From contig NZ_FOTR01000003.1 in assembly GCF_900114645.1 (NCBI RefSeq), forward strand, positions 248,001 to 312,000: DNA of 64,000 nt, given 5' to 3'. The notes under the pieces were generated by a model. That model was given only the letters and a program-made list of their open reading frames with translations, searched no databases and had not been told where the DNA came from. This DNA is from Gracilibacillus orientalis. Its GTDB lineage: Bacteria; Bacillota; Bacilli; Bacillales; Amphibacillaceae. Positions within the stretch are counted from its first letter, which is position 1; every line of letters begins with the position of its first letter. Shown piece by piece: positions 1 through 64,000 of the stretch. Position numbers and translations under genes: made by a program.

Positions 1-267
1 ATGGTGTTGTGTCACCCTCCAGGTAGGATGATTACCCGGGTTAATCCTGACGTGTGAAGCAATCGAGCAAAACTTTCCAATCGTTGCATAAATAATTTGG
101 ACATCACCAGCCGTATAACTGTAATCACCTATCTGTGATTCTATTATTTTGGATTGAGGGCCAACATCTGTCCAATCTCCTAGTGTAGTATCCGTAACGT
201 TAGCGGTGTGGTGAATAACAGGATTCTTTGTTAATCTTTTCTTATCAGAATTTATGGACTGAGACAT
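1..267 (-). CDS. Hexapeptide-repeat acetyltransferase of phosphonate loci (partial, N-terminal 89 residues)
   Basis: The reading frame runs from ATG at 267 off the left edge. An AAGGAG site lies just upstream. The visible protein has left-handed beta-helix features (GDYSYTAGDVQIIYATIGKF, then CSIASHVRINPGNHP and TQHH). This matches the phosphonate-linked hexapeptide transferase family often found in C-P lyase operons. The exact substrate of that family is not known to me. It starts 25 bp after phnE and is last in the phn operon as far as the window shows, so C-P lyase genes probably lie to the left (inference). Confidence 0.8.
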   Translation of the reverse strand, partial: MSQSINSDKKRLTKNPVIHHTANVTDTTLGDWTDVGPQSKIIESQIGDYSYTAGDVQIIYATIGKFCSIASHVRINPGNHPTWRVTQHH

Positions 268-292
268 ATCCTTTTTTCTCTCCTTAGCATTA

Positions 293-1123
293 TTAAACTT
301 TAAGCTTCAGACGATTACTGATCATCTCAACAGAAAAAATCATGACAAATATTACAATGGTAATAAACAAAGCACTATTAAAATCATAGGTTCTCATCGC
401 ACGTGTTAATTCCCATCCGATACCACCGGCACCTACTAAACCAAGAATAGTAGATTCTCCAATATCTATCTCCAAACGTAAAATAGTCCAGGATAACAGT
501 GCCGTAAATACAGTAGGAATAACTCCTTGAGCAATGATTTGAAACCAGTTAGCACCAGCTGCCTTTAATGCCTCTATTTTTCCACCATCCATTTCCTCTA
601 CAGATTGAGCGAATACTTTAATTAACATCCCAAGGCTGTGGATAGCAATAGCCAGTACACCTGGTAAAGGTCCTAATCCTACTGCCACTATAAAAATAAG
701 CGCCCAAACTATCGTTGGAATGACACGCATCAATGTAGCAAATCCTTTAATCGTTCTTGCAAACAGTTTATTCGTCGTTATATTCTCAGCTGCTAGAAAT
801 GCTAATACTAAAGAAATAACAACCGCAATTACCGTTCCTAAAATGGCGACTTGTAATGATTCTATCGCAGCTGGAATGACATATTGCCATTCACTAAAAT
901 CGGGCGGGAACATTTCCCCAAGCATTGTAAAAAACTCAATAGTACCTACCCACAAGTTAGTGTAATCGATATTCAACTGATAAAGGCTGAACACGAATAG
1001 TAATACGCCACAAATGACAATTATTTTTAAAAACCTGTCACCTTTTGGCTTTGCGATATCTTCTTTGTCACTCGACACCAGAGGATAAATATTTTGCTTC
1101 TCCTTTCCGATTTGCTGGCTCAT
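293..1123 (-). CDS. phnE: Phosphonate ABC transporter permease PhnE (second copy)
   Basis: Integral membrane permease of the phosphonate importer, 276 residues. About six hydrophobic segments follow a 35-residue cytoplasmic N-terminus. The EAA-type loop reads EALKAAGANWFQI, with the downstream GLVGAGGIGWEL motif typical of PhnE. The start overlaps the stop of the preceding permease by 4 bp (ATGA), so the two are translationally coupled. Two different PhnE subunits in one operon is a common arrangement in Bacillaceae and suggests a heterodimeric channel. It works with PhnC and PhnD, encoded upstream in the same operon. Confidence 0.95.
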   Translation of the reverse strand: MSQQIGKEKQNIYPLVSSDKEDIAKPKGDRFLKIIVICGVLLFVFSLYQLNIDYTNLWVGTIEFFTMLGEMFPPDFSEWQYVIPAAIESLQVAILGTVIAVVISLVLAFLAAENITTNKLFARTIKGFATLMRVIPTIVWALIFIVAVGLGPLPGVLAIAIHSLGMLIKVFAQSVEEMDGGKIEALKAAGANWFQIIAQGVIPTVFTALLSWTILRLEIDIGESTILGLVGAGGIGWELTRAMRTYDFNSALFITIVIFVMIFSVEMISNRLKLKV

Positions 1124-1905
1124 ATGATCCGCTCCCTTATCTTGCTAGTTAAAAACTCAGTAGAAAGAATCAGGATCAGTACTAAAATAATCGCCATACT
1201 AACTTCCTTATACTGAAAAAGCTTGATACCTTTCTGTATTGCGAAACCGATACCACCGCCACCTACCATGCCAATAATGGTCGAGGCACGGATATTTAAC
1301 TCTAAGTTATATAACGACCATGCAACAAAACCTGGGAGGAATTGAGGGAAGACACCTTGGGCTAATATTTGAAAATAATTAGAACCAGTTGCATGGAGCG
1401 CTTCGATTTTTCCTGTATCGATTTCTTCTAACGTGTCTGCAAACACCCTCGTTAAAAACCCGATGGAACCAAGAATTAATGATAAAGTACCTACTGTCAC
1501 ACCAATACCATATGATGCCACTAGGATTAACGCCCAAATCAAGCCCGGAATATTACGGATAATCGAAGTGAATGCTCTTACTACTACCTGTATAACAGGA
1601 TGTGGTGTTGTGGTGCTTGCAGCGAGAAAGGACAACACTAGTGCAATACCCGCTCCTATCACCATACCAACAAATCCCATATATAACGTTTCTAAAATAG
1701 CATCTAGCAAACTATTGGAAGCTGATACATCAGGTGGTAACAAATCCAGAAACACAAAGTTGCTAATTAACCCAATTCCAGAAAAAACTTCATAAAAGGA
1801 AAAGTCAGTACCAATCGCCGACCATACTGTCAATCCGCAGACAAAAACAAGGATTACTATTGTCTGAAGACGCTTTGTTTTTCTTATATCTTTTATTTCT
1901 CCCAT
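1120..1905 (-). CDS. phnE: Phosphonate ABC transporter permease PhnE (first copy)
   Basis: Membrane permease of the phosphonate importer, 261 residues, with a short charged N-terminus and about six membrane segments. The EAA-type loop reads EALHATGSNYFQI and is followed by GMVGGGGIGFAI. Both motifs align with the partner permease that overlaps its 3' end. The gene begins 16 bp after phnC, with a GGAAAGGTGA ribosome site. The two permeases are clearly paralogous yet diverged, so a heterodimer is likelier than a recent duplication. Confidence 0.95.
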   Translation of the reverse strand: MGEIKDIRKTKRLQTIVILVFVCGLTVWSAIGTDFSFYEVFSGIGLISNFVFLDLLPPDVSASNSLLDAILETLYMGFVGMVIGAGIALVLSFLAASTTTPHPVIQVVVRAFTSIIRNIPGLIWALILVASYGIGVTVGTLSLILGSIGFLTRVFADTLEEIDTGKIEALHATGSNYFQILAQGVFPQFLPGFVAWSLYNLELNIRASTIIGMVGGGGIGFAIQKGIKLFQYKEVSMAIILVLILILSTEFLTSKIRERII

Positions 1906-1921
1906 TCACGATCACCTTTCC

Positions 1922-2692
1922 TTATTGGGCATTTACCAATGGTGGCTTTTTAGTATCATAAATTTCATCGATTACTTTGTCTGACAATTGTGAAGGGTGT
2001 CCATCAAAAATAATCTGACCATGCTGCATACCAATAATTCTAGTAGCATATTTAAGAGCTACGTCTACTTGATGCAAATTAACAATCGCTGTAAGCTGAT
2101 CTTCTTGGCAAATATTATAGATATGATCCATGATATTTTTAGAAGAAGCAGGATCAAGGCTAGCAATTGGTTCATCTGCCAGAATAAGTCGAGGCATTTG
2201 CGCTAATGCCCGTGAGATACCAACACGTTGCATTTGTCCTCCACTCAACTCATCTGCTCTTTTGTACTTTTGTTGTTTCAGTCCTACTCTTTCCAGAATC
2301 GCCTCTGCTTCTTTAATATCCTTTTTATTAAAAATACCAAGTGATCCTTTGATTGTGTTGGTGTATCCCAAACGTCCATGCAAGACGTTATTTAGCACGC
2401 TTAAACGATCAATTAAATTAAAGTTTTGAAATACCATGCCAATCTCTCGTCGTATATGTTTTACTTGTTTAGACTTTGATTGGTTGACTTTCTCCCCTTT
2501 AAAAATGACATCTCCCTCAGTAGGTTCTACAAGAAGATTGATGCAACGCAGTAATGTACTTTTCCCTGCCCCGCTCGAACCGATTACCACAACAAATTCA
2601 CCTGGATGTACATCAAAACTAGTATTACTTAGCGCAACAGTGCCATCGGGGTATACCTTCGTCAAATGTTCAATTTTCAATACCGGTTCCAT
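1922..2692 (-). CDS. phnC: Phosphonate ABC transporter ATP-binding protein PhnC
   Basis: Cytoplasmic ATPase that powers phosphonate uptake, 256 residues, the usual length for PhnC. Walker A GSSGAGKST is at residues 38-46. The signature LSGGQMQR, Walker B LILADEP and the H-loop region NLHQVDVALKY follow in order. It starts 33 bp after phnD and precedes the two permease genes. All catalytic motifs are intact. Confidence 0.96.
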   Translation of the reverse strand: MEPVLKIEHLTKVYPDGTVALSNTSFDVHPGEFVVVIGSSGAGKSTLLRCINLLVEPTEGDVIFKGEKVNQSKSKQVKHIRREIGMVFQNFNLIDRLSVLNNVLHGRLGYTNTIKGSLGIFNKKDIKEAEAILERVGLKQQKYKRADELSGGQMQRVGISRALAQMPRLILADEPIASLDPASSKNIMDHIYNICQEDQLTAIVNLHQVDVALKYATRIIGMQHGQIIFDGHPSQLSDKVIDEIYDTKKPPLVNAQ

Positions 2693-2725
2693 TGATCTAC
2701 TCCCCTTTCTCCAATTAGCAAATGA

Positions 2726-3658
2726 TTAATTTAATAATTCTTCTGGGCTCATATTTAACGATTCTGCTGTATTACGGATAATATCATAGTCACTTTCCTC
2801 GACAGGAATATAGCTTGATTCTGCATCTCCTGCTTTCTCAAAAAACTCTTTATTGTCATAGTTGTAAACAAAATCTTGTATAGCTTCTACTAAGCTTTCA
2901 GGTAAATCTGCTCTATAACTAATTGGGCTTGATGGAATTGGGTCAGATTTAGCAATAATACGAAAATCTGATTCAGAAACCATGCCACCTTCAATAGCTC
3001 GTTCAACACAAGATGAGCAAACACCTGCTGCATCTGCATCTCCCGCTGCAATTGCAAGAATAGAATTATCATGACTTCCAGAGAAAGAAACACTTGAGAA
3101 ATAGCTTTCCACTTCATCATTTGTTATTCCTAATCCTTCAATAAACATTGCTCTTGGAAATAAGTGACCGGAAGTTGATGCAGGATCGGCGAATAGTAAA
3201 CTTTTTCCTTCTAATTCTTCTAGGGTTTGCACATCTGATTCATCTGGTACGACAACCCAACTGTTATAAGTAGCATCTTCTTCACTTTTAGCTCGTACTG
3301 CAAAAGGAATCGCATCGCTTCTTTCCTGTGCGATGATATAAGAAAATGGTCCAAAGCTTGCTAAGTCTAATTTTTTCGAACGCATTGCTTCGATTACTGC
3401 GTTGTAATCTTCTCCCTGAAACAGTTCCACTTCTATTCCTAATGCTTCCGACATATCCTCTACAAAAATGTTGTGCGCACGTGACAGTTCATCTTCTTCT
3501 CCTGGAAGTACACCGTAACTAATCTTTTTTGGCCAATCGTTTTCGTTCTCATCACCAGAAGCATTTGCATCGTTATTACAAGCTACTAATATTGAAAGCA
3601 TGCTGATAAGTATCAATATCGACAAACTTTTCAGTACCTTTGTCCACTTTTTGTTCAT
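2726..3658 (-). CDS. phnD: Phosphonate-binding lipoprotein PhnD
   Basis: Extracellular solute-binding protein of the phosphonate importer, 310 residues. A lipoprotein signal peptide ends in the lipobox LVAC with Cys27. The mature part is a PhnD-type type II periplasmic-binding fold; EAMRSKKLDLASFGPFSYI is the conserved region that shapes the pocket in this family. It is the first gene of the operon and has an AAGGAGG ribosome site. Possible PhoP boxes lie about 65-95 bp upstream. Confidence 0.95.
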   Translation of the reverse strand: MNKKWTKVLKSLSILILISMLSILVACNNDANASGDENENDWPKKISYGVLPGEEDELSRAHNIFVEDMSEALGIEVELFQGEDYNAVIEAMRSKKLDLASFGPFSYIIAQERSDAIPFAVRAKSEEDATYNSWVVVPDESDVQTLEELEGKSLLFADPASTSGHLFPRAMFIEGLGITNDEVESYFSSVSFSGSHDNSILAIAAGDADAAGVCSSCVERAIEGGMVSESDFRIIAKSDPIPSSPISYRADLPESLVEAIQDFVYNYDNKEFFEKAGDAESSYIPVEESDYDIIRNTAESLNMSPEELLN

Positions 3659-3723
3659 TTTCGATTCCTCCTTAAGTGATTTTTATAATACACTCCCAAG
3701 ATAACTTGGCACCATGAAGAAGA

Positions 3724-3750
3724 TGTTAATAGCAGTTTAAGTTTTGTAAA
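3724..3750 (-). promoter_or_regulatory. Possible PhoP boxes upstream of phnD
   Basis: Read on the minus strand, three hexamers TTTACA, TTAAAC and TTAACA occur at 3750-3745, 3740-3735 and 3729-3724, separated by 4 and 5 bp. In B. subtilis, PhoP binds direct TT(A/T/C)ACA repeats with about 5-bp spacers. The order and spacing fit, but one box deviates from consensus and I could not assign a convincing -10. Confidence 0.5.
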
Positions 3751-3843
3751 GAAAAGATTTCACACAATGACTATGAATGCATAAGAAAAGCCGTGAGTAT
3801 TACTTTCCAAGCATGTAATATGACAAAGTATGTGAAAGAAGCC

Positions 3844-3882
3844 AAAAAAAAATACTTATCAGTTTCATACCTGATAAGTATT
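3844..3882 (-). terminator. Terminator of the malic enzyme gene
   Basis: A perfect 12-bp stem (3851-3862 with 3871-3882, 8-nt loop) is followed on the minus strand by a run of seven T. It lies 22 bp beyond the malic enzyme stop codon. Confidence 0.9.
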
Positions 3883-3903
3883 TTCTATGACTGGAATACA
3901 AGA

Positions 3904-5298
3904 TTATATTTTTCGTGAGACTCCACTGTCGATGGCTGCTTGAACTACTGCATCTCTTACGCGTTCTACTACCTTTTCATTAAACACACCTGGGATAATG
4001 TAATCCTCACTTAGTTCATCGGAATCAATGGTAGCTGCGATCGCTTCTGCTGCAGCTACTTTCATCTGCTCATTTATTGAAGAAGCCCTCGCATCCAATG
4101 CTCCTCTAAAAATACCAGGGAAACAAAGAAGATTATTGACTTGATTTGGATAATCGGACCTTCCTGTTGCCATTACTCTGACATGGTCACGAGCTATGTC
4201 TGGTGAAATCTCCGGGATTGGATTGGCTAAAGCAAAAACAATTGGATCTTTCGCCATATTCTTCAAATTCTCTTCCTGCAATATATCCCCTCTGGAAACA
4301 CCAATAAAAATGTCCGCATTGTTCATCGCTTCAGAAAGTGAGGCATTCACTTTCTCTGGATTAGTGTGATTCGCATACCACTCCCACATTTTATTGTCAT
4401 ACTGATGATCACGAGTGATACTACCTTCTTTATCTACCCCAATTATATTTTCAGCACCTGCAGCTAGCAGCATTTTAGTTATGGCAATACCCGCTGCACC
4501 GATACCACAGACGACAATTTTACTTTCCTTTAATCTTTTTTTCGTAAGTTTTAAAGCATTTAATATACCTGCTAATACAACAATAGCTGTTCCATGCTGA
4601 TCATCATGAAAAACCGGGATATCTAATTCCTGCCTCAGTGTCTCTTCAATTTCAAAGCACTGCGGTGATCCAATGTCTTCTAAATTAATTCCGCCGAACC
4701 CTGGACTGATCGCTTTAATGGTTCGAATAATCTCATCAGTATCCGTTGTGTCAAGGCAAATGGGATAGGCATTAATATCAGCAAATCGTTTAAACAACAT
4801 TGCTTTTCCTTCCATAACAGGCATAGCTGCTTCTGGACTAATTTGACCTAACCCTAGTACAGCAGTACCGTCTGAAACAACCGCAACAGAATTACTTTTA
4901 ATGGTTAAGTTATAGGCTAATAAAGGATTAGCATTGATCGCATTACAGACCCTCGCAACTTCCGGTGTATAAACATGAGAGAGTTGTTCTCTATTTTTTA
5001 AATCGATTTTTGGTTTTATATCGATCTTCCCGCCTAAATGGACAAGGAACGTTCGATCGGAAATATGCTTCACATATACTCCATCACTATCATTCAGAGC
5101 CTTTATCACCTTTAATTGCCCTGGCTCATCATTTACTTTAATCGTAATATCTCGGATCGTTTCCTCAGGTGTTTCTTTTTTTACGTCAATTGCCATTAGG
5201 TCTGCATCATTTTCATGAATAAGTGTTGCGATTTGACCGATATTTGCCTTTGCCTTTTCGATTTCCAGACGGATAATAATATGCATATTGGAACGCAT
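3904..5298 (-). CDS. NAD(P)-dependent malic enzyme with N-terminal ACT domain
   Basis: Oxidatively decarboxylates malate to pyruvate in the cytosol; 464 residues. Residues about 1-75 form an ACT-like regulatory domain (IIIRLEIEKAKANIGQIATL). The catalytic part follows, with EGKAMLFKRFADI, the metal-site region NLEDIGSPQCFEIE, DDQHGTAIVVLAG, and the dinucleotide-binding VVCGIGAAGIAI. The ACT domain suggests allosteric control by a small ligand, unidentified here. The gene stands alone, with an AAAGGAGG ribosome site at the chosen ATG. NAD versus NADP preference cannot be decided from the sequence by eye. Confidence 0.93.
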   Translation of the reverse strand: MRSNMHIIIRLEIEKAKANIGQIATLIHENDADLMAIDVKKETPEETIRDITIKVNDEPGQLKVIKALNDSDGVYVKHISDRTFLVHLGGKIDIKPKIDLKNREQLSHVYTPEVARVCNAINANPLLAYNLTIKSNSVAVVSDGTAVLGLGQISPEAAMPVMEGKAMLFKRFADINAYPICLDTTDTDEIIRTIKAISPGFGGINLEDIGSPQCFEIEETLRQELDIPVFHDDQHGTAIVVLAGILNALKLTKKRLKESKIVVCGIGAAGIAITKMLLAAGAENIIGVDKEGSITRDHQYDNKMWEWYANHTNPEKVNASLSEAMNNADIFIGVSRGDILQEENLKNMAKDPIVFALANPIPEISPDIARDHVRVMATGRSDYPNQVNNLLCFPGIFRGALDARASSINEQMKVAAAEAIAATIDSDELSEDYIIPGVFNEKVVERVRDAVVQAAIDSGVSRKI

Positions 5299-5353
5299 AA
5301 GGATAGCCTCCTTTATTATGTTAGGTATACGTTACAGATATAAAATCTAACAA

Positions 5354-5500
5354 TTAATCATCTAAATCTTGTTTAGAAGCTTTTGTAACATCTTGTTTTA
5401 CATACTTTCCTATAACTGATGTATTTATTCCCTGTCTGACAGCCGTTTCAATCACCACGTATAAAATAGCAAATAGCAATAGTTTCATAATTAATTCCAT
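5354..5500 (-). CDS. Small membrane protein, 48 residues, function unknown
   Basis: The longer frame begins at 5572, but GAGGG lies 5 bp before the ATG at 5500, so I use that start. The product MELIMKLLLFAILYVVIETA has one hydrophobic helix, followed by a short polar tail rich in Lys and Asp. I do not recognise the family. It lies 55 bp upstream of the malic enzyme gene in the same direction and could share its transcript. Confidence 0.55.
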   Translation of the reverse strand: MELIMKLLLFAILYVVIETAVRQGINTSVIGKYVKQDVTKASKQDLDD

Positions 5501-5618
5501 TTCATCCCTCATGTATATTGTATTTCCTATGAAGCTTGATTTAAAACCAATTCTTTTCGACAAAATAAACAAACAAATAATTATTATGATTGAATATAAA
5601 CAAACATCACATAATTTC

Positions 5619-5661
5619 GTTTGCTAGTTCGTTTGACAAATAGCAAACATTATATTAATAT
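5619..5661 (+). promoter_or_regulatory. Promoter and overlapping inverted repeat before the DUF2087 regulator
   Basis: TTGACA (5633-5638), a 17-bp spacer and TAATAT (5656-5661) form a good sigma-A promoter. The inverted repeat GTTTGCTA (5619-5626) / TAGCAAAC (5641-5648) brackets the -35. This is a plausible operator for self-control by the regulator it drives (inference). Confidence 0.6.
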
Positions 5662-5723
5662 GTTGGTTGTTACTAAAACATTATCTGTTTTGGTTAGTTG
5701 CTAACGAAAGGAGTGTTCTGATT

Positions 5724-6482
5724 ATGGAATTATCAGATATGTTCTGGAGTGCTTCCATAGAAGAATTAAAGAAAGGTTATGTCGAAGAGGAAAACTATTT
5801 TATATGTCTTCTTTGCGGGAAAGAAATTGAAAAAGGAATGGTATATTCCTTTCAAGATAATTTATATGAAGCGGAAAGATATATGCGTATTCACATTGGA
5901 AAGACGCATCAATCTGTTTTTGACTATTTAATTGACATGGATCGTAAACTTACTGGCATCACCGATCACCAAAAAAGTTTGTTACGCCTTTTCTATCAAG
6001 GAAAAAGTGACAAAGAAATTCAGAAGGATCTTGATATCGGTAGCACCTCTACCATCCGTCATCATCGTTTTGCCTTAAAAGAAAAGGAAAGACAAGCTAG
6101 AAATTTCTTAGCAATGATGGAGCTATTAAAAGAAAAAGACAAGCATGCACCTGCCTTTGTCCCTGTTCACCAATCCGCAACGATGGTAGATGACCGCTAT
6201 AACATTACCGATGATGAGCGGGCAAAGATCGTGGAAAAGTTCTTTCCGGATGGAGTGGAAAACGGGTTAGCTAAATTTCCACCAAAGGAAAAACAAAGAC
6301 TTGTCATCCTAAGGGAAATCGCCCAGCAATTAAACGATAATCATAAATATTCAGAAAAAGAAGTGAATCAGAAGCTTGAGCATTATTATAAGGATTATGT
6401 GTTGATTCGAAGATATTTAATCGACTATGGTCTCTTGGATAGAAAACAGGATGGTAGTCAGTATTGGGTGAAGCAACCATGA
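5724..6482 (+). CDS. Transcriptional regulator with LuxR-like HTH and DUF2087 domain
   Basis: Predicted cytoplasmic DNA-binding protein, 252 residues from the ATG at 5724, which has the AAAGGAG site; an upstream in-frame ATG at 5667 lacks one. The N-terminal 60 residues contain CLLCG and a HIGKTH element, resembling a small C2H2-type metal site. Residues about 80-130 look like a LuxR-type helix-turn-helix (LRLFYQGKSDKEIQKDLDIG). The C-terminal part is DUF2087 (FFPDGVENGLAKFPPKEKQR, then YGLLDRKQDGSQYWV). The target is unknown. Confidence 0.85.
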   Translation: MELSDMFWSASIEELKKGYVEEENYFICLLCGKEIEKGMVYSFQDNLYEAERYMRIHIGKTHQSVFDYLIDMDRKLTGITDHQKSLLRLFYQGKSDKEIQKDLDIGSTSTIRHHRFALKEKERQARNFLAMMELLKEKDKHAPAFVPVHQSATMVDDRYNITDDERAKIVEKFFPDGVENGLAKFPPKEKQRLVILREIAQQLNDNHKYSEKEVNQKLEHYYKDYVLIRRYLIDYGLLDRKQDGSQYWVKQP

Positions 6483-6671
6483 GCCACCCACACTGTTCCC
6501 GTGGTTAATTGTAATTCTCCATACGGATTTGAAGGGCGGATTACATCATGCCACCCTTCACTGATGGATATGGAAACATTTCACTGTCTTATTCTGAATA
6601 GTCTATAACAATTTGTTGCCAATAGTCATGATTACATGTCTGCAAATCTCCAAACACCAAAAATAGATATA

Positions 6672-6695
6672 TGGCTAACAATGAATTGTTAGCCA
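6672..6695. repeat. 24-bp palindrome between convergent genes
   Basis: TGGCTAACAAT (6672-6682) is followed by GA and the exact reverse complement ATTGTTAGCCA (6685-6695). It lies between the convergent DUF2087 and thioesterase genes. On the minus strand the stem is followed by an A/T-rich stretch ending in five T, so it may act as a weak terminator. A second, imperfect stem at 6530-6560 lies closer to the DUF2087 gene. Confidence 0.6.
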
Positions 6696-6731
6696 ATTTG
6701 GAAGGTTCTGGCTTGTTCAGTCGGGTTCTAA

Positions 6732-7244
6732 TTATCCCCGCGGTTTGCCCTTATAAATAACAGTTGCTAACTCATTGCTAGCGTTCCTTCGTTTTTTCCT
6801 TGCTTCCACTCGTTCTTTTGCTGTCTCATGCAAATAAATCTCTTCCTCTGTCTCAGGAATAATACCTGGAACGGGAACTGGTTTACCTTCTTCATTTACG
6901 GCAACAAAAGTTAAAAAAGCAGTCGCGGCAATTTTGCGTTCTCCTGTTAGGAGGTTTTCTGCCAAAACTTTGATAAACACTTCCATGGAACTCGTACCTG
7001 TCCACGTAACAAAAGATTCTAAACAAACAGACTCACCAGTGCGAACCGGCGCTAAAAAGTCGACAGAGTCTGTTGAAGCAGTGACAACAGGGCTCCTCGA
7101 ATGCCTCATTGCAGAAATCGATGCAATATCATCAATATAACTCATTAATTTCCCGCCAAAAAGTGTACCATGATTATTCGTATCAGGCGGGAATACATGA
7201 CCGACTTTTACTGCATGGGTTTCTTTTACATAAGCTTCTTTCAT
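6732..7244 (-). CDS. Acyl-CoA thioesterase, hotdog fold (YkhA type)
   Basis: Hydrolyses acyl-CoA to free acid and CoA in the cytosol. The ATG at 7244 is preceded by AAAGGTGAT, giving 170 residues, close to B. subtilis YkhA. The motif HVFPPDTNNHGTLFGGKLM carries the Asn-His region of the acyl-CoA thioesterase family. TASTDSVDFLAPVRTGE forms the next conserved strand. It lies 66 bp after the aminotransferase gene in the same direction. The natural substrate is unknown. Confidence 0.9.
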   Translation of the reverse strand: MKEAYVKETHAVKVGHVFPPDTNNHGTLFGGKLMSYIDDIASISAMRHSRSPVVTASTDSVDFLAPVRTGESVCLESFVTWTGTSSMEVFIKVLAENLLTGERKIAATAFLTFVAVNEEGKPVPVPGIIPETEEEIYLHETAKERVEARKKRRNASNELATVIYKGKPRG

Positions 7245-7310
7245 ACGATCACCTTTTTTCATTATTTTTTTATGGATCACTGATTCTCCACAACGGGCAA
7301 TTTATTAAAA

Positions 7311-8495
7311 TCAATCTGCAATAACTTTACCCAACATCTCAACGCCTTTCTTTATTTCCTTCAGGCCAGAATAACTAAAGGAAAGACGGAGCCACTCTTT
7401 GCCATCTTGTTCATTTAAGAAAAAATATTTCCCTGGTAAAAAGGACACACCTTGATCGAGAGCTTGTTGTAATAATGCCGAGGTGTCAGCCCCAGCCACA
7501 TTCATCCAAACAAAGTAGCCTCCCTCCGGAACATACCAAGTGACGGATTTTGGCATGTTTTTTTCTAAAGCAGCAAGTAACACAGAACACCTCTCTTGGT
7601 AAGATATTCGCAATGTGTTAAGTCTATTATCAAAATTATTATTTCCCAGATATGTAGCCATAATCGCTTGTGCAAAGGGGTGATCTAAATCTTTTTTAAA
7701 CCAATATAGTGAAGTAATTATTTCTTCTGTCGCAGCTACCCATCCTATTCGTAAACCAGGGGCTACCACCTTAGATAAAGAACCCACATGCAAGACACGA
7801 TTTTCATGATCCATTGCCTTTAAAGTTACTGGCTGTTTTTCGAAATATAATTCACCATATGCATCATCCTCTAAAATGAGGAAGTCGTACCTGGAAGCAA
7901 GCTCCAACACATGCTTGCGGCGTTCTTCCGTCATCGTTGTTCCTGTTGGATTTTGAAAAGTTGGGATCGTATATAATATTTTTGGTAACGGAAGACCTTG
8001 TTCTTCTCTTTTTGCTAAGACTTTCTCTAATTCCTTTGTCTGCAGTCCCTGTTCATCGATTGGGATACTAATAAATTGATTCGTGTAATTCTGGAATACT
8101 TCTAGTGCTTCCATATACGTTGGCGCTTCTACCGCCACAACTGTTTGTTCATCTACAAAAACACGGGCAATCAAATTAATAGCCTGGCATGCACCTGCTG
8201 TAACCAACATCGCCTTTTCCGAGATGTGCATTCCTCTTTCAGATAACCTAGCCTGAATTTGTCCCTTTAGTTTATCCATTTTCGGCGTACCAAGATAATG
8301 CAGGGGTAAATCCTGTTCTTCGTTCAGTAATTGAACAACCGCCTCTTTTACCTGCTCAACTGGTACGAGGTCAGGTGCCGGAAACCCTGAACTAAGACGA
8401 ATACACTGTTCTGGTATCTTCGGCATCCATTCACCTGGTGGGTCGTTTTTTAACGCATTCTTTATGTTTTCCGAATAAAAATTTTCAATACTCAT
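7311..8495 (-). CDS. PLP-dependent aminotransferase, class I/II (2-aminoadipate transaminase-like)
   Basis: Cytosolic transaminase, about 394 residues. PLP-binding features include TAGACQAINLIARV, PTFQNPTGTTM, LEDDAYGELYF and the lysine motif SLSKVVAPGLRIGW. The sequence resembles the aminotransferase half of MocR-type proteins and LysN-type enzymes, but it has no GntR HTH. ATGs at 8504 and 8495 are both possible; the second has better spacing from AAAGGTGA. Substrate is not assignable. Confidence 0.88.
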   Translation of the reverse strand: MSIENFYSENIKNALKNDPPGEWMPKIPEQCIRLSSGFPAPDLVPVEQVKEAVVQLLNEEQDLPLHYLGTPKMDKLKGQIQARLSERGMHISEKAMLVTAGACQAINLIARVFVDEQTVVAVEAPTYMEALEVFQNYTNQFISIPIDEQGLQTKELEKVLAKREEQGLPLPKILYTIPTFQNPTGTTMTEERRKHVLELASRYDFLILEDDAYGELYFEKQPVTLKAMDHENRVLHVGSLSKVVAPGLRIGWVAATEEIITSLYWFKKDLDHPFAQAIMATYLGNNNFDNRLNTLRISYQERCSVLLAALEKNMPKSVTWYVPEGGYFVWMNVAGADTSALLQQALDQGVSFLPGKYFFLNEQDGKEWLRLSFSYSGLKEIKKGVEMLGKVIAD

Positions 8496-8521
8496 GCTGA
8501 TCATTCACCTTTCCTTGAGAC

Positions 8522-8558
8522 AATAAGAAGCATTGGTAAGCAACCAATGCTTCTTATT
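8522..8558 (-). terminator. Hairpin after the YjiH gene
   Basis: A perfect 16-bp stem (8522-8537 with 8543-8558, 5-nt loop) sits between the YjiH gene and the aminotransferase. The T-run is weak, so termination may be partial and allow some read-through. Confidence 0.7.
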
Positions 8559-8576
8559 TATATTATGACCGATTAT

Positions 8577-9935
8577 TTAAAAGAATAAAAGGTGTGCCAT
8601 TAATGCTGCAACAGGCAACGTTACAATCGTTCTTTGTAAAAAGATAATAAATAATTGGAAAAGCGAAATTGGAATTTTTGATTTTAATAACAGAATACCA
8701 ATTTCCGACATGTAAATTAATTGTGCTAGCGACATAACCCCAATCACAAAACGGGTTAATTCGGATTCAATACCACTACCGATTACAGCAGGCAAGAACA
8801 TGTCCGCAAAACCAACAATCATTGCAGGGGCAGCAGCTTGCGCCTCAGGAATCTGCAATAATTCTAAGAATGGGATAAACGGATAGGATAAATAATCAAA
8901 AATAGGTGTCTTCTCTGCAATAATAAGTGAAATGGTACCAAGTGCCATGACTAATGGAATTAAAGCAAACCAAATATCAACCACATTAAGTACGCCACTT
9001 TTGACAACACCACGATAACTTTTTACTTGATCCGCTTTTTCTACCGCTTTTTGCACACCCCATTTAAAACTAGATACACCTTCTGGCACAGCTTCATTTA
9101 TTTGTTTACCTGCTGCTTCATAGTAGGTATCCTTCTTTAAGGATAAAGGCGGGATTCGCGGTACAATAACGGCCGCAACAACCCCAGCAACAACTACGGT
9201 AATATAAAATTGGACAAACATATGATCAATACTTAAAAATCTAGCAATTACCAAGCTAAATGCAATCGATGCAATAGAGAAGTTGGTTGCTACGACTGCT
9301 GCTTCTCGTTTCGTATAATAACCTGATTGATATTGTTGTGTGGTTAATAATACACCTACTGTTCCGCTTCCCATCCATGATGCTAAGGCATCAATCGAAG
9401 AACGGCCTGGAAGCTTAAATAAAGGCTGCATGATTTTTCGTACGATGGTACCGATAAAATCCATTAAACCAAACTGTAATAACAGTGGCATAAAGAGACA
9501 TGCAAAAAGAAACCACACCATTAAAACGGGAATTAGATCATATAATACCGTTCCACCAGTTGCCATCGACCAAATAAATTCAGGTCCGATCTCTGTTAAC
9601 GTAAGAACCGCAAAGATAGCACCTAAGAAACGCATTACGATCCATAATGGTGGAATGTTTAATAAACTATCTATAAAGGGACTATTTTTGATAAAAGGTA
9701 AGTCTATTATTTTTTCGACTAAACTACCAATAGCTGCTAGACAAATGATAACTGTCATGATTAACGGAATATATTCTGCTAGTAGTGCTTGCAGACCATC
9801 CGCTAACACACCTAATCCAATTGTCACCCTACCATCTACTGAAATTGGGATAAGGAATAATAGCACCCCAATCAGAGATGGTAACCAAAATTTTGTATAT
9901 TGACTTGCTGTAAATTTATTTTGTTCTGAATTCAT
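8577..9935 (-). CDS. YjiH-family nucleoside-recognition (Gate domain) membrane protein
   Basis: Multi-spanning membrane protein of 452 residues from ATG 9935, which has GGAGAG upstream; the longer frame to 9983 lacks a site. About ten hydrophobic segments are visible. FGLMDFIGTIVRKIMQPLF and SSIDALASWMGSGTVGVLL match the Gate/nucleoside-recognition family. Its transported molecule is not established. It lies upstream of the aminotransferase, separated by a hairpin. Confidence 0.85.
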   Translation of the reverse strand: MNSEQNKFTASQYTKFWLPSLIGVLLFLIPISVDGRVTIGLGVLADGLQALLAEYIPLIMTVIICLAAIGSLVEKIIDLPFIKNSPFIDSLLNIPPLWIVMRFLGAIFAVLTLTEIGPEFIWSMATGGTVLYDLIPVLMVWFLFACLFMPLLLQFGLMDFIGTIVRKIMQPLFKLPGRSSIDALASWMGSGTVGVLLTTQQYQSGYYTKREAAVVATNFSIASIAFSLVIARFLSIDHMFVQFYITVVVAGVVAAVIVPRIPPLSLKKDTYYEAAGKQINEAVPEGVSSFKWGVQKAVEKADQVKSYRGVVKSGVLNVVDIWFALIPLVMALGTISLIIAEKTPIFDYLSYPFIPFLELLQIPEAQAAAPAMIVGFADMFLPAVIGSGIESELTRFVIGVMSLAQLIYMSEIGILLLKSKIPISLFQLFIIFLQRTIVTLPVAALMAHLLFF

Positions 9936-10173
9936 GATGTTCTCTCCAATTTTCTTTGTTGATTCTATTATTTTTTTGAGCAAGTATAATATATCATTTT
10001 CATGTATATTTATGCAACGTTTTTTTTATCGATCAGGTCCTATTTTCTGTTCTTATAAATGACCCTTTTGTGTATTTACATGGTTTTGTATCCACGCTTT
10101 TATTTTAATATTGAATTAAGATTGCATAATACGATCTTTAACAAGCAACTTTGTGGTTGCTTATACTTGCTAT

Positions 10174-10640
10174 ATGAATTGGGACAAAGACGCTATATTC
10201 AAAGCGCTGGCGACTCGACGCCCTTATATTAGACGAACTATCCGAACGCAATGAGCTGACGTTGTATGAACTTACGGCACGTCTCATTATGAAGCACGAC
10301 CTATCCATTTCGCGACAGGCAATTGCTAAACATCTTACTACATTGGAAGATGCAGGGCTCGTAAAATTGGTGGATAACACTAGTTTCTCCCGAGGAGCAA
10401 AAAGGTACCGAGCTTTTACTTGAACCGAATAACCATCCTGTCGCTAAAGAGTATCAAGAGAAGTTATTTGCTGAAGGCATCCCAGTTACAATGTTTGGGA
10501 TTGCAGATATTCACGCAGAATACAAACGATTAATGGATAAAGGCGTGAGGTTTACTATGGAACCGACAAAAATGGGCGAAGTCACAATAGCTGTCTTCGA
10601 CGATACATGTGGAAACCTTATTCAGATAATGCAACAGTAA
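10174..10640 (+). pseudogene. Fused remnant of an ArsR-type regulator and a VOC/glyoxalase-family protein
   Basis: The frame from ATG 10174 begins MNWDKDAIFKALATR, typical of ArsR regulators, and is then broken at a run of C near 10220-10222. One base fewer restores LILDELSERNELTLYELTAR and SISRQAIAKHLTTLEDAGLV. Close to 10380 the ArsR sequence stops and, in another frame, the C-terminal part of a VOC protein begins (SPEEQKGTELLLEPNNHP), ending VTIAVFDDTCGNLIQIMQQ at 10640. Such ArsR-VOC neighbours occur in Bacillaceae. Here a frameshift and an internal deletion have removed the regulator C-terminus and the VOC N-terminus. An inverted repeat AAGCAAC/GTTGCTT at 10143-10162 may be the old operator. 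Confidence 0.82.
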
Positions 10641-10856
10641 CTTCATGTTAATCCTGTCCTATTTTTAGGATGGGGTTATACATTTATAAGGCCAAAATTA
10701 ATTCTGATTGTTGTCACTCTACAATCGAATTGCATCATTGTAAATATATTCATTTAAATTAACAAAGCAGTAATGTGGAATAAGATACCGTATGTCTGTA
10801 ATTCGTAGTAGACTTTTACTATGCAACAAGTGTATTTATTTTATCTATAAAACCTA

Positions 10857-10884
10857 AAAAAGACCACTTCTATCTAAAGTGGCC
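10857..10884 (-). terminator. Terminator of the MFS gene
   Basis: On the minus strand GGCCACTT and AAGTGGTC pair around a 7-nt loop and are followed by a run of T. It lies 17 bp beyond the MFS stop. The rest of 10641-10856 shows nothing I can name. Confidence 0.85.
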
Positions 10885-10900
10885 TTTTCCTGAAAGTAAA

Positions 10901-12118
10901 TTAATAGTTAGACTTGTAACTTCTAAATGTATGACCTCTCCATAAAATGAAAAGAGCAATTATTAATCCAACAATAGAAAAGGACAGAATGACTAATTGA
11001 ATATCAAATCCTCTAGAAACGAGTAGAGTTACAGTTGCATAGGCAAGCGGATCAAACCCGTTCATGGCTAAAAAGACTATACTCATGACCCTTCCTATAA
11101 TGCGGGGATCAGTATCTTCTTGTGCTGAAGCGAAAAATGGGATGGATACAAATATCATGGTAAATCCAATTAAGAACGCTAACGCTGTTAAAATATACAA
11201 ATTAGGAATTTGACTAAAAGCTACAGCTACTATTAATGTCGCAATTAATCCTGCAATCGATGTTAATCCCCTACGGCGCATTTTGATCATACCGATAATT
11301 GCTGTGCTTATTAGCATCCCAACCCCTAAAGCAGCCTCAATGTAACTAAGATTAATGGGTGTCCCTCCATAAGTTTCCACTAAAATGGGGATTGCAATGG
11401 ATATTGCTCCGAAGGCAAAAAAGTTTAACGTTATTAAAATTAAGATACCTGTAATTAAAAATTTACTTGCTTTTACATAGGAAAGTCCCTCTACGAAATC
11501 TTTAAATGGTGTTTGTTTTATTGTATTGACTACTGGACCTTCTTTTAAGAAAGGTGGGAACAAAAAAAAGGCGGATAACAGAACAATTATAGCTGAGACT
11601 AAATAACCTGCTGTTACGCCACCGATTTCCATGACACTCCCAGAGATAATAGGTCCAATAACAAAGCCAATTTGACCTAACCCTTGAATAATAGCATTTG
11701 CTTGTTTTATTTGGTTTTTTTGTACTATTTTCGGGATTAATGATGTTCCAGCTGGTCCAGAAAATGCATCTAATGTTCCAAAAATGGACCCCAAAATAAT
11801 CAGGTACAGAAATGTTAATTGATTTGCATTGTGCAATAAAAATATGATAACTAGCAGAACTCCTTGGATTGAACTCGTACTGAACATTATTGTCGTCTTC
11901 TTGAATTTATCAGCAATAACCCCTCCAAATGCCATCATAAGAATACGTGGCACAGTAATGGCAATAAGAATAATGCCCAATGAACTAGCAGAATTTAAAT
12001 CAGAGATGACAAACCAAGTTGTTGTCATAAAAAACATACTAAACCCTATTAGCGCCAAAAAGCCACCGATAAACAGAAATATGAAAGTACGATTCCGAAA
12101 TAATGATTGTTGTTCCAT
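10901..12118 (-). CDS. MFS transporter (probable exporter)
   Basis: Twelve-segment major facilitator protein, 405 residues from ATG 12118, which has GAGGGGAT 8 bp upstream. The longer frame to 12187 has no site and would start in the operator region. The loop GGVIADKFKKTTIM corresponds to the MFS signature between segments 2 and 3, and SGPAGTSLIPKIV is typical of the enterobactin/macrolide exporter-like branch. It is divergent from a MerR regulator that probably controls it. The substrate is unknown. Confidence 0.88.
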   Translation of the reverse strand: MEQQSLFRNRTFIFLFIGGFLALIGFSMFFMTTTWFVISDLNSASSLGIILIAITVPRILMMAFGGVIADKFKKTTIMFSTSSIQGVLLVIIFLLHNANQLTFLYLIILGSIFGTLDAFSGPAGTSLIPKIVQKNQIKQANAIIQGLGQIGFVIGPIISGSVMEIGGVTAGYLVSAIIVLLSAFFLFPPFLKEGPVVNTIKQTPFKDFVEGLSYVKASKFLITGILILITLNFFAFGAISIAIPILVETYGGTPINLSYIEAALGVGMLISTAIIGMIKMRRRGLTSIAGLIATLIVAVAFSQIPNLYILTALAFLIGFTMIFVSIPFFASAQEDTDPRIIGRVMSIVFLAMNGFDPLAYATVTLLVSRGFDIQLVILSFSIVGLIIALFILWRGHTFRSYKSNY

Positions 12119-12253
12119 AGATAACCATCCCCTCAAACTTATTATAGAACCAATCATAATTTGTGACGTAATGTCGTAAGCAAACATTTTCTACTAAAAA
12201 ATAGCCTGTTTTAAATTCGTTAATTTATATTATTAAAACGTTTAACAAATGTA

Positions 12254-12284
12254 TTGATTGTGACCTTACGTAACAGTTTATAAT
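12254..12284 (+). promoter_or_regulatory. MerR-type promoter with 19-bp spacer
   Basis: TTGATT (12254-12259) and TATAAT (12279-12284) are separated by exactly 19 bp, the over-long spacing typical of MerR-family promoters. The spacer holds the dyad TTACGTAA (12266-12273). The sigma-A elements point to the merR gene; the site lies between it and the divergent MFS gene and could control both. Confidence 0.78.
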
Positions 12285-12303
12285 TCAGGAAGGAGGTGTT
12301 AAC

Positions 12304-13062
12304 ATGGAAATGACAATTGGTCAGTTTGCAAAATTAGTAGGTTCAACGGTAAGAACACTGAGATACTACGATAAAATGGAGTTACTTACCCCCAAAAAAT
12401 TAAATAAAAGTGGTCGAAAAGTATATACACGATTAGACTGGGAACTTTTTCAACAAATAATGATTTTAAAACATTTTGGTTTATCATTAAAAGAAATAAA
12501 AGAACAATTGACTAATCAAAAGTTTAAAAATCGAGAGTTGTTACAGGTACAGAAACAGTTAATTGAAAAAAAGCAAGCGGAATTAAATGATAAGTTAGAA
12601 GTAATTACGAGAATGGAGAGACTGTACAACATTGAAGGTATTTCTGAGGAAGAATTAAATGAATTTGCTTTTATTATGCTTGATTTATTTAGGAGGGAAA
12701 AATCACAAATTCAAATATTGGAAGAACATTTTATAGATGACAAGGAGATCTTGAAAGAAATAAAATTGCTTCATGATCCTGAATACAAGGAGAAAATGGA
12801 TAGAGAGGTATGGTATTTAATTCAAGCGATTAGAAGTGTTATTCATTATAATGATTCTACCAGCAGCAAAAAAGTACAAAAAATTCTAAACGAAATGAAT
12901 AACCTATTCCCAGCGAGTAGAAACCTTTTAAATCTTGTGGATGATGATTATTTTTTAGCTAAGTACAATCATGAGTTTACTAATTATTTTCCTGAAAGCA
13001 TAGCTAACTATATTTATAAAGAATTGAAAACATATTATGATGAGAACGATAATAATGAATAG
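12304..13062 (+). CDS. MerR-family transcriptional regulator
   Basis: Cytoplasmic regulator, 252 residues. Residues 1-70 are the winged HTH (TIGQFAKLVGSTVRTLRYYD, then GLSLKEIKEQL), followed by a dimer coiled coil and a 120-residue helical effector part. It lacks the cysteines expected of a metal sensor, so a drug or metabolite sensor is likelier. An AAGGAGGTG ribosome site precedes the ATG. It is divergent from an MFS exporter and has a 19-bp-spaced promoter. Confidence 0.9.
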   Translation: MEMTIGQFAKLVGSTVRTLRYYDKMELLTPKKLNKSGRKVYTRLDWELFQQIMILKHFGLSLKEIKEQLTNQKFKNRELLQVQKQLIEKKQAELNDKLEVITRMERLYNIEGISEEELNEFAFIMLDLFRREKSQIQILEEHFIDDKEILKEIKLLHDPEYKEKMDREVWYLIQAIRSVIHYNDSTSSKKVQKILNEMNNLFPASRNLLNLVDDDYFLAKYNHEFTNYFPESIANYIYKELKTYYDENDNNE

Positions 13063-13226
13063 GATAAGACAGTACTGAAAAGCAAATGATTTTCAAGAGC
13101 CTTTGTTCCAATAACTAAGCTAATGTTGAGTAAGAAAGACGAAAAACAATAGATCAAAACTACTACGCATTCAAATGATAGCTTTGTTTGCTAACTTTGT
13201 GAAAGAATATGCGTAAAGTAACAAGG

Positions 13227-13257
13227 GCGTTTCTTCAATAACGAAGAAGAGCTTTTT
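13227..13257 (+). terminator. Terminator downstream of merR
   Basis: GCGTTTCTTC and GAAGAAGAGC pair (one mismatch, one wobble) around a 6-nt loop, followed by TTTTT. It lies 165 bp after the merR stop. No gene is visible between 13063 and 13226. Confidence 0.7.
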
Positions 13258-13329
13258 ATTATGATTACAATTAGTTGGTTACATATTGTATTAATGTAAA
13301 TTTTAATAGAACGCTTGGATTTAGTATTG

Positions 13330-13377
13330 AACTGCACCCCAATTGTTGGACACAATCTAACAATTGGAAGAGCAGTT
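13330..13377. repeat. Nested inverted repeat resembling an insertion-sequence end
   Basis: AACTGC (13330-13335) pairs with GCAGTT (13372-13377), and CCAATTGTT (13339-13347) pairs with AACAATTGG (13359-13367). It recalls paired ends of IS3-type elements (recall, unverified). No transposase is present. A run of T follows on the plus strand, so it can also serve as a terminator. Confidence 0.6.
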
Positions 13378-13443
13378 TTTTATAAGTTAATTGTACTGTT
13401 ATTTGTGGTGCTACCAGTCTTTTTATTAAATAATCCAGCACCC

Positions 13444-15180
13444 TTATACCGAAACCTTTATCTTTTCCTGTTCCTCTGACTGCACTAACCCTTTGTATAC
13501 TTTTCCTTTTTCCAGCAGTTCTGCGTGTGTTCCTCGCTCTACTAACTGTCCATGATCTAATACAAAAATACAACCGGCATTCTTAATCGTGGATAACCGA
13601 TGTGCAATGATAATCGTTGATTTACCTTTCCGATATTGATCGAGATTGTCTTGGATTTCTTTTTCAGTTATCAAGTCAAGCGCAGATGTTGCCTCGTCCA
13701 GAATCAACATTTCTGGATCTCTAATTAAAGCTCTAGCTATGGCAATCCTTTGTCTTTGTCCACCAGATAAAGTGATCCCTCTTTCACCAATAACTGTCTC
13801 ATATCCATCAGGAAGTGAGAGAATATAGTCATTAATAGAAGCAATTTGACATACTCGAAATACTTCTTCATCGCTAACATTTTCCATCCCCATTAAAATA
13901 TTGCTCTTCACTGTATCAGGGTAAAGATAAGGCTCTTGAAAAACAATAGCTACTCGGCTGGCCCAGTCTGCACGATCTATATCAGAAAGGGAGCTACCAT
14001 TGACCATAATATCTCCTGTTGACGAATCATTAAAACGAATAAGAAGTTGTGCAATCGTAGACTTGCCACCGCCACTAGCACCTACTATCGCTACTTTATT
14101 ACCAATTGGTATATCCATACTCAAATTGCGGAGAATATCGTTGCTCTCCCTGTCATATCTAAAATGTACGTTATGTAATTGAAGTGTTTCTATCTTTTCG
14201 TTAATTCTCTTTGTTCCATTTTTCCATGTTGGCCCGTCCATCACACTGCGTACACGGTCAAGACTTGCCATTTTACCGGAAAACTCCATTACCATATTAA
14301 ACAAATTTTGGAATGTTGAAACAAGCTGATTACTAAACTGATACAAAATAACAAATAAACCAATCGACATTTGTCCTTGTAACACCAAATATCCTCCATA
14401 ACCCAATATAAATATCGTGATTCCCCATCTAATCGGTTCACTGCTTATTAATTGCAGATTGACGAGTTTGCCTTCCTTCATTACAGCATCAAAATATTTT
14501 TCGAAAAACTTCTCATATATGCGAGTTTCCCACTGCATTCGATGATAAGCAATAACTTCTCTCGTTGATGAAATACCTTCTTCGATATGAACAATTAAGT
14601 CTGATCGAGTTTCCTGCACCTGTTTAGCACCGATCTTTAATTTATGGGAAAAATAACGTCCTAACCAGACATAAACACCACAGCAAAGGAGGCTAAATAA
14701 TAGAATAACAGGGCTATTCATACCGACTATACCAAATAACACTAGAGCTGCTGCTAATTGCTGTAATCCTCTAGGCACATCATTTGCAACCATCCCTCCT
14801 ACTTTATCAATATCATTTACGACATAGTGTACATACGAACCTGTACGTTCCTTTTGGAGGGATGCAGTAGGAATTTTATACATATAGCGCATAAAATCTT
14901 GCACAATATGCTCTGTGAGTGCTGCTTTTGTTTTATGTATCGTATGTGGTCCAAATGTAAACAAAAAGGAATAAGCAATAAAAGCTAAAATCATCAGCAC
15001 TAACACATCGTATAACTGATCATAATTACTTGCTATCAGCACGTCATCAATTAAAAGTTGTTGCAATCCAATTGTTGCTAGACTTGCATAGGATTCGGCA
15101 ATCATTAAGATAGTTGCCATAACCAGTAATGCTTTGTTAGGTCGTATATAGGTTGTTAACCATCGTAGATTATTTTTCAT
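13444..15180 (-). CDS. ABC exporter half-transporter, fused permease and ATPase (second of a pair)
   Basis: Six membrane helices (residues about 15-310) followed by a nucleotide-binding domain; 578 residues. Walker A GASGGGKST, signature LSGGQRQR, Walker B MLILDEATSALD with the catalytic Glu, and H-loop AHRLST are all intact. It begins directly after the stop of the partner half-transporter, so the two are translated together and probably form a heterodimer of the BmrC/BmrD or YheI/YheH kind. Substrate unknown; multidrug or lipid-like export is the family expectation. Confidence 0.92.
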   Translation of the reverse strand: MKNNLRWLTTYIRPNKALLVMATILMIAESYASLATIGLQQLLIDDVLIASNYDQLYDVLVLMILAFIAYSFLFTFGPHTIHKTKAALTEHIVQDFMRYMYKIPTASLQKERTGSYVHYVVNDIDKVGGMVANDVPRGLQQLAAALVLFGIVGMNSPVILLFSLLCCGVYVWLGRYFSHKLKIGAKQVQETRSDLIVHIEEGISSTREVIAYHRMQWETRIYEKFFEKYFDAVMKEGKLVNLQLISSEPIRWGITIFILGYGGYLVLQGQMSIGLFVILYQFSNQLVSTFQNLFNMVMEFSGKMASLDRVRSVMDGPTWKNGTKRINEKIETLQLHNVHFRYDRESNDILRNLSMDIPIGNKVAIVGASGGGKSTIAQLLIRFNDSSTGDIMVNGSSLSDIDRADWASRVAIVFQEPYLYPDTVKSNILMGMENVSDEEVFRVCQIASINDYILSLPDGYETVIGERGITLSGGQRQRIAIARALIRDPEMLILDEATSALDLITEKEIQDNLDQYRKGKSTIIIAHRLSTIKNAGCIFVLDHGQLVERGTHAELLEKGKVYKGLVQSEEQEKIKVSV

Positions 15181-16926
15181 TTAAGCACCCTCTAACTTTT
15201 GTCCAAGTGATAAGTGATAAAAAGCTCCTTTTTGCCCGATTAATTCATCATAGTTGCCACTTTCCAGTACTCTACCTTTTTCGATTAATACGATATGGTC
15301 ATAGTGTTGAATAGTCGATAAACGGTGCGCTACTGTAATCGTTGTTCTACCATGCATTAGTCGTTGAAGAGCTGCCTGCACTTCTTTTTCACTAATTGTA
15401 TCTAAAGAAGCTGTTGCCTCATCTAGTAATATAATAGGCGGGTTTTTAATAAACATTCTGGCAATAGAAATTCGTTGCTTTTGACCACCAGATAACTTCA
15501 CACCACGTTCTCCAAGTAATGTATCGTAACCATTTGGTAATTCGAGAATAAAATCATGAGCAAAAGCGGCCTTTGCTGCTTCTACTACCTCCGCTTCAGA
15601 AGCATCAGGCTTTCCAAATAAAATATTATCTCGAACACTAGCACCAAAAAGATACGTTTCTTGGAAAACAAAGCCGAGGTTTTCTCTTAAATCTCGGAAG
15701 CTTAGTTTGTGAATTGGTTGACTATCTAATAGAATCCTTCCTTTTGTTGGATCATAGAATCGGCCTACTAGCTTTAATATCGTAGATTTTCCGTTACCGC
15801 TTGCTCCGACTAAAGCGACTTTTTGTCCAGTGTTAATGGACAAGCTGAAATTACTTAGCACACTCGGACCATCTGAATAGTGAAATGACACATCTTGAAA
15901 TACAATATTACCCGGCACCTTATCAATGGTGGCTGTATGTTCTTCTTCTTGAACTACAGATGGAATGTTTATAAATTTGTATAGCTTTTCTGCCTGATCC
16001 ATTAAAACCCTTTGCTCTGTAATCGTAGTCACAACCGAAGTAAGGATGTGCATGGTTTGAAAGTAATAGAGAAGAAACGCCACAAAAGCTCCTGTAGACA
16101 TTGCCCCCGTTAATGAAAGGTGGGAACCAACAATAATAATGGCGACTCCACCTATATAGTAGGACATCCGACGATTGGTACCTCTCCAAAAAGCAAACCA
16201 ATATGTTTTGATCATCATTTTATTCAATTGTTTATATCTGCTTTTTATATGTGACAGATCCCAATCCTCAGCTGCATTTGCACGTATGTCATTAATGGAA
16301 GCAATACTCTCGTAAACTTTTTGATTAAAACGGACACGATCATCTGCCATTATTTTTCCGTACATAGATGCTTTTTTCTCAAGGTAAGGACCAAATATGT
16401 AATATAGAAGTAAACTTGGTATTAGGATTAAGCTTAATTTCCAACTAATTGAAACCATCAAGGTGATAGAGATAATAGAAAAAATAAAATTATTAATCAT
16501 CCATGGCAACAGTTGTCTGTATAGATTTTGTAAGGAGGCAACCTCTGTATTCATGAGAGCTAGGCTTTCTCCCACTGGATGCTTCTCAAAATAAGCAAAC
16601 CCTAGTTTTCTTAGGTGTGAATAGATGGAAAATTGCATATCTCGTGAGGCTTTTTCTTGTAGAGAACGTTGGGCGATGTTTCGTATTGCTGAAAAAGTAA
16701 TAATTAGGACAACTAGCATAACGACTAAGCCGATCAACCAAAGAAACGGATTTGTCTGTTGGCTTTCAAGAATGGTATCAATGAAATATTGAATCAGTTT
16801 AGGGATAACTAATTGAGATCCGGTGATAACTAATCCACACAATATGAGTAAGATTAATTTCCATTTATAAGGCTTTAAGAAAGACAGCGTCCAGAAATAG
16901 ACACGTAGTAAAGAATCTGATTTCAT
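15181..16926 (-). CDS. ABC exporter half-transporter, fused permease and ATPase (first of a pair)
   Basis: 581 residues with six N-terminal membrane helices and a C-terminal ATPase. Walker A GASGNGKST, signature LSGGQKQR, Walker B IILLDEATASLD and AHRLST are intact. Both members of this pair keep the catalytic Glu, whereas many heterodimeric exporters have one degenerate site. A TAAGGAGG site precedes the ATG. The gene is followed with no gap by its partner. Confidence 0.92.
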   Translation of the reverse strand: MKSDSLLRVYFWTLSFLKPYKWKLILLILCGLVITGSQLVIPKLIQYFIDTILESQQTNPFLWLIGLVVMLVVLIITFSAIRNIAQRSLQEKASRDMQFSIYSHLRKLGFAYFEKHPVGESLALMNTEVASLQNLYRQLLPWMINNFIFSIISITLMVSISWKLSLILIPSLLLYYIFGPYLEKKASMYGKIMADDRVRFNQKVYESIASINDIRANAAEDWDLSHIKSRYKQLNKMMIKTYWFAFWRGTNRRMSYYIGGVAIIIVGSHLSLTGAMSTGAFVAFLLYYFQTMHILTSVVTTITEQRVLMDQAEKLYKFINIPSVVQEEEHTATIDKVPGNIVFQDVSFHYSDGPSVLSNFSLSINTGQKVALVGASGNGKSTILKLVGRFYDPTKGRILLDSQPIHKLSFRDLRENLGFVFQETYLFGASVRDNILFGKPDASEAEVVEAAKAAFAHDFILELPNGYDTLLGERGVKLSGGQKQRISIARMFIKNPPIILLDEATASLDTISEKEVQAALQRLMHGRTTITVAHRLSTIQHYDHIVLIEKGRVLESGNYDELIGQKGAFYHLSLGQKLEGA

Positions 16927-17220
16927 TTTTACCTCCTTACATCACTTTTAAAGATATCGCTTACAAAAATATACCAAGAAGATAGAACAATTACAATATA
17001 TTTTATGTTGCATCTTCGTTAAGAAAATCGTAGTGCGCCCGTTTAGAAACGTAGAGAATGAAGAGAATCAACCCTTTCATACCTAATGTTGTGCTACCAA
17101 TGGTTCTTACATTATGAAAAAACGCAGAGCGCCCGTATACTCAGGCGTACAGGCTACTTCAATCCAATATTCATAATAAAGATAATCTCAATAATTTCAA
17201 TTTAGTTTGTTCATTATAAA

Positions 17221-17395
17221 TTTTGGTACTTATCCCTTTCTTAGTTCCAAAATTAAGATATTGGGTTTCATTTTGGTACTTAATCCCGCTTTAAGTATCA
17301 TATTTAATCGTTTGCTTTCTGGTTTTGGTCCTTAATTGTCTTTTAAGTACTATTTTGATTTTGCGCTCCGATATTTTGCACTTATTTTTTTAGCG
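17221..17395. repeat. Four tandem palindromic units, period 50-52 bp
   Basis: Units begin TTTTGGTACTTA at 17221 and 17271, TTTTGGTCCTTA at 17323 and TTTTGCACTTAT at 17374. Each of the first three contains its own imperfect inverted half (for example TTAAGTAT or TTAAGTAC). Periods of 50, 52 and 51 bp are not a constant codon multiple, so this is not coding. The whole gap 16927-17553 has no gene. At 17413-17458 there is an inverted CGCCCAAA/TTTGGGCG pair. Confidence 0.75.
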
Positions 17396-17508
17396 GACAA
17401 TTTAGACTTTCGCCCAAAGGCATAAGGGCGATTCGTGAAGTTGCCTAGTTTTTGGGCGCTTGCGTAAACATACGCACAGATTTTATATTTTCTTGTCTTA
17501 ACAAATAA

Positions 17509-17537
17509 AGCTCTTATAACAATGTGTTATAAGAGCT
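17509..17537 (-). terminator. Terminator of the parMR operon
   Basis: A perfect 13-bp stem (17509-17521 with 17525-17537, 3-nt loop) is followed on the minus strand by TTATTTGTT. It lies 17 bp after the parR stop. Confidence 0.88.
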
Positions 17538-17553
17538 AGACGATTTTGCAAAA

Positions 17554-18135
17554 TTATTTGTTCATTTTACTTAAGAAATCTCCAAGTATATCATCAAGAT
17601 CTGCTTCTTCTGACTCTACTTCCTCATCCTCAGATTCTCGATTCTCTTTTACAGCTTCCTCCCAATTAATTGAATCTAAATCATCATCCAATGGGTCATG
17701 TTCCTTTTCTATCTCATTTACATCCTGTAAGCCAGCTTCTTTAGGCTCTTCTGGTAATTCTTCCTGTAAATACAGAGCTTCATCAATATCAGTAGAACTA
17801 CTATTAAGTGAGGCTAATAAACCAGTCGCTCTAACCGGGTCATTTAAAAGTTGATATAAGATACTACCTAACAGTGCTTCTGAATGTTCATGTTTAATCC
17901 AATTTCGTTGCGCTTTGTTTAAACTGCCAGGAAGAGGAATCGTAATAGTTTCTCTTTCCTTAGAACTTGTTTCATTGATCCCCTTTAACACCAATTCAGC
18001 CATTCTGCTTGAAAAATTTCGTCGTTCGGTTTCCTTCAGCCGCTGGATTTCCTTTAAAAGGTAATCAGGCGTGTCTGAAGGAATCCGAAAAGAAATTGTC
18101 TGGCCTCTATTGATTTGGTTTGCTGATTTCTTCAT
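17554..18135 (-). CDS. parR: ParR-like DNA-binding adaptor of the ParM filament
   Basis: 193 residues. The N-terminal 60 residues (TISFRIPSDTPDYLLKEIQR, then NFSSRMAELVLKG) look like a ribbon-helix-helix domain. The C-terminal half is strongly acidic and disordered-looking and ends DLDDILGDFLSKMNK, a short amphipathic tail of the kind that contacts ParM in type II systems. It starts 9 bp after the actin-like gene, and its ribosome site overlaps that stop codon. Position, length and architecture support a ParR role; sequence similarity among ParRs is low, so the name rests on context. Confidence 0.78.
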   Translation of the reverse strand: MKKSANQINRGQTISFRIPSDTPDYLLKEIQRLKETERRNFSSRMAELVLKGINETSSKERETITIPLPGSLNKAQRNWIKHEHSEALLGSILYQLLNDPVRATGLLASLNSSSTDIDEALYLQEELPEEPKEAGLQDVNEIEKEHDPLDDDLDSINWEEAVKENRESEDEEVESEEADLDDILGDFLSKMNK

Positions 18136-18144
18136 ATAATCACC

Positions 18145-19308
18145 TTATGACTTTTTCACTGTCTTTTTCTCTTCCTTCAATTTCTCAGTCTTTTTGGTAA
18201 ATTCAGATAGCAGTTTATAGTAAGCGTTGGCCATCATCCAAATGCTTTCCTTGTCATCTTCAAAAAATTCAATATTGAAGCCATCTAAATTATTGTTAAG
18301 TGTTTTGATATACTCTTTTAAAACATTGGAACCTCCACCAACGAAATAACAAATTTCCGTTTGTGAATTTTTTTGCCAGACGTTTCTTAACAAACGATAT
18401 TGTTTTTTCGCTAATTCCATCAAAATCCGATCAGTAATGTCATGAACACTTGTCCGACTCCCTTTTACCATGATGTGATTGCGGTCATTATTTCGTGTAA
18501 TAATTTCGACGACATCACGACGACTGTCCACTTCAACACCATGGTTACTAAAGATTTCCTCACGAATGTTTTCAAGCGACTCGGACACTCCAAGATTAAA
18601 GCCTTGTGCTTTATCATCGTCAACAGTACGGTTCTTAATCACTGCAATATCAGTAGACAAACCACCGATATCTTGAATAAGAATCCGTTTATCGATTAGA
18701 TCCTTATTAATAATTTTCAGGTCATGGTCCATCACTAAGTTAATATAAGCGGCAAAACCTTCGGGATATACCTTAACTTCGTCAAATTTAATATTTACTT
18801 TAATCCCTTGATATTTGGGTGTCACTAAAAACTCTACCTGATGAACCGATCCGAGAAGTTTCGAACGGTACCCTGCATCTTTTCCTTCTTTCACTTCACG
18901 AAGGGGTAACCCTGTTCCTAATGTGTAATTCGCGTCAATTACGTTGTTAGAGCCAGTTTTATTTGCTTTAGCCGCATCTAATGCAATCGATGCAAAAAGC
19001 ATAATTAATGTCTGGTCTTCCTGTGACTTACCGCTTCCTGGATCAAGCTCTGTCGAATTGGTTGACTTCGATGCTAAGTGACCAACACGATAAATCGCAT
19101 TGTTTTCCTGCAGGGCAGGGGAGTGCACGCGAATATGTATGCCTTCCAAAGGATCTTTTTGATCTAATTCCTCAATGCCGATGACCGGGCGATCTTCAAT
19201 ATCTCTGGCAGTAATATTCGGTATGTTGAACTCCTGATCCAACTCTCCAAATATCGCCTTCACTGAATCATTTCCTACATCAACTGCTGCAATTCTTGAT
19301 TGACTCAT
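18145..19308 (-). CDS. parM: ParM/StbA-family actin-like segregation ATPase
   Basis: 387 residues from ATG 19308 (AAAGG 9 bp upstream; an in-frame ATG at 19317 is too close to the site). Actin-fold motifs: phosphate 1 AAVDVGNDSVKA near residue 10, phosphate 2 ILIQDIGGLSTDIAVI, and adenosine motif YFVGGGSNVLKEYI. Such proteins form dynamic filaments that push plasmid copies apart. The gene is followed by a ParR-like gene and preceded by an array of TGTACAC-like repeats, a complete parC-parM-parR layout. No replication gene is in the window. Confidence 0.9.
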   Translation of the reverse strand: MSQSRIAAVDVGNDSVKAIFGELDQEFNIPNITARDIEDRPVIGIEELDQKDPLEGIHIRVHSPALQENNAIYRVGHLASKSTNSTELDPGSGKSQEDQTLIMLFASIALDAAKANKTGSNNVIDANYTLGTGLPLREVKEGKDAGYRSKLLGSVHQVEFLVTPKYQGIKVNIKFDEVKVYPEGFAAYINLVMDHDLKIINKDLIDKRILIQDIGGLSTDIAVIKNRTVDDDKAQGFNLGVSESLENIREEIFSNHGVEVDSRRDVVEIITRNNDRNHIMVKGSRTSVHDITDRILMELAKKQYRLLRNVWQKNSQTEICYFVGGGSNVLKEYIKTLNNNLDGFNIEFFEDDKESIWMMANAYYKLLSEFTKKTEKLKEEKKTVKKS

Positions 19309-19429
19309 TTTTATCATCCTTTGTCATTAAAATCTCTTCTTCTAAAAAGGATATTGCAGATGATAGACTTCATCAATAGCTGACGCCAAAAAAAATACAA
19401 TTGTAACTTAAATGAAATATTTCGTAACA

Positions 19430-19574
19430 TGTACACAAAACTGTGTGCATTGTTTGCTTTATTGTACACATACTTTTAAATTAACTTGTATACGTTTTTG
19501 TATACAAGTAAACGGTTTTGTACACTTTCTGTTTACATTTCGTAAACTTGTGTACTGAAATGTTTACACAAAAG
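19430..19574. repeat. parC: Centromere-like (parC) array upstream of parM
   Basis: Within 145 bp there are about ten copies of a (T)TG(T)TA(C/T)AC(A) element in both orientations: TGTACACA at 19430 and 19463, the inverted pair CTTGTATAC/GTATACAAG at 19485-19508, TTGTACAC at 19518, GTTTACA/GTAAAC near 19531-19547, TTGTGTAC at 19549 and GTTTACACAA at 19562. Repeats directly before the parM promoter are where ParR binds in known systems. The remaining gap up to 19798 shows nothing clear. Confidence 0.65.
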
Positions 19575-19798
19575 AAAATAGAGGTAATTATCACACTCTA
19601 CTTCCTTTTTTATCTGACAGTTGCTTAGAAATCTACTGATGATCTAAAATGTACATCTTAGTAAAAGGCAAAGACTTTATAAACAAGAAGTGGTCAGATT
19701 GCTTTTTTCAAGAGAACAAATATAGTGAACTATTGATCTAAAAGAAAGCTATCATACTATTCAATTAATATATTCTCTTTTCTTCCAAACGTGTTCTA

Positions 19799-22700
19799 CT
19801 AATTTTTAAGTAACTGATATACATGATCAGCAACAAGGGGTAAAGAAAAATAAAAGATGGTTCCTTTCTGCTCTTTACTTTCCACCCATAAGCGACCCTT
19901 ATGACATAGAATAATTTCTTCGCTAATGGCAAGGCCTAGTCCATTTCCTTTCACTTTACTCTTCGTGTAATGACGGTCAAATACATAGGGGATATCTGAT
20001 TTCGAAATACCGCTTCCTTCATCTTGAACAGAGAAGATAACTTGATTTGAATCAGAAATAGTTAAGGCTAATTCAATCGTACCTTTATCTGTATGTTTGA
20101 TTGCATTAGAAACTAAATTCGTCATCACCTGTTCCAAACGGATAACGTCTACTTCTACTAACGGATATTCATTGATTGAATCTGTCTCGAATCGTTGATG
20201 AAATTGGAGACCAGCCCGCTGTACCTCTAATGTAAACATATTACAAAAGTGCTCATACAACTGATCGACAGGAATCGCTTCCATCGAAAAATGCATGTTT
20301 CCTGATTCCAATTTGGATAAGTCAAATAAATCTTTAATAAGCTTATTCAAACCGCCCATTCTCTTTTTAATGATAGTTAAATATTCCTTTTGTTTTACAG
20401 AGTCATCCACTAATCCATCTAATAATGCACCGACATACCCCTGAACTACCGCAACTGGCGACTGGAGGTCATGTGATACATTCGAGAGCAAATGTTTCAT
20501 TTTTTCTTTGGAATTGGTCAACTGTTGATTGACCTCTGTTAATTGTTGATTCGTTTCATTTAATAATGCTGTACGTTTACTAACCTTTTCTTCCAAATCA
20601 GCATAAAGATAGGCATTTGCAATCGATACTGCTGCCTGAGATGTAATTAATGTTAAAAAATTTAATCGCTCATGGGTAAAAACGTGTGTGGACTTATTGT
20701 TTTCCATATACAAAATTGCAACCAGTCTATCCTGATTTACAATCGGCAGACACAAGATCGATTTTGCTTGTGTATCTTGAATATAATGATTTTCGGTAAA
20801 TGGACCTTGTTCTGCTGCGTGATCTAACACAACCGCTTCCCTACTATTCACTACATAATGAACGATCGCTGTTGATAGACGCGAATGTTTCTTTAATGGT
20901 TGCAGTTTCTCATATATTTCAACATTGCCATCAATATGATTATAGGATACCAATTCAAGCTTGTTTTCATTAGGTATCAGGAAGGATGCATGCTCTGCAC
21001 CGGCATAGGTTAAGAATATCTCCATTAATCTGCTAATTAATTTATTTAGTATTACTTCACTTGAGATGACTCTAGCTGCCTCAAAAATTGCTTTGGTATC
21101 TAAACTTTCTTTCGTATTAAAGCCAGTTGTAGCACTTTGTTTAATTTGCAACAATAATTCTGGATGCGTTTGCTTTAGATGTTCTGCGATATGCACTGCT
21201 CCCCAATTTACATAACCGTTATATGCTTCTGTCATATAGGATTTCGCTGTTTTAGAAAGCTGTTTTGATAAATAATAGGTTGCAGCACAATGATTGGCGA
21301 TTGCAAAATCTTGAAGAAAACCATTTTCTTCTGCATTTTCTATTGCTTGATGATAATTGCTGACCGCCTCGTTATCATGTCCAGTAAGCTTTTGTTGCTC
21401 AGCAAGAATCAGTAAATACTTATGCAGATAGTTAGTCGGAGAGTGTTTAGCCCATTTTTTTAGTTTTTTTAAATTATTCTTTAACTTTCTATAGCCACTT
21501 TTTCTTGTTACCTCTTCCTCTTCCATTAGCTTAACTAACCATAACGAATGGTAAAAGAAGTATTCCGGTGCAACAACTAACACTAGTGTGTTATCCACGA
21601 GTGGTTCCAACTCCTGCATTAGTGATATTGCTATGGAACGATGATTAAACAAATACGCCAGCTGTAACCGAACGGTCTTATGCATAATAGCCGCGGAGTT
21701 ATCATCGGTGAACTCGGGAAATTCCCAAGTAGGCTGTTTATCAGGTGAAGAAAGCGCAGCAATCCACCCTAACAACTCGCTTAAGAAATCATCGGAAATG
21801 GCATATTCATTTTTTTTAGCAAATGTTAACTGTCTATCGATACCCTCTTTTACCTGTTCCAAGTTATCTCCTTTGATATGTTGCGTCAATCCAATAAATG
21901 CACCAGTAGCACCAGCTAAATGCAAATTGCCTGTTTCGATACAAATCTGCTGGGATTTCTCTAAATATTCTAAACTATAACGAATATGCTTGCTCCAATG
22001 ATTGACAAAAGCTCCAAAAACAAAGTAAACGCGTGCTTGTAATGCAGTATCTCCAGACTTTTTTACATGTTGAATCGCCAGTGTTCCAAATTGATAGCTT
22101 GCTTGATAATCACCAAAGCCAGCACTAAGTGTCAATGCGTAGTTGTTATAAACGAGAGCAGATACATCCATATCACCAAATTTTAATATTAAACGAAGTG
22201 CTCTGAGCATCAGAATCGTTGCTAAATTTTGATCGACATGATAGGTCGGAGCATTTGAATTAATCAGCGTTCGCATAATTAGTCTTTGATTTTCATCTGC
22301 TACAGGTGGAAGTTTTAATAATTCATCACCGCGTTTGTTTCCTAAAGCAATTTTCGTTAAGAGATATTCCTTGGCCACCATCGCTTTATTCGGCTTATCT
22401 TTCATTTCAATACCAAATAATCGTAAGCCAGTGAGTCCAGAATTTGTTGCTTGCGTTACTTCGTGAATATGTGTGTACAACGTTATTTTCAGATTGTAAA
22501 TATACAGCATATCTTGTTTGGTTTTGGCATGTGTCAATGTGTCCTCAAAAATGTCTTCTGCTTCTTCAAAATGTTGGTTAAGGTATAATGACTCTCCATA
22601 CCCCACCATAACAGTATACGTCTCGTCATAATCGCTTTGCCATTTATCCTGAGGCAATAATTGAAAGGCATTCTTATAAAATGTCAATTCAGATTGGAAT

Positions 22701-24994
22701 GCTGCAGCACGCTTTGCCTTTTCCCCTGCCATGCGATTCCATTTGATTAAATCCTTTTGCTGAACGGGAGTTAGTCGAGATTGACAGAGATTCAAATGGT
22801 TCACGATCGAAAATATCTGTTCCTCGATTTCATCCGTTGTATAATGACTAATTAATTGTTCTGCTATCGTTAAATGACTTTGTTCTCGTTCTTCTATAGA
22901 CATCGACGTATAAAATGCCTGTTGAATTTTATCATGTAAAAACCGATAGCTTGGGGGGTTTTCATTTAAAAGCTGTTCATTCTCATTGGGATAGACCCAT
23001 TTATAGCGGGCATCCATCGGCAGTATAACCCCTTCTTCTAACCCGTCCCATAATCGATTAGCAGTAGTTACATAGCTTTCTCCAGCAATAGTTGCCAATA
23101 ATTTAAGATTAAACTGACTGCCAATACAAGCAGCTAGTTGTATAAGTTTCACCGTTTCTGTTGATAACTTATTAATCTGTTTCATAATAAAATCAAGCAT
23201 GGAATCCGTCATTGGAATCTGTTTCAGTGTGGTAAGGTTGATTTGCCACGTCGCTGTACTTAAATCAAAACTTATCATTTTTTCCTGATTCAATAATTGT
23301 AATAATTGAATGATAAAAAAGGGATTCCCTCTGGTAATACGATAAATTAATTCTACTAATGGTTCAGCATCTACCGCTTCAAGAGCAAGGACTTCCTCAA
23401 TCCATTGTTCGATATGATTCTTTGCTAAGGGGTATATAGGAATAGTAGATACGCCTACTTCCGTATGATTTAGTTGGTTTAAAAATAATTCAAACGGATG
23501 ACCAACCGATACTTCATTATCACGATAAGCACCGATGATTAATAAATTTCTTCTGTCTGGATTCGTAAGGAGATGTCGCATTAAATCAAGCGTCGCATTA
23601 TCTGCCCACTGTAAATCATCGATAAACAATACAAGTGGATGATTCTCTGTAGCAAACACTTCAACAAATTTCCTAACCGCTAACATGAAACGGTTATGGA
23701 CTCCTTGTGGAGGTAACTCTGACCCTTCTACCTGCTTGCCAATCAACCATTCAATTTCAGGAATGAAGTTAGCGATCACCCAAGCATTATTTGCCAATGA
23801 CAGGTTTAATTTCTCTTTCCAGGTTTGAATACTGTCTGTATCTTCCGTTAAGATTTGCCTTATTAACGATCGAAAGGCTCCAATAATAGGTGCGTAAGGA
23901 ATATGCTTCTGAAATTGCACAAACTTACCCGTAATAAAATACCCTTGTTTACTTAGTAATGGTTTATGGAGCTTATTGACCAAGGCAGTCTTACCAATGC
24001 CTGACGGGCCAGGAAGAAGCACAAGTGATGGTGCACCATGCTGGATATGCTCAAACTTACTAATAAGCTGCTCCAGTTCATTGTTTCTCCCATAAAGCTT
24101 ATTTGGCTTTTCAAGCATAGGGCTTGCGTCATGTTCTCCTAATGAAAATAATTCTGTGCCATTATTTGCATAAAAAGCATGAGAACATTTTTCTAAATCT
24201 TTTTTTAACCCGTATGTACTTTGATACCTTTGTTCAGGCATTTTAGAAAGTAACTTCATAATGATATTGGATATTATTTTAGGAATCGATGGATTTACTT
24301 CATGAGGGGGATTTGCTGTTTGTGCAAGATGTGCATGAATAACTTCAACTGGGTCCCTCATTGTAAATGGAACACGACCAGTGACTATTTGATAGAACAG
24401 AATACCTAATGAATATAAATCGGTACGGTAATCAATGGGACGATTCATTCTACCCGTTTGCTCTGGTGATACATAGCTAACTTCTTCTATCTGATATGGT
24501 GTTATATCGGCTTGTGGCATTTCTTTAGAGAGCATAGTTGATTGCTGAAAGCCTGTTAATTTTATATGATCCGTATTGGGATCATATAAAATATGATCTG
24601 GTTGAATCGATTTATGAATAATATTTTTTTGATGAACCGACGCAAGAATCGATGTTAATTTAATGGCGATCTTTAAAAATGTGCTGATATCAAATACCTG
24701 ATTACTTCTTAACCAGTTTGTTAATGGTTGCCCTTCAAAAAACTCCATCATTAAATAAGGTTGTTCCTTACTTTTTTCCAAGGCAACCGGCTTCAGAACG
24801 CCATAAAGATCTGCGTCACATAACGTATAATACTCATGAATTAATTCAGCTTTGGATTGAGGATGTGCTTTATTATGAAGAGTCTTTATCAAAGCTTGTT
24901 CATGGTTGAGGCTCGAAACGGCTTTATATAACACCCATGAGTTAGAAGCAATAATCGTTTCAGTTAGTTGATAATTCGACAATTTTTTCATCAT
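19799..24994 (-). CDS. Giant sensor protein: kinase-like domain, AAA ATPase, helical repeats, GAF and histidine kinase
   Basis: 1731 residues. Domains in order: protein-kinase-like fold (about 1-275), AAA-type ATPase with P-loop GPSGIGKT at 329-336 and LVLFIDDLQWADN, a long helical TPR-like region (about 750-1280), GAF domain (about 1290-1445), coiled coil, then HisKA with SHDLQSP (His1508) and HATPase boxes (NLVSNAIKH, DEGSGIS, GNGLGLAI). This is the known trifunctional kinase/ATPase/histidine kinase layout. Here the kinase HRD motif is HKS (127-129, catalytic Asp replaced by Ser) and DFG is TGF (147-149), so the first domain is probably a pseudokinase, while the histidine kinase looks active. 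The nearby response regulator is the likely partner. Confidence 0.93.
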   Translation of the reverse strand: MMKKLSNYQLTETIIASNSWVLYKAVSSLNHEQALIKTLHNKAHPQSKAELIHEYYTLCDADLYGVLKPVALEKSKEQPYLMMEFFEGQPLTNWLRSNQVFDISTFLKIAIKLTSILASVHQKNIIHKSIQPDHILYDPNTDHIKLTGFQQSTMLSKEMPQADITPYQIEEVSYVSPEQTGRMNRPIDYRTDLYSLGILFYQIVTGRVPFTMRDPVEVIHAHLAQTANPPHEVNPSIPKIISNIIMKLLSKMPEQRYQSTYGLKKDLEKCSHAFYANNGTELFSLGEHDASPMLEKPNKLYGRNNELEQLISKFEHIQHGAPSLVLLPGPSGIGKTALVNKLHKPLLSKQGYFITGKFVQFQKHIPYAPIIGAFRSLIRQILTEDTDSIQTWKEKLNLSLANNAWVIANFIPEIEWLIGKQVEGSELPPQGVHNRFMLAVRKFVEVFATENHPLVLFIDDLQWADNATLDLMRHLLTNPDRRNLLIIGAYRDNEVSVGHPFELFLNQLNHTEVGVSTIPIYPLAKNHIEQWIEEVLALEAVDAEPLVELIYRITRGNPFFIIQLLQLLNQEKMISFDLSTATWQINLTTLKQIPMTDSMLDFIMKQINKLSTETVKLIQLAACIGSQFNLKLLATIAGESYVTTANRLWDGLEEGVILPMDARYKWVYPNENEQLLNENPPSYRFLHDKIQQAFYTSMSIEEREQSHLTIAEQLISHYTTDEIEEQIFSIVNHLNLCQSRLTPVQQKDLIKWNRMAGEKAKRAAAFQSELTFYKNAFQLLPQDKWQSDYDETYTVMVGYGESLYLNQHFEEAEDIFEDTLTHAKTKQDMLYIYNLKITLYTHIHEVTQATNSGLTGLRLFGIEMKDKPNKAMVAKEYLLTKIALGNKRGDELLKLPPVADENQRLIMRTLINSNAPTYHVDQNLATILMLRALRLILKFGDMDVSALVYNNYALTLSAGFGDYQASYQFGTLAIQHVKKSGDTALQARVYFVFGAFVNHWSKHIRYSLEYLEKSQQICIETGNLHLAGATGAFIGLTQHIKGDNLEQVKEGIDRQLTFAKKNEYAISDDFLSELLGWIAALSSPDKQPTWEFPEFTDDNSAAIMHKTVRLQLAYLFNHRSIAISLMQELEPLVDNTLVLVVAPEYFFYHSLWLVKLMEEEEVTRKSGYRKLKNNLKKLKKWAKHSPTNYLHKYLLILAEQQKLTGHDNEAVSNYHQAIENAEENGFLQDFAIANHCAATYYLSKQLSKTAKSYMTEAYNGYVNWGAVHIAEHLKQTHPELLLQIKQSATTGFNTKESLDTKAIFEAARVISSEVILNKLISRLMEIFLTYAGAEHASFLIPNENKLELVSYNHIDGNVEIYEKLQPLKKHSRLSTAIVHYVVNSREAVVLDHAAEQGPFTENHYIQDTQAKSILCLPIVNQDRLVAILYMENNKSTHVFTHERLNFLTLITSQAAVSIANAYLYADLEEKVSKRTALLNETNQQLTEVNQQLTNSKEKMKHLLSNVSHDLQSPVAVVQGYVGALLDGLVDDSVKQKEYLTIIKKRMGGLNKLIKDLFDLSKLESGNMHFSMEAIPVDQLYEHFCNMFTLEVQRAGLQFHQRFETDSINEYPLVEVDVIRLEQVMTNLVSNAIKHTDKGTIELALTISDSNQVIFSVQDEGSGISKSDIPYVFDRHYTKSKVKGNGLGLAISEEIILCHKGRLWVESKEQKGTIFYFSLPLVADHVYQLLKN

Positions 24995-25015
24995 CTATCA
25001 TCCTAATTTTCAAAA

Positions 25016-25070
25016 TTTTAAGTTAATTTTAACCAAATTTTAACTCTTTTTTAAACTCTTTTCTTATACT
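25016..25070 (+). promoter_or_regulatory. 11-bp-phased TTTTAA repeats and -10 box between the giant kinase and sinI-like genes
   Basis: TTTTAA occurs at 25016, 25027, 25038 and 25049, each exactly 11 bp after the last, with a degenerate fifth repeat (TTTTCT) near 25059. A TATACT -10 lies at 25065-25070, 32 bp before the sinI-like ATG. Direct repeats at 11-bp spacing next to a -10 are the standard layout for OmpR/PhoB/PhoP-type regulators. The OmpR-type regulator encoded next door is the obvious candidate (inference). Confidence 0.7.
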
Positions 25071-25101
25071 TTTCATGACGATCAAAAAGGGGGAAATACG
25101 T

Positions 25102-25245
25102 ATGTTAGACTCCATGAAACAAAATCACAGTAAAGAACAGGAATTAGATAAGGAATGGTTAATTTTATTGACCATCGCAAAACAAAAAGGAATCACCGTT
25201 CAACAAGTGAGAAAATTTTTAAAAGAAAAGAAGATTATCGATTAA
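25102..25245 (+). CDS. SinI-family anti-repressor-like protein, 47 residues
   Basis: ATG 25102 follows AAAAAGGGGG. The 47-residue product contains KEQELDKEWLILLTIAKQKG followed by ITVQQVRKFLKEKK, which fits the SinI dimerisation domain (ELDxEW, AK, RKxL pattern as in B. subtilis SinI). SinI binds SinR-type repressors and frees biofilm and other genes. No SinR-like gene is in the window, so its partner would be elsewhere. Its last 11 bp overlap the 3' end of the convergent response regulator. The TTTTAA boxes upstream suggest control by that regulator. Confidence 0.8.
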   Translation: MLDSMKQNHSKEQELDKEWLILLTIAKQKGITVQQVRKFLKEKKIID

Positions 25246-25999
25246 GGTGATTCGTAAAATCACTTTGTTCATTCGTTTGTTCTTCGATTCTATTAAATTT
25301 ATAACCAATCCCGCGCACCGTTTCGATATACTTAGGTTGATTAGAATTTGTGTCTAATTTTTTTCTTAAATTGCTGATATGTACCATAACTGTCCGATAA
25401 TCTCCTAAACTATTTTCATCCCAGATTAACTCAAACAATTTCTCTACACTAAAAATTCTTTCAGGATTCTGCGCTAACAAACATAGGATTTGAAACTCCT
25501 TTGCTGATAAATGTAATGTTTGATTATTTAATTTTACAACAGCACTGTCAAGATTAATTACTAATCCGGGGTATTCAATCATACTAGATTTTTTTTCAGA
25601 GATTCCATTTTGTTTGTTTTGTTGGGACAGCTTCCTATACCGGCGTAAATGTGCCTTTATTTTAGCTATTAATACTGGTGAACTGGTCGTTTTTTCAATA
25701 AAATCATCTCCGCCAACACCCAGCCCCAAAATTTTATCCATATCATCTTGTTTGGAACTTAGGAAAATAATAGGTATATCTATTATTTTTTTTATTTCCT
25801 GACAAAGCTCGAAGCCGTCCAACCTAGGCATTATTACATCTAAAATGATTAAATCTGGTGATTCCTTCTCTACCATTGTTAACGCAGCTACTCCATCTTC
25901 TGCCGCCAAAACTTGATAGCCATTTTCTTTTAAGTATAATTCTAGTATTGTACGCATATCCGCATCATCATCAACTATTAAAATTTTTTCGCTAGCCAA
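25235..25999 (-). CDS. OmpR-family response regulator
   Basis: 254 residues. Receiver domain with acidic pocket DDD at 10-12 and phosphoacceptor Asp54 (LIILDVIMPRLDG). The C-terminal winged helix has LSAKEFQILCLLAQNPERIF and VMVHISNLRKKLD with YIETVRGIGYKF. The usual Lys-Pro after the receiver fifth strand reads KTTSS here: Lys kept, cis-Pro lost, so signalling geometry may differ. It lies upstream of the giant sensor kinase in the same direction, with the sinI-like gene between them on the other strand. Confidence 0.92.
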   Translation of the reverse strand: MASEKILIVDDDADMRTILELYLKENGYQVLAAEDGVAALTMVEKESPDLIILDVIMPRLDGFELCQEIKKIIDIPIIFLSSKQDDMDKILGLGVGGDDFIEKTTSSPVLIAKIKAHLRRYRKLSQQNKQNGISEKKSSMIEYPGLVINLDSAVVKLNNQTLHLSAKEFQILCLLAQNPERIFSVEKLFELIWDENSLGDYRTVMVHISNLRKKLDTNSNQPKYIETVRGIGYKFNRIEEQTNEQSDFTNHLNR

Positions 26000-26203
26000 C
26001 GCCTTTCCCCCTTTCTTAAACTTTCATCCGCGCGTTAATACTTTTTTCTCAACAATTGGGTATATACTTAACGTTACTTTTGGGTAATATAAACTATCTT
26101 CAAATGTGGTACTTTTATATTAGTATACCAAAGGTTTTACACAGGACAACAATAAGAAATATATTTTTTTCCAATATTTCGATTATATATTGGGAGAATT
26201 CTA

Positions 26204-26282
26204 CTAACTAGTTAAACACCTAACTAGAAAAGATATTTAATTTCTAAAGTAAAACCTTTAACTTTTGTGGTTAAAGGTTTAC
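26204..26282. other. Direct repeats and hairpin in the gap before the xylanase
   Basis: CTAACTAG occurs at 26204-26211 and 26220-26227. An 11-bp stem (26252-26262 with 26270-26280, 7-nt loop) follows. There is no T-run on the plus strand. The remainder of 26000-26381 is A/T-rich with no gene; function unknown. Confidence 0.45.
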
Positions 26283-26329
26283 TAGTAACAAGCTAAAATG
26301 ATAGATGGAAAGGAGGTTAATCACAAATT

Positions 26330-26346
26330 TGTAAGCGTTTTATAAT
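26330..26346 (+). promoter_or_regulatory. Candidate cre site and -10 of the xylanase gene
   Basis: TGTAAGCGTTTTAT (26330-26343) differs from the Bacillus cre consensus TGWAARCGYTWNCW at one position. It overlaps a TATAAT (26341-26346), so CcpA binding would block transcription. The -35 is not convincing. Confidence 0.55.
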
Positions 26347-26381
26347 TTGGAGCTAATTTTATTTATGGAGGAATACAAAAT

Positions 26382-29300
26382 ATGAACAGGCATTTTAAAA
26401 GAATTATTTCATTATTTCTTATAGCGATTTTGGTCATTCCATCAGGCTGGATTACACCGGCTAAAGAAGCAGCAACGAACGAAGATATGCCAGTTCTTCT
26501 GTATCATCGAGTTGTTGAAAATCCTTCCAATCAATGGACAGACACCAGTATTGAAAACTTTGAACAGACCATGAAGTATCTCCATGACAATGGATATAAC
26601 ACTTTATCCGCAGAACAATATGTCAGTATCATGGAAGGAACGGAAACAGCTCCTGAAAATCCTATTCTATTAACCTTTGATGATGCTACTCCTGATTTTA
26701 TCACCAATGCGCTCCCTGTCTTAGAAAAGTATGACATGCATGCTGTTCAATTTGTGATCACCGATTGGATTGGTACTGATTACAGTATGTCAGAAGAACA
26801 GCTGAAAAATTTAGCAGACCATCCAAATGTCAGTCTGCAAAATCACTCCAACACACACAGCGATGAAACTTGGGGAAATGATGGCAGTCAGAGAAGTGAA
26901 ATAACAAAAGAACAAGCTGAGGAAGAAATTACTCAAGCTAATACGTATTTAAGTGATATTACAGGTGAAAACCCCATTCTCATGGCTTATCCTTATGGCA
27001 GCTACAATGATGCGGCAAAAGAGGTAAACAAAGAAAATGGAATCCAATACGCATTTAAGGTTGGAACACCTGACGAAGACGAATATGCTATGAGTCGTCA
27101 TTATGTAGTAATGGACACGACGCTAGAAGATATTGCAGGATGGATCGGCGGTCCAGTACCCGATCCTGAAACAGAAACAGAAGACGAATCAGAGGCGAAT
27201 ACTGTTTATCATGAAACCTTTGAAGATGGATTAGGTGTTGTAACACAAGCAGGGAACGCACAATTGGATCCTGTTTCTGAAATCGTATTTGAAGGTAATG
27301 AAGATGGAAATGCGATCCATGTAAGCGAGAGAAGCAATAACTGGGATGGGGTTAACCTTCCATTCAGCAACGTCGGCATGGAAGATGGAAAAACCTATAC
27401 AATTACCATTACAGGTTATGTAGATGACAATGTAACGATTCCAGAAGGGTCTCAAGCATTGCTTCAAAATGTTGACAGCTATAACGGACTGTATGCAGCT
27501 GCTGAATTAGTGGAGGGGCAATCTTTTACTTTATCTGGAGAATATACCGTTAATACAAGTGAAGACAATGCTTTACGAATCCAATCTAATGATGACGGGC
27601 AAACTATTCCATTCTATATCGGGGGTATTCTCATTATCGAAGAGAGGGCTTCAGAAGACGATGATGAAGAAGAACAAGAGGAGCCAAGACAACCTGCTGA
27701 AGATTTCACTACCATTACATTTGAAGACCAAACAACAGGTGGGTTTGAACCTAGAGGTGATTCGGAAACACTTACTGTAACCGATGAAGAAAATCATACA
27801 GAAAATGGTTCTCATGCTTTAAAAGTGGCGGAAAGATCAGAGAATTGGCATGGACCATCATTGCGTGTCGAGCAATATGTCGACCAAGGGCAAGAATATA
27901 AAATTTCTGCACGGGTTAAGCTGATCTCATCGGAAAGTTCACAGCTTCAGCTATCAACACAGGTCGGTGAAGGTGACAGTGCTAATTACAATAACCTGCA
28001 AGGAAAAACGATTAGTACGGAAGATGGCTGGGTACAACTCGAAGGAACGTATCGTTACAGTAGTGTGGGTGGCGAATATTTAGCCATTTATGTAGAAAGT
28101 TCAAATAATAGTACGGCTTCTTTCTATATTGATGATGTAACTTTTGAGCCTACCGATTCGGGAGAAGTTGAAATCGAGAAAGATTTGACTCCAATAAAAG
28201 ATGTGTATGCAGACTATTTTTTAATTGGAAATGCAGTCTCCAATGCCGAATTTGAAGGTACCAGACTGGAGCTTCTTAACATGCATCACAACCTTGTGAC
28301 AGCGGAGAATGCGATGAAACCAGGTTATGCATATAATGATGACAGAGAATTTGATTTTACTGCCGAAGATGCACTTGTCGAACAAGCTTCAAAGCAAGGG
28401 TTACAATTACATGGCCACGTACTAGTTTGGCACCAACAGTCAGATGAATGGCTACATTCTGATGAAAATGGTAATCCTTTAAGTCGGGAAGAAGCGCTTG
28501 AAAACTTGCGAAACCATGTTAAAACAACAATAGAGCATTTCGGGCCAAATGTGATTTCCTGGGATGTGGTCAATGAAGCGATGATTGATAACCCGCCAAA
28601 TCCAGCTGATTGGAAAGCATCCTTACGTCAATCAGGCTGGTACCAAGCTATCGGACCTGATTACGTAGAACAGTCCTTCCGTGCAGCAAAAGAGGTAATA
28701 GATGAAAACGGCTGGGATATTAGCCTTTATTATAATGATTACAATGATGATAATCAGAACAAAGCAGAAGCCATGTATCAAATGGTAAAAGAAATTAATG
28801 AGAACTACGCAACAGATAATGATGGTGAACTGTTAGTTGACGGTATCGGCATGCAAGGACACTATAATTTAAACACCAATCCTGAAAATGTAAGACGATC
28901 CATGGAGAAGTTTATCTCTCTTGGTGTGGAAGTTGGTGTAACAGAGCTTGATATTACAGCTGGTAGCGATAATGAACTTACGGAGCAGCAAGCAAATGCG
29001 CAAGGTTATTTATATGCCCAATTGTTCCAGCTTTATAAAGAACATGCTGACCATATCTCTCGTGTAACATTCTGGGGTCTGAATGATGCGACGAGCTGGC
29101 GAGCAGAGCAAAGCCCATTATTGTTTAATAAAGACTTGCAAGCGAAACCGGCTTACAATGCTGTAATCGACCCTGATACATTTATAGAAGAACACGAACT
29201 TGAGGAGACAGAAGCAAATCATTCTACAGCTTCGTTCGGGACTCCGGAAATCGATGGAGCAATAGATAATGTTTGGAGCGATGTGCCAGCATTACCGATT

Positions 29301-30548
29301 AACCGTTATCAGATGGCTTGGCAAGGAGCAGACGGAACAGCCAAGGCTCTGTGGGATGACGAAAACCTTTATGTCTTGATTCAGGTAAGTGACTCTAATC
29401 TTGACGATACCAACGAAAATGCATGGGAACAGGATTCCATTGAAGTCTTTGTCGATGAAAATAATGGAAAAACAGCTTCCTATCAAGACGATGATGGACA
29501 ATACAGAGTGAATTTTAATAATGAAACGTCCTTCAACCCTGAAAGCATTGCTGATGGATTCGATTCAGCCACTCATGTTTCAGATAATGGTTACACTGTA
29601 GAAGTGAAGATTCCATTTAAAACCATTACTCCAGAAGATGGCACAGAAATTGGCTTTGACGTACAAATTAATGATGCAAAAGATGGTGCCCGTGAAAGTG
29701 CTGCAACATGGAACGACACAACTGGCGCTGGCTATCAGGATACATCCGTATTTGGTATTTTAACACTTGAAGGTTCAGCAGACTCAACACCTGAACCGGA
29801 AGAACCTCAACCTGAAGATCCAGATTCCAAAGAACCAACACCTGAAAAACCAAAACAAGTCGTAACAAAACCAGTAGTGAAAAATAAACAAGCAACTATG
29901 AAAGATGATGACATCGATAAATTAGAAAAAGAAGACGAATTAGTCATTAATCTAAGAAATCATGACTCTTCCATCACCGTTTCATTTACTAGCGATCAAG
30001 TGAAACAGTTGAAGCAGCAAAACGCTACAATCACGATTAATATGAAAGATGTTAGCATTCAATTGCCTGCATCCGTATTTTCAAATGGGAATCAAGCGGT
30101 AGATATTGAAATTCAAAAAATGAAAGATATGGATGGGGCTTTAAGTGCTGTCTATGACTTTATCATTATGCAAGGTGACAAAGAAATCCGTCAGTTTGAT
30201 TCGAAAGTTGCCCTTTCATTTAAAGTCGATAAAGATAAAGTAAAAGATTCTAACAATGTAAAATTGTTCTACTGGAATCCGGATGCGGAGACATGGGAAC
30301 TCATCGGTGGAGAATACCAAAATGGGGTTGTTACAGCCGAAACTGGCCATTTCAGCACATTTGCGGTATTTGAGACAGAAAAAGTGGAAGAATCCAAGGC
30401 AGATCCAGTAAATCATGTTGATGAAGAAAATAAATTGCCTGATACAGCAACAAGTACATTCAATTATTTACTAGCAGGATTAATGATACTACTTATTGGT
30501 GCTGTCTTCCTCCTACTTATTAAAAGAAAAAAGTCTAGCTTGCTGTAA
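26382..30548 (+). CDS. Cell-wall-anchored multidomain xylanase (CE4, two CBM22, GH10, CBM9, LPXTG)
   Basis: 1388 residues. Signal peptide to about residue 28; NodB-type polysaccharide deacetylase (about 36-260) with Asp100-Asp101 in TFDDAT and His155/His159 in HSNTH; two CBM22-like domains (about 272-421 and 441-590); GH10 endo-xylanase (about 602-931) with acid/base Glu732 (WDVVNEAM) and nucleophile Glu855 (VTELDI); CBM9-like domain (about 948-1131); Pro/Glu linker; a beta-rich domain (about 1163-1341); sortase motif LPDTA at 1352-1356, a hydrophobic helix and KRKK tail. It should de-acetylate and cut xylan while fixed to the wall. GGAGGA precedes the ATG. No sortase gene is in the window. 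Confidence 0.95.
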   Translation: MNRHFKRIISLFLIAILVIPSGWITPAKEAATNEDMPVLLYHRVVENPSNQWTDTSIENFEQTMKYLHDNGYNTLSAEQYVSIMEGTETAPENPILLTFDDATPDFITNALPVLEKYDMHAVQFVITDWIGTDYSMSEEQLKNLADHPNVSLQNHSNTHSDETWGNDGSQRSEITKEQAEEEITQANTYLSDITGENPILMAYPYGSYNDAAKEVNKENGIQYAFKVGTPDEDEYAMSRHYVVMDTTLEDIAGWIGGPVPDPETETEDESEANTVYHETFEDGLGVVTQAGNAQLDPVSEIVFEGNEDGNAIHVSERSNNWDGVNLPFSNVGMEDGKTYTITITGYVDDNVTIPEGSQALLQNVDSYNGLYAAAELVEGQSFTLSGEYTVNTSEDNALRIQSNDDGQTIPFYIGGILIIEERASEDDDEEEQEEPRQPAEDFTTITFEDQTTGGFEPRGDSETLTVTDEENHTENGSHALKVAERSENWHGPSLRVEQYVDQGQEYKISARVKLISSESSQLQLSTQVGEGDSANYNNLQGKTISTEDGWVQLEGTYRYSSVGGEYLAIYVESSNNSTASFYIDDVTFEPTDSGEVEIEKDLTPIKDVYADYFLIGNAVSNAEFEGTRLELLNMHHNLVTAENAMKPGYAYNDDREFDFTAEDALVEQASKQGLQLHGHVLVWHQQSDEWLHSDENGNPLSREEALENLRNHVKTTIEHFGPNVISWDVVNEAMIDNPPNPADWKASLRQSGWYQAIGPDYVEQSFRAAKEVIDENGWDISLYYNDYNDDNQNKAEAMYQMVKEINENYATDNDGELLVDGIGMQGHYNLNTNPENVRRSMEKFISLGVEVGVTELDITAGSDNELTEQQANAQGYLYAQLFQLYKEHADHISRVTFWGLNDATSWRAEQSPLLFNKDLQAKPAYNAVIDPDTFIEEHELEETEANHSTASFGTPEIDGAIDNVWSDVPALPINRYQMAWQGADGTAKALWDDENLYVLIQVSDSNLDDTNENAWEQDSIEVFVDENNGKTASYQDDDGQYRVNFNNETSFNPESIADGFDSATHVSDNGYTVEVKIPFKTITPEDGTEIGFDVQINDAKDGARESAATWNDTTGAGYQDTSVFGILTLEGSADSTPEPEEPQPEDPDSKEPTPEKPKQVVTKPVVKNKQATMKDDDIDKLEKEDELVINLRNHDSSITVSFTSDQVKQLKQQNATITINMKDVSIQLPASVFSNGNQAVDIEIQKMKDMDGALSAVYDFIIMQGDKEIRQFDSKVALSFKVDKDKVKDSNNVKLFYWNPDAETWELIGGEYQNGVVTAETGHFSTFAVFETEKVEESKADPVNHVDEENKLPDTATSTFNYLLAGLMILLIGAVFLLLIKRKKSSLL

Positions 30549-30555
30549 CGTAAAT

Positions 30556-30587
30556 AAAGAGACTGATAGCACTTCGTCAGTCTCTTT
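30556..30587 (+). terminator. Terminator of the xylanase gene
   Basis: AAAGAGACTGA and TCAGTCTCTTT pair over a 10-nt loop and run into TTTTTT, 8 bp after the stop codon. Confidence 0.93.
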
Positions 30588-30703
30588 TTTACGTCTCTGT
30601 CATTGTAAATCAAACGTGATTTTTATTTACACTTGAGATTTACTATCAACTCTGTGCTCTTCTCTATCAATTTCATTGATAGTTGATATTACATTCTTAT
30701 TTT

Positions 30704-30744
30704 GGTAACATTTATGAAAACGAATTCATAACCTTCATGTTACC
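30704..30744. promoter_or_regulatory. Nested palindromes upstream of the GH30 gene
   Basis: GGTAACAT (30704-30711) pairs with ATGTTACC (30737-30744), and inside it TTATGAA (30712-30718) pairs with TTCATAA (30725-30731). The core TGAAAACGAATTCA (30715-30728) has the central CG and TGAA/TTCA halves of LacI-family operators and partly resembles cre. A sugar-responsive repressor site is plausible but not proven. Confidence 0.4.
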
Positions 30745-30872
30745 CTCTTTCCCGAACTAATTATGCATAGATAAGAACAGATTGGCTATTCACTTGAAAG
30801 TGGTGGTAATTAATTAAAACTACTCCGTATTCAAGAAAAAATTCAGATTGAAGAAAGGAGAATACAATACCA

Positions 30873-32474
30873 ATGAATAAGAAATTAAAACTAACCTTAG
30901 CATTATCGCTTAGTGTTCTATTGCTTGGATCACCGGTTAGTTATGCAAAGGAAAATAACTTAGCAGTTCCCCAGAATAGCACTGCCCAAGAAATTAATAT
31001 CGACGTAGAAAGTAAGTTTCAGGAAATTGATGGATTCGGAGCTTCTGGTGCTTGGTCCATGGATCCAGTTGGCAGTGAATGGTCGGAAGAAAATAAAAAC
31101 CTTGTTGCTGATTTGTTATTCTCACAGGATAAAGGAATTGGTTTATCCATGTGGCGCTTTAATATCGGTGCAGGTAGTGAAATGACAGACAAGGAAATCA
31201 TTACAGATCGTTTTAGAAGAGCAGAAAGTTTTAAAACAGGAGAAAAGGAGGATTATGATTGGTCTAAACAAGCTGGTCAGCAGTGGTTTCTTCAAGCAGC
31301 AAAAGAACGCGGAGTTGAGGAATTTATTGCATTTGTAAATAGTCCACCCGTTTGGATGACGAAGAATGGACATGGACAACCAGACCCCTCTGTTGGTAGC
31401 ACAAATCTAGAAGAAGAACATATGGATGATTTTGCAATATTTTTAGCTGATGTATTAGAGCATTTCGAACAAGAGCAGTTGCCTTTTAACTATATTAGTC
31501 CGATCAATGAGCCTACATGGGATTGGAACTATGCAGGACAAGAAGGAAATCGTTACAATATAGACGATATGAAAGAGGTTATCACAGCTTTACATAATGA
31601 GCTGGAAAACCGAGGACTTGAAACCGAAATTGACGCACCAGAAGCGGTAGAATATACATCACTTCTTGATGATGATATATATGCTGAATTTACAGGAAGT
31701 GATAGCAGATATAGCGGTGGCAATGCTAGTGGTGCTTATCCGGGTAAATATCGAGAATATATCAAGGAATTTTTAGGAGATAGTGATATAAAAGAAATGG
31801 TCGGTAATAAGGTTAGTACACACGCCTATTGGTCTGATCATTATTCTGGTGAAGACCGTCTAATTCCATTAAGAGAATCTGTACGGGAAAACATAGATCG
31901 ATATGATAAGGACGCAAAAATATGGATGTCCGAATACTGTATTTTGGGAGATCACGGGCATGGCAGAGACCTCTCCATGGAGACTGCACTAGATGTTGCC
32001 CGACTCATTCATAATGACATGGTGGAAACACAAGCTTCCGCATGGCAATGGTGGTTAGCGATGTCACCTTATGATTACAAGGACGGATTGATCTATACAG
32101 ATTACTCCGAACAGGGTGATGAACAAACAATCATTGAATCTAAGTTACTATGGGCTTTAGGTAACTACAGCCGTTTCGTTAGACCGGGAGCCTACAGAGT
32201 TGATCTTCAGGGTGCCAACGATAAGAACGGTCTTATGGGCTCTGCTTATTATCAAGAAGACGATGACCAGCTCGCTATTGTACTTGTCAATCATAGTGAT
32301 GAAACAAAACCAGTAAATATTAATGTAGATGATCTACCTGGAAACAAGAAAACCATACAATTTAAACCATATGTAACTTCTGAAAACAATGACCTGGAAG
32401 AAAAAAACTTATTCCCCGGACATAAAACGTTTCATGTTCCAGCAAAATCGGTAGTTACATTAGTTGCTCAATAA
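30873..32474 (+). CDS. Secreted glycoside hydrolase family 30 enzyme
   Basis: 533 residues with a signal peptide ending near VSYA (residue 25). The catalytic domain begins FQEIDGFGASGAWSMDPVG and shows acid/base Glu213 (SPINEPTW) and nucleophile Glu354 (IWMSEYCILGD), as expected for GH30. A beta-sandwich side domain finishes the chain (ALGNYSRFVRPGAYRVD onward). Family members act on xylan, beta-1,6-galactan or glucan, and the subfamily cannot be fixed by eye; the neighbouring xylanase makes a hemicellulose substrate likely. GAAAGGAG precedes the ATG. Confidence 0.88.
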   Translation: MNKKLKLTLALSLSVLLLGSPVSYAKENNLAVPQNSTAQEINIDVESKFQEIDGFGASGAWSMDPVGSEWSEENKNLVADLLFSQDKGIGLSMWRFNIGAGSEMTDKEIITDRFRRAESFKTGEKEDYDWSKQAGQQWFLQAAKERGVEEFIAFVNSPPVWMTKNGHGQPDPSVGSTNLEEEHMDDFAIFLADVLEHFEQEQLPFNYISPINEPTWDWNYAGQEGNRYNIDDMKEVITALHNELENRGLETEIDAPEAVEYTSLLDDDIYAEFTGSDSRYSGGNASGAYPGKYREYIKEFLGDSDIKEMVGNKVSTHAYWSDHYSGEDRLIPLRESVRENIDRYDKDAKIWMSEYCILGDHGHGRDLSMETALDVARLIHNDMVETQASAWQWWLAMSPYDYKDGLIYTDYSEQGDEQTIIESKLLWALGNYSRFVRPGAYRVDLQGANDKNGLMGSAYYQEDDDQLAIVLVNHSDETKPVNINVDDLPGNKKTIQFKPYVTSENNDLEEKNLFPGHKTFHVPAKSVVTLVAQ

Positions 32475-32489
32475 TAATTAAACAAAAAA

Positions 32490-32518
32490 GAATGCCGGTT
32501 TATTATAAACCGGCATTC
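32490..32518. terminator. Shared terminator between the GH30 gene and mqo
   Basis: A perfect 13-bp stem (32490-32502 with 32506-32518, 3-nt loop) lies between the convergent genes. The T-run is stronger on the minus strand (mqo side). Confidence 0.9.
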
Positions 32519-32541
32519 CTCTATTAGTTAAACTGTTTTAG

Positions 32542-34062
32542 TTAACTGCTTTTTGATTCCGCACAAGTGACTGCGCCATTTACGTCTAGTCCAAGTGTCT
32601 CCTCTGTTGCAGTATGAATTTCCCGGAACATTTCAGGATTTTCCGCTAGCAACACACCATAAGATGGAACCATTTCTTTGATTTTAGGTTCCCATTCTTT
32701 TATATGTTTTGGGAAACATTTCTCCAATATTTCCAGCATAACTGGTACTGCAGTAGAAGCACCTGGAGAAGCACCTAGTAATGCAGCTATCGAGCCATCG
32801 TCAGCACTAACAACTTCTGTACCAAATTGAAGTGTTCCTTTACCACCAGTTTCCGTGTCTTTAATAACTTGTACACGTTGACCAGCTACGACTATATCCC
32901 AATCTTCACTTTTTGCATTCGGAATAAATTCACGTAATTCTTCCATACGTTGTTCCTTCGATGACAACACTTGCTGAATCAGATATTTCGTCAATCCCAT
33001 TTCTTTTGCCCCTGCCGATAGCATGGTTAAAACATTATTCGGTTTGACCGAACCAAGTAAATCAAAATTGGAACCTGTTTTTAAGAATTTTGGAGAGAAA
33101 CCTGCATATGGTCCAAATAATAATGATTTTCTGTTATCAATAAATCTTGTATCAAGATGCGGAACAGACATTGGTGGAGCACCAACTTTAGCTTTACCGT
33201 ATACTTTTCCATGATGCTGCTCTATGATTTCAGGATTGTTACATACCATAAATAAGCCGCTTACTGGGAAACCACCAATATTTTTGGACTCCGGAATACC
33301 GGTTTTCTGTAGTAAAGGCAAGCTTCCTCCCCCACCGCCAATAAAGATAAACTTTGCAGTATGATATTCTATTTTGCCATTATCCATATCATGCACTTTT
33401 ACTTCCCATGAACCATCACTCTTTTGTTTAATATCCTCCACACTATGCTTGTAATTTACTTCTACGTCTGTCTCCTCTAAATGGTCGAACAATTTGCGTG
33501 TTAACGCACCAAAGTTCACATCCGTTCCAGAATCGATTTTAGTTGCCGCTATCGGTTCGTCTGGTGTACGTTCCTCCATAATAAGTGGAATCCATTCCTT
33601 CAGTTTCTCAAGTTCATCGGAATATTCCATATCTTGAAACAGAGGAATATTTGATAACGCTTCAAAACGTTTTTTCAAAAAGGTTACATTCTCTTCCCCT
33701 TGGACTAAACTCATATGTGGGATTGGCATGATAAAGTCTTGTGGATTCCCAATCAGCTTGCTGTTAACTAAATAGGACCAAAACTGTCTTGATACCTGAA
33801 ACTGTTCATTAACTTTCACAGCTTTAGTAGTATCGATTGAACCATCAGCTTTTTCCGTTGTATAGTTAAGCTCGCATAGTGCGGCATGACCGGTTCCCGC
33901 ATTATTCCACTCGTTAGAGCTTTCTTCACCTGCTTTATCGAGCTTCTCAAACACGGTAATATCCCATTCTGGTGCTAACTCTTTCAGTAGTGATCCCAAA
34001 GTTGCACTCATCACTCCAGCACCAATTAAAATAACATCTGATTTTTTCTGTATGTTGCTCAT
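32542..34062 (-). CDS. mqo: Malate:quinone oxidoreductase
   Basis: Membrane-associated FAD enzyme that oxidises malate to oxaloacetate and reduces quinone; 506 residues, the normal length. The FAD-binding glycine motif GAGVMS is at 14-19. [19 protein letters not shown]-like text (here starting [12 protein letters not shown]) and [13 protein letters not shown] are hallmarks of Mqo. GGAAGG precedes the ATG. The 378-bp gap upstream (34063-34440) shows no gene. Confidence 0.96.
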
Positions 34063-34440
34063 TAAAACCTTCCTTTCCTGTCCCTTATCTGCAAAAAAAA
34101 GTAGGCTCTCCTGCTTGGTATAACAAAAAGTAAGGCATTATCCAGGAACAAACCTTCTTTCCCAATCATATATAGTCTTTTATAATTATTTAATATCTTC
34201 TATCATCTAACAATTATAAACTATTTAGGGGTGGAAAAAAAGTAAGAATAATGTCGCAAGGATCCAAAGGAAAATAGATCGGGTTAATTCTATTGAAACA
34301 ACTAATACTAAAAAGAAGTAATTCAATTAATACTATTATCATAAGCAGTAGGTGTCTGTCGGATCGCAAATCAATCATTTAACTTTTCCTCGTTTAACCT
34401 TTAAGATGAAATATATAACAAATTGGAAAGGGTGAAACAA
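34063..34440. other. Intergenic region between mqo and the YhfK-like gene
   Basis: Divergent promoter region, A/T-rich. I see no open reading frame with a ribosome site, no clear repeat and no convincing promoter pair. Confidence 0.5.
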
Positions 34441-35091
34441 ATGAAAGTATTAATTGCAGGTGCTAATGGCCAGATAGGAAAACATCTTGTCAAATTCATC
34501 CAAGATGAAGATAATCTAGATGCAAAAGCAATGATTCGAAAACAAGAACAAGCCGCTTATTTTGAAGATTTAGGGGCAGAAGTTGCTGTGGTAGATCTTG
34601 AAGATGACGTTGATGCAATCGCTAAGGCTGCAGAAGGAGTAGATGCGGTTGTATTCACTGCAGGTTCTGGACCACATACAGGCAAAGACAAAACCATTAT
34701 GATCGATCTGGACGGCGCTGTTAAAACAATTGAGGCAGCAAAACAAGCCAATGTGAAACGATATGTTATGATCAGTTCATTCGAAACAAGTCGTGAAGCA
34801 ATTCAATCTGCTCCAGAAGGTTTTGCACCATATGTAATAGCGAAGCATTATGCGGATGAATGGCTCACATCAACTGATTTAGATTATACAATTATTCACC
34901 CTGGTGGACTAACCAATGATCCGGGCAAAAACCAAGTAGAACTAGCTGAAAAAGTGGAAAGAGGCCAAGTTCCACGAGAAGACATTGCAAGAGTGATTGT
35001 TGCTAGTTTGAACAATGATTCTACGATTGGTAAGAGATTTCAGGTTATAACAGGAAATACAGATGTAGAAGACGCGGTTAAATCCATTTAA
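34441..35091 (+). CDS. NAD(P)-binding SDR-like protein (YhfK type)
   Basis: 216 residues from ATG 34441, preceded by GGAAAGGGTG; an earlier in-frame ATG at 34423 has no site. The dinucleotide motif GANGQIGKH is at the N-terminus, with FTAGSG and YVIAKHYADEWL further on, and the protein aligns along its length with B. subtilis YhfK. Atypical extended SDRs of this kind have unknown substrates. It is a single-gene unit. Confidence 0.9.
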   Translation: MKVLIAGANGQIGKHLVKFIQDEDNLDAKAMIRKQEQAAYFEDLGAEVAVVDLEDDVDAIAKAAEGVDAVVFTAGSGPHTGKDKTIMIDLDGAVKTIEAAKQANVKRYVMISSFETSREAIQSAPEGFAPYVIAKHYADEWLTSTDLDYTIIHPGGLTNDPGKNQVELAEKVERGQVPREDIARVIVASLNNDSTIGKRFQVITGNTDVEDAVKSI

Positions 35092-35100
35092 AAATCTAAG

Positions 35101-35136
35101 ACAGCCCCATTTCCCTGATTGGCGAAATGGGGCTGT
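35101..35136 (+). terminator. Terminator of the YhfK-like gene
   Basis: ACAGCCCCATTT (35101-35112) pairs perfectly with AAATGGGGCTGT (35125-35136) and is followed by AATTTTA. Confidence 0.88.
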
Positions 35137-35429
35137 AATTTTATCCAAATGGGTTTTTGAACTTCTTATTCATGATTGTGAAATTTACATACACTAACTT
35201 AACGTATATGCTCTATAAGGGATTCGCACTGGCTTTAAAGCAAGTGAATACCTATTATATGCTTTATAAAGCTTTTACTCTGTCTTTATTGTCTTATAGT
35301 TATTTTCGTTGTAAGTAACGCACCCCGATATTATTAGGGATAATATCCGTTTTTACACTACTTTCATTTAAAAGGGTTTCCATTATATAAAATTTTCAAA
35401 GTCATCCAACAAATACGATCATAACGACA

Positions 35430-35465
35430 AAACAAGCCTCATCCATGCAGATGTAAGGCTTGTTT
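35430..35465 (-). terminator. Terminator of the DHA2 exporter gene
   Basis: AAACAAGCCT (35430-35439) pairs with AGGCTTGTTT (35456-35465); the inner bases can extend the stem partially. On the minus strand T residues follow. It lies 40 bp beyond the exporter stop. Confidence 0.75.
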
Positions 35466-35505
35466 AATCATTGATAACTATTACCTTTTCCTATATTATC
35501 TAATT

Positions 35506-36963
35506 CTACGCCGATTCAAATGCATCCGTTTCTTCTTTTATAGCACTTTTCGTTGGCATAAATAACGTCAAAATTAGTGCAGCAATTGCTAATATCATCA
35601 TAAAGAAGTAGGCATCACCTGAGCCTAGTATAGAAGAAAGACTTCCAATTTGTTCCGGAGAAGCCGTTGGTTTTTCATTTGTGATTTTTGACGCATGACT
35701 TGTTACTTGTGCTGTGTAAATGGTAACCACTACCGCCGTTCCGATTGCTCCTGCAAGTTGACGTACAGTATTAACAACGGCAGAGCCATGTGACCCTAAA
35801 TTTTTAGGTAATGCGTTCAATGCAGATGTATTGAGTGGCATCGTAATGAAACTTAAACCAATACGTAAAACGATGGTACGTGTCATTAAATACATGAAAG
35901 AAGTCGAAGCTGTTAAATCCGTTACAGCCCACATCGAAGGAATCATAAATAAAAGACCAATAATAAATAACGGCTTTGCACCAACTTTGTCATATAATTT
36001 CCCAGTGACTGGAGACAAGACGGCATTGATGACAGCCCCTGGTAATAATAAAAGACCTGCTTCAAATGCTGTAAAACCTCTACCCGTTTGGAGGTAAATA
36101 GGTAGTAAGATCAAATCTGCATACATGATCATGGTTACTAACACATTGAGTAATGAAGTTAAAGTAAATACCTTGTACTTAAATACTGATATATTTAATA
36201 CTGGATCGTTTGATTTTATTTGGCGAATACAGAAGAAAACCGTAAACAACAATCCAATGATTAATGAAAAAACAACAATAGAGTTACCCCAACCTTTATT
36301 ACCTGCGTTACTGAAGCCGTATAATATAAACCCAAAACCAATGGTTGATAATAAAATACTTAAGAAGTCTAGTTTGGATTTAGCTGTTTCAGATACATTC
36401 ACTAAGTATTTCGATGCAAATAAAATAACTATCAATACAAAAGGTGCTAAACCAATAAATAACCAACGCCATGATACATACTCTATAATAAAACCGGCTA
36501 AGGTAGGTGCAATGGCTGGTGCAAATATTATCGCAAACCCAATTAAGCCCATTGCGCTACCTCTTTTTTCAGCAGGAAAAATAAACAGAATCACACTCAT
36601 CATAAGAGGAATGATAATCCCTGCTCCCACGGCTTGAATCATTCGTCCGATTAATAGAACCGCAAAGAAGGGAGCTGTTGCACAAATAACGGTACCCAAT
36701 AATAAAAATAGCATCGAACTAATAAATAATTGTCTGGTCGTAAAACGTTTCATTAGAAAGGCTGTTGTTGGAATTAATACGCCGTTCACAAGCAGAAAGC
36801 CTGTCGATAGCCATTGAACGGTTGTAGCTGTTACATTAAATATATCCATTAAATTACTTAAAGCAACATTTAATAACGTTTGATTTAATACTGATAAAAA
36901 ACAACCTGATATCATTACAAATAATAATATGCCTTTCTTCACTTCTTTTCTCTCATTTTCCAT
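35506..36963 (-). CDS. DHA2-family MFS multidrug exporter (EmrB/LmrB type)
   Basis: 485 residues with about fourteen membrane segments. LNQTLLNVALSNLMDIF with WLSTGFLLVNGVLIP is the DHA2 N-terminal signature, and GRMIQAVGAGIIIPLMMSV is antiporter motif C-like. It is a proton-drug antiporter by family. AAAGGGG precedes the ATG. It is divergent from a TetR regulator, and a shared 20-bp element occurs near each start. Confidence 0.93.
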   Translation of the reverse strand: MENERKEVKKGILLFVMISGCFLSVLNQTLLNVALSNLMDIFNVTATTVQWLSTGFLLVNGVLIPTTAFLMKRFTTRQLFISSMLFLLLGTVICATAPFFAVLLIGRMIQAVGAGIIIPLMMSVILFIFPAEKRGSAMGLIGFAIIFAPAIAPTLAGFIIEYVSWRWLFIGLAPFVLIVILFASKYLVNVSETAKSKLDFLSILLSTIGFGFILYGFSNAGNKGWGNSIVVFSLIIGLLFTVFFCIRQIKSNDPVLNISVFKYKVFTLTSLLNVLVTMIMYADLILLPIYLQTGRGFTAFEAGLLLLPGAVINAVLSPVTGKLYDKVGAKPLFIIGLLFMIPSMWAVTDLTASTSFMYLMTRTIVLRIGLSFITMPLNTSALNALPKNLGSHGSAVVNTVRQLAGAIGTAVVVTIYTAQVTSHASKITNEKPTASPEQIGSLSSILGSGDAYFFMMILAIAALILTLFMPTKSAIKEETDAFESA

Positions 36964-37000
36964 TTAGAAACCCCTTTATGATTGCCTCTTCGACATAGTA

Positions 37001-37112
37001 TCGATAAAATATATATTAACAAACCGAAAATACCTTGCCTATATACAATTTCTTTAAAAACGTCAATTACTTAACATTTACATGCTATATGTTGATAAAA
37101 CTATATATAAAC
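37001..37112. promoter_or_regulatory. Two matching elements between the DHA2 exporter and tetR
   Basis: TCGATAAAATATATATTAAC (37001-37020) and TTGATAAAACTATATATAAAC (37092-37112, one base longer) are near-identical direct copies, one close to each start codon. They are candidate TetR operators or shared promoter elements. Confidence 0.5.
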
Positions 37113-37128
37113 GATAAAGGAGTTTGAA

Positions 37129-37674
37129 ATGTCTATTCAAAAACAAGAAGATCCACGTGCTATTCGCTCAAAAAAAATGTTTAAAAACGCAGTTCTTTCT
37201 CTTTTAATAGAAAAACCCTCTATATCACAGTTAACTGTTCAAAAAATCGCTGATCGTGCGGAATTAAACAGAGCTACCTTTTATCTGCATTATCAAGATA
37301 TTTACGATTTATTAAAACAAATAACTGATGAAATCTTTGACGAATTGTCTATAAAGTTAAGGCCTCTTATGAAAGGGGAAATCATACTTGAACGAGAACA
37401 ATTAACGGTATTTTTAGATTATATATATGAAAACCGAAAATATTTTGGTGTTTTATTTGAATACAAAAGCTTTGAAACTAACTTATTTAACCTTTTTAAA
37501 AATCTCATAGAAACGAGAAGAAATGACAAACAAAATGAATTACCCAAAAACTATGTTTCCATTGATATCCGAACAGCTTCCTTAATGGGCATTATTATGT
37601 GGTGGATTAAAGATGGCATTCATTTTAGTTCTGAATATATAGCAAACCAAATCTCTTTGATGTTCGAGCGCTGA
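37129..37674 (+). CDS. TetR/AcrR-family regulator of the DHA2 exporter
   Basis: 181 residues. The HTH lies at about 28-60 (LTVQKIADRAELNRATFYLHYQD), typical of TetR. The C-terminal half is the helical ligand domain. It is divergent from the DHA2 exporter, and local repression released by drug is the family rule. AAAGGAG precedes the ATG. It is followed 56 bp later by an unrelated tetR with its own promoter. Confidence 0.9.
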   Translation: MSIQKQEDPRAIRSKKMFKNAVLSLLIEKPSISQLTVQKIADRAELNRATFYLHYQDIYDLLKQITDEIFDELSIKLRPLMKGEIILEREQLTVFLDYIYENRKYFGVLFEYKSFETNLFNLFKNLIETRRNDKQNELPKNYVSIDIRTASLMGIIMWWIKDGIHFSSEYIANQISLMFER

Positions 37675-37694
37675 AGTAATAAATGCACCCTCAG

Positions 37695-37723
37695 TTGACA
37701 ACTTACTTACTAGTAAGTAAGAT
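37695..37723 (+). promoter_or_regulatory. Promoter with embedded 20-bp palindromic operator, predicted leaderless start
   Basis: TTGACA (37695-37700), 17-bp spacer, TAAGAT (37718-37723). The perfect palindrome CTTACTTACTAGTAAGTAAG fills 37702-37721, so a bound repressor would cover the promoter. The expected start site is about 37730, at or one base before the ATG at 37731, and no ribosome site is present. Confidence 0.78.
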
Positions 37724-37730
37724 CATATGT

Positions 37731-38291
37731 ATGATTAATAAAAAGTCACAGATCATTGAATTGACTCTAAAGAACATTAAAGACAAAGGATTCTTATCTT
37801 TTAGTTATGATGATTTAGCAAAAGAACTAGGTGTTACGAAGGCAAGTATTCATTATCATTTTGAAAAGAAAGGAGATTTAGGTATTGCTGTTTGCAACAG
37901 CATTGAAGAAGGTCTTGAAAAGGCTTTTTCTGAAGTGAAACAGGCAAGCATAAAACCTTTGGACAAGCCTTTAGCGTTTATTTCAAATAGAATATTATAT
38001 ATAAACAAAAATGATATGTGTCCTATATCTGCATTGCAGGCAGACTATAATTATTTACCTGCATCAATGCAGAAGAAAATTCAGAAACTAAGTCAAATGG
38101 AAATAGACTTTTTAACTGAATTACTTTTTGAAGCAAAAAAAGAAGGGTACCTAGAAGGCTATCACGACAATCTTGAGGAATTAGCCATTCTTCTCATCGC
38201 AAGCACTAAAGGAGGATTACAATACAAACGTATATTAGGAGATGAATTTTTCACTAAATTATGGGAACAATTCACGGATTTTTTAAAATAA
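37731..38291 (+). CDS. TetR/AcrR-family regulator of the FabF-like gene
   Basis: 186 residues from ATG 37731. The frame extends upstream to 37683, but that part is covered by the promoter and operator. HTH: LSFSYDDLAKELGVTKASIHYHFEKKGDL at about 17-45. The ligand domain contains MCPISALQADYNYLPASMQ. It lies 21 bp upstream of the beta-ketoacyl synthase gene, so they form an operon probably self-repressed through the 20-bp palindrome. No Shine-Dalgarno sequence is visible. Confidence 0.85.
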   Translation: MINKKSQIIELTLKNIKDKGFLSFSYDDLAKELGVTKASIHYHFEKKGDLGIAVCNSIEEGLEKAFSEVKQASIKPLDKPLAFISNRILYINKNDMCPISALQADYNYLPASMQKKIQKLSQMEIDFLTELLFEAKKEGYLEGYHDNLEELAILLIASTKGGLQYKRILGDEFFTKLWEQFTDFLK

Positions 38292-38312
38292 TAACCGAGG
38301 AGATGATGGTTT

Positions 38313-39548
38313 ATGACACGAAGAGTTGTAGTAACAGGATATGGAGCCGTCTCACCGTTAGGTAATACGGTTCAAACTTTTTGGGAAAATATTAAAGAAG
38401 GCAGATCAGGAATTAAAAAGATTGAATCCGATGACTATAAAAACATTAACACCCAAATTGCAGGTTATATTACGGACTTTGAGCCAGAAAAATACCTTGA
38501 TAAAAAAGAAAGAAAAAAGTATGACTTATTTGTCCAATATGCTATTGCTTCTGCACAACAAGCTTTAGAGGAATCCAACCTAGATTTGCAAGAAGTGAAC
38601 AAAGATCGCTTTGGGGTTTATATTGGGTCAGGTATCGGAGGAATAGATACCATCTTAGATAATCATGAGGCATTAATAGAAAAAGGACCAAAGAGAGTTT
38701 CTCCATTTATGATCCCTATGATGATTAGTAATATGGCTTCTGGCATTATTTCTATGAAAACTGGTTTTAAGGGTCCTAGTTTTTCACCAGTATCGGCTTG
38801 TGCAACAGGTAATCAAGCCATTGGAGAAGCATTTTTAAATATTAGACATGGGTATTCTGATGGTATATTGGCAGGTGGATCAGAGGCTCCGATCAATCCT
38901 TTAGCTTTTGCTGGATTCTCTAGGATGAGGGCAATGTCAACTAGTAATAATTCACCCCAAGAGGCAAGTCGCCCATTTGATAGCAAGAGGGATGGCTTTG
39001 TTATGTCAGAAGGAGCCGGTGTTTTATTTCTTGAAGAGTATGAACATGCAATAGAAAGAGGAGCAACTATTTTAGGAGAAATAGTTGGTTATGGTTCTAC
39101 AACTGATGCATATCATATTACTTCACCTGACTACAATGGAGCAGCAAAGGCTATGAGTTTGGCCTTAGATATGGGGAATATCGAATTACATGATGTAGAT
39201 TATATAAATGCACATGGGACAAGTACCCCTGAAGGAGATAAATCAGAAACCAAAGCAATTAAAAGTGTTTTTGGTAATCATGCTTACGATATAAAGGTAA
39301 GTTCTACTAAATCAATGACTGGACATCTTTTTGGCGCAGCTGGTGGGGTTGAAGCTATACTCACCCTAAAAAGTATAGAAGATAATGTGGTACCTCCCAC
39401 GATCAATTATGAATACTCAGATGAAGAGTGTGATTTAGATTATGTTCCAAACTATGCTGTTAAGAAAAATGTAAACTATGCTCTTTCCAATGGTTTTGGA
39501 TTTGGAGGACATAATACAGTGTTGGCATTTAAAAAGTTTTCTAAGTAA
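38313..39548 (+). CDS. Beta-ketoacyl-ACP synthase II-like enzyme (FabF paralogue)
   Basis: 411 residues, full length for FabF. Catalytic triad intact: Cys163 (SACATG), His301 (NAHGTST) and His338 ([12 protein letters not shown]). It condenses malonyl-ACP with acyl-ACP in the cytosol. GAGGAG precedes the ATG. It is not next to fabH or other fab genes but in an operon with a TetR regulator, so it is likely an inducible second copy rather than the housekeeping enzyme (inference). Confidence 0.92.
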
Positions 39549-39568
39549 ATATTGAATTTGGCATGATG

Positions 39569-39610
39569 AAAAACGCCATTTTGATCAATCTTTTTCAAAA
39601 TGGCGTTTTT
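39569..39610. terminator. Bidirectional terminator between the FabF-like and TSUP genes
   Basis: A 16-bp stem (39569-39584 with 39595-39610) has A-run and T-run on its two sides and lies between convergent genes. Confidence 0.93.
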
Positions 39611-39627
39611 TAACGATTTCTTCTTGA

Positions 39628-40350
39628 TTACAATTGACCTAAACTCTCCATAAGTAAGTATATTCCTGTAAACAACAAGATGATATATGTAAATATACGG
39701 AAAACATTTTGATTAATCCATTTAAAAAGTATTTGTCCCAAGTACAGACCTATTAGTACTAGTGGTAACGCCACTCCGCTGGAAATCCAGACCGTTTTAC
39801 TTGTTCCTGCAAAAATGACTTGGATGATTAAACTTATTAAATAGATAAATAAATAAAATGCCAGTGTAGTACCGCGTAACTTTTCCTTTTGAGTACCTAT
39901 TCCAGAAAAGTATAACAATAATGGCGGTCCGGGCATTCCGATACTTGTTGTTAGAGAACCCGATAATCCACCTACAAGCAAATCTCGTTTTTTATTTTGT
40001 TTCACTCGAAACCTTAGTATAAGCATTATAGTTAATATCAAGATGATAATGCTAACCCCTAATTTGAGTTTGGTTATATCTATTAGTAAAAATGTAAAGA
40101 TTCCTACCGGCAGACCGATGACACTCCCAAGCAAAACTCTCCGTAAGATCTTGAAATCAATATCCTTTAAAATCTTAGTTATTAAGGCACCAGAAATGAT
40201 TAGTGATAAAAACAGATTTATTTGTATTGCTTCCCTAGGTTCAAATATCAAAAGAAGAAAGGGGGTAGCCAAAATTGAAAAACCAAACCCTGTACTTGTT
40301 TGAAGGATGGAGGCTACTATAATAATTACAAAGAATATTATTGTTTCCAT
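39628..40350 (-). CDS. TSUP/TauE-SafE family permease
   Basis: 240 residues from ATG 40350, with AGCAGG upstream; the longer frame to 40377 has none. About eight hydrophobic segments. ILQTSTGFGFSILATPFLLL and LSGSLTTSIGMPGPPLLLYF are the paired motifs of the sulfite exporter TauE/SafE family. The transported anion is unknown. Confidence 0.88.
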   Translation of the reverse strand: METIIFFVIIIVASILQTSTGFGFSILATPFLLLIFEPREAIQINLFLSLIISGALITKILKDIDFKILRRVLLGSVIGLPVGIFTFLLIDITKLKLGVSIIILILTIMLILRFRVKQNKKRDLLVGGLSGSLTTSIGMPGPPLLLYFSGIGTQKEKLRGTTLAFYLFIYLISLIIQVIFAGTSKTVWISSGVALPLVLIGLYLGQILFKWINQNVFRIFTYIILLFTGIYLLMESLGQL

Positions 40351-40470
40351 ATAGAACCTGCTTTCTGTACTCAACAAGAAGATTTTTAAATTTAATCAGT
40401 GCTATAATCCTTAATAACAACTATTAGCATATTGTATCACATTAGATTATAACCTGTGGATGACTTAAAC

Positions 40471-40589
40471 GCGGACATTTATTCCGTTATATCTGGTGAA
40501 AACAATGATATGGGGATGTTCGTGGACAAGATGTCAACGAACACCTTGAAAATAGCTATTTTAATACAAATAACGAATCAGATGTCCGC
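40471..40589. repeat. MITE-like element, 119 bp
   Basis: GCGGACATTTATTCCGTTAT at 40471-40490 is mirrored at 40570-40589 by an imperfect reverse complement ending GATGTCCGC. There is no coding capacity. It resembles palindromic intergenic repeats I recall from Bacillaceae genomes (unverified). It lies just upstream of the ECF41-type promoter. Confidence 0.65.
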
Positions 40590-40733
40590 CTGATTTAGAA
40601 ACGTTAGTTGAATAAGACAATATAAATGAAACCATAGGCTATTTGTTATGTGATTTGATGTTTCCCCCAAGGTAAGTGAACTAATGTCGCCAACTTTTAT
40701 AAATCTATTTTCATCTATTCCATAGTTAAGCTC

Positions 40734-40760
40734 TGTCACAAATAATCTGCATCCCTCGTC
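40734..40760 (+). promoter_or_regulatory. ECF41-type sigma promoter
   Basis: TGTCACA (40734-40740), exactly 16 bp, CGTC (40757-40760). This matches the target signature described for ECF41 sigma factors. It lies 33 bp before the ATG of the oxidoreductase gene, whose operon also encodes the ECF41 sigma factor, so it is self-activating by prediction. Confidence 0.8.
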
Positions 40761-40793
40761 TTGAATAATGAAATAATTAAAGGAGGCAATCTT

Positions 40794-42077
40794 ATGACTC
40801 AAAAATGGGATGTAGTAATTATAGGGGCGGGATTAGCAGGTTATGTTGCAGCTAATTATCTAGCTAAAAATGATTTGTCCATATTAATATTAGAAAGAGG
40901 TAAGCATGTTGGCGGGAGAGCGAAAACAGATAAGATAAAACACCAATACTTCAATCTTGGACCCCATGCGCTTTATAAAAAAGGAAAAGCGAAACCTATT
41001 CTCGAAGAATTACGTATTAATCTTAATGGTAAATCACCAAAATTGACTGGCTTTTTAATCGAAAATAATACGGCCTATGTTGCACCATTAACTCCTTCAG
41101 GGCTTTTTTCAACAAGTTTTCTTAATTGGAAAGAACGTTTGGAATGGGTCGGCGTTTTGATGAAAGTGAATAGAATGGATACCGAAAAGTTAGCAGACCT
41201 CACATTCCAACATTGGGTTAAGCAAATCGCGTTATCACCAAAAGTGGAGGCATTGCTTTATGTATTAGCGAGACTCACAACGTATTGTCATGCTCCTGAC
41301 AAGGTGAGCGCTAAATTAATCGTGTCGCATTTGAAGGTTGGCATGAGCGGTGTACTGTATTTAGATGGCGGTTGGCAGACGATTATTGATCAACTCCACA
41401 ATAAAGCGGTCATTTCCGGTATTCAGGTTCACTCACACTCTGTTGTAAAACATATCGCCCCTTCAGTAGATCATCATACATTAATGCTGTCTAATAATGA
41501 AGAAATACTCGCAAAAAGGGTGATTTGTACAACTCATCCTCAAGAACTTAATAACATGTTAGGTGCTGAGGCAAACCTTCTTCAGAATCGTTTTTTTGCC
41601 CAAATAACACCTATAAAGGGAGCAACTTTAGATGTCGCTTTAACACAGCTTCCTAATCCAAAGTTATCGTTCGCTATGGGAATCACTGCCCCTTTCTATT
41701 ATTCTGTACATTCAAATGATGCCCAACTCTCTGATGACGGAAAGAGTACCATTCTGCATGTGTTTAAATATCACTCTCCTCACTTGCATATAGATGGAAA
41801 AGAAGTTAAACACGAGCTTGAACAATTTTTAGAACAGCTGCAGCCAGAGTGGCAGAAATATGTGATAACAAAACGTTTTATTCCTAACATTATAGTGAAT
41901 CAACGCTTACCCCGAATAGGTGATGAGCAAAACTTGAAACGTTCTGAAACGGATATCCCTGGATTATATATAGCAGGAGATTGGGCTTCTCCAAACTCCA
42001 TTTTGTCAGAAGGAGCAATCAGCAGTGGAAAACAAGCAGCTCAGGAAATAATAAAAATAGAAAATGAGATGATATAA
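40794..42077 (+). CDS. FAD-dependent amine oxidase/desaturase-like oxidoreductase
   Basis: 427 residues from ATG 40794 with AAAGGAGG upstream. The N-terminal dinucleotide motif VVIIGAGLAGYVAANYLAKN is followed by ILERGKHVGGRAKT, as in phytoene desaturase and protoporphyrinogen oxidase-like proteins. The C-terminal FAD contact is IPGLYIAGDWASP. The substrate is unknown. Its stop overlaps the sigma gene start by one base (TAATG). ECF41 loci typically carry an oxidoreductase or related enzyme next to the sigma gene. Confidence 0.87.
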   Translation: MTQKWDVVIIGAGLAGYVAANYLAKNDLSILILERGKHVGGRAKTDKIKHQYFNLGPHALYKKGKAKPILEELRINLNGKSPKLTGFLIENNTAYVAPLTPSGLFSTSFLNWKERLEWVGVLMKVNRMDTEKLADLTFQHWVKQIALSPKVEALLYVLARLTTYCHAPDKVSAKLIVSHLKVGMSGVLYLDGGWQTIIDQLHNKAVISGIQVHSHSVVKHIAPSVDHHTLMLSNNEEILAKRVICTTHPQELNNMLGAEANLLQNRFFAQITPIKGATLDVALTQLPNPKLSFAMGITAPFYYSVHSNDAQLSDDGKSTILHVFKYHSPHLHIDGKEVKHELEQFLEQLQPEWQKYVITKRFIPNIIVNQRLPRIGDEQNLKRSETDIPGLYIAGDWASPNSILSEGAISSGKQAAQEIIKIENEMI

Positions 42078-42934
42078 TGCAAATTCGTAATGAGGAGTAT
42101 CAACAATTTAAACCATTATTATTTTCATTAGGATATAGGCTATTAGGTTCCGTATCAGAAACAGAAGATATTGTGCAAGAAACTTTTTTAAGAGCGTTCG
42201 AAATAACTGAACAGGAAATAGAAAATAAGAAAGCATATCTCTGTAAAATGATGACGAACCGCTGTCTTGATGTACTAAAGTCTGCTCGATACAAGCGTGA
42301 GCAATACGTGGGACCATGGAATCCTGAGCCTCTACTTTTAGAACAATCACATGACTTTGATCCAACTGAAGTAGTGCTACAAAAAGAAGGATTAAGTATT
42401 GCCTATTTACGAATGATGGAGCATTTGACACCAGATGAAAGAGCCACCCTCCTTCTAAAAGAAATATTTGACTTCACATACGCAGAAATTGCAAATATTA
42501 TTGAAAAGAAGGAAGAAAACTGCAGAAAAATTTTCAGTCGAGCAAAGCAAAAAATCTCACTCACAGAAGGTGAAAGCCTAAACTATGAGAAGAATAAATC
42601 AGTTATTACTGACTTTATCCAGGCATTTCAAACGCAAAATATGGATGCCTTATTAGAACTAATTTCTGAAAATGTTACGCTGTTTTCTGATGGCGGAGGA
42701 AAAGTCCATGCCGCTGTTCGTCCCGTTGTATCACTATCCAACGTATTGGCATTATTATACGGCATAACAAAAAAGACTCCTGAAGACTTTTATCTTGATA
42801 TTAAAAATGTCAATGGTCAGCCAGCAATTTTGATTTATATGAATAAAGCACTTCAAAGCATCATGAGTTTTTATATTAGTAACAAGAAAATTCACGAAAT
42901 ATATTTAACCGTGAATCCTGATAAATTGCCCTAA
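42077..42934 (+). CDS. ECF41-group sigma factor with SnoaL-like C-terminal domain
   Basis: 285 residues. Sigma2 (about 10-75; LGYRLLGSVSETEDIVQETFLRAF) and sigma4 (about 108-165; LTPDERATLLLKEIFDFTYAEIA) are followed by a SnoaL-like extension. Group motifs: WNPEP at 81-85 (usually WLPEP), DGGGK at 205-209 and NPDKL at 280-284. In ECF41 the extension acts in place of an anti-sigma factor, and none is found here. Translation is coupled to the oxidoreductase gene. Confidence 0.92.
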   Translation: MQIRNEEYQQFKPLLFSLGYRLLGSVSETEDIVQETFLRAFEITEQEIENKKAYLCKMMTNRCLDVLKSARYKREQYVGPWNPEPLLLEQSHDFDPTEVVLQKEGLSIAYLRMMEHLTPDERATLLLKEIFDFTYAEIANIIEKKEENCRKIFSRAKQKISLTEGESLNYEKNKSVITDFIQAFQTQNMDALLELISENVTLFSDGGGKVHAAVRPVVSLSNVLALLYGITKKTPEDFYLDIKNVNGQPAILIYMNKALQSIMSFYISNKKIHEIYLTVNPDKLP

Positions 42935-43008
42935 AATATGGACTTTTTTGCATAGCTTGTCTCCTGTATTGCATATATATAGACTATCAAAGGCTAAGGA
43001 GGCTTTTT

Positions 43009-43383
43009 ATGCTAAGGAATATATCATCCTATCAGATCATTAGGTATGTAGTTGGCTATGTTTTTATAGCCTCAGCTCTTATGAAATTAGTAGTTGCAGA
43101 TTTTACAGGTCCATTTTCTAATTATGGTATACCGTATCCTCAAGTAATGGTATTAGTTGTCGGGATTACAGAATTAATATGTGGTGTACTAATCATTTTT
43201 AATTACTATGTGAAGAAAGCGACTATTCCTTTATTAGTAATTATAATTGCTGCATTAATCCTTACGAAAGTGCCTGTGCTACAAACGGGATTACTCGAAT
43301 TTGCGTTTGAAGCGAGATTAGATATTGTCATGTTTTTCCTTCTTTATATTCTTTGGAAAACTAATGTTAACACAAGTCATTGA
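43009..43383 (+). CDS. DoxX-family membrane protein
   Basis: 124 residues, four hydrophobic helices, with the DoxX-type pattern YVFIASALMKL and VVGITELICGVLIIF. It lies 74 bp after the sigma gene with its own AAGGAGG site and may be the third gene of the ECF41 unit. DoxX proteins are linked to redox or membrane-associated oxidoreductases, and the reaction is unknown. Confidence 0.82.
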   Translation: MLRNISSYQIIRYVVGYVFIASALMKLVVADFTGPFSNYGIPYPQVMVLVVGITELICGVLIIFNYYVKKATIPLLVIIIAALILTKVPVLQTGLLEFAFEARLDIVMFFLLYILWKTNVNTSH

Positions 43384-43447
43384 AGGTGGGACAAAACATA
43401 ACTTAGATACTCTTACCAATGCTCTACCTCCTGTGCTTGTTGCTTCT

Positions 43448-43614
43448 TCCTTGGAATACTATTTCTGTTCCTTGGAAAAGTGTTTCTGCTCCTTGGAATC
43501 CTAGTTCTCTTCCTTGGAAAAGTGCTTCTGCTCCTTGGAAATATTCATTTTTCCAAGGAAGAATGATACTTTTCCAAGGAACAATAAACACGAACATCCA
43601 ACTTGATGTTCGTG
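43448..43614. repeat. 21-bp phased palindrome array with 3' hairpin (copy 1)
   Basis: Seven TTCC-WW-GGAA-type sites: five TCCTTGGAA (starts 43448, 43469, 43490, 43511, 43532) then two inverted TTCCAAGGA (43551, 43572). Centres are 21, 21, 21, 21, 20 and 21 bp apart. A hairpin follows: stem 43589-43598 with 43605-43614, then GTCATAATTCGAGTACTTCT. A second copy is at 63817-63960 with four plus two sites. Reading frames differ between copies, so it is not coding. A block at about 43674-43770 resembles 17042-17500 in places. Confidence 0.85.
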
Positions 43615-43783
43615 TCTTGTCATAATTCGAGTACTTCTGTCCCACCCTCTTCTCTTTTACTCTATACAAACTCGTCTAGAAACGTAGCGACTTCAGAATC
43701 AAGGTGTGCAAGTGACGCGATGATGACTTTTATAAGGTCGATTCGTGAAGGCGCCCATTTTATACTTTTTTGTCTTATAAAAA

Positions 43784-43810
43784 AGACTGCCGATATCTTC
43801 CCGACAGCCT
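43784..43810 (-). terminator. Terminator of the MscS gene
   Basis: On the minus strand AGGCTGTCG and CGGCAGTCT pair (two G-T wobbles) and are followed by TTTTTT, 14 bp after the stop. Confidence 0.85.
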
Positions 43811-43823
43811 GTGAATCAAGAGA

Positions 43824-44615
43824 TTACTGATTGCTCACATGTACATCCATTTGTGGATATGGTATAGAAATGTTTTCTTGATCAAATTTTATTTTAACTT
43901 GTTCCAAAATATCAAAATGCACATCCCAGTAATCCTCTGCATTGGCCCAAACTCTAACCGTATATTCTACTGCACTATCACCATGTGCAGACAAACGGAT
44001 AAATGGTTCCGGATCTTGTAAAACAGCAGAATGACTATTCACTACATTCTCTAATGTATGTAATACGTGTTGTGCATCCGTTTCATATCCTACGCCAAAA
44101 GTAAAATCAACTCGACGAGTGCTATTTACTGAATAATTCACAATTCCAGCATTAGATAAACCACCATTTGGAATAAAAATCACTTTATTATCAGGAGTTG
44201 TCAATTCCGTATACAATATTTGAATGGCCTTAACCGTTCCGCCGTATCCAGCTCCTTCAATATAGTCCCCTACACGAAATGGACGAAGGGTAAGTAGTAA
44301 AATTCCTCCAGCAAAATTGGCTAACGAACCTTGGAAAGCTAAACCAACCGCAAATCCTGCAGCTGCAATAATTGCCGCAAATGAGGTTATATCAGCTCCT
44401 AATATACTAATTACAGAAATTATAAGTAAAATTTTTAAAATGATACTCATCATTGATTGAAGAAATGGTTTTAAGCTTTCATCTAATTTCGATTTTTCCA
44501 TTTGATTGCCTACAATTTTCATAATTATTTTAATAATGGCAAGTCCGACAATTAAAGTAATAATGGCAAACGCAATAGTCTTTCCCGTTTCTATAGCTAA
44601 ATTAATCCAATCCAT
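43824..44615 (-). CDS. Small-conductance mechanosensitive channel (MscS family)
   Basis: 263 residues: two N-terminal helices, then the pore helix region (SFAAIIAAAGFAVGLAFQGSL), the beta domain (GDYIEGAGYGGTVKAIQILYT) and a C-terminal alpha/beta domain. It opens on membrane tension to release solutes during osmotic downshift. GGAAGATAGGG precedes the ATG. Confidence 0.93.
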   Translation of the reverse strand: MDWINLAIETGKTIAFAIITLIVGLAIIKIIMKIVGNQMEKSKLDESLKPFLQSMMSIILKILLIISVISILGADITSFAAIIAAAGFAVGLAFQGSLANFAGGILLLTLRPFRVGDYIEGAGYGGTVKAIQILYTELTTPDNKVIFIPNGGLSNAGIVNYSVNSTRRVDFTFGVGYETDAQHVLHTLENVVNSHSAVLQDPEPFIRLSAHGDSAVEYTVRVWANAEDYWDVHFDILEQVKIKFDQENISIPYPQMDVHVSNQ

Positions 44616-44728
44616 CCCTATCTTCCTTTCTCTCTATTATTTGATAACCATAATAAATTTCGAATGTCATAAAGCCTTTCTGACTATATATAGAAAAAAT
44701 TTCTAATTAAATTATAGTCTTATGTGGT

Positions 44729-45352
44729 TTATTCTGCAAAAATATGATTTCCGATTTGAGTTACGGTTTCTCGAGTAAAAATCCATTCGTCTGTAGCTTT
44801 TTCAGGGTTATAATAATATGTCGTACCGTTCGTTGGGTCATAACCATCTAATGCATCGATAACCGCATGATAAGCATCTGTATTCGGTACAAGATAATAT
44901 TGATCATCTTGAACTGCGGTGAAAGCATTTTGCTGAAAGATAACGCGTTGAATTGTATTTGGGAATTCAATGGAGGCTTTCCGGTTTAGAATAACAGCTG
45001 CCACCGCTACCATCCCCTCGTATGATTCCCCTCTTGCTTCACCGTGTACTACCCTTGCCATCATCTCGACATTGTCGATTTGATTTCGGGTTTTTATTCC
45101 TGTGATTCCATCTACCCAGAGATTAGTTTCATATTGAAAATCTTTTACCGCTCTTTCTGTTAATGAACCAAAATACCCTGTAGGTTCCGCATTTAAATAC
45201 CCCATTCTAAACAATTTTTCTTGGATATCTTGTACTTCTTGCCCTGAATTTCCTTTTTCTAATGTAGTCGCCGCTTGAACCTCCGTATTTTCCCCCACAA
45301 ATAAAAATACTATGAACAAAATAAATACGCTATTTGTAATTATTTTTCTCAT
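44729..45352 (-). CDS. Cell wall hydrolase with peptidoglycan-binding domain (YkvT/SleB type)
   Basis: 207 residues from ATG 45352 (GGAGGAGG upstream; an in-frame ATG at 45394 has none). Signal peptide to about VQAA; peptidoglycan-binding domain 1 (LEKGNSGQEVQDIQEKLFRM to DGITGIKT); Hydrolase_2 domain with ARVVHGEARGESYEGMVAVA, catalytic Glu in HGEARGE. Size and layout match B. subtilis YkvT rather than the longer SleB. Confidence 0.9.
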   Translation of the reverse strand: MRKIITNSVFILFIVFLFVGENTEVQAATTLEKGNSGQEVQDIQEKLFRMGYLNAEPTGYFGSLTERAVKDFQYETNLWVDGITGIKTRNQIDNVEMMARVVHGEARGESYEGMVAVAAVILNRKASIEFPNTIQRVIFQQNAFTAVQDDQYYLVPNTDAYHAVIDALDGYDPTNGTTYYYNPEKATDEWIFTRETVTQIGNHIFAE

Positions 45353-45749
45353 TTGCTCCTCCTCCATTTCGACAAAATTTATATAATTTTTCAAAAGATA
45401 TCAAATGCTATTCCTTCAAAACAGCCAAACTCACTTTCACCTTAAAGGAAAATCAATATAACTATACCCCCATTATTAAAAAGCCAAACTCTAATAAATC
45501 TATTTTTTCGACATAATGCACTTTTAATTGTCATAAACTATCAAATTAGCTGTTATATGTCTGGTTCCTCCTTCTTATGTTCAAAAAATTAGCTCTACGA
45601 TACTCGTGACTCAGTTCATCACAACAGTAATATCAACATTTATTTTGATATGCTCAACGATAAATAATTTGATCGGAATATATGCACCATATATAATAAG
45701 TTAGCACCCTCACATAGTGACCACATTTAACAACAGGAGTGAATTATGA
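45353..45749. other. Intergenic region with symporter promoter
   Basis: Divergent gap. Besides the promoter at 45669-45697 I see no gene, repeat or RNA structure. Confidence 0.5.
45669..45697 (+). promoter_or_regulatory. Sigma-A promoter of the symporter operon
   Basis: TTGATC (45669-45674), 17-bp spacer, TATAAT (45692-45697), 52 bp before the ATG. Confidence 0.65.
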
Positions 45750-47147
45750 ATGGAACTTCAAGCAAACCCCCAATTACTATGGTTTATTGGGATTTATGCT
45801 GTAATAATGATCGGACTAGGAATTTATATGTCCAAGAAAGTGTCAAATAGTACAGACTTTATCCTAGCAGGAAAGAGCTTAGGTCCTTTGGTATTGATGG
45901 GTACCTTGCTAGCTACCTGGACAGGAAGTGGAAGCATATCAGGTGGAGAAACGTCTGTTGCCTTTAGTTTTGGTATTTTCCCTTCCCTGCTGTTAATGAT
46001 ACCAACTTTAATCGGTATTTTTACCCTTTATATAGCGGCGCCTAAAATCAGAGCATTTGGAAAATATACGATTTCAGGAATTCTTGAAGAAAAGTATGGT
46101 GCCTCTGCTCGCAATCTTGCCAGTGTTATTGTTCTTTTAGCTTATGTAGGTATCGTGTCTTATCAAATGAAGGGATTCGGATTTATTCTCAATCTTACAA
46201 CAGGAATGAATGTAGAGACTGGTACGATCATAGCAGCTGTTTTAATCATATTTCTTGCGATGATTGGCGGTCTTAAATCTGTATCTCAAACAGATGCAAT
46301 AAGTGGATTTTTAATGGTTGGTGGCTTAATAATTACCGTACCAACTATTTTCGCCGTTGCCGGTGGTTGGGATTCGATCGTTGAAAATGTCCCCGATTCT
46401 CATCTGACTGTAACGGGAGGACTAACAAACATCCAGCTAATTGGCTATCTACTACCGTCCTTATTCCTTTTACTTGGTGACCAAAACATGTATCAACGTT
46501 TAGCGTCATCAAAAGGAGATGCCACATCAAGAAAGGCTCAAATAGGTTGGCTACTTATTATGTTAATAATTTCACCAGCCATTTCACTAATTGCATTTGC
46601 ATCTCGTTCTTTATTCCCTGATATTGATCCAGGGATGGCATTAATGGCGACAACGCTCGCAATGCCTATAGCAATTGGAGGAGTTTTACTTGCTGCAGCC
46701 GCTGCTTTTATCATTACAACAGGGAATTCCTATTTGCTTTCTGCAGCAACAAATATGACGTATGATATATATGGAAAGTATATTAATAAACATGCATCAG
46801 ATGAAAAACAATTAAGGATGACAAAAGTTTTTATCGTAATCCTTGGTGTATTTTCCTATTTATTGATTCGTTTTTTCCCAACGGTTTTAGAAGTTCAAAT
46901 GTATGCTTATACAGTTTATGGTGCAGGTATAACACCAGCGATTTTGGCTGTATTCTTCTGGAAACGCGTTAGTGCAACTGGTGGTATTTCATCCATGGTT
47001 GTAGGTGTTGTAACAACATTAGTATGGGAAATTATACTTGGCAAACCGTTTGACTTAAACAGTGTCGTTATTTCAGTTCCCGCAGCATTAATAGTATTAA
47101 TAGTTGTATCATTAGCTACACAAAAGAAAACGACGAATAATTCCTGA
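45750..47147 (+). CDS. Sodium:solute symporter (SSS family)
   Basis: 465 residues with about thirteen membrane segments. GTWTGSGSISGGE-like text (here TLLATWTGSGSISGGET) and LPSLFLLLGDQNMYQRLASS match the SSS family. It imports a solute driven by sodium. A Xaa-Pro-type peptidase gene follows after 14 bp, so a peptide or proline-containing substrate is possible but unproven. Confidence 0.92.
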   Translation: MELQANPQLLWFIGIYAVIMIGLGIYMSKKVSNSTDFILAGKSLGPLVLMGTLLATWTGSGSISGGETSVAFSFGIFPSLLLMIPTLIGIFTLYIAAPKIRAFGKYTISGILEEKYGASARNLASVIVLLAYVGIVSYQMKGFGFILNLTTGMNVETGTIIAAVLIIFLAMIGGLKSVSQTDAISGFLMVGGLIITVPTIFAVAGGWDSIVENVPDSHLTVTGGLTNIQLIGYLLPSLFLLLGDQNMYQRLASSKGDATSRKAQIGWLLIMLIISPAISLIAFASRSLFPDIDPGMALMATTLAMPIAIGGVLLAAAAAFIITTGNSYLLSAATNMTYDIYGKYINKHASDEKQLRMTKVFIVILGVFSYLLIRFFPTVLEVQMYAYTVYGAGITPAILAVFFWKRVSATGGISSMVVGVVTTLVWEIILGKPFDLNSVVISVPAALIVLIVVSLATQKKTTNNS

Positions 47148-47161
47148 TAGGAGTGTCCAAC

Positions 47162-48262
47162 ATGCAAGAACGATTAACAAAAGTAACTGAATGGATGAAC
47201 GAGAAAAATATTGAAGTAGCTTTCTTGAACTCAAAAGAAAATGTCTTTTATTTATCTAATTTTTATACAGACCCACATGAACGTCTGATGGGAATCCTCG
47301 TATTCAAACAAGCTCAACCAGTGTTTGTCCTACCTGAAATGGAAGCAGGTCAATTAAAAGATGCAGGTTGGGAATACGAAATTATTGGATATTCTGATCA
47401 CGAAAATCCATGGAAACTCATTAAAACTACATTAGAAAAAAAGCAGTTAGAAAAAGCAGAAACAGTCGCTATTGAAAAAGATGTTCTTACTTACCAACGA
47501 AGTGAGAAGTTTCTATCATGCTTCCCAGAGGCAAAAATAATATCTATGGAAGAAAAATTAAATGACATGCGTGTTGTGAAAGATGATGGAGAAATTACCA
47601 TCATTCGCCGCGCTGCAAACATGGCTGATTATGGAGTTCAAGTAGGTATTGATGCACTCGAAGAAGGCATTAGTGAAATGGAAGTATTAGCAAAAATCGA
47701 ATATGAATTGAAAAGAAAGGGAATACGAGAAATGTCCTTTTCGACTATGGTACTATTTGGTGAAAAAACTGGAAACCCACACGGAAATCCAGGTGATCGA
47801 AAATTAAAAGCCGGTGATATGGTTCTCTTTGATTTAGGAGTTATAATGGATGGCTATTGCTCAGATATCACACGAACCGTAGCATTTAAATCAGTCACCG
47901 ATAAACAAAAAGAAATTTACCAAACTGTATTAAAAGCGGAACAAGCATCCTTAGAAACAAGTAGACCAGGTAATCGTGTCGGAGATTTAGACAATGTTGC
48001 TCGACATATTATCATGGAAGCAGGATACGGAGACTACTTCCCACATCGAATCGGCCATGGCATGGGAATCAACGTCCATGAATTCCCTTCCATAAGTCAT
48101 CTTAATGATGGAATCCTAACAAAAGGCATGGTCTATACGATTGAACCAGGGATATACCTTCCAGGGATCGGTGGTGTAAGAATAGAAGATGATGTACTAG
48201 TTACAGCGGATGGTTATGAAACATTGACCAAATTCCCCAAAGAACTACAAATAATAGAATAA
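47162..48262 (+). CDS. M24-family Xaa-Pro peptidase
   Basis: 366 residues from ATG 47162, with TAGGAG upstream (an in-frame GTG at 47153 is too close to it). N-terminal creatinase-like domain, then the pita-bread fold with metal ligands: Asp pair in LFDLGVIMDGYCSDITRT, His in HRIGHGMGINVHEF, Glu in TIEPGIY and Glu in VRIEDDV. It cleaves Xaa-Pro bonds in the cytosol. It forms an operon with the symporter. Confidence 0.93.
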   Translation: MQERLTKVTEWMNEKNIEVAFLNSKENVFYLSNFYTDPHERLMGILVFKQAQPVFVLPEMEAGQLKDAGWEYEIIGYSDHENPWKLIKTTLEKKQLEKAETVAIEKDVLTYQRSEKFLSCFPEAKIISMEEKLNDMRVVKDDGEITIIRRAANMADYGVQVGIDALEEGISEMEVLAKIEYELKRKGIREMSFSTMVLFGEKTGNPHGNPGDRKLKAGDMVLFDLGVIMDGYCSDITRTVAFKSVTDKQKEIYQTVLKAEQASLETSRPGNRVGDLDNVARHIIMEAGYGDYFPHRIGHGMGINVHEFPSISHLNDGILTKGMVYTIEPGIYLPGIGGVRIEDDVLVTADGYETLTKFPKELQIIE

Positions 48263-48303
48263 TTAATCAGTGTTAATTGTTTCGCTCTAAGCGAGGTGTA
48301 TAA

Positions 48304-48342
48304 GTGCCCATATAAGGAACTTGTCGGTTGTTTATATGGGTA
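48304..48342 (+). terminator. Possible terminator of the symporter-peptidase operon
   Basis: CCCATATAA (48307-48315) pairs with TTATATGGG (48332-48340) over a 16-nt loop; the T-run is poor. Confidence 0.5.
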
Positions 48343-48456
48343 TTCATTGCACTTTTGGATGGCATCCACGAAGTCCAGCTCCAAAATATACATCTTAAAG
48401 ATTCTCCCCTATTACATCTCTCCAAATCTTTCCTACGTCGCAACATATATTAAAAA

Positions 48457-48490
48457 AATCTAGCTCCATCATACATGATAGAGCTAGATT
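48457..48490 (-). terminator. Terminator of the oxidoreductase gene
   Basis: AATCTAGCTC pairs with GAGCTAGATT, with ATCAT/ATGAT extending inside. On the minus strand TTTTTTT follows. Confidence 0.9.
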
Positions 48491-48517
48491 ACCCTTAGTT
48501 AAAGGGACTGAATTATA

Positions 48518-49462
48518 TTATGCCATAGTAATCACGATCTTACCTGCAGCATGATGGGTTTCACTTAATGCATGTGCATCATGAACTCCTTTTTGTGATA
48601 AAGGAAATGTGCTGCCCACAATGCTCTTCATTTTTTTATTTTCTAATAGGTTAGCTAACATACTCAGTTGTTTACCATCTGGTTGAAGCCATATGCCTTT
48701 TGCTGTAATATTTTTCTCTTTTGCTTTTTCCTGATTTGGCTCACCTACAATGGATATTAATCGGCCAGTATTTTCTTTAAGGGCATCGAAACTGTCATTT
48801 TGTGTATCTCCACCAATCGTGTCATAAACAAGATCTAAATCCTGTACAACCTCTCTGAAATCAGTTGAACGGTAGTCAATCACTTCATCCGCTCCTAGTG
48901 ATAATAGAAGTTGATGATTCTTCTCGCTTGCTGTTGTGTACACATATGCGCCTGCTTCTTTAGCTAATTGAATCGCGTATGTACCAACTCCACCAGCCCC
49001 TGCATGAATTAATACTTTTTGTCCTTCTTCCAGCTGTCCATGGTCAAATAAACCTTGATATGCCGTTAAACCAGCCAATGGCACTGCTGCAGCCTCCTCA
49101 AAGGAAATATTGGCTGGCTTTTTTGCTAATAAATGGTCATCTACAATGGTATATTCCGCATAGGTTCCAAAGCGTGTTGTTTCTGGGCGGGCAAATACCT
49201 CATCTCCCGCTTTCCAATCTGTTACTTCTGGTCCTACAGCTTCAATAACTCCGGAAACATCCCAACCAAGAATAATGGGGAATTCCCAATCAAACATTGG
49301 CTTCAGATGCCCCTCACGAAGTTTCCAATCAATCGGGTTAATGGATGTTGCTTTTTCACGCACTAATACTTGGTGCTCTCCTAGTTCTGGTAAAGTAACT
49401 TTTCCTTCTTCTAATACATCTTTGTCGCCATATTCATTAATAATCACAGCTTTTGTTTCCAT
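48518..49462 (-). CDS. NADP-dependent quinone oxidoreductase-like MDR protein
   Basis: 314 residues, medium-chain dehydrogenase fold without structural zinc cysteines. GroES-like half with ATSINPIDWKLREG and LGWDVSGVIEAVG; Rossmann half with VLIHAGAGGVGTYAIQLAK. Reduces quinones or enones with NADPH by family. Single-gene unit with AAGGAG upstream. Confidence 0.9.
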   Translation of the reverse strand: METKAVIINEYGDKDVLEEGKVTLPELGEHQVLVREKATSINPIDWKLREGHLKPMFDWEFPIILGWDVSGVIEAVGPEVTDWKAGDEVFARPETTRFGTYAEYTIVDDHLLAKKPANISFEEAAAVPLAGLTAYQGLFDHGQLEEGQKVLIHAGAGGVGTYAIQLAKEAGAYVYTTASEKNHQLLLSLGADEVIDYRSTDFREVVQDLDLVYDTIGGDTQNDSFDALKENTGRLISIVGEPNQEKAKEKNITAKGIWLQPDGKQLSMLANLLENKKMKSIVGSTFPLSQKGVHDAHALSETHHAAGKIVITMA

Positions 49463-49564
49463 ATGATTTCACTCCTTTTCATTTGCTCGGCACTTTCTTA
49501 GTCCGATATTCATATTGTCCCACTTATAGTATGACTTTGAAAAACATTCTGATTCTCGAGAAGG

Positions 49565-50767
49565 TCAAGATAAATGTGCTGGATAGTGTCCCATACTATG
49601 CTTGCTTTCATGCTTAACAGTTATCAATAGTGCCATTCCACTAACCAATAAAAGTACACTACTAAAATAAAAAACAGTAGATATTGTATACAAGCCAGCA
49701 AGCCAACCACCCATGACTGGACCAATAATATTACCTAAAAAGCGAACACTTGTATTATAACCTAACACTTCGCCTTGAATATTTAATGGTGTTACTTGAC
49801 GAATATAAGCAGTTCTAATCGGAATGACGCCACCAATTGCCATTCCTAATAAAAAGCGAACAATTACTAATTGCCAAATATTATTTACTAATGCTCCTGG
49901 TATGAAAAATACTGCAGACAATAATAACAGTACTATTAAGACCTTTTCATAACCGATGCGATCCCCTAATTTACCCCAATTTCTAGACATAAAAAGGTTT
50001 CCTAGTCCCGCTGCTGAAAAAGCAAGCCCTGAAAAGAATGCGATACTGGTTGATCCATGTATTTCGCTAACATATAAAGATAAAATTGGTTGAATACTGA
50101 AGTTTGCAACCTGTACAAACATAGATACAACCATGACCATCACAAGTACAGGATTATAAATAATATGTTTAAGCACTTCTATTGAAGAATAACTTGTGCT
50201 TTCCATCTTTGGCGTTTCTAATTTTGCCTCTTTAACACCAAACACTACAAAGAATGCAGCAATAAACAATGTAACAGATGTCAGTTGGAAAGTTGCGGCA
50301 TAACCAATAGTATCCGCTAAAACTCCACCAAATAATGGTCCTAATAAACTTCCAGTTACATTCCCCGTCTGTAATGTTCCTAATACTTTACCAGCTATAT
50401 GTTTTGGTGTTTGGGTAGAAATAAATGCTTGGGACATAGATATAAAACCCGTAAAAAAACCCATAAACATCCGTAATATAAAGAGCTGATGGACATTTGA
50501 CACAAAGCCCATAAGTAACACACAGATCCCTAATCCAAAACCTGCCAGCACCAAAAATAGCTTGCGCCCATGTTTGTCACCAAATCTTCCCCATATTGGT
50601 GACACAATAAAAGCAATTAAGAATGTAATCGCAAATACCCAACCAGACCATGTTTGTACATAATCACCTGAATAATTGCCTAATGTTCCAATATATAAAG
50701 ACAGGAATGGGATTACCATTGTCATACTTGCTGCAATGAAAAAGTTCGCAAACCACATAATTGACAA
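49565..50767 (-). CDS. MFS multidrug transporter with abnormal start
   Basis: About 400 residues, twelve membrane segments; IVSPIWGRFGDKHGRKLFLV is the MFS signature loop and GTLQTGNVTGSLLGPLFGG is antiporter motif C. The given start is TTG at 50767, which has no ribosome site. The frame stays open upstream to about 50818, and a strong GAAGGGG site lies 2-5 bp before two in-frame ATT codons (50803-50798) followed by LNQEQLAKRNLSIMWF. Either ATT is used, or an ATG has mutated. Otherwise the protein looks intact. Confidence 0.82.
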   Translation of the reverse strand: MSIMWFANFFIAASMTMVIPFLSLYIGTLGNYSGDYVQTWSGWVFAITFLIAFIVSPIWGRFGDKHGRKLFLVLAGFGLGICVLLMGFVSNVHQLFILRMFMGFFTGFISMSQAFISTQTPKHIAGKVLGTLQTGNVTGSLLGPLFGGVLADTIGYAATFQLTSVTLFIAAFFVVFGVKEAKLETPKMESTSYSSIEVLKHIIYNPVLVMVMVVSMFVQVANFSIQPILSLYVSEIHGSTSIAFFSGLAFSAAGLGNLFMSRNWGKLGDRIGYEKVLIVLLLLSAVFFIPGALVNNIWQLVIVRFLLGMAIGGVIPIRTAYIRQVTPLNIQGEVLGYNTSVRFLGNIIGPVMGGWLAGLYTISTVFYFSSVLLLVSGMALLITVKHESKHSMGHYPAHLS

Positions 50768-51048
50768 ATTACGCTTTGCTAGTTGCTCTTGATTTAGAAT
50801 AATAACCCCTTCTTCTTCTATTTATTTCGATTCCCTAAATAATATAATACGCTTATTCTTGACAATGTGGAAATATTCTGCATGCATATTGGCTTATTCG
50901 AAAAATTGTGGCAATTTCATCATTCATCGACAATTTTGATTTTCTGGTATTTATAACTATGCGATTATATGAATCTACTAATGAAAATTTGGAAAGAATA
51001 ATAGTGTAGTAATTTTTTAAGTTATAAGAATTATCAGGAGGAATAACA

Positions 51049-51741
51049 GTGGAATTAATACAAATTTTAATCAAATTAGTTATAGGTTTCTTTTTACTAT
51101 TTCTGTTAATCAGAATTATAGGACAGAAAATAATAGACCAATTTACTCCCTTTCATTTTATATCAGCTATTGTCTTAAGTGAGTTGTTGGGAAATGCCGT
51201 CTATGAAAATAATGTGCCTATTATCTATATCTTCTTCACTCTATTTATATGGGGAACTTTACTGTTTTTAGTTGAATACATTGCTCAGAAATCTCTTTTA
51301 TTAAGAGGAAAGTTTGAAGGGAAACCTTCCGTGGTTATTCGAGATGGTCAAATTGACCTTGACCAGATGAAAAAAAGCCGTATGAATCTTAATCAGCTAC
51401 AAAGCTTACTTCGACAAAGCGAAATTTTTTCCATTCGTGAAGTAGCATTCGCACTGATAGAACCTAACGGCTCCATAAGTGTATTAAAAAAGGCACCATA
51501 CCAAAAAACTACCTTAAAAGACTTTAATATGCCACCTCACCCTGTTTATCTTCCCATAACGCTGATTAAGGATGGCGAAATAATTAAAGAACATTTAAAA
51601 GAGATAAAAAAGGACGACCAATGGTTAAAGAACCAGTTATTATCCCATAACATAAGCAAAACGGAAGACGTACTTTTTGCAGAATGGCTAGAAAACGATG
51701 GTTTATTTGTTGTTCCGCACAAATCACTTTTACACCATTAA
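51049..51741 (+). CDS. DUF421 membrane protein (YetF type)
   Basis: 230 residues starting at GTG 51049 after AGGAGG. Two or three N-terminal membrane helices (LVIGFFLLFLLIRIIGQK, ISAIVLSELLGNAVYE) and a cytoplasmic DUF421 domain (GKPSVVIRDGQIDLDQMKKS, then EIFSIREVAFALIEPNGSIS). Same length and layout as B. subtilis YetF. Precise role unclear. Confidence 0.9.
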   Translation: MELIQILIKLVIGFFLLFLLIRIIGQKIIDQFTPFHFISAIVLSELLGNAVYENNVPIIYIFFTLFIWGTLLFLVEYIAQKSLLLRGKFEGKPSVVIRDGQIDLDQMKKSRMNLNQLQSLLRQSEIFSIREVAFALIEPNGSISVLKKAPYQKTTLKDFNMPPHPVYLPITLIKDGEIIKEHLKEIKKDDQWLKNQLLSHNISKTEDVLFAEWLENDGLFVVPHKSLLHH

Positions 51742-51892
51742 ATAAAAAATACTATTATGTGCTATTTATTATACGATTTACACCAAAACTTTACACTACT
51801 ATAAAACAATACCTGTACTGATTCGATATAATAATAAGTGCATAATTATTGTTATTATTAAATATTGTTTAATCCTTAAGGTGGTGTTTAAT

Positions 51893-52455
51893 ATGTTCGC
51901 TGGACATTTTGGAGTTGCTGCTGCAGTGAAAAGTAAAAACCCGGAATTGCCACTTTGGTCCCTCTTGGTCAGTTCACAATTAATTGATATTGCATTTGTT
52001 CCATTTAATTTAGCTGGAATGGAATCCATGGAGCCCATTGGTGAGGGTGGCTATGCTAACATGATAATTTATGCACTCTACACTCTTTCTCTAGTGGGGC
52101 ACTGTTGCTATCTATTCTATCAGCCCTTCTTGCCGGAATATTTTGGGGCAAAAAATCCGGAATTATTATAGGTGTCGTTGTTTTTAGCCACTGGATTTTA
52201 GATTTAGTAGTCCATCGTCCAGATATGCCCATTCTCCCAGGCAATCTAGGTGATTTTCCGCTTCTTGGTTTCGGACTATGGCAATCTGTTTCCGCAAGTA
52301 TTTTGGTAGAATTTCTCCTTATTGCGATCGGTTCCTTCTTTTACTTCAAGTATTCACTCAAGTCATCAGGTCCTGAACACAGAATAAAAGGCATTACAGC
52401 CGGTTGTATAATGACTGTGTTTCTTTTTCTATCATTAGGGATTGACGCTTTTTAA
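51893..52455 (+). pseudogene. Frameshifted integral membrane protein (DUF457/metal-dependent-hydrolase-like)
   Basis: ATG 51893 follows AAGGTGGTG. The first frame (MFAGHFGVAAAVKSKNPELP) runs to 52171, but after GGGG at 52096-52099 the expected continuation LLSILSALLAGIFWGKKSG is in the next frame, which runs to 52455. Adding one G restores a single 188-residue protein with about five helices and conserved SHWILDLVVHRPDMPILPG. It is either a real frameshift, a phase-variable G-run, or a sequencing error. Confidence 0.8.
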
Positions 52456-52645
52456 CAACTTAAAAACGTTTGAATCAGAACCATATACCTACTTTCCAAA
52501 ATGAATCCGATCCAAATGATTTAAATTAATTCTCCTTCTCATTTCATATAATAATCATTTTAGTGTTCAACATCGGTGATATGGTGGATATATCAATATA
52601 TAACCAGCTTTCATTAGTAAAAGATACTTTTCGACAAAATGTGAT

Positions 52646-52674
52646 TTGACATTCCCTTGATATCGTGATACATT
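52646..52674 (+). promoter_or_regulatory. Promoter of the licT-bglP operon
   Basis: TTGACA (52646-52651), 17-bp spacer, TACATT (52669-52674). The expected start is about 20 bp before the first RAT, leaving a leader that contains the antitermination site. Confidence 0.78.
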
Positions 52675-52700
52675 TTATCCATTAATATTTTCATCATTGT

Positions 52701-52764
52701 GGATTGTTACTGACTTGATCAGGCATTACCATGTTTAAAATACACTTCCGTATTTTTAGAATGC
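52701..52764 (+). promoter_or_regulatory. RAT antiterminator and terminator upstream of licT
   Basis: GGATTGTTACTG at 52701-52712 with GATCAGGCATTACC to 52730 matches the LicT/BglG RNA antiterminator. It overlaps a terminator in which GCATT (52723) pairs with AATGC (52760) enclosing AAAATAC/GTATTTT, followed by GTTTT. Phospho-regulated LicT would stabilise the RAT and allow read-through into its own gene. Confidence 0.85.
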
Positions 52765-52789
52765 GTTTTAGAAGATGGGGGAATGACCT

Positions 52790-53644
52790 TTGAAGTATAT
52801 TAAAGCCTTTAATAACAACGTGGCTTTAGTAGAAGATTCCTCTGGGCTTGAGTGGATTGTGATGGGTACAGCTGTCGGCTTCCAAAAAAAGAAAGGGGAT
52901 CCAATTGATGATTCCAGTGTTCGACGCAAGTTTGTAGCTGAACAATCAACAACTCGAAAACCATTATTACAAGTATTAAAAGATATGGATTCCGAGGTTT
53001 TGGATGTCTCTGTTGAGATAATTAAGAATGCCGAATCACACCTAGGAGTTTCTTTTAACAACAATATCTATTTAACGCTTGCCGACCATTTAAATTTTGC
53101 GGTCAAGCGAGCGCATGAAAGTTTCGATTATGCAGATACAAACCGTTGGGAAGTAAAAAATTTATACCCAAAAGAATACCAGGCGGCAAAAGATGCCGTT
53201 CGTCTTGTATTTGATCGTCTTGATGTACTGCTTCCTAAAAGTGAGGAAACGTTTTTAACCTATCACTTTGTAAATGGACAACAGACAAAAAAGACACAAA
53301 TAGAAGAAACATTGAAAATGACGGAAGTGATCAACCGCATTATAGAAATTGTGCAGTACCACTTTCAGCTTAAGCTTGATGAAGAATCATTAAACTATAC
53401 ACGCTTTATTACTCATTTGCGCTATTTCTTCATTCGTCAATACAAACAAGATCCTGTTGATGGAGAAGAAATGGACCAGACACTTTTAGAAGTTGTCAAA
53501 ACCAAATATAAAAAAGCGTATCAAGCCGTGGACAAGATAGCAGCCCTATTAAAGCAAAAATATGGTTGGACACTCTCATCGAATGAAAAACTATATTTAA
53601 CATTGCATATCTGGCGCGTAACAAACCGTCAAAAAAATGAATAG
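52790..53644 (+). CDS. licT: LicT/BglG-family transcription antiterminator
   Basis: 284 residues, starting at TTG 52790 after GGGGG. RNA-binding CAT domain at 1-56 (MKYIKAFNNNVALVEDSSGL, MGTAVGFQKKKGDPID), then two PRD domains with phosphorylatable His residues (LTLADHLNFAVKR; FITHLRYFFIRQ; YLTLHIWRV). It binds RAT sites in the leaders of this operon when beta-glucosides are available. RATs lie upstream of itself and of bglP. Confidence 0.94.
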   Translation: MKYIKAFNNNVALVEDSSGLEWIVMGTAVGFQKKKGDPIDDSSVRRKFVAEQSTTRKPLLQVLKDMDSEVLDVSVEIIKNAESHLGVSFNNNIYLTLADHLNFAVKRAHESFDYADTNRWEVKNLYPKEYQAAKDAVRLVFDRLDVLLPKSEETFLTYHFVNGQQTKKTQIEETLKMTEVINRIIEIVQYHFQLKLDEESLNYTRFITHLRYFFIRQYKQDPVDGEEMDQTLLEVVKTKYKKAYQAVDKIAALLKQKYGWTLSSNEKLYLTLHIWRVTNRQKNE

Positions 53645-53653
53645 TGTCATAGT

Positions 53654-53733
53654 GGATTGTTACTAATCATAAATTAGGCATTACCCAAACAGACAAAGTG
53701 TTAAAGCACTTGTTTTTGTTTGGGTATTTTTTT
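53654..53733 (+). promoter_or_regulatory. RAT antiterminator and terminator upstream of the PTS gene
   Basis: GGATTGTTACTAATCATAAA begins the RAT at 53654, which ends TTAGGCATTACC at 53685. It overlaps a strong terminator: ACCCAAACA (53683-53691) with TGTTTGGGT (53717-53725), inner stem ACAAAGTG/CACTTGT, then ATTTTTTT. The two folds exclude each other. Confidence 0.92.
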
Positions 53734-53789
53734 GGCAAAAATTAAGTGAAACACGCTTTAACCAGCCTTAATAAGAGGGAGGATTACTG

Positions 53790-55703
53790 ATGGCTTCACA
53801 TAAAGAAGTTGCAAAACAAATAGTAGACAAAATTGGCGGAAGTAAAAATGTTGACCAAGCATGGCATTGTGTTACACGCCTCCGCTTTAACCTAGATGAT
53901 AAAGAAAAAGTAGAAATGGAAGAAATTAAAAAAATGAACGGTGTAATGGGGGCACAATTTTCTGGTGACCAGTTCCAGGTCATCATTGGGAATCAAGTAT
54001 CCGATGTTTTTGCCGAAGTAGAACCACTTGTTGGAGTCGCTGGAAGTGGAGAAGTAAAGAACTCAGGAGAGAAACAAGGCGCTGTTTCCTTAGTAATGGA
54101 CTTTATTTCTGGTATCTTCACACCGATCTTACCAGCACTAGCTGGAGCCGGCCTTTTAAAAGGTTTTCTCGCATTATTTGTGACAGTAGGTTGGCTTACA
54201 AACGAAAGCGATACTTACATGGTTTTAAATGCAATTGGTGACAGTGTATTTTACTTCTTACCATTCTTCCTTGCTGTATCTACAGCAAAAAAGATGCGTA
54301 CGAATGAATACCTAGCACTGATTGTTGCTGGTACACTCATGTACCCTACTTTTATTGAATCATTCAACGCAGCACAGGCAGCTGGAACAACAGAAACACT
54401 TGACTTTTTAGGATGGGGATTTATCAATATTCCAGTTCTAAATTATGACACCAGTGTTATACCGGTCATTTTAAGTGTCATTCTATTAAAATATGTATAT
54501 AACTTAGTGAAAAAAGTCATTCCGTCTGCGATTCAATTAATGTTCGCACCAATGATTGCATTTCTAATTGTCCTTCCGTTATCACTATGGATTGTTGGAC
54601 CATTAGGAACAAATATAGGAAACTTTGTCTCAGACATTTTCAATTGGCTATTCGAATTTTCTGGTCTGTTTGCTGGTCTGTTACTAGCAGGATTAATGCC
54701 AATTATTATTATGACAGGGATGCACTATGCATTTGCGCCAATTGCGATTACAAGCATAGCTAGCTTAGGCTATGACAGTATGGTTATGCCAATGATGTTC
54801 ATTAGTAACGTGGCACAAGCAGGGGCAGCATTTGGTGTTGCCGTATTAACAAAAAATAAACAAATGAAACAACTTGGCTTATCAAGTGGTATTTCAGCGG
54901 CCATTGGTATTACCGAACCTGCCATGTACGGGGTTAATATGAAATTGAAAAAACCATTCATTTTAGCGATGATTTCAGCCGGTATTCTTGGAGCATTTGC
55001 TGGCTGGTATGGATTGAAATCCTATGCAATGAGTGGAATTGTCGGGGTATTTGCTATTCCAATTTTCGCCGATCCAGCTGGTGAATCAGCAAGCCTGATT
55101 GTATCGATTATCCTCTTTATTCTTGCTTTAGTACTACCATTTATTTTAGTGTTAATTTTCCGTTTCAAAGATGTGGAGGATGACACAACAGCAGTAGCAC
55201 AACCAGAAGTAGAAAAAGAAGACAACAAAGCAGTAGAAGCTACAGGAAAAGAAACGATGGTTCAATCACCATTAAAAGGTACGATTGTTCCATTATCAGA
55301 AGTATCAGACCCAACTTTTTCGGAAGAAATTATGGGGAAAGGAATTGCTATTGAGCCAGAAGAAAATCGTGTGGTCGCACCTATTTCAGGATCAATCATG
55401 GTATTCCCAGATTCTAAACATGCCATTGGTATTAAAGGGGATAATGGCGAAGAAATATTGATTCACATCGGTATTGATACAGTTTCATTAAAAGGTGAGC
55501 ACTTTAAAGGATTAATTAATGAAGGTGACCGTATTGAAGTTGGACAACCTTTAGTGGAATTCGATCGTGAAGCAATCCGTGAAAAAGACATTCAAACAGT
55601 GACAATGATTGTTGTCACAAACACCTCGGAGTACCTAGATGTATTACCTATCCATGATGGTACTATCTTCGAAGGTGAACATTTATTATCACTTATAAAA
55701 TAA
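53790..55703 (+). CDS. bglP: Beta-glucoside PTS transporter, EIIBCA
   Basis: 637 residues. EIIB with phospho-Cys27 in WHCVTRLRF; EIIC of about ten membrane segments (about 100-465; ITEPAMYGVNMKLKKPF); linker; EIIA with phospho-His559 in ILIHIGIDTV. It imports and phosphorylates aryl- or beta-glucosides, delivering the 6-phosphate to the GH1 enzyme encoded next. Expression is set by the LicT-RAT switch upstream. Confidence 0.95.
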   Translation: MASHKEVAKQIVDKIGGSKNVDQAWHCVTRLRFNLDDKEKVEMEEIKKMNGVMGAQFSGDQFQVIIGNQVSDVFAEVEPLVGVAGSGEVKNSGEKQGAVSLVMDFISGIFTPILPALAGAGLLKGFLALFVTVGWLTNESDTYMVLNAIGDSVFYFLPFFLAVSTAKKMRTNEYLALIVAGTLMYPTFIESFNAAQAAGTTETLDFLGWGFINIPVLNYDTSVIPVILSVILLKYVYNLVKKVIPSAIQLMFAPMIAFLIVLPLSLWIVGPLGTNIGNFVSDIFNWLFEFSGLFAGLLLAGLMPIIIMTGMHYAFAPIAITSIASLGYDSMVMPMMFISNVAQAGAAFGVAVLTKNKQMKQLGLSSGISAAIGITEPAMYGVNMKLKKPFILAMISAGILGAFAGWYGLKSYAMSGIVGVFAIPIFADPAGESASLIVSIILFILALVLPFILVLIFRFKDVEDDTTAVAQPEVEKEDNKAVEATGKETMVQSPLKGTIVPLSEVSDPTFSEEIMGKGIAIEPEENRVVAPISGSIMVFPDSKHAIGIKGDNGEEILIHIGIDTVSLKGEHFKGLINEGDRIEVGQPLVEFDREAIREKDIQTVTMIVVTNTSEYLDVLPIHDGTIFEGEHLLSLIK

Positions 55704-55753
55704 GAATCATGGAGGGCGCATTCAAGTGCTCTCCAATCAAATAGAAGGAGTGA

Positions 55754-57229
<1,476 letters not shown>

Positions 57230-57238
57230 AATTTTTTG

Positions 57239-57275
57239 AAGTGCGTTGCCATTTGAGGCAGCGCACTTTTTTTGT
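57239..57275 (+). terminator. Terminator of the beta-glucoside operon
   Basis: AAGTGCGTTGCC pairs with GGCAGCGCACTT (one wobble) over a 6-nt loop, then TTTTTTT. Confidence 0.94.
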
Positions 57276-57478
57276 CACTAAATCAACTAGCTTCCTAGAT
57301 CACTAATGAAAATGTACCCTTACCTGCTCCACCTTAATAAAATTAGCATCTACAACTTCCATAATTCCAAGCGCTTTAGAAAGCATAAAAATAATGTAAT
57401 TAAAAAGTATTATATTTTCCAATCATCACGAATCCCTTACCTTTGTCTGGTATAAATCTATCATTTTATGGAAATTGA

Positions 57479-57527
57479 TTGTACTTTTTCAATGAGTAAT
57501 ATATAATCCATTTTGTCAGCGTTTTCA
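57479..57527 (+). promoter_or_regulatory. Promoter and cre site of the cstA-like gene
   Basis: TTGTAC (57479-57484), 17-bp spacer, TATAAT (57502-57507). The predicted start is at about 57514, exactly where TGTCAGCGTTTTCA (57514-57527) begins, matching the cre consensus at 13 of 14 positions. CcpA repression is predicted. The rest of 57276-57478 shows nothing clear. Confidence 0.8.
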
Positions 57528-57557
57528 AAAGTAGATTCGCATAAGGGGGAGAAAAGC

Positions 57558-58997
57558 ATGGTAACCTTTTTCATTGGTATCGTATTATTAATTGTTGCCT
57601 ATTTTACATACGGTAAATTTATTGAAAAAACCTTCGGGGTAGATCATTCACGTAAAACACCTGCTCTTGCTAATCAAGATGGTGTTGATTTTGTTCCGAT
57701 GAAAAAACAAAAGAATGCCATGATTCAATTGCTTAATATTGCTGGGACAGGTCCGATATATGGTCCGATTATGGGTGCCCTATTTGGTCCGGCAGCGTTT
57801 ATATGGATTGTTCTGGGTTCCATTTTTGCTGGGGCAGTCCACGATTATTTGACCGGCATGATATCGATTCGTAACAAAGGGGCGCATATACCAGAACTTG
57901 CCGGGAAGTTTTTAGGGAAAATTCCCCGACACCTGGTAAATGCCTTTGCACTACTGCTTCTCCTTCTGGTCGGAACGGTATTTGCTACCACATCTGGATC
58001 ACTACTTCATATTTTACTTGATGGCCATGTAGCATTATTGATTATTTTAGGTGGTATCTTTCTTTATTTCGCATTATCAACGATGCTACCAATCGATAAG
58101 ATTATTGGTAGTATCTATCCTTTCCTTGGTGCTATCTTGTTAATCGGGACAGTTGGGATTGGCATTGCAATGTTTACGTCGGGAAAAGGGCCAGCTATTC
58201 CGGAACTGACACTTGAAAACATGCATCCGGAAAACCTGCCCATATTCCCGATGCTATTTTTAACGATTACGTGTGGTGCACTGTCCGGGTTTCATGCGAC
58301 ACAGTCACCACTTATTTCCCGTACCGTGCAAAAAGAGTCACAGGGTCGTTATATTTTCTACGGGATGATGGTTGCCGAAGGGATTATTGCCATGATTTGG
58401 GCTGCCGCATCTATGAGTCTGTTCCACGGGCAAGAATTAAATGCCCTAATCAATGCTGGCACAGCCTCTGCTGTCGTCAATGAAGCATCGACAACTCTTC
58501 TTGGTGCAATCGGTGGTACTATTGCAGTGTTAGGTGTTATTGTACTTCCGATCACGTCAGGTGACACTGCTTTCCGTGCCGCACGATCCGTTGTTGCGGA
58601 TTATATGAAATTAAGTCAAAAGAAAGTAGTGAATCGTTTAGTCATTGCAATGCCTTTATTTGCCTTGTCTATCATTTTAACGCAAATCGACTTTAACATT
58701 TTATGGCGGTATTTCTCCTGGGCAAACCAATCAACCGCTGCACTTGCCCTATGGATTGCTACCATGTACCTGCTGTTGAAAGGTAAAAACTATTGGATAT
58801 CACTCGTTCCAGCACTGTTCATTACCGATATGGTGTTTGTCTATATACTGAATGCACCAATCGGTTTTAATCTGTCACTTCAAATGTCACATATCGGAGG
58901 CATTATCCTAACCATGATCTTTACTGTTTGGTTCTTCAAGAAGGCGAACCACAATAAATCAGACAGGATAAAAGCAGACTTGCAAAACGCTGCATAA
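57558..58997 (+). CDS. CstA-family carbon-starvation permease
   Basis: 479 residues from ATG 57558 with AGGGGGAG upstream. About thirteen membrane segments; GTGPIYGPIMGALFGPAAF, GAVHDYLTGMISIRNKG and GFHATQSPLISRT are CstA-family motifs. It is shorter than the classical 600-700-residue CstA, as in the compact Firmicute branch. Family members import peptides or pyruvate during carbon limitation. A cre site fits that role. Confidence 0.9.
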   Translation: MVTFFIGIVLLIVAYFTYGKFIEKTFGVDHSRKTPALANQDGVDFVPMKKQKNAMIQLLNIAGTGPIYGPIMGALFGPAAFIWIVLGSIFAGAVHDYLTGMISIRNKGAHIPELAGKFLGKIPRHLVNAFALLLLLLVGTVFATTSGSLLHILLDGHVALLIILGGIFLYFALSTMLPIDKIIGSIYPFLGAILLIGTVGIGIAMFTSGKGPAIPELTLENMHPENLPIFPMLFLTITCGALSGFHATQSPLISRTVQKESQGRYIFYGMMVAEGIIAMIWAAASMSLFHGQELNALINAGTASAVVNEASTTLLGAIGGTIAVLGVIVLPITSGDTAFRAARSVVADYMKLSQKKVVNRLVIAMPLFALSIILTQIDFNILWRYFSWANQSTAALALWIATMYLLLKGKNYWISLVPALFITDMVFVYILNAPIGFNLSLQMSHIGGIILTMIFTVWFFKKANHNKSDRIKADLQNAA

Positions 58998-59008
58998 CTA
59001 ATATGGAA

Positions 59009-59048
59009 AAACCCCCTAACACCTTTATATAAAGGTGTTAGGGGGTTT
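59009..59048. terminator. Bidirectional terminator between cstA-like and amino acid ABC genes
   Basis: A perfect 18-bp stem (59009-59026 with 59031-59048) with a 4-nt loop lies between convergent genes. Confidence 0.93.
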
Positions 59049-59111
59049 AGTTTGCAAAGGGTAGTACTACATATATCCTATTCTACTGACTTCCATTTAC
59101 TAAATTAGTTG

Positions 59112-59840
59112 CTACAACACTTTTGATAAAAATGCTTGGGTTCTTTCGTTTTGCGGATTGTTAAATAGTTCATCTGGTGTACCTTGTTCTACGATAAAAC
59201 CTTCGTCCATAAAGATAACACGATCGGCTACTTCCTTGGCGAAGCCCATTTCATGTGTCACGATTGTCATCGTCATTCCTTCTTCAGCCAAATCTTTCAT
59301 AACCTGAAGTACTTCTCCGACCATTTCTGGATCTAGCGCCGACGTAGGCTCGTCAAACAACATAATGTGTGGTTCCATAGCTAAAGCACGAGCCATGGCT
59401 ACCCGTTGTTTTTGTCCACCAGATAATTTATCTGGATAAACATCTGTCTTGTCTACTAATCCAACTTTATCAAGTAGCTGTGTTCCTATTTCTTTTGCTT
59501 CTGATTGTGATTTGCCCTTTAATCGTTTTGGCCCGAGAATAACATTTTCCATTACTGTCATGTGAGGGAACAGATTAAATTGTTGGAACACCATTCCCAG
59601 TCTTTGACGTAATTCATTAATATTAGTTTTGGGAGCGGTGAGATTATCTCCTTCAATAAAAATATCTCCACCAGTTGGTTCTTCTAATAGATTTATACAA
59701 CGTAAAAGTGTACTTTTCCCTGAACCTGAAGGACCAATGACACAAACTACTTCTTGTGAGTTAACATCCATATTTATGTCTTTAAGAACCTCTAATTTAC
59801 CAAATGATTTCTTTAGATTATTTACTTCAATCATTTTCAT
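59112..59840 (-). CDS. Polar amino acid ABC transporter ATPase (GlnQ type)
   Basis: 242 residues. Walker [10 protein letters not shown], signature LSGGQKQR, Walker [14 protein letters not shown]-loop VTHEM. It overlaps the permease stop by 4 bp. It energises import of a polar amino acid; specificity is not readable from the ATPase. Confidence 0.94.
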
Positions 59841-60502
59841 GCTACATCTAATCTCCTTTCAAGCCAACGTGAGAATAGGCTTAATGAATAAATAATGACA
59901 AAATACAGAACGCCAACAGCAAATAATATTTCGAAAGCACGGAAATTAACTGCATAAATAGATTGGCCAGCTAATGTAAGCTCTGCTAATCCTATTGCGG
60001 AAAGAAGTGAAGTATCTTTAATACTAACAATAAATTGGTTGACGAATGCGGGGATCATGCGACGTATGGCTTGAGGCAAAATAATTAAACGCATGGTTTG
60101 GCTATAAGAAAAACCAATTGTTCTTCCAGCTTCCATTTGTCCATCATCAATAGAATTTATTCCAGCACGGAAAATTTCTACTAAATAAGCTGCAGCATTG
60201 ACGGTAATCGCAATCACACCTGCGGAAAACGCTGTTAGGTTAATATCAAGTACACTTGGTAAACCGAAATAAATAAATAATATTTGAACGAGTAATGGTG
60301 TTCCTCGAATAATATCAACAAAAGCTGTTGCAATCGTCCTTAATATTTTACTCTTTGTTATACTAAATACACCAAGTACTAGTCCAATAAACATGGCGAG
60401 AATAAGTGATATAACCGTTACTTCTATGGTCACTCCCATTCCTTTTAATAGAGTGGGTAATCCTTCAAGAATTATATTTATAGTTTCCATCATTTTTGGC
60501 AT
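59837..60502 (-). CDS. Polar amino acid ABC transporter permease
   Basis: 221 residues from ATG 60502 (a second ATG at 60493 is also possible; the frame to 60541 passes through the attenuator and is not used). Five or so helices, HEQ/His-Glu-Pro-type N-terminus [19 protein letters not shown] loop [20 protein letters not shown]. It pairs with the ATPase and lipoprotein. Confidence 0.92.
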
Positions 60503-60517
60503 CCCTCTTTCCTTTAG

Positions 60518-60546
60518 AAAAGGTGTGACAAATTGCCACACCTTTT
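60518..60546 (-). terminator. Intra-operon attenuator between binding protein and permease
   Basis: AAAAGGTGTG and CACACCTTTT pair perfectly over a 9-nt loop. Partial termination here would yield excess binding protein over membrane subunits. Confidence 0.8.
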
Positions 60547-60571
60547 TATTTGATGTAATTTTTTATGTTAA

Positions 60572-61393
60572 TTATTCTTCAGAAAAATATTTGCTATAAA
60601 TCTCGTCAAATTCACCGCTATCTTTTAGCTCTTGAAGTCCAGTATTCATTTTTTCTACTAGCCCTTCGCTACCTTTAGAAATGGCAATTCCATAGTCTTC
60701 GCTTGGATACTTATCGCCAACTAACTGAAGTTGAGAATCCTCGCCATCTTGGTTAATTTTATAGGCAACACTAGGATAATCATTAATGACAACATCGGCA
60801 TTGCCGTTTTCTAATTCCATATACATAGTAGCATCATCTTGAAGTTTAGTAACCTCAGCATTATATTCTTCAGCCAGTTCGTTGGCTAATTTTAAACTGG
60901 ATGTTCCTTGTTTTGCAACAATTGTTTTTCCTTCTAAGTCTTCTTCACCTTCAATAGCACTATCTTTTAAAGTAATTAAGGATAGACCTGATTCAAAATA
61001 TGGATCAGAGAAATTTACTACTTCTAAACGATCCTCTCTTATTCCAATAGCTGATACAGCTGCATCCACTTGATTAGCTTGTAGTGCTGGAATAATACCA
61101 TCAAATTTCATGTTTTTCCAGTTAACAGTTAAGTTTGCTTTCTCAGCAACCGCTTCAACTAGTTCAACATCGAAACCAGTCAATTCTTCATCTACTTTAA
61201 ATTCAAATGGTGGATAATCTTGTACCGATGCAACGGTGATTTCTTCTTTTGTTTCACCTGAAGCGTTACTATCATCTTCACTACCTTCACTATCTGTACC
61301 TGTTCCGCATCCTGCTAATGCCAATGCGATAACACCAATCAAAGCAGTCATGATAATCTTATTAACAAATGTGACTTTCTTTTGTTTATTCAT
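60572..61393 (-). CDS. Amino acid-binding lipoprotein (SBP family 3)
   Basis: 273 residues from ATG 61393; AGGAGGG lies 10 bp upstream and overlaps an in-frame ATG at 61414. Lipobox LALAGC, then an acidic linker and the type II fold (VASVQDYPPFEFKVDEELTG; GFDVELVEAVAEKANL). It captures a polar amino acid for the transporter. First gene of the operon. Confidence 0.92.
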   Translation of the reverse strand: MNKQKKVTFVNKIIMTALIGVIALALAGCGTGTDSEGSEDDSNASGETKEEITVASVQDYPPFEFKVDEELTGFDVELVEAVAEKANLTVNWKNMKFDGIIPALQANQVDAAVSAIGIREDRLEVVNFSDPYFESGLSLITLKDSAIEGEEDLEGKTIVAKQGTSSLKLANELAEEYNAEVTKLQDDATMYMELENGNADVVINDYPSVAYKINQDGEDSQLQLVGDKYPSEDYGIAISKGSEGLVEKMNTGLQELKDSGEFDEIYSKYFSEE

Positions 61394-61712
61394 TAAGAAT
61401 AAGCCCTCCTGCATAAATTATTTTTAAAAAGACGTCATTATCTATTTTAGCTATATATTTAATCATATCCAAACTAGAATAATGTTGGTTTGCGATGATA
61501 TAATTATATTTTGTAAGTTATTATTATTTATGTAGTGGATTTTGTAGAAATCCTCAGAGAGAGTTAGATATACTGTCATATCCTCTAATATTGGTATTTT
61601 GTACTATATAAACAGCAGGATGATCTCTTTTGAAACGTATTCCTCAAAACATTCGTATATTATATATAAGGATAATGAATTTTATACTGTTAAAGAAAAG
61701 TTGGTGGTTTGT

Positions 61713-62297
61713 TTGAAAATTTTCATGAGTATCATATTTCTAGTATTTATCGGCTATCATGTCTACCGATTAATCCAAGTCTTAATAAAAATGAAGCAGG
61801 ATGTTATTTTACCAATAACAGATGAGGAATTTGCATCCATTAGAACCTCTCAACGGAAAGAGCTTAATTTACCTACATATTCTGCGCAAAAAGCTGGGAT
61901 TATTATATATTCCTTAATTCTTTTATTCTTGATTATAACGTTTGGTAATGCAACACTTTCAAGTGAATTTGATTTATCATTGTACCCATTGCTTTTTATC
62001 CCTCTGCTTCATTCATATGATTTCTTCGATTTATTTGTTGTAAGGGACGATGGAATACTCCGTGGAACAAGTTTTGTAGCATGGGATAAAATAAAGTCCT
62101 TCGAATTTGTTCGCATTGATATAAATCACAAAAACTATGGCTACTCTCAAGAAGTTAATGATAAATACGAATTAAGGATTAAATCCAAGTTCTGTACCAT
62201 ACGTTGCATTGTTATGACAGATGAAATGAAGGAAAGATTAACGCGTGTGTTAGAGGAACAAGTGTCTAGTAATGAAAGGATAGTTTTGAAAAATTAA
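61713..62297 (+). CDS. Membrane protein with C-terminal DUF5673-like domain
   Basis: The frame is open from 61599, but only the TTG at 61713 has a plausible site (GGTGG), so I use it; ATG 61725 is an alternative. Three or four helices (KIFMSIIFLVFIGYHVYRL; AGIIIYSLILLFLIITFG; LYPLLFIPLLHSYDFFDLF). The tail DDGILRGTSFVAWDKIKSFE resembles DUF5673 and related membrane domains. Function unknown. Confidence 0.6.
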   Translation: MKIFMSIIFLVFIGYHVYRLIQVLIKMKQDVILPITDEEFASIRTSQRKELNLPTYSAQKAGIIIYSLILLFLIITFGNATLSSEFDLSLYPLLFIPLLHSYDFFDLFVVRDDGILRGTSFVAWDKIKSFEFVRIDINHKNYGYSQEVNDKYELRIKSKFCTIRCIVMTDEMKERLTRVLEEQVSSNERIVLKN

Positions 62298-62329
62298 AAA
62301 GCCTAATTCCTTCGAGAAATTAGGCTTTT
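62297..62329. terminator. Terminator between convergent genes
   Basis: AAAAGCCTAATT (62297-62308) pairs with AATTAGGCTTTT (62318-62329). Confidence 0.9.
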
Positions 62330-62363
62330 GATGTTCAACAAACGCATTGTGGTATGAGTGCTC

Positions 62364-63113
<750 letters not shown>

Positions 63114-63240
63114 TCACTTTTAACATTATTTTATGATTAGTATTCCGTTTATATTCTAGCATAAACAGAAACGTTTTGATGATGATCAAGCTCAATATAC
63201 TCGAGAATATCACTTTTGTAACCCTCATATCCAACTTGCA

Positions 63241-63276
63241 AAAAAACACTGATTTTATATATAGAATCAGTGTTTT
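63241..63276. terminator. Terminator of the DUF2200 gene
   Basis: AAAAACACTGATT pairs with AATCAGTGTTTTT over a 10-nt loop, with T-runs on both strands. Confidence 0.92.
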
Positions 63277-63290
63277 TTCATTTACCATTA

Positions 63291-63641
63291 TTATTTCCGC
63301 AAAATTTTCTCCATCGCTTTTCCTTTTGCTAATTCATCGATCAATTTATCCAAATAGCGAATTTCCTGCATAGTTGATTCTTCAATGTCTTCCACTCGAA
63401 CACCACAGACCACACCTTTGATCAAAGCCCGCGAAGGATTCAGTTGGGGAGCTTCCGCAAAGAAGGTCTCAAAGTCTGTCTGTTTTTCCAGTTGCGTTTC
63501 TAACTCTTCCTGGCTATATCCTGTCAACCAACGGATAATTTCGTCGACTTCTGTTTTTGTGCGTCCTTTTTTATCTGCCTTCGTAACATAATGGGGATAG
63601 ACACTTGCGAAACTCATTGTATAGATCTTATGTTTGGTCAT
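63291..63641 (-). CDS. DUF2200-family protein
   Basis: 116 residues from ATG 63641 with GAGGGTG upstream. [32 protein letters not shown], and [20 protein letters not shown] match DUF2200, a small cytosolic family of unknown function. Stand-alone gene. Confidence 0.88.
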
Positions 63642-63816
63642 GATACACACCCTCGTTGATATGATTTTCTTTATTTTATCATGAAAAATAGTCGGACAAC
63701 ACCTTAGTGATTATTCCACTGTACTAATTGAACTGTCATCCTCCATAAAATTAACACAAGTGTCGTTCCTTTATACAAAACAAAGTTCGCGAATGTGCCT
63801 GAACTTTGTTGCCTCT

Positions 63817-63960
63817 TTCTTGGAATTCTTGTTCCCTTCCTTGGAAAAATGCACCGCTTCCTTGGAATTCTCTTTCTCTTCCTTGGAAATATTCATTTTT
63901 CCAAGGAACAGAAGCATTTTTCCAAGGAACAACACGAACATCAAACTTGATGTTCGTGTT
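63817..63960. repeat. 21-bp phased palindrome array with 3' hairpin (copy 2)
   Basis: Four forward CTTGGAA-type sites (63817, 63838, 63859, 63880) then two inverted TTCCAAGG sites (63899, 63920); centre spacing 21, 21, 21, 20, 21. The hairpin is a perfect 13-bp stem (63931-63943 with 63948-63960, loop of 4), followed by the same GTCATAATTCGAGTACTTCT as copy 1. Fewer forward units than copy 1 but the same inversion point. Confidence 0.85.
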
Positions 63961-64000
63961 TTGTCATAATTCGAGTACTTCTATCCGAGCCTCTAAACAC

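Follow-up and report, generated by a model that had tools for sequence, protein, structure and literature searches.

In Bacillus subtilis, sinI is under the control of Spo0A, and SinI binds SinR and relieves the repression of yqxM-sipW-tasA (PMC3163267, in the portion consulted). In this best-studied case, Spo0A-run sinI ties matrix production to the sporulation phosphorelay. What, then, drives a sinI-like gene that lies in Gracilibacillus orientalis between a giant sensor kinase gene and the gene of an OmpR-type response regulator? The original prediction was that four perfect TTTTAA boxes at 11-bp steps and a -10 element form an OmpR/PhoP-type activation layout in this gap, and that the two-component system has an antirepressor as its output. 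We analyzed the locus in a window of 64 kb, by which we mean the whole stretch of DNA studied. The features of the locus are the following, the four boxes being read from the window sequence and compared in 24 loci.

19799-24994, minus strand: sensor kinase gene, 1731 aa, with Pfam domains as given below
25016-25022, plus strand: box 1, TTTTAAG
25027-25033, plus strand: box 2, TTTTAAC
25038-25044, plus strand: box 3, TTTTAAC
25049-25055, plus strand: box 4, TTTTAAA, between the would-be -35 position and the -10
25065-25070, plus strand: predicted -10, TATACT, 9 nt 3' of box 4, with no good -35
25089-25093, plus strand: likely ribosome-binding site of sinI, GGGGG, from the sequence
25102-25245, plus strand: SinI-like antirepressor gene, 47 aa, Pfam SinI 32.3 bits against a cut-off of 31.4 (8.1e-8)
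25235-25999, minus strand: OmpR/PhoB-family response regulator gene, 254 aa, with receiver and winged-helix Trans_reg_C domains (Pfam 98.2 and 96.6 bits)

The box array in the window

The product of the sinI-like gene is short, has no helix-turn-helix domain and matches Pfam SinI above the cut-off and no other family. Its best matches among solved structures are SinI 5tmx and 1b0n (phmmer). On the NCBIfam equivalog model for Bacillus SinI it scores 33 bits and does not reach the cut-off of 80. The sinI and regulator genes overlap tail to tail by 11 bp (25235-25245), and the kinase gene is head to head with sinI. The sole terminator-like site found in 24800-26400 is on the plus strand at 25642-25655; because it sits inside the regulator gene, sinI transcripts may extend antisense to the mRNA of the regulator.

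Four TTTTAA hexamers at 11-bp steps are present on the plus strand exactly where they had been predicted, at 25016, 25027, 25038 and 25049, and TATACT occupies the position claimed for the -10. The placement of the array also agrees, with the sinI-like gene on one side, the kinase gene on the other, and the OmpR/PhoB-type regulator as the neighbor of sinI. A promoter scan returned no plus-strand -35/-10 pair at the predicted -10 of sinI, whose predicted transcription start is near 25077. The pattern TTTTAA-N5-TTTTAA occurs three times in the window, all within the array, in comparison to a mean of 0.20 in the shuffled window, where three occurrences were reached in 0 of 100 shuffles. In the 4.6-Mb genome, the array is the only site of TTTAA-N6-TTTAA-N6-TTTAA, as two overlapping matches. 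The same pattern read backwards as a control also gives two matches in this genome, so the genome-wide rarity of the three-TTTAA pattern alone proves little. A chance origin of the array was rejected on the shuffles together with the comparison of 24 loci and the 76 control SinI genes described below.

Other open reading frames flank the locus. To the left of the kinase gene, at 17554-19317, there is a ParM/actin-like frame with a 193-aa neighbor (both by eye), resembling a plasmid-type partition pair; the ParM-like frame is kept in three other triad genomes (G002, G009 and G015). At 26382-32474 there are two large secreted-enzyme frames, apparently a deacetylase + xylanase and a glucuronoxylanase-like enzyme (by eye), the first of which is also found beside the regulator gene in the same three genomes.

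Conservation and specificity of the array

Orthologues of the regulator were collected in two sets, 13 of 61 genomes searched (at least 245 bits) and 15 of 397 genomes of the order (E ≤ 1e-70). Since four genomes are common to both sets, these yield 24 distinct loci from ten families in which regulator, SinI-like and giant-kinase genes form a triad, one in each of 24 genomes of the order. The SinI-like frame adjoins the regulator gene on the opposite strand in 24 of 24 loci (the scripted motif missed it in L015, L054 and L063, in which it was recognized by eye), and the kinase gene is placed beyond it in all of them, in 13 via the gene layout and in the other 11 via match coordinates. In the assembly of G001 both the regulator and the kinase are broken into several frames, as is the kinase in G033. 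A match to the sensor N-terminus at 350 bits or more was found in exactly those 15 of the 397 genomes that have a regulator orthologue. A kinase search of named genomes found one close relative, in Gracilibacillus boraciitolerans JCM 21714, and one far kinase match. Nineteen of the 24 triad SinI genes match Pfam SinI at E ≤ 0.001; the five without a match at this threshold (G002, G009, G011, G015 and G016) were assigned by likeness and position.

We scored each locus for four TTTAA cores at 11-bp steps, 20 positions in all, in the 125 bp before the SinI start. The 24 triad loci score 15-20 out of 20, with a mean of 17.4, compared to means of 14.8 at a spacing of 10 bp, 14.5 at 12 bp and 12.7-12.8 at 8, 9, 13 and 14 bp. 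The original prediction had staked itself on the 11-bp spacing in relatives, and there the spacing is held: it is strictly the best among 8-14 bp in 22 of 24 loci, while L055 is tied and L012 prefers 10 bp with 11 bp second. Against 300 dinucleotide shuffles per locus, p is at most 0.013 in 23 of 24 loci and 0.14 in L012, which is a weak fit. The box sequence has to be restated. The window does carry four perfect TTTTAA boxes, but at the positions where it has TTTTAAC, several distant families carry CTTTAAC, CTTTAGC or CTTATAC, with variable spacers. The conserved motif is thus nearer [CT]TTTAA[CG] with a TTTAA core, and perfect TTTTAA is only its local version.

The -10 element keeps its phase with the array. 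A TANNNT hexamer with a 9-nt gap after the last 7-mer is found in 22 of 24 loci, and the next commonest phase in 11, mostly through a hexamer two bases further along. If only the best match per locus is counted, with ties shared, the 9-nt-gap phase accounts for 18.5 of 24. In the two misses (L005 and L054) the hexamer is one base off, the scan register being one base from the by-eye register of close relatives. Three loci (L012, L013 and L015) show the phase one box further on, as if a fifth box were present, and in L059 and L060 an out-of-phase TATAGT matches better than the in-phase hexamer. The layout of four 11-bp steps and 9 nt gives a candidate binding rule, predictive for a subgroup of OmpR-type regulators.

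The array was compared with the promoters of 76 short SinI matches outside the triad, with open frames below 90 aa (the 76-aa frame of G001 was counted as SinR). These score 8-15 (15 once and 14 twice), versus 15-20 for the triad (Mann-Whitney p 5e-14), the start codon being not placeable by a ribosome-binding site in 8 of the 76. The first 38 controls alone score 8-13, and comparison of the triad with these, using one mean per family, gives p 5e-7. Other SinI paralogues are present in these genomes, and those of triad genomes are among the 8-15 scorers. The window's own genome has a third SinI-domain gene (L003, 1465-1599, 44 aa), which has no array and scores 10. Absolute exclusivity of the array to the triad was dropped, as 1 of the 76 controls reaches the triad minimum of 15. 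This highest-scoring control (L256, G013:C4:946026-946536, 15 out of 20) is a SinI gene of a Gracilibacillus without the triad.

The boxes could in principle be phased A/T tracts that bend DNA, since they are AT-rich and recur at 11 bp, near the helical repeat, instead of a site for a protein. We regard this as very improbable, because the distant boxes read CTTTAAC, CTTTAGC and CTTATAC with variable spacers and a fixed -10 phase, and other SinI promoters score lower. A protein-binding array in front of sinI remains the preferred reading.

We also scanned nine triad-bearing Gracilibacillus genomes for three boxes plus a -10, allowing up to three mismatches. The sinI promoter has the fewest mismatches genome-wide in 9 of 9, tied in G001 and G011, and the scan of the nine genomes found no second target besides sinI. 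The totals are 101 matches versus 148 for the reversed pattern; a wider regulon is unsupported by these numbers, and only sinI stood out. Autoregulation was considered and set aside: the 300 bp upstream of the regulator gene, a longer stretch than that used for sinI and unreliable in L057 and L016 (match displaced or partial), score 10-15 on its own strand and up to 16 on the other, near background.

The regulator and the direction of the array

The window regulator has both the phospho-acceptor aspartate and the conserved lysine. The aspartate is kept in the 22 triad rows readable there, and the lysine is replaced by arginine in three (L062-L064). The putative recognition helix of the window regulator, RTVMVHISNLRKKL, is nearly invariant in 23 readable triad rows (L057 dropped, L016 C-terminal only), also where the overall identity is no more than 51-56%. 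The same helix except for the last residue is found in L017, a regulator of G045 that belongs to no triad and is 45% identical, so the helix is not exclusive to this circuit. In three Gracilibacillus loci, a 7TM-PAS-GGDEF gene (diguanylate cyclase-like) lies directly upstream of the regulator gene (L038 8047-9579, L040 1144-2721 and L041 8000-9586; by Pfam for the first two and by likeness for L041), which is in keeping with a surface or biofilm role.

The repeats, the 11-bp spacing and the -10 phase uphold the OmpR-type layout that had been predicted, but the closest printed parallel in the parts of the literature available to us is the streptococcal CiaR site and not a PhoP site. CiaR sites read TTTAAG-N5-TTTAAG, and the search pattern used for them put the -10 ten after the last TTTAAG (PMC3091779, in part), compared with nine after the 7-mer here. 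TTTAA-type direct repeats at 11 bp are common to our array, to CiaR (PMC3091779) and to BAS0540 (PMC4938410), as far as the excerpts of these papers describe them. The CiaR recognition helix, VVEVYVSKVRKKL, resembles that of the triad regulator (VVEVYVSKVRKKL against TVMVHISNLRKKL). The systems differ in that there are four boxes here rather than two, the kinase is different, and one target was found here versus 15 promoters for CiaR in the excerpted text. The G at the sixth position in the CiaR definition, NTTAAG-N5-TTTAAG, is mostly C or A in the window boxes.

Another OmpR-type regulator (PhoP, WalR or one that is CiaR-like) might therefore bind the array, the neighboring regulator having other targets. 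The near identity of the array to the CiaR and BAS0540 motif TTTAAG-N5-TTTAAG (from partial text) speaks for this, as do the many OmpR-family regulators encoded by the genome (44 matches scored) and the occurrence of the putative recognition helix in L017. We nevertheless judge it quite unlikely. Lower scores are seen at SinI genes that are not part of a triad, paralogues in triad genomes among them; the genome scans single out the sinI promoter alone; and the sixth-position G needed by CiaR, in the part of PMC3091779 consulted, is missing from three of the four boxes. The neighboring regulator is the favored candidate for binding the array.

Which of the two divergent genes the array serves is a separate matter. 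Opposite-strand boxes score almost as high, and because TTTAA is nearly its own reverse complement the box scores give no direction, which rests on the -10 phase and on the short distance from array to kinase gene. On the kinase side, TANNNT phases are scattered across the 24 loci. In 20 of 24 loci, some 15-48 nt separate the array from a candidate kinase start, which is a tight fit for a kinase-side promoter; the distance is longer in L056-L058, at about 87-90 nt, and in L013, at about 415 nt. From the -10 phase we infer that the array points at sinI.

The array may instead belong to the divergent kinase gene or serve both genes, in which case sinI would be activated while the kinase promoter or read-through is blocked, building in negative feedback. 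The window has minus-strand promoter-like pairs inside the array (e.g. 25055-25026), a candidate kinase start is close in most loci, and the TTTAA core is near-palindromic. On the other side, there is no conserved kinase-side -10 phase, and promoter-like matches in the region number 12 against 8.3 in shuffles (sd 2.9), only slightly above. We consider this doubtful as a whole, though it is possible that the same binding by the regulator could repress the kinase promoter. Activation of sinI is the reading that we carry forward.

SinR, the giant sensor and the proposed circuit

The original prediction linked the locus to SinR-type control, and the genome contains candidate parts for such a link. 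It encodes a SinR-like protein of 108 aa with HTH_3 and SinI domains on contig C16, while sinI is on C13; sinI is thus unlinked from sinR here, unlike in B. subtilis, where the two genes adjoin. The SinR contig also carries, about 29 kb from the SinR gene, a tasA operon that includes a gene resembling a signal peptidase by eye. Three exact SinR boxes, GTTCTYT (consensus from PMC3163267, in part), are found within 254 bp before tasA, with a chance of 2.5e-4 at the rate of the window.

Of the 24 triad genomes, 23 contain a SinI-domain frame of SinR size, at least 100 aa (the HTH check covered the SinR of the window's own genome); in G001 the best SinI-domain match is in a frame of only 76 aa. 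In the 61-genome set, such frames are found in 12 of 13 triad genomes versus 27 of 48 others, a modest excess (p 0.02, with kinship ignored). TasA family members occur in 15 of 24 triad genomes and in 7 of the 9 Gracilibacillus. SinR boxes are 7.8 times denser in the 300 bp upstream of 20 tasA-family loci than elsewhere (31 in 6,000 bp versus 43 in 64,926 bp). Within these 300 bp, two to four SinR boxes precede a tasA-family locus in every one of the seven Gracilibacillus genomes, and a single box precedes a second G015 locus; SinR boxes are absent there from 8 of the 20 loci.

The circuit could be as proposed and the small protein still have a different target from SinR, perhaps some other SinI-domain protein, there being several of these per genome and the G001 match lying in such a short frame. 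This appears unlikely to us, as the SinI motif can be aligned to the SinI chains in 1b0n and 5tmx, the window's own genome has an HTH_3 + SinI-domain protein, and SinR-sized frames are so widespread in triad genomes. SinR is the preferred target.

Ser/Thr kinase competence involves the catalytic aspartate of HRD and the metal-binding aspartate of DFG. The sensor has the following domains, in residues of the protein.

22-261: protein-kinase-like domain
299-487: AAA_16/STAND ATPase
1126-1249: TPR_CHK1-like region, Pfam match just below the cut-off
1318-1458: GAF
1500-1565: HisKA
1616-1720: HATPase_c

The first 13 loci include 11 intact kinases, all of which lack the HRD aspartate (HKS, HKA, HQR or HKN) and have TGF in place of DFG, so that the Ser/Thr protein-kinase domain looks dead. 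The same 11 proteins retain Walker A and B in the ATPase as well as the H, N and G boxes in the histidine kinase. The N-terminal protein kinase, middle GAF and C-terminal histidine kinase recall the cyanobacterial HstK-type dual kinases (PMC2176072, in part), and fungal CHK1 has the same domain order (PMC9069115, in part); the TPR_CHK1 match of the sensor is just below the Pfam cut-off. Unlike in HstK and CHK1, both the HRD and the DFG aspartate are missing from all 11 intact copies of the sensor here, which also has a STAND-type ATPase and a genomic link to SinI.

The N-terminal 485 aa of the sensor match 27 of 397 genomes at 1e-30. Of seven other long relatives of the sensor (200-301 bits), five lie near SinI genes. 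In three genomes of one genus (G041, G086 and G151), a SinI gene is about 3-4 kb from the sensor gene and preceded by the gene of a NarL/LuxR-type regulator. In G121, sinI and a SinR-like frame are within about 1.5 kb of the sensor relative, again with a NarL/LuxR-type regulator. HisKA_3 and the LuxR-type regulator were checked by Pfam in G041 and G121 and assigned by likeness in G086 and G151. The G139 sensor has a LuxR-type HTH at its C-terminus in place of the kinase, and sinI lies directly after it, no more than about 130 bp away. In G105 and G072, no SinI gene was found near the sensor relative by the motif used within the stretches read. These distant relatives near sinI or sinR are loci L218-L221, L224 and L225. 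By chance, roughly 1-3% of genomes would have such a SinI neighbor within a stretch of 15 kb; this is an estimate, not a computed test, and takes positive genomes to have mostly 2-7 SinI-domain matches and a size of 3-5 Mb. We give about even chances to the idea that this sensory chassis is an input to SinI/SinR across Bacillales, wired to SinI via three outputs: HisKA with an OmpR-type regulator on the 11-bp array (24 loci), HisKA_3 with a NarL/LuxR-type regulator near sinI or sinR (G041, G086, G151 and G121), and a fused LuxR-type HTH followed by sinI (G139).

In the proposed circuit, the giant sensor, with its dead protein-kinase-like domain, STAND ATPase, TPR-like region and GAF domain, would control its own C-terminal histidine kinase, which would phosphorylate the neighboring OmpR/PhoB-type regulator. 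Dimers of the regulator would line up on the four 7-bp boxes, at 11-bp steps and on the same side of the double helix. The bound regulator, its last box 9 nt upstream of a -10 that has no good -35, would recruit RNA polymerase to sinI. The SinI-SinR heterodimer would take SinR off DNA and release SinR-repressed genes, of which tasA is the best candidate, so that matrix genes would be turned on. Judging from the sequence comparisons, it is probable that the two-component system is dedicated to this circuit, with a SinI-type antirepressor as its main transcriptional output and the release of SinR-repressed genes as the result. The antirepressor output foreseen in the original prediction is supported by the association of the array with the triad and by the -10 phase, which points to sinI.

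As in the Spo0A-sinI-SinR pathway of B. subtilis (PMC3163267, in part), a response regulator is predicted to turn on sinI, and GTTCTYT is found at tasA. The differences are the dedicated OmpR/PhoB-type regulator and giant kinase beside sinI, in place of Spo0A and the phosphorelay, and the 11-bp box array of the sinI promoter. Our best reading is that a CiaR/PhoB-type two-component system inducing SinI would take the place of the Spo0A input of B. subtilis. We found no description of an OmpR-type regulator or a giant kinase driving sinI in the open-licence literature (titles, abstract openings and top-ranked matches), which is weak evidence of absence. If the three-output idea is true, the same class of sensor would feed the biofilm decision without Spo0A. 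The module is compact, comprising a sensor, a regulator, one promoter and one 47-aa effector, and it suggests a possible role for a class of giant STAND/GAF histidine kinases. If this dedicated and apparently single-target system acts on sinI, scattered Bacillales would have a separate signal input to the same matrix switch.
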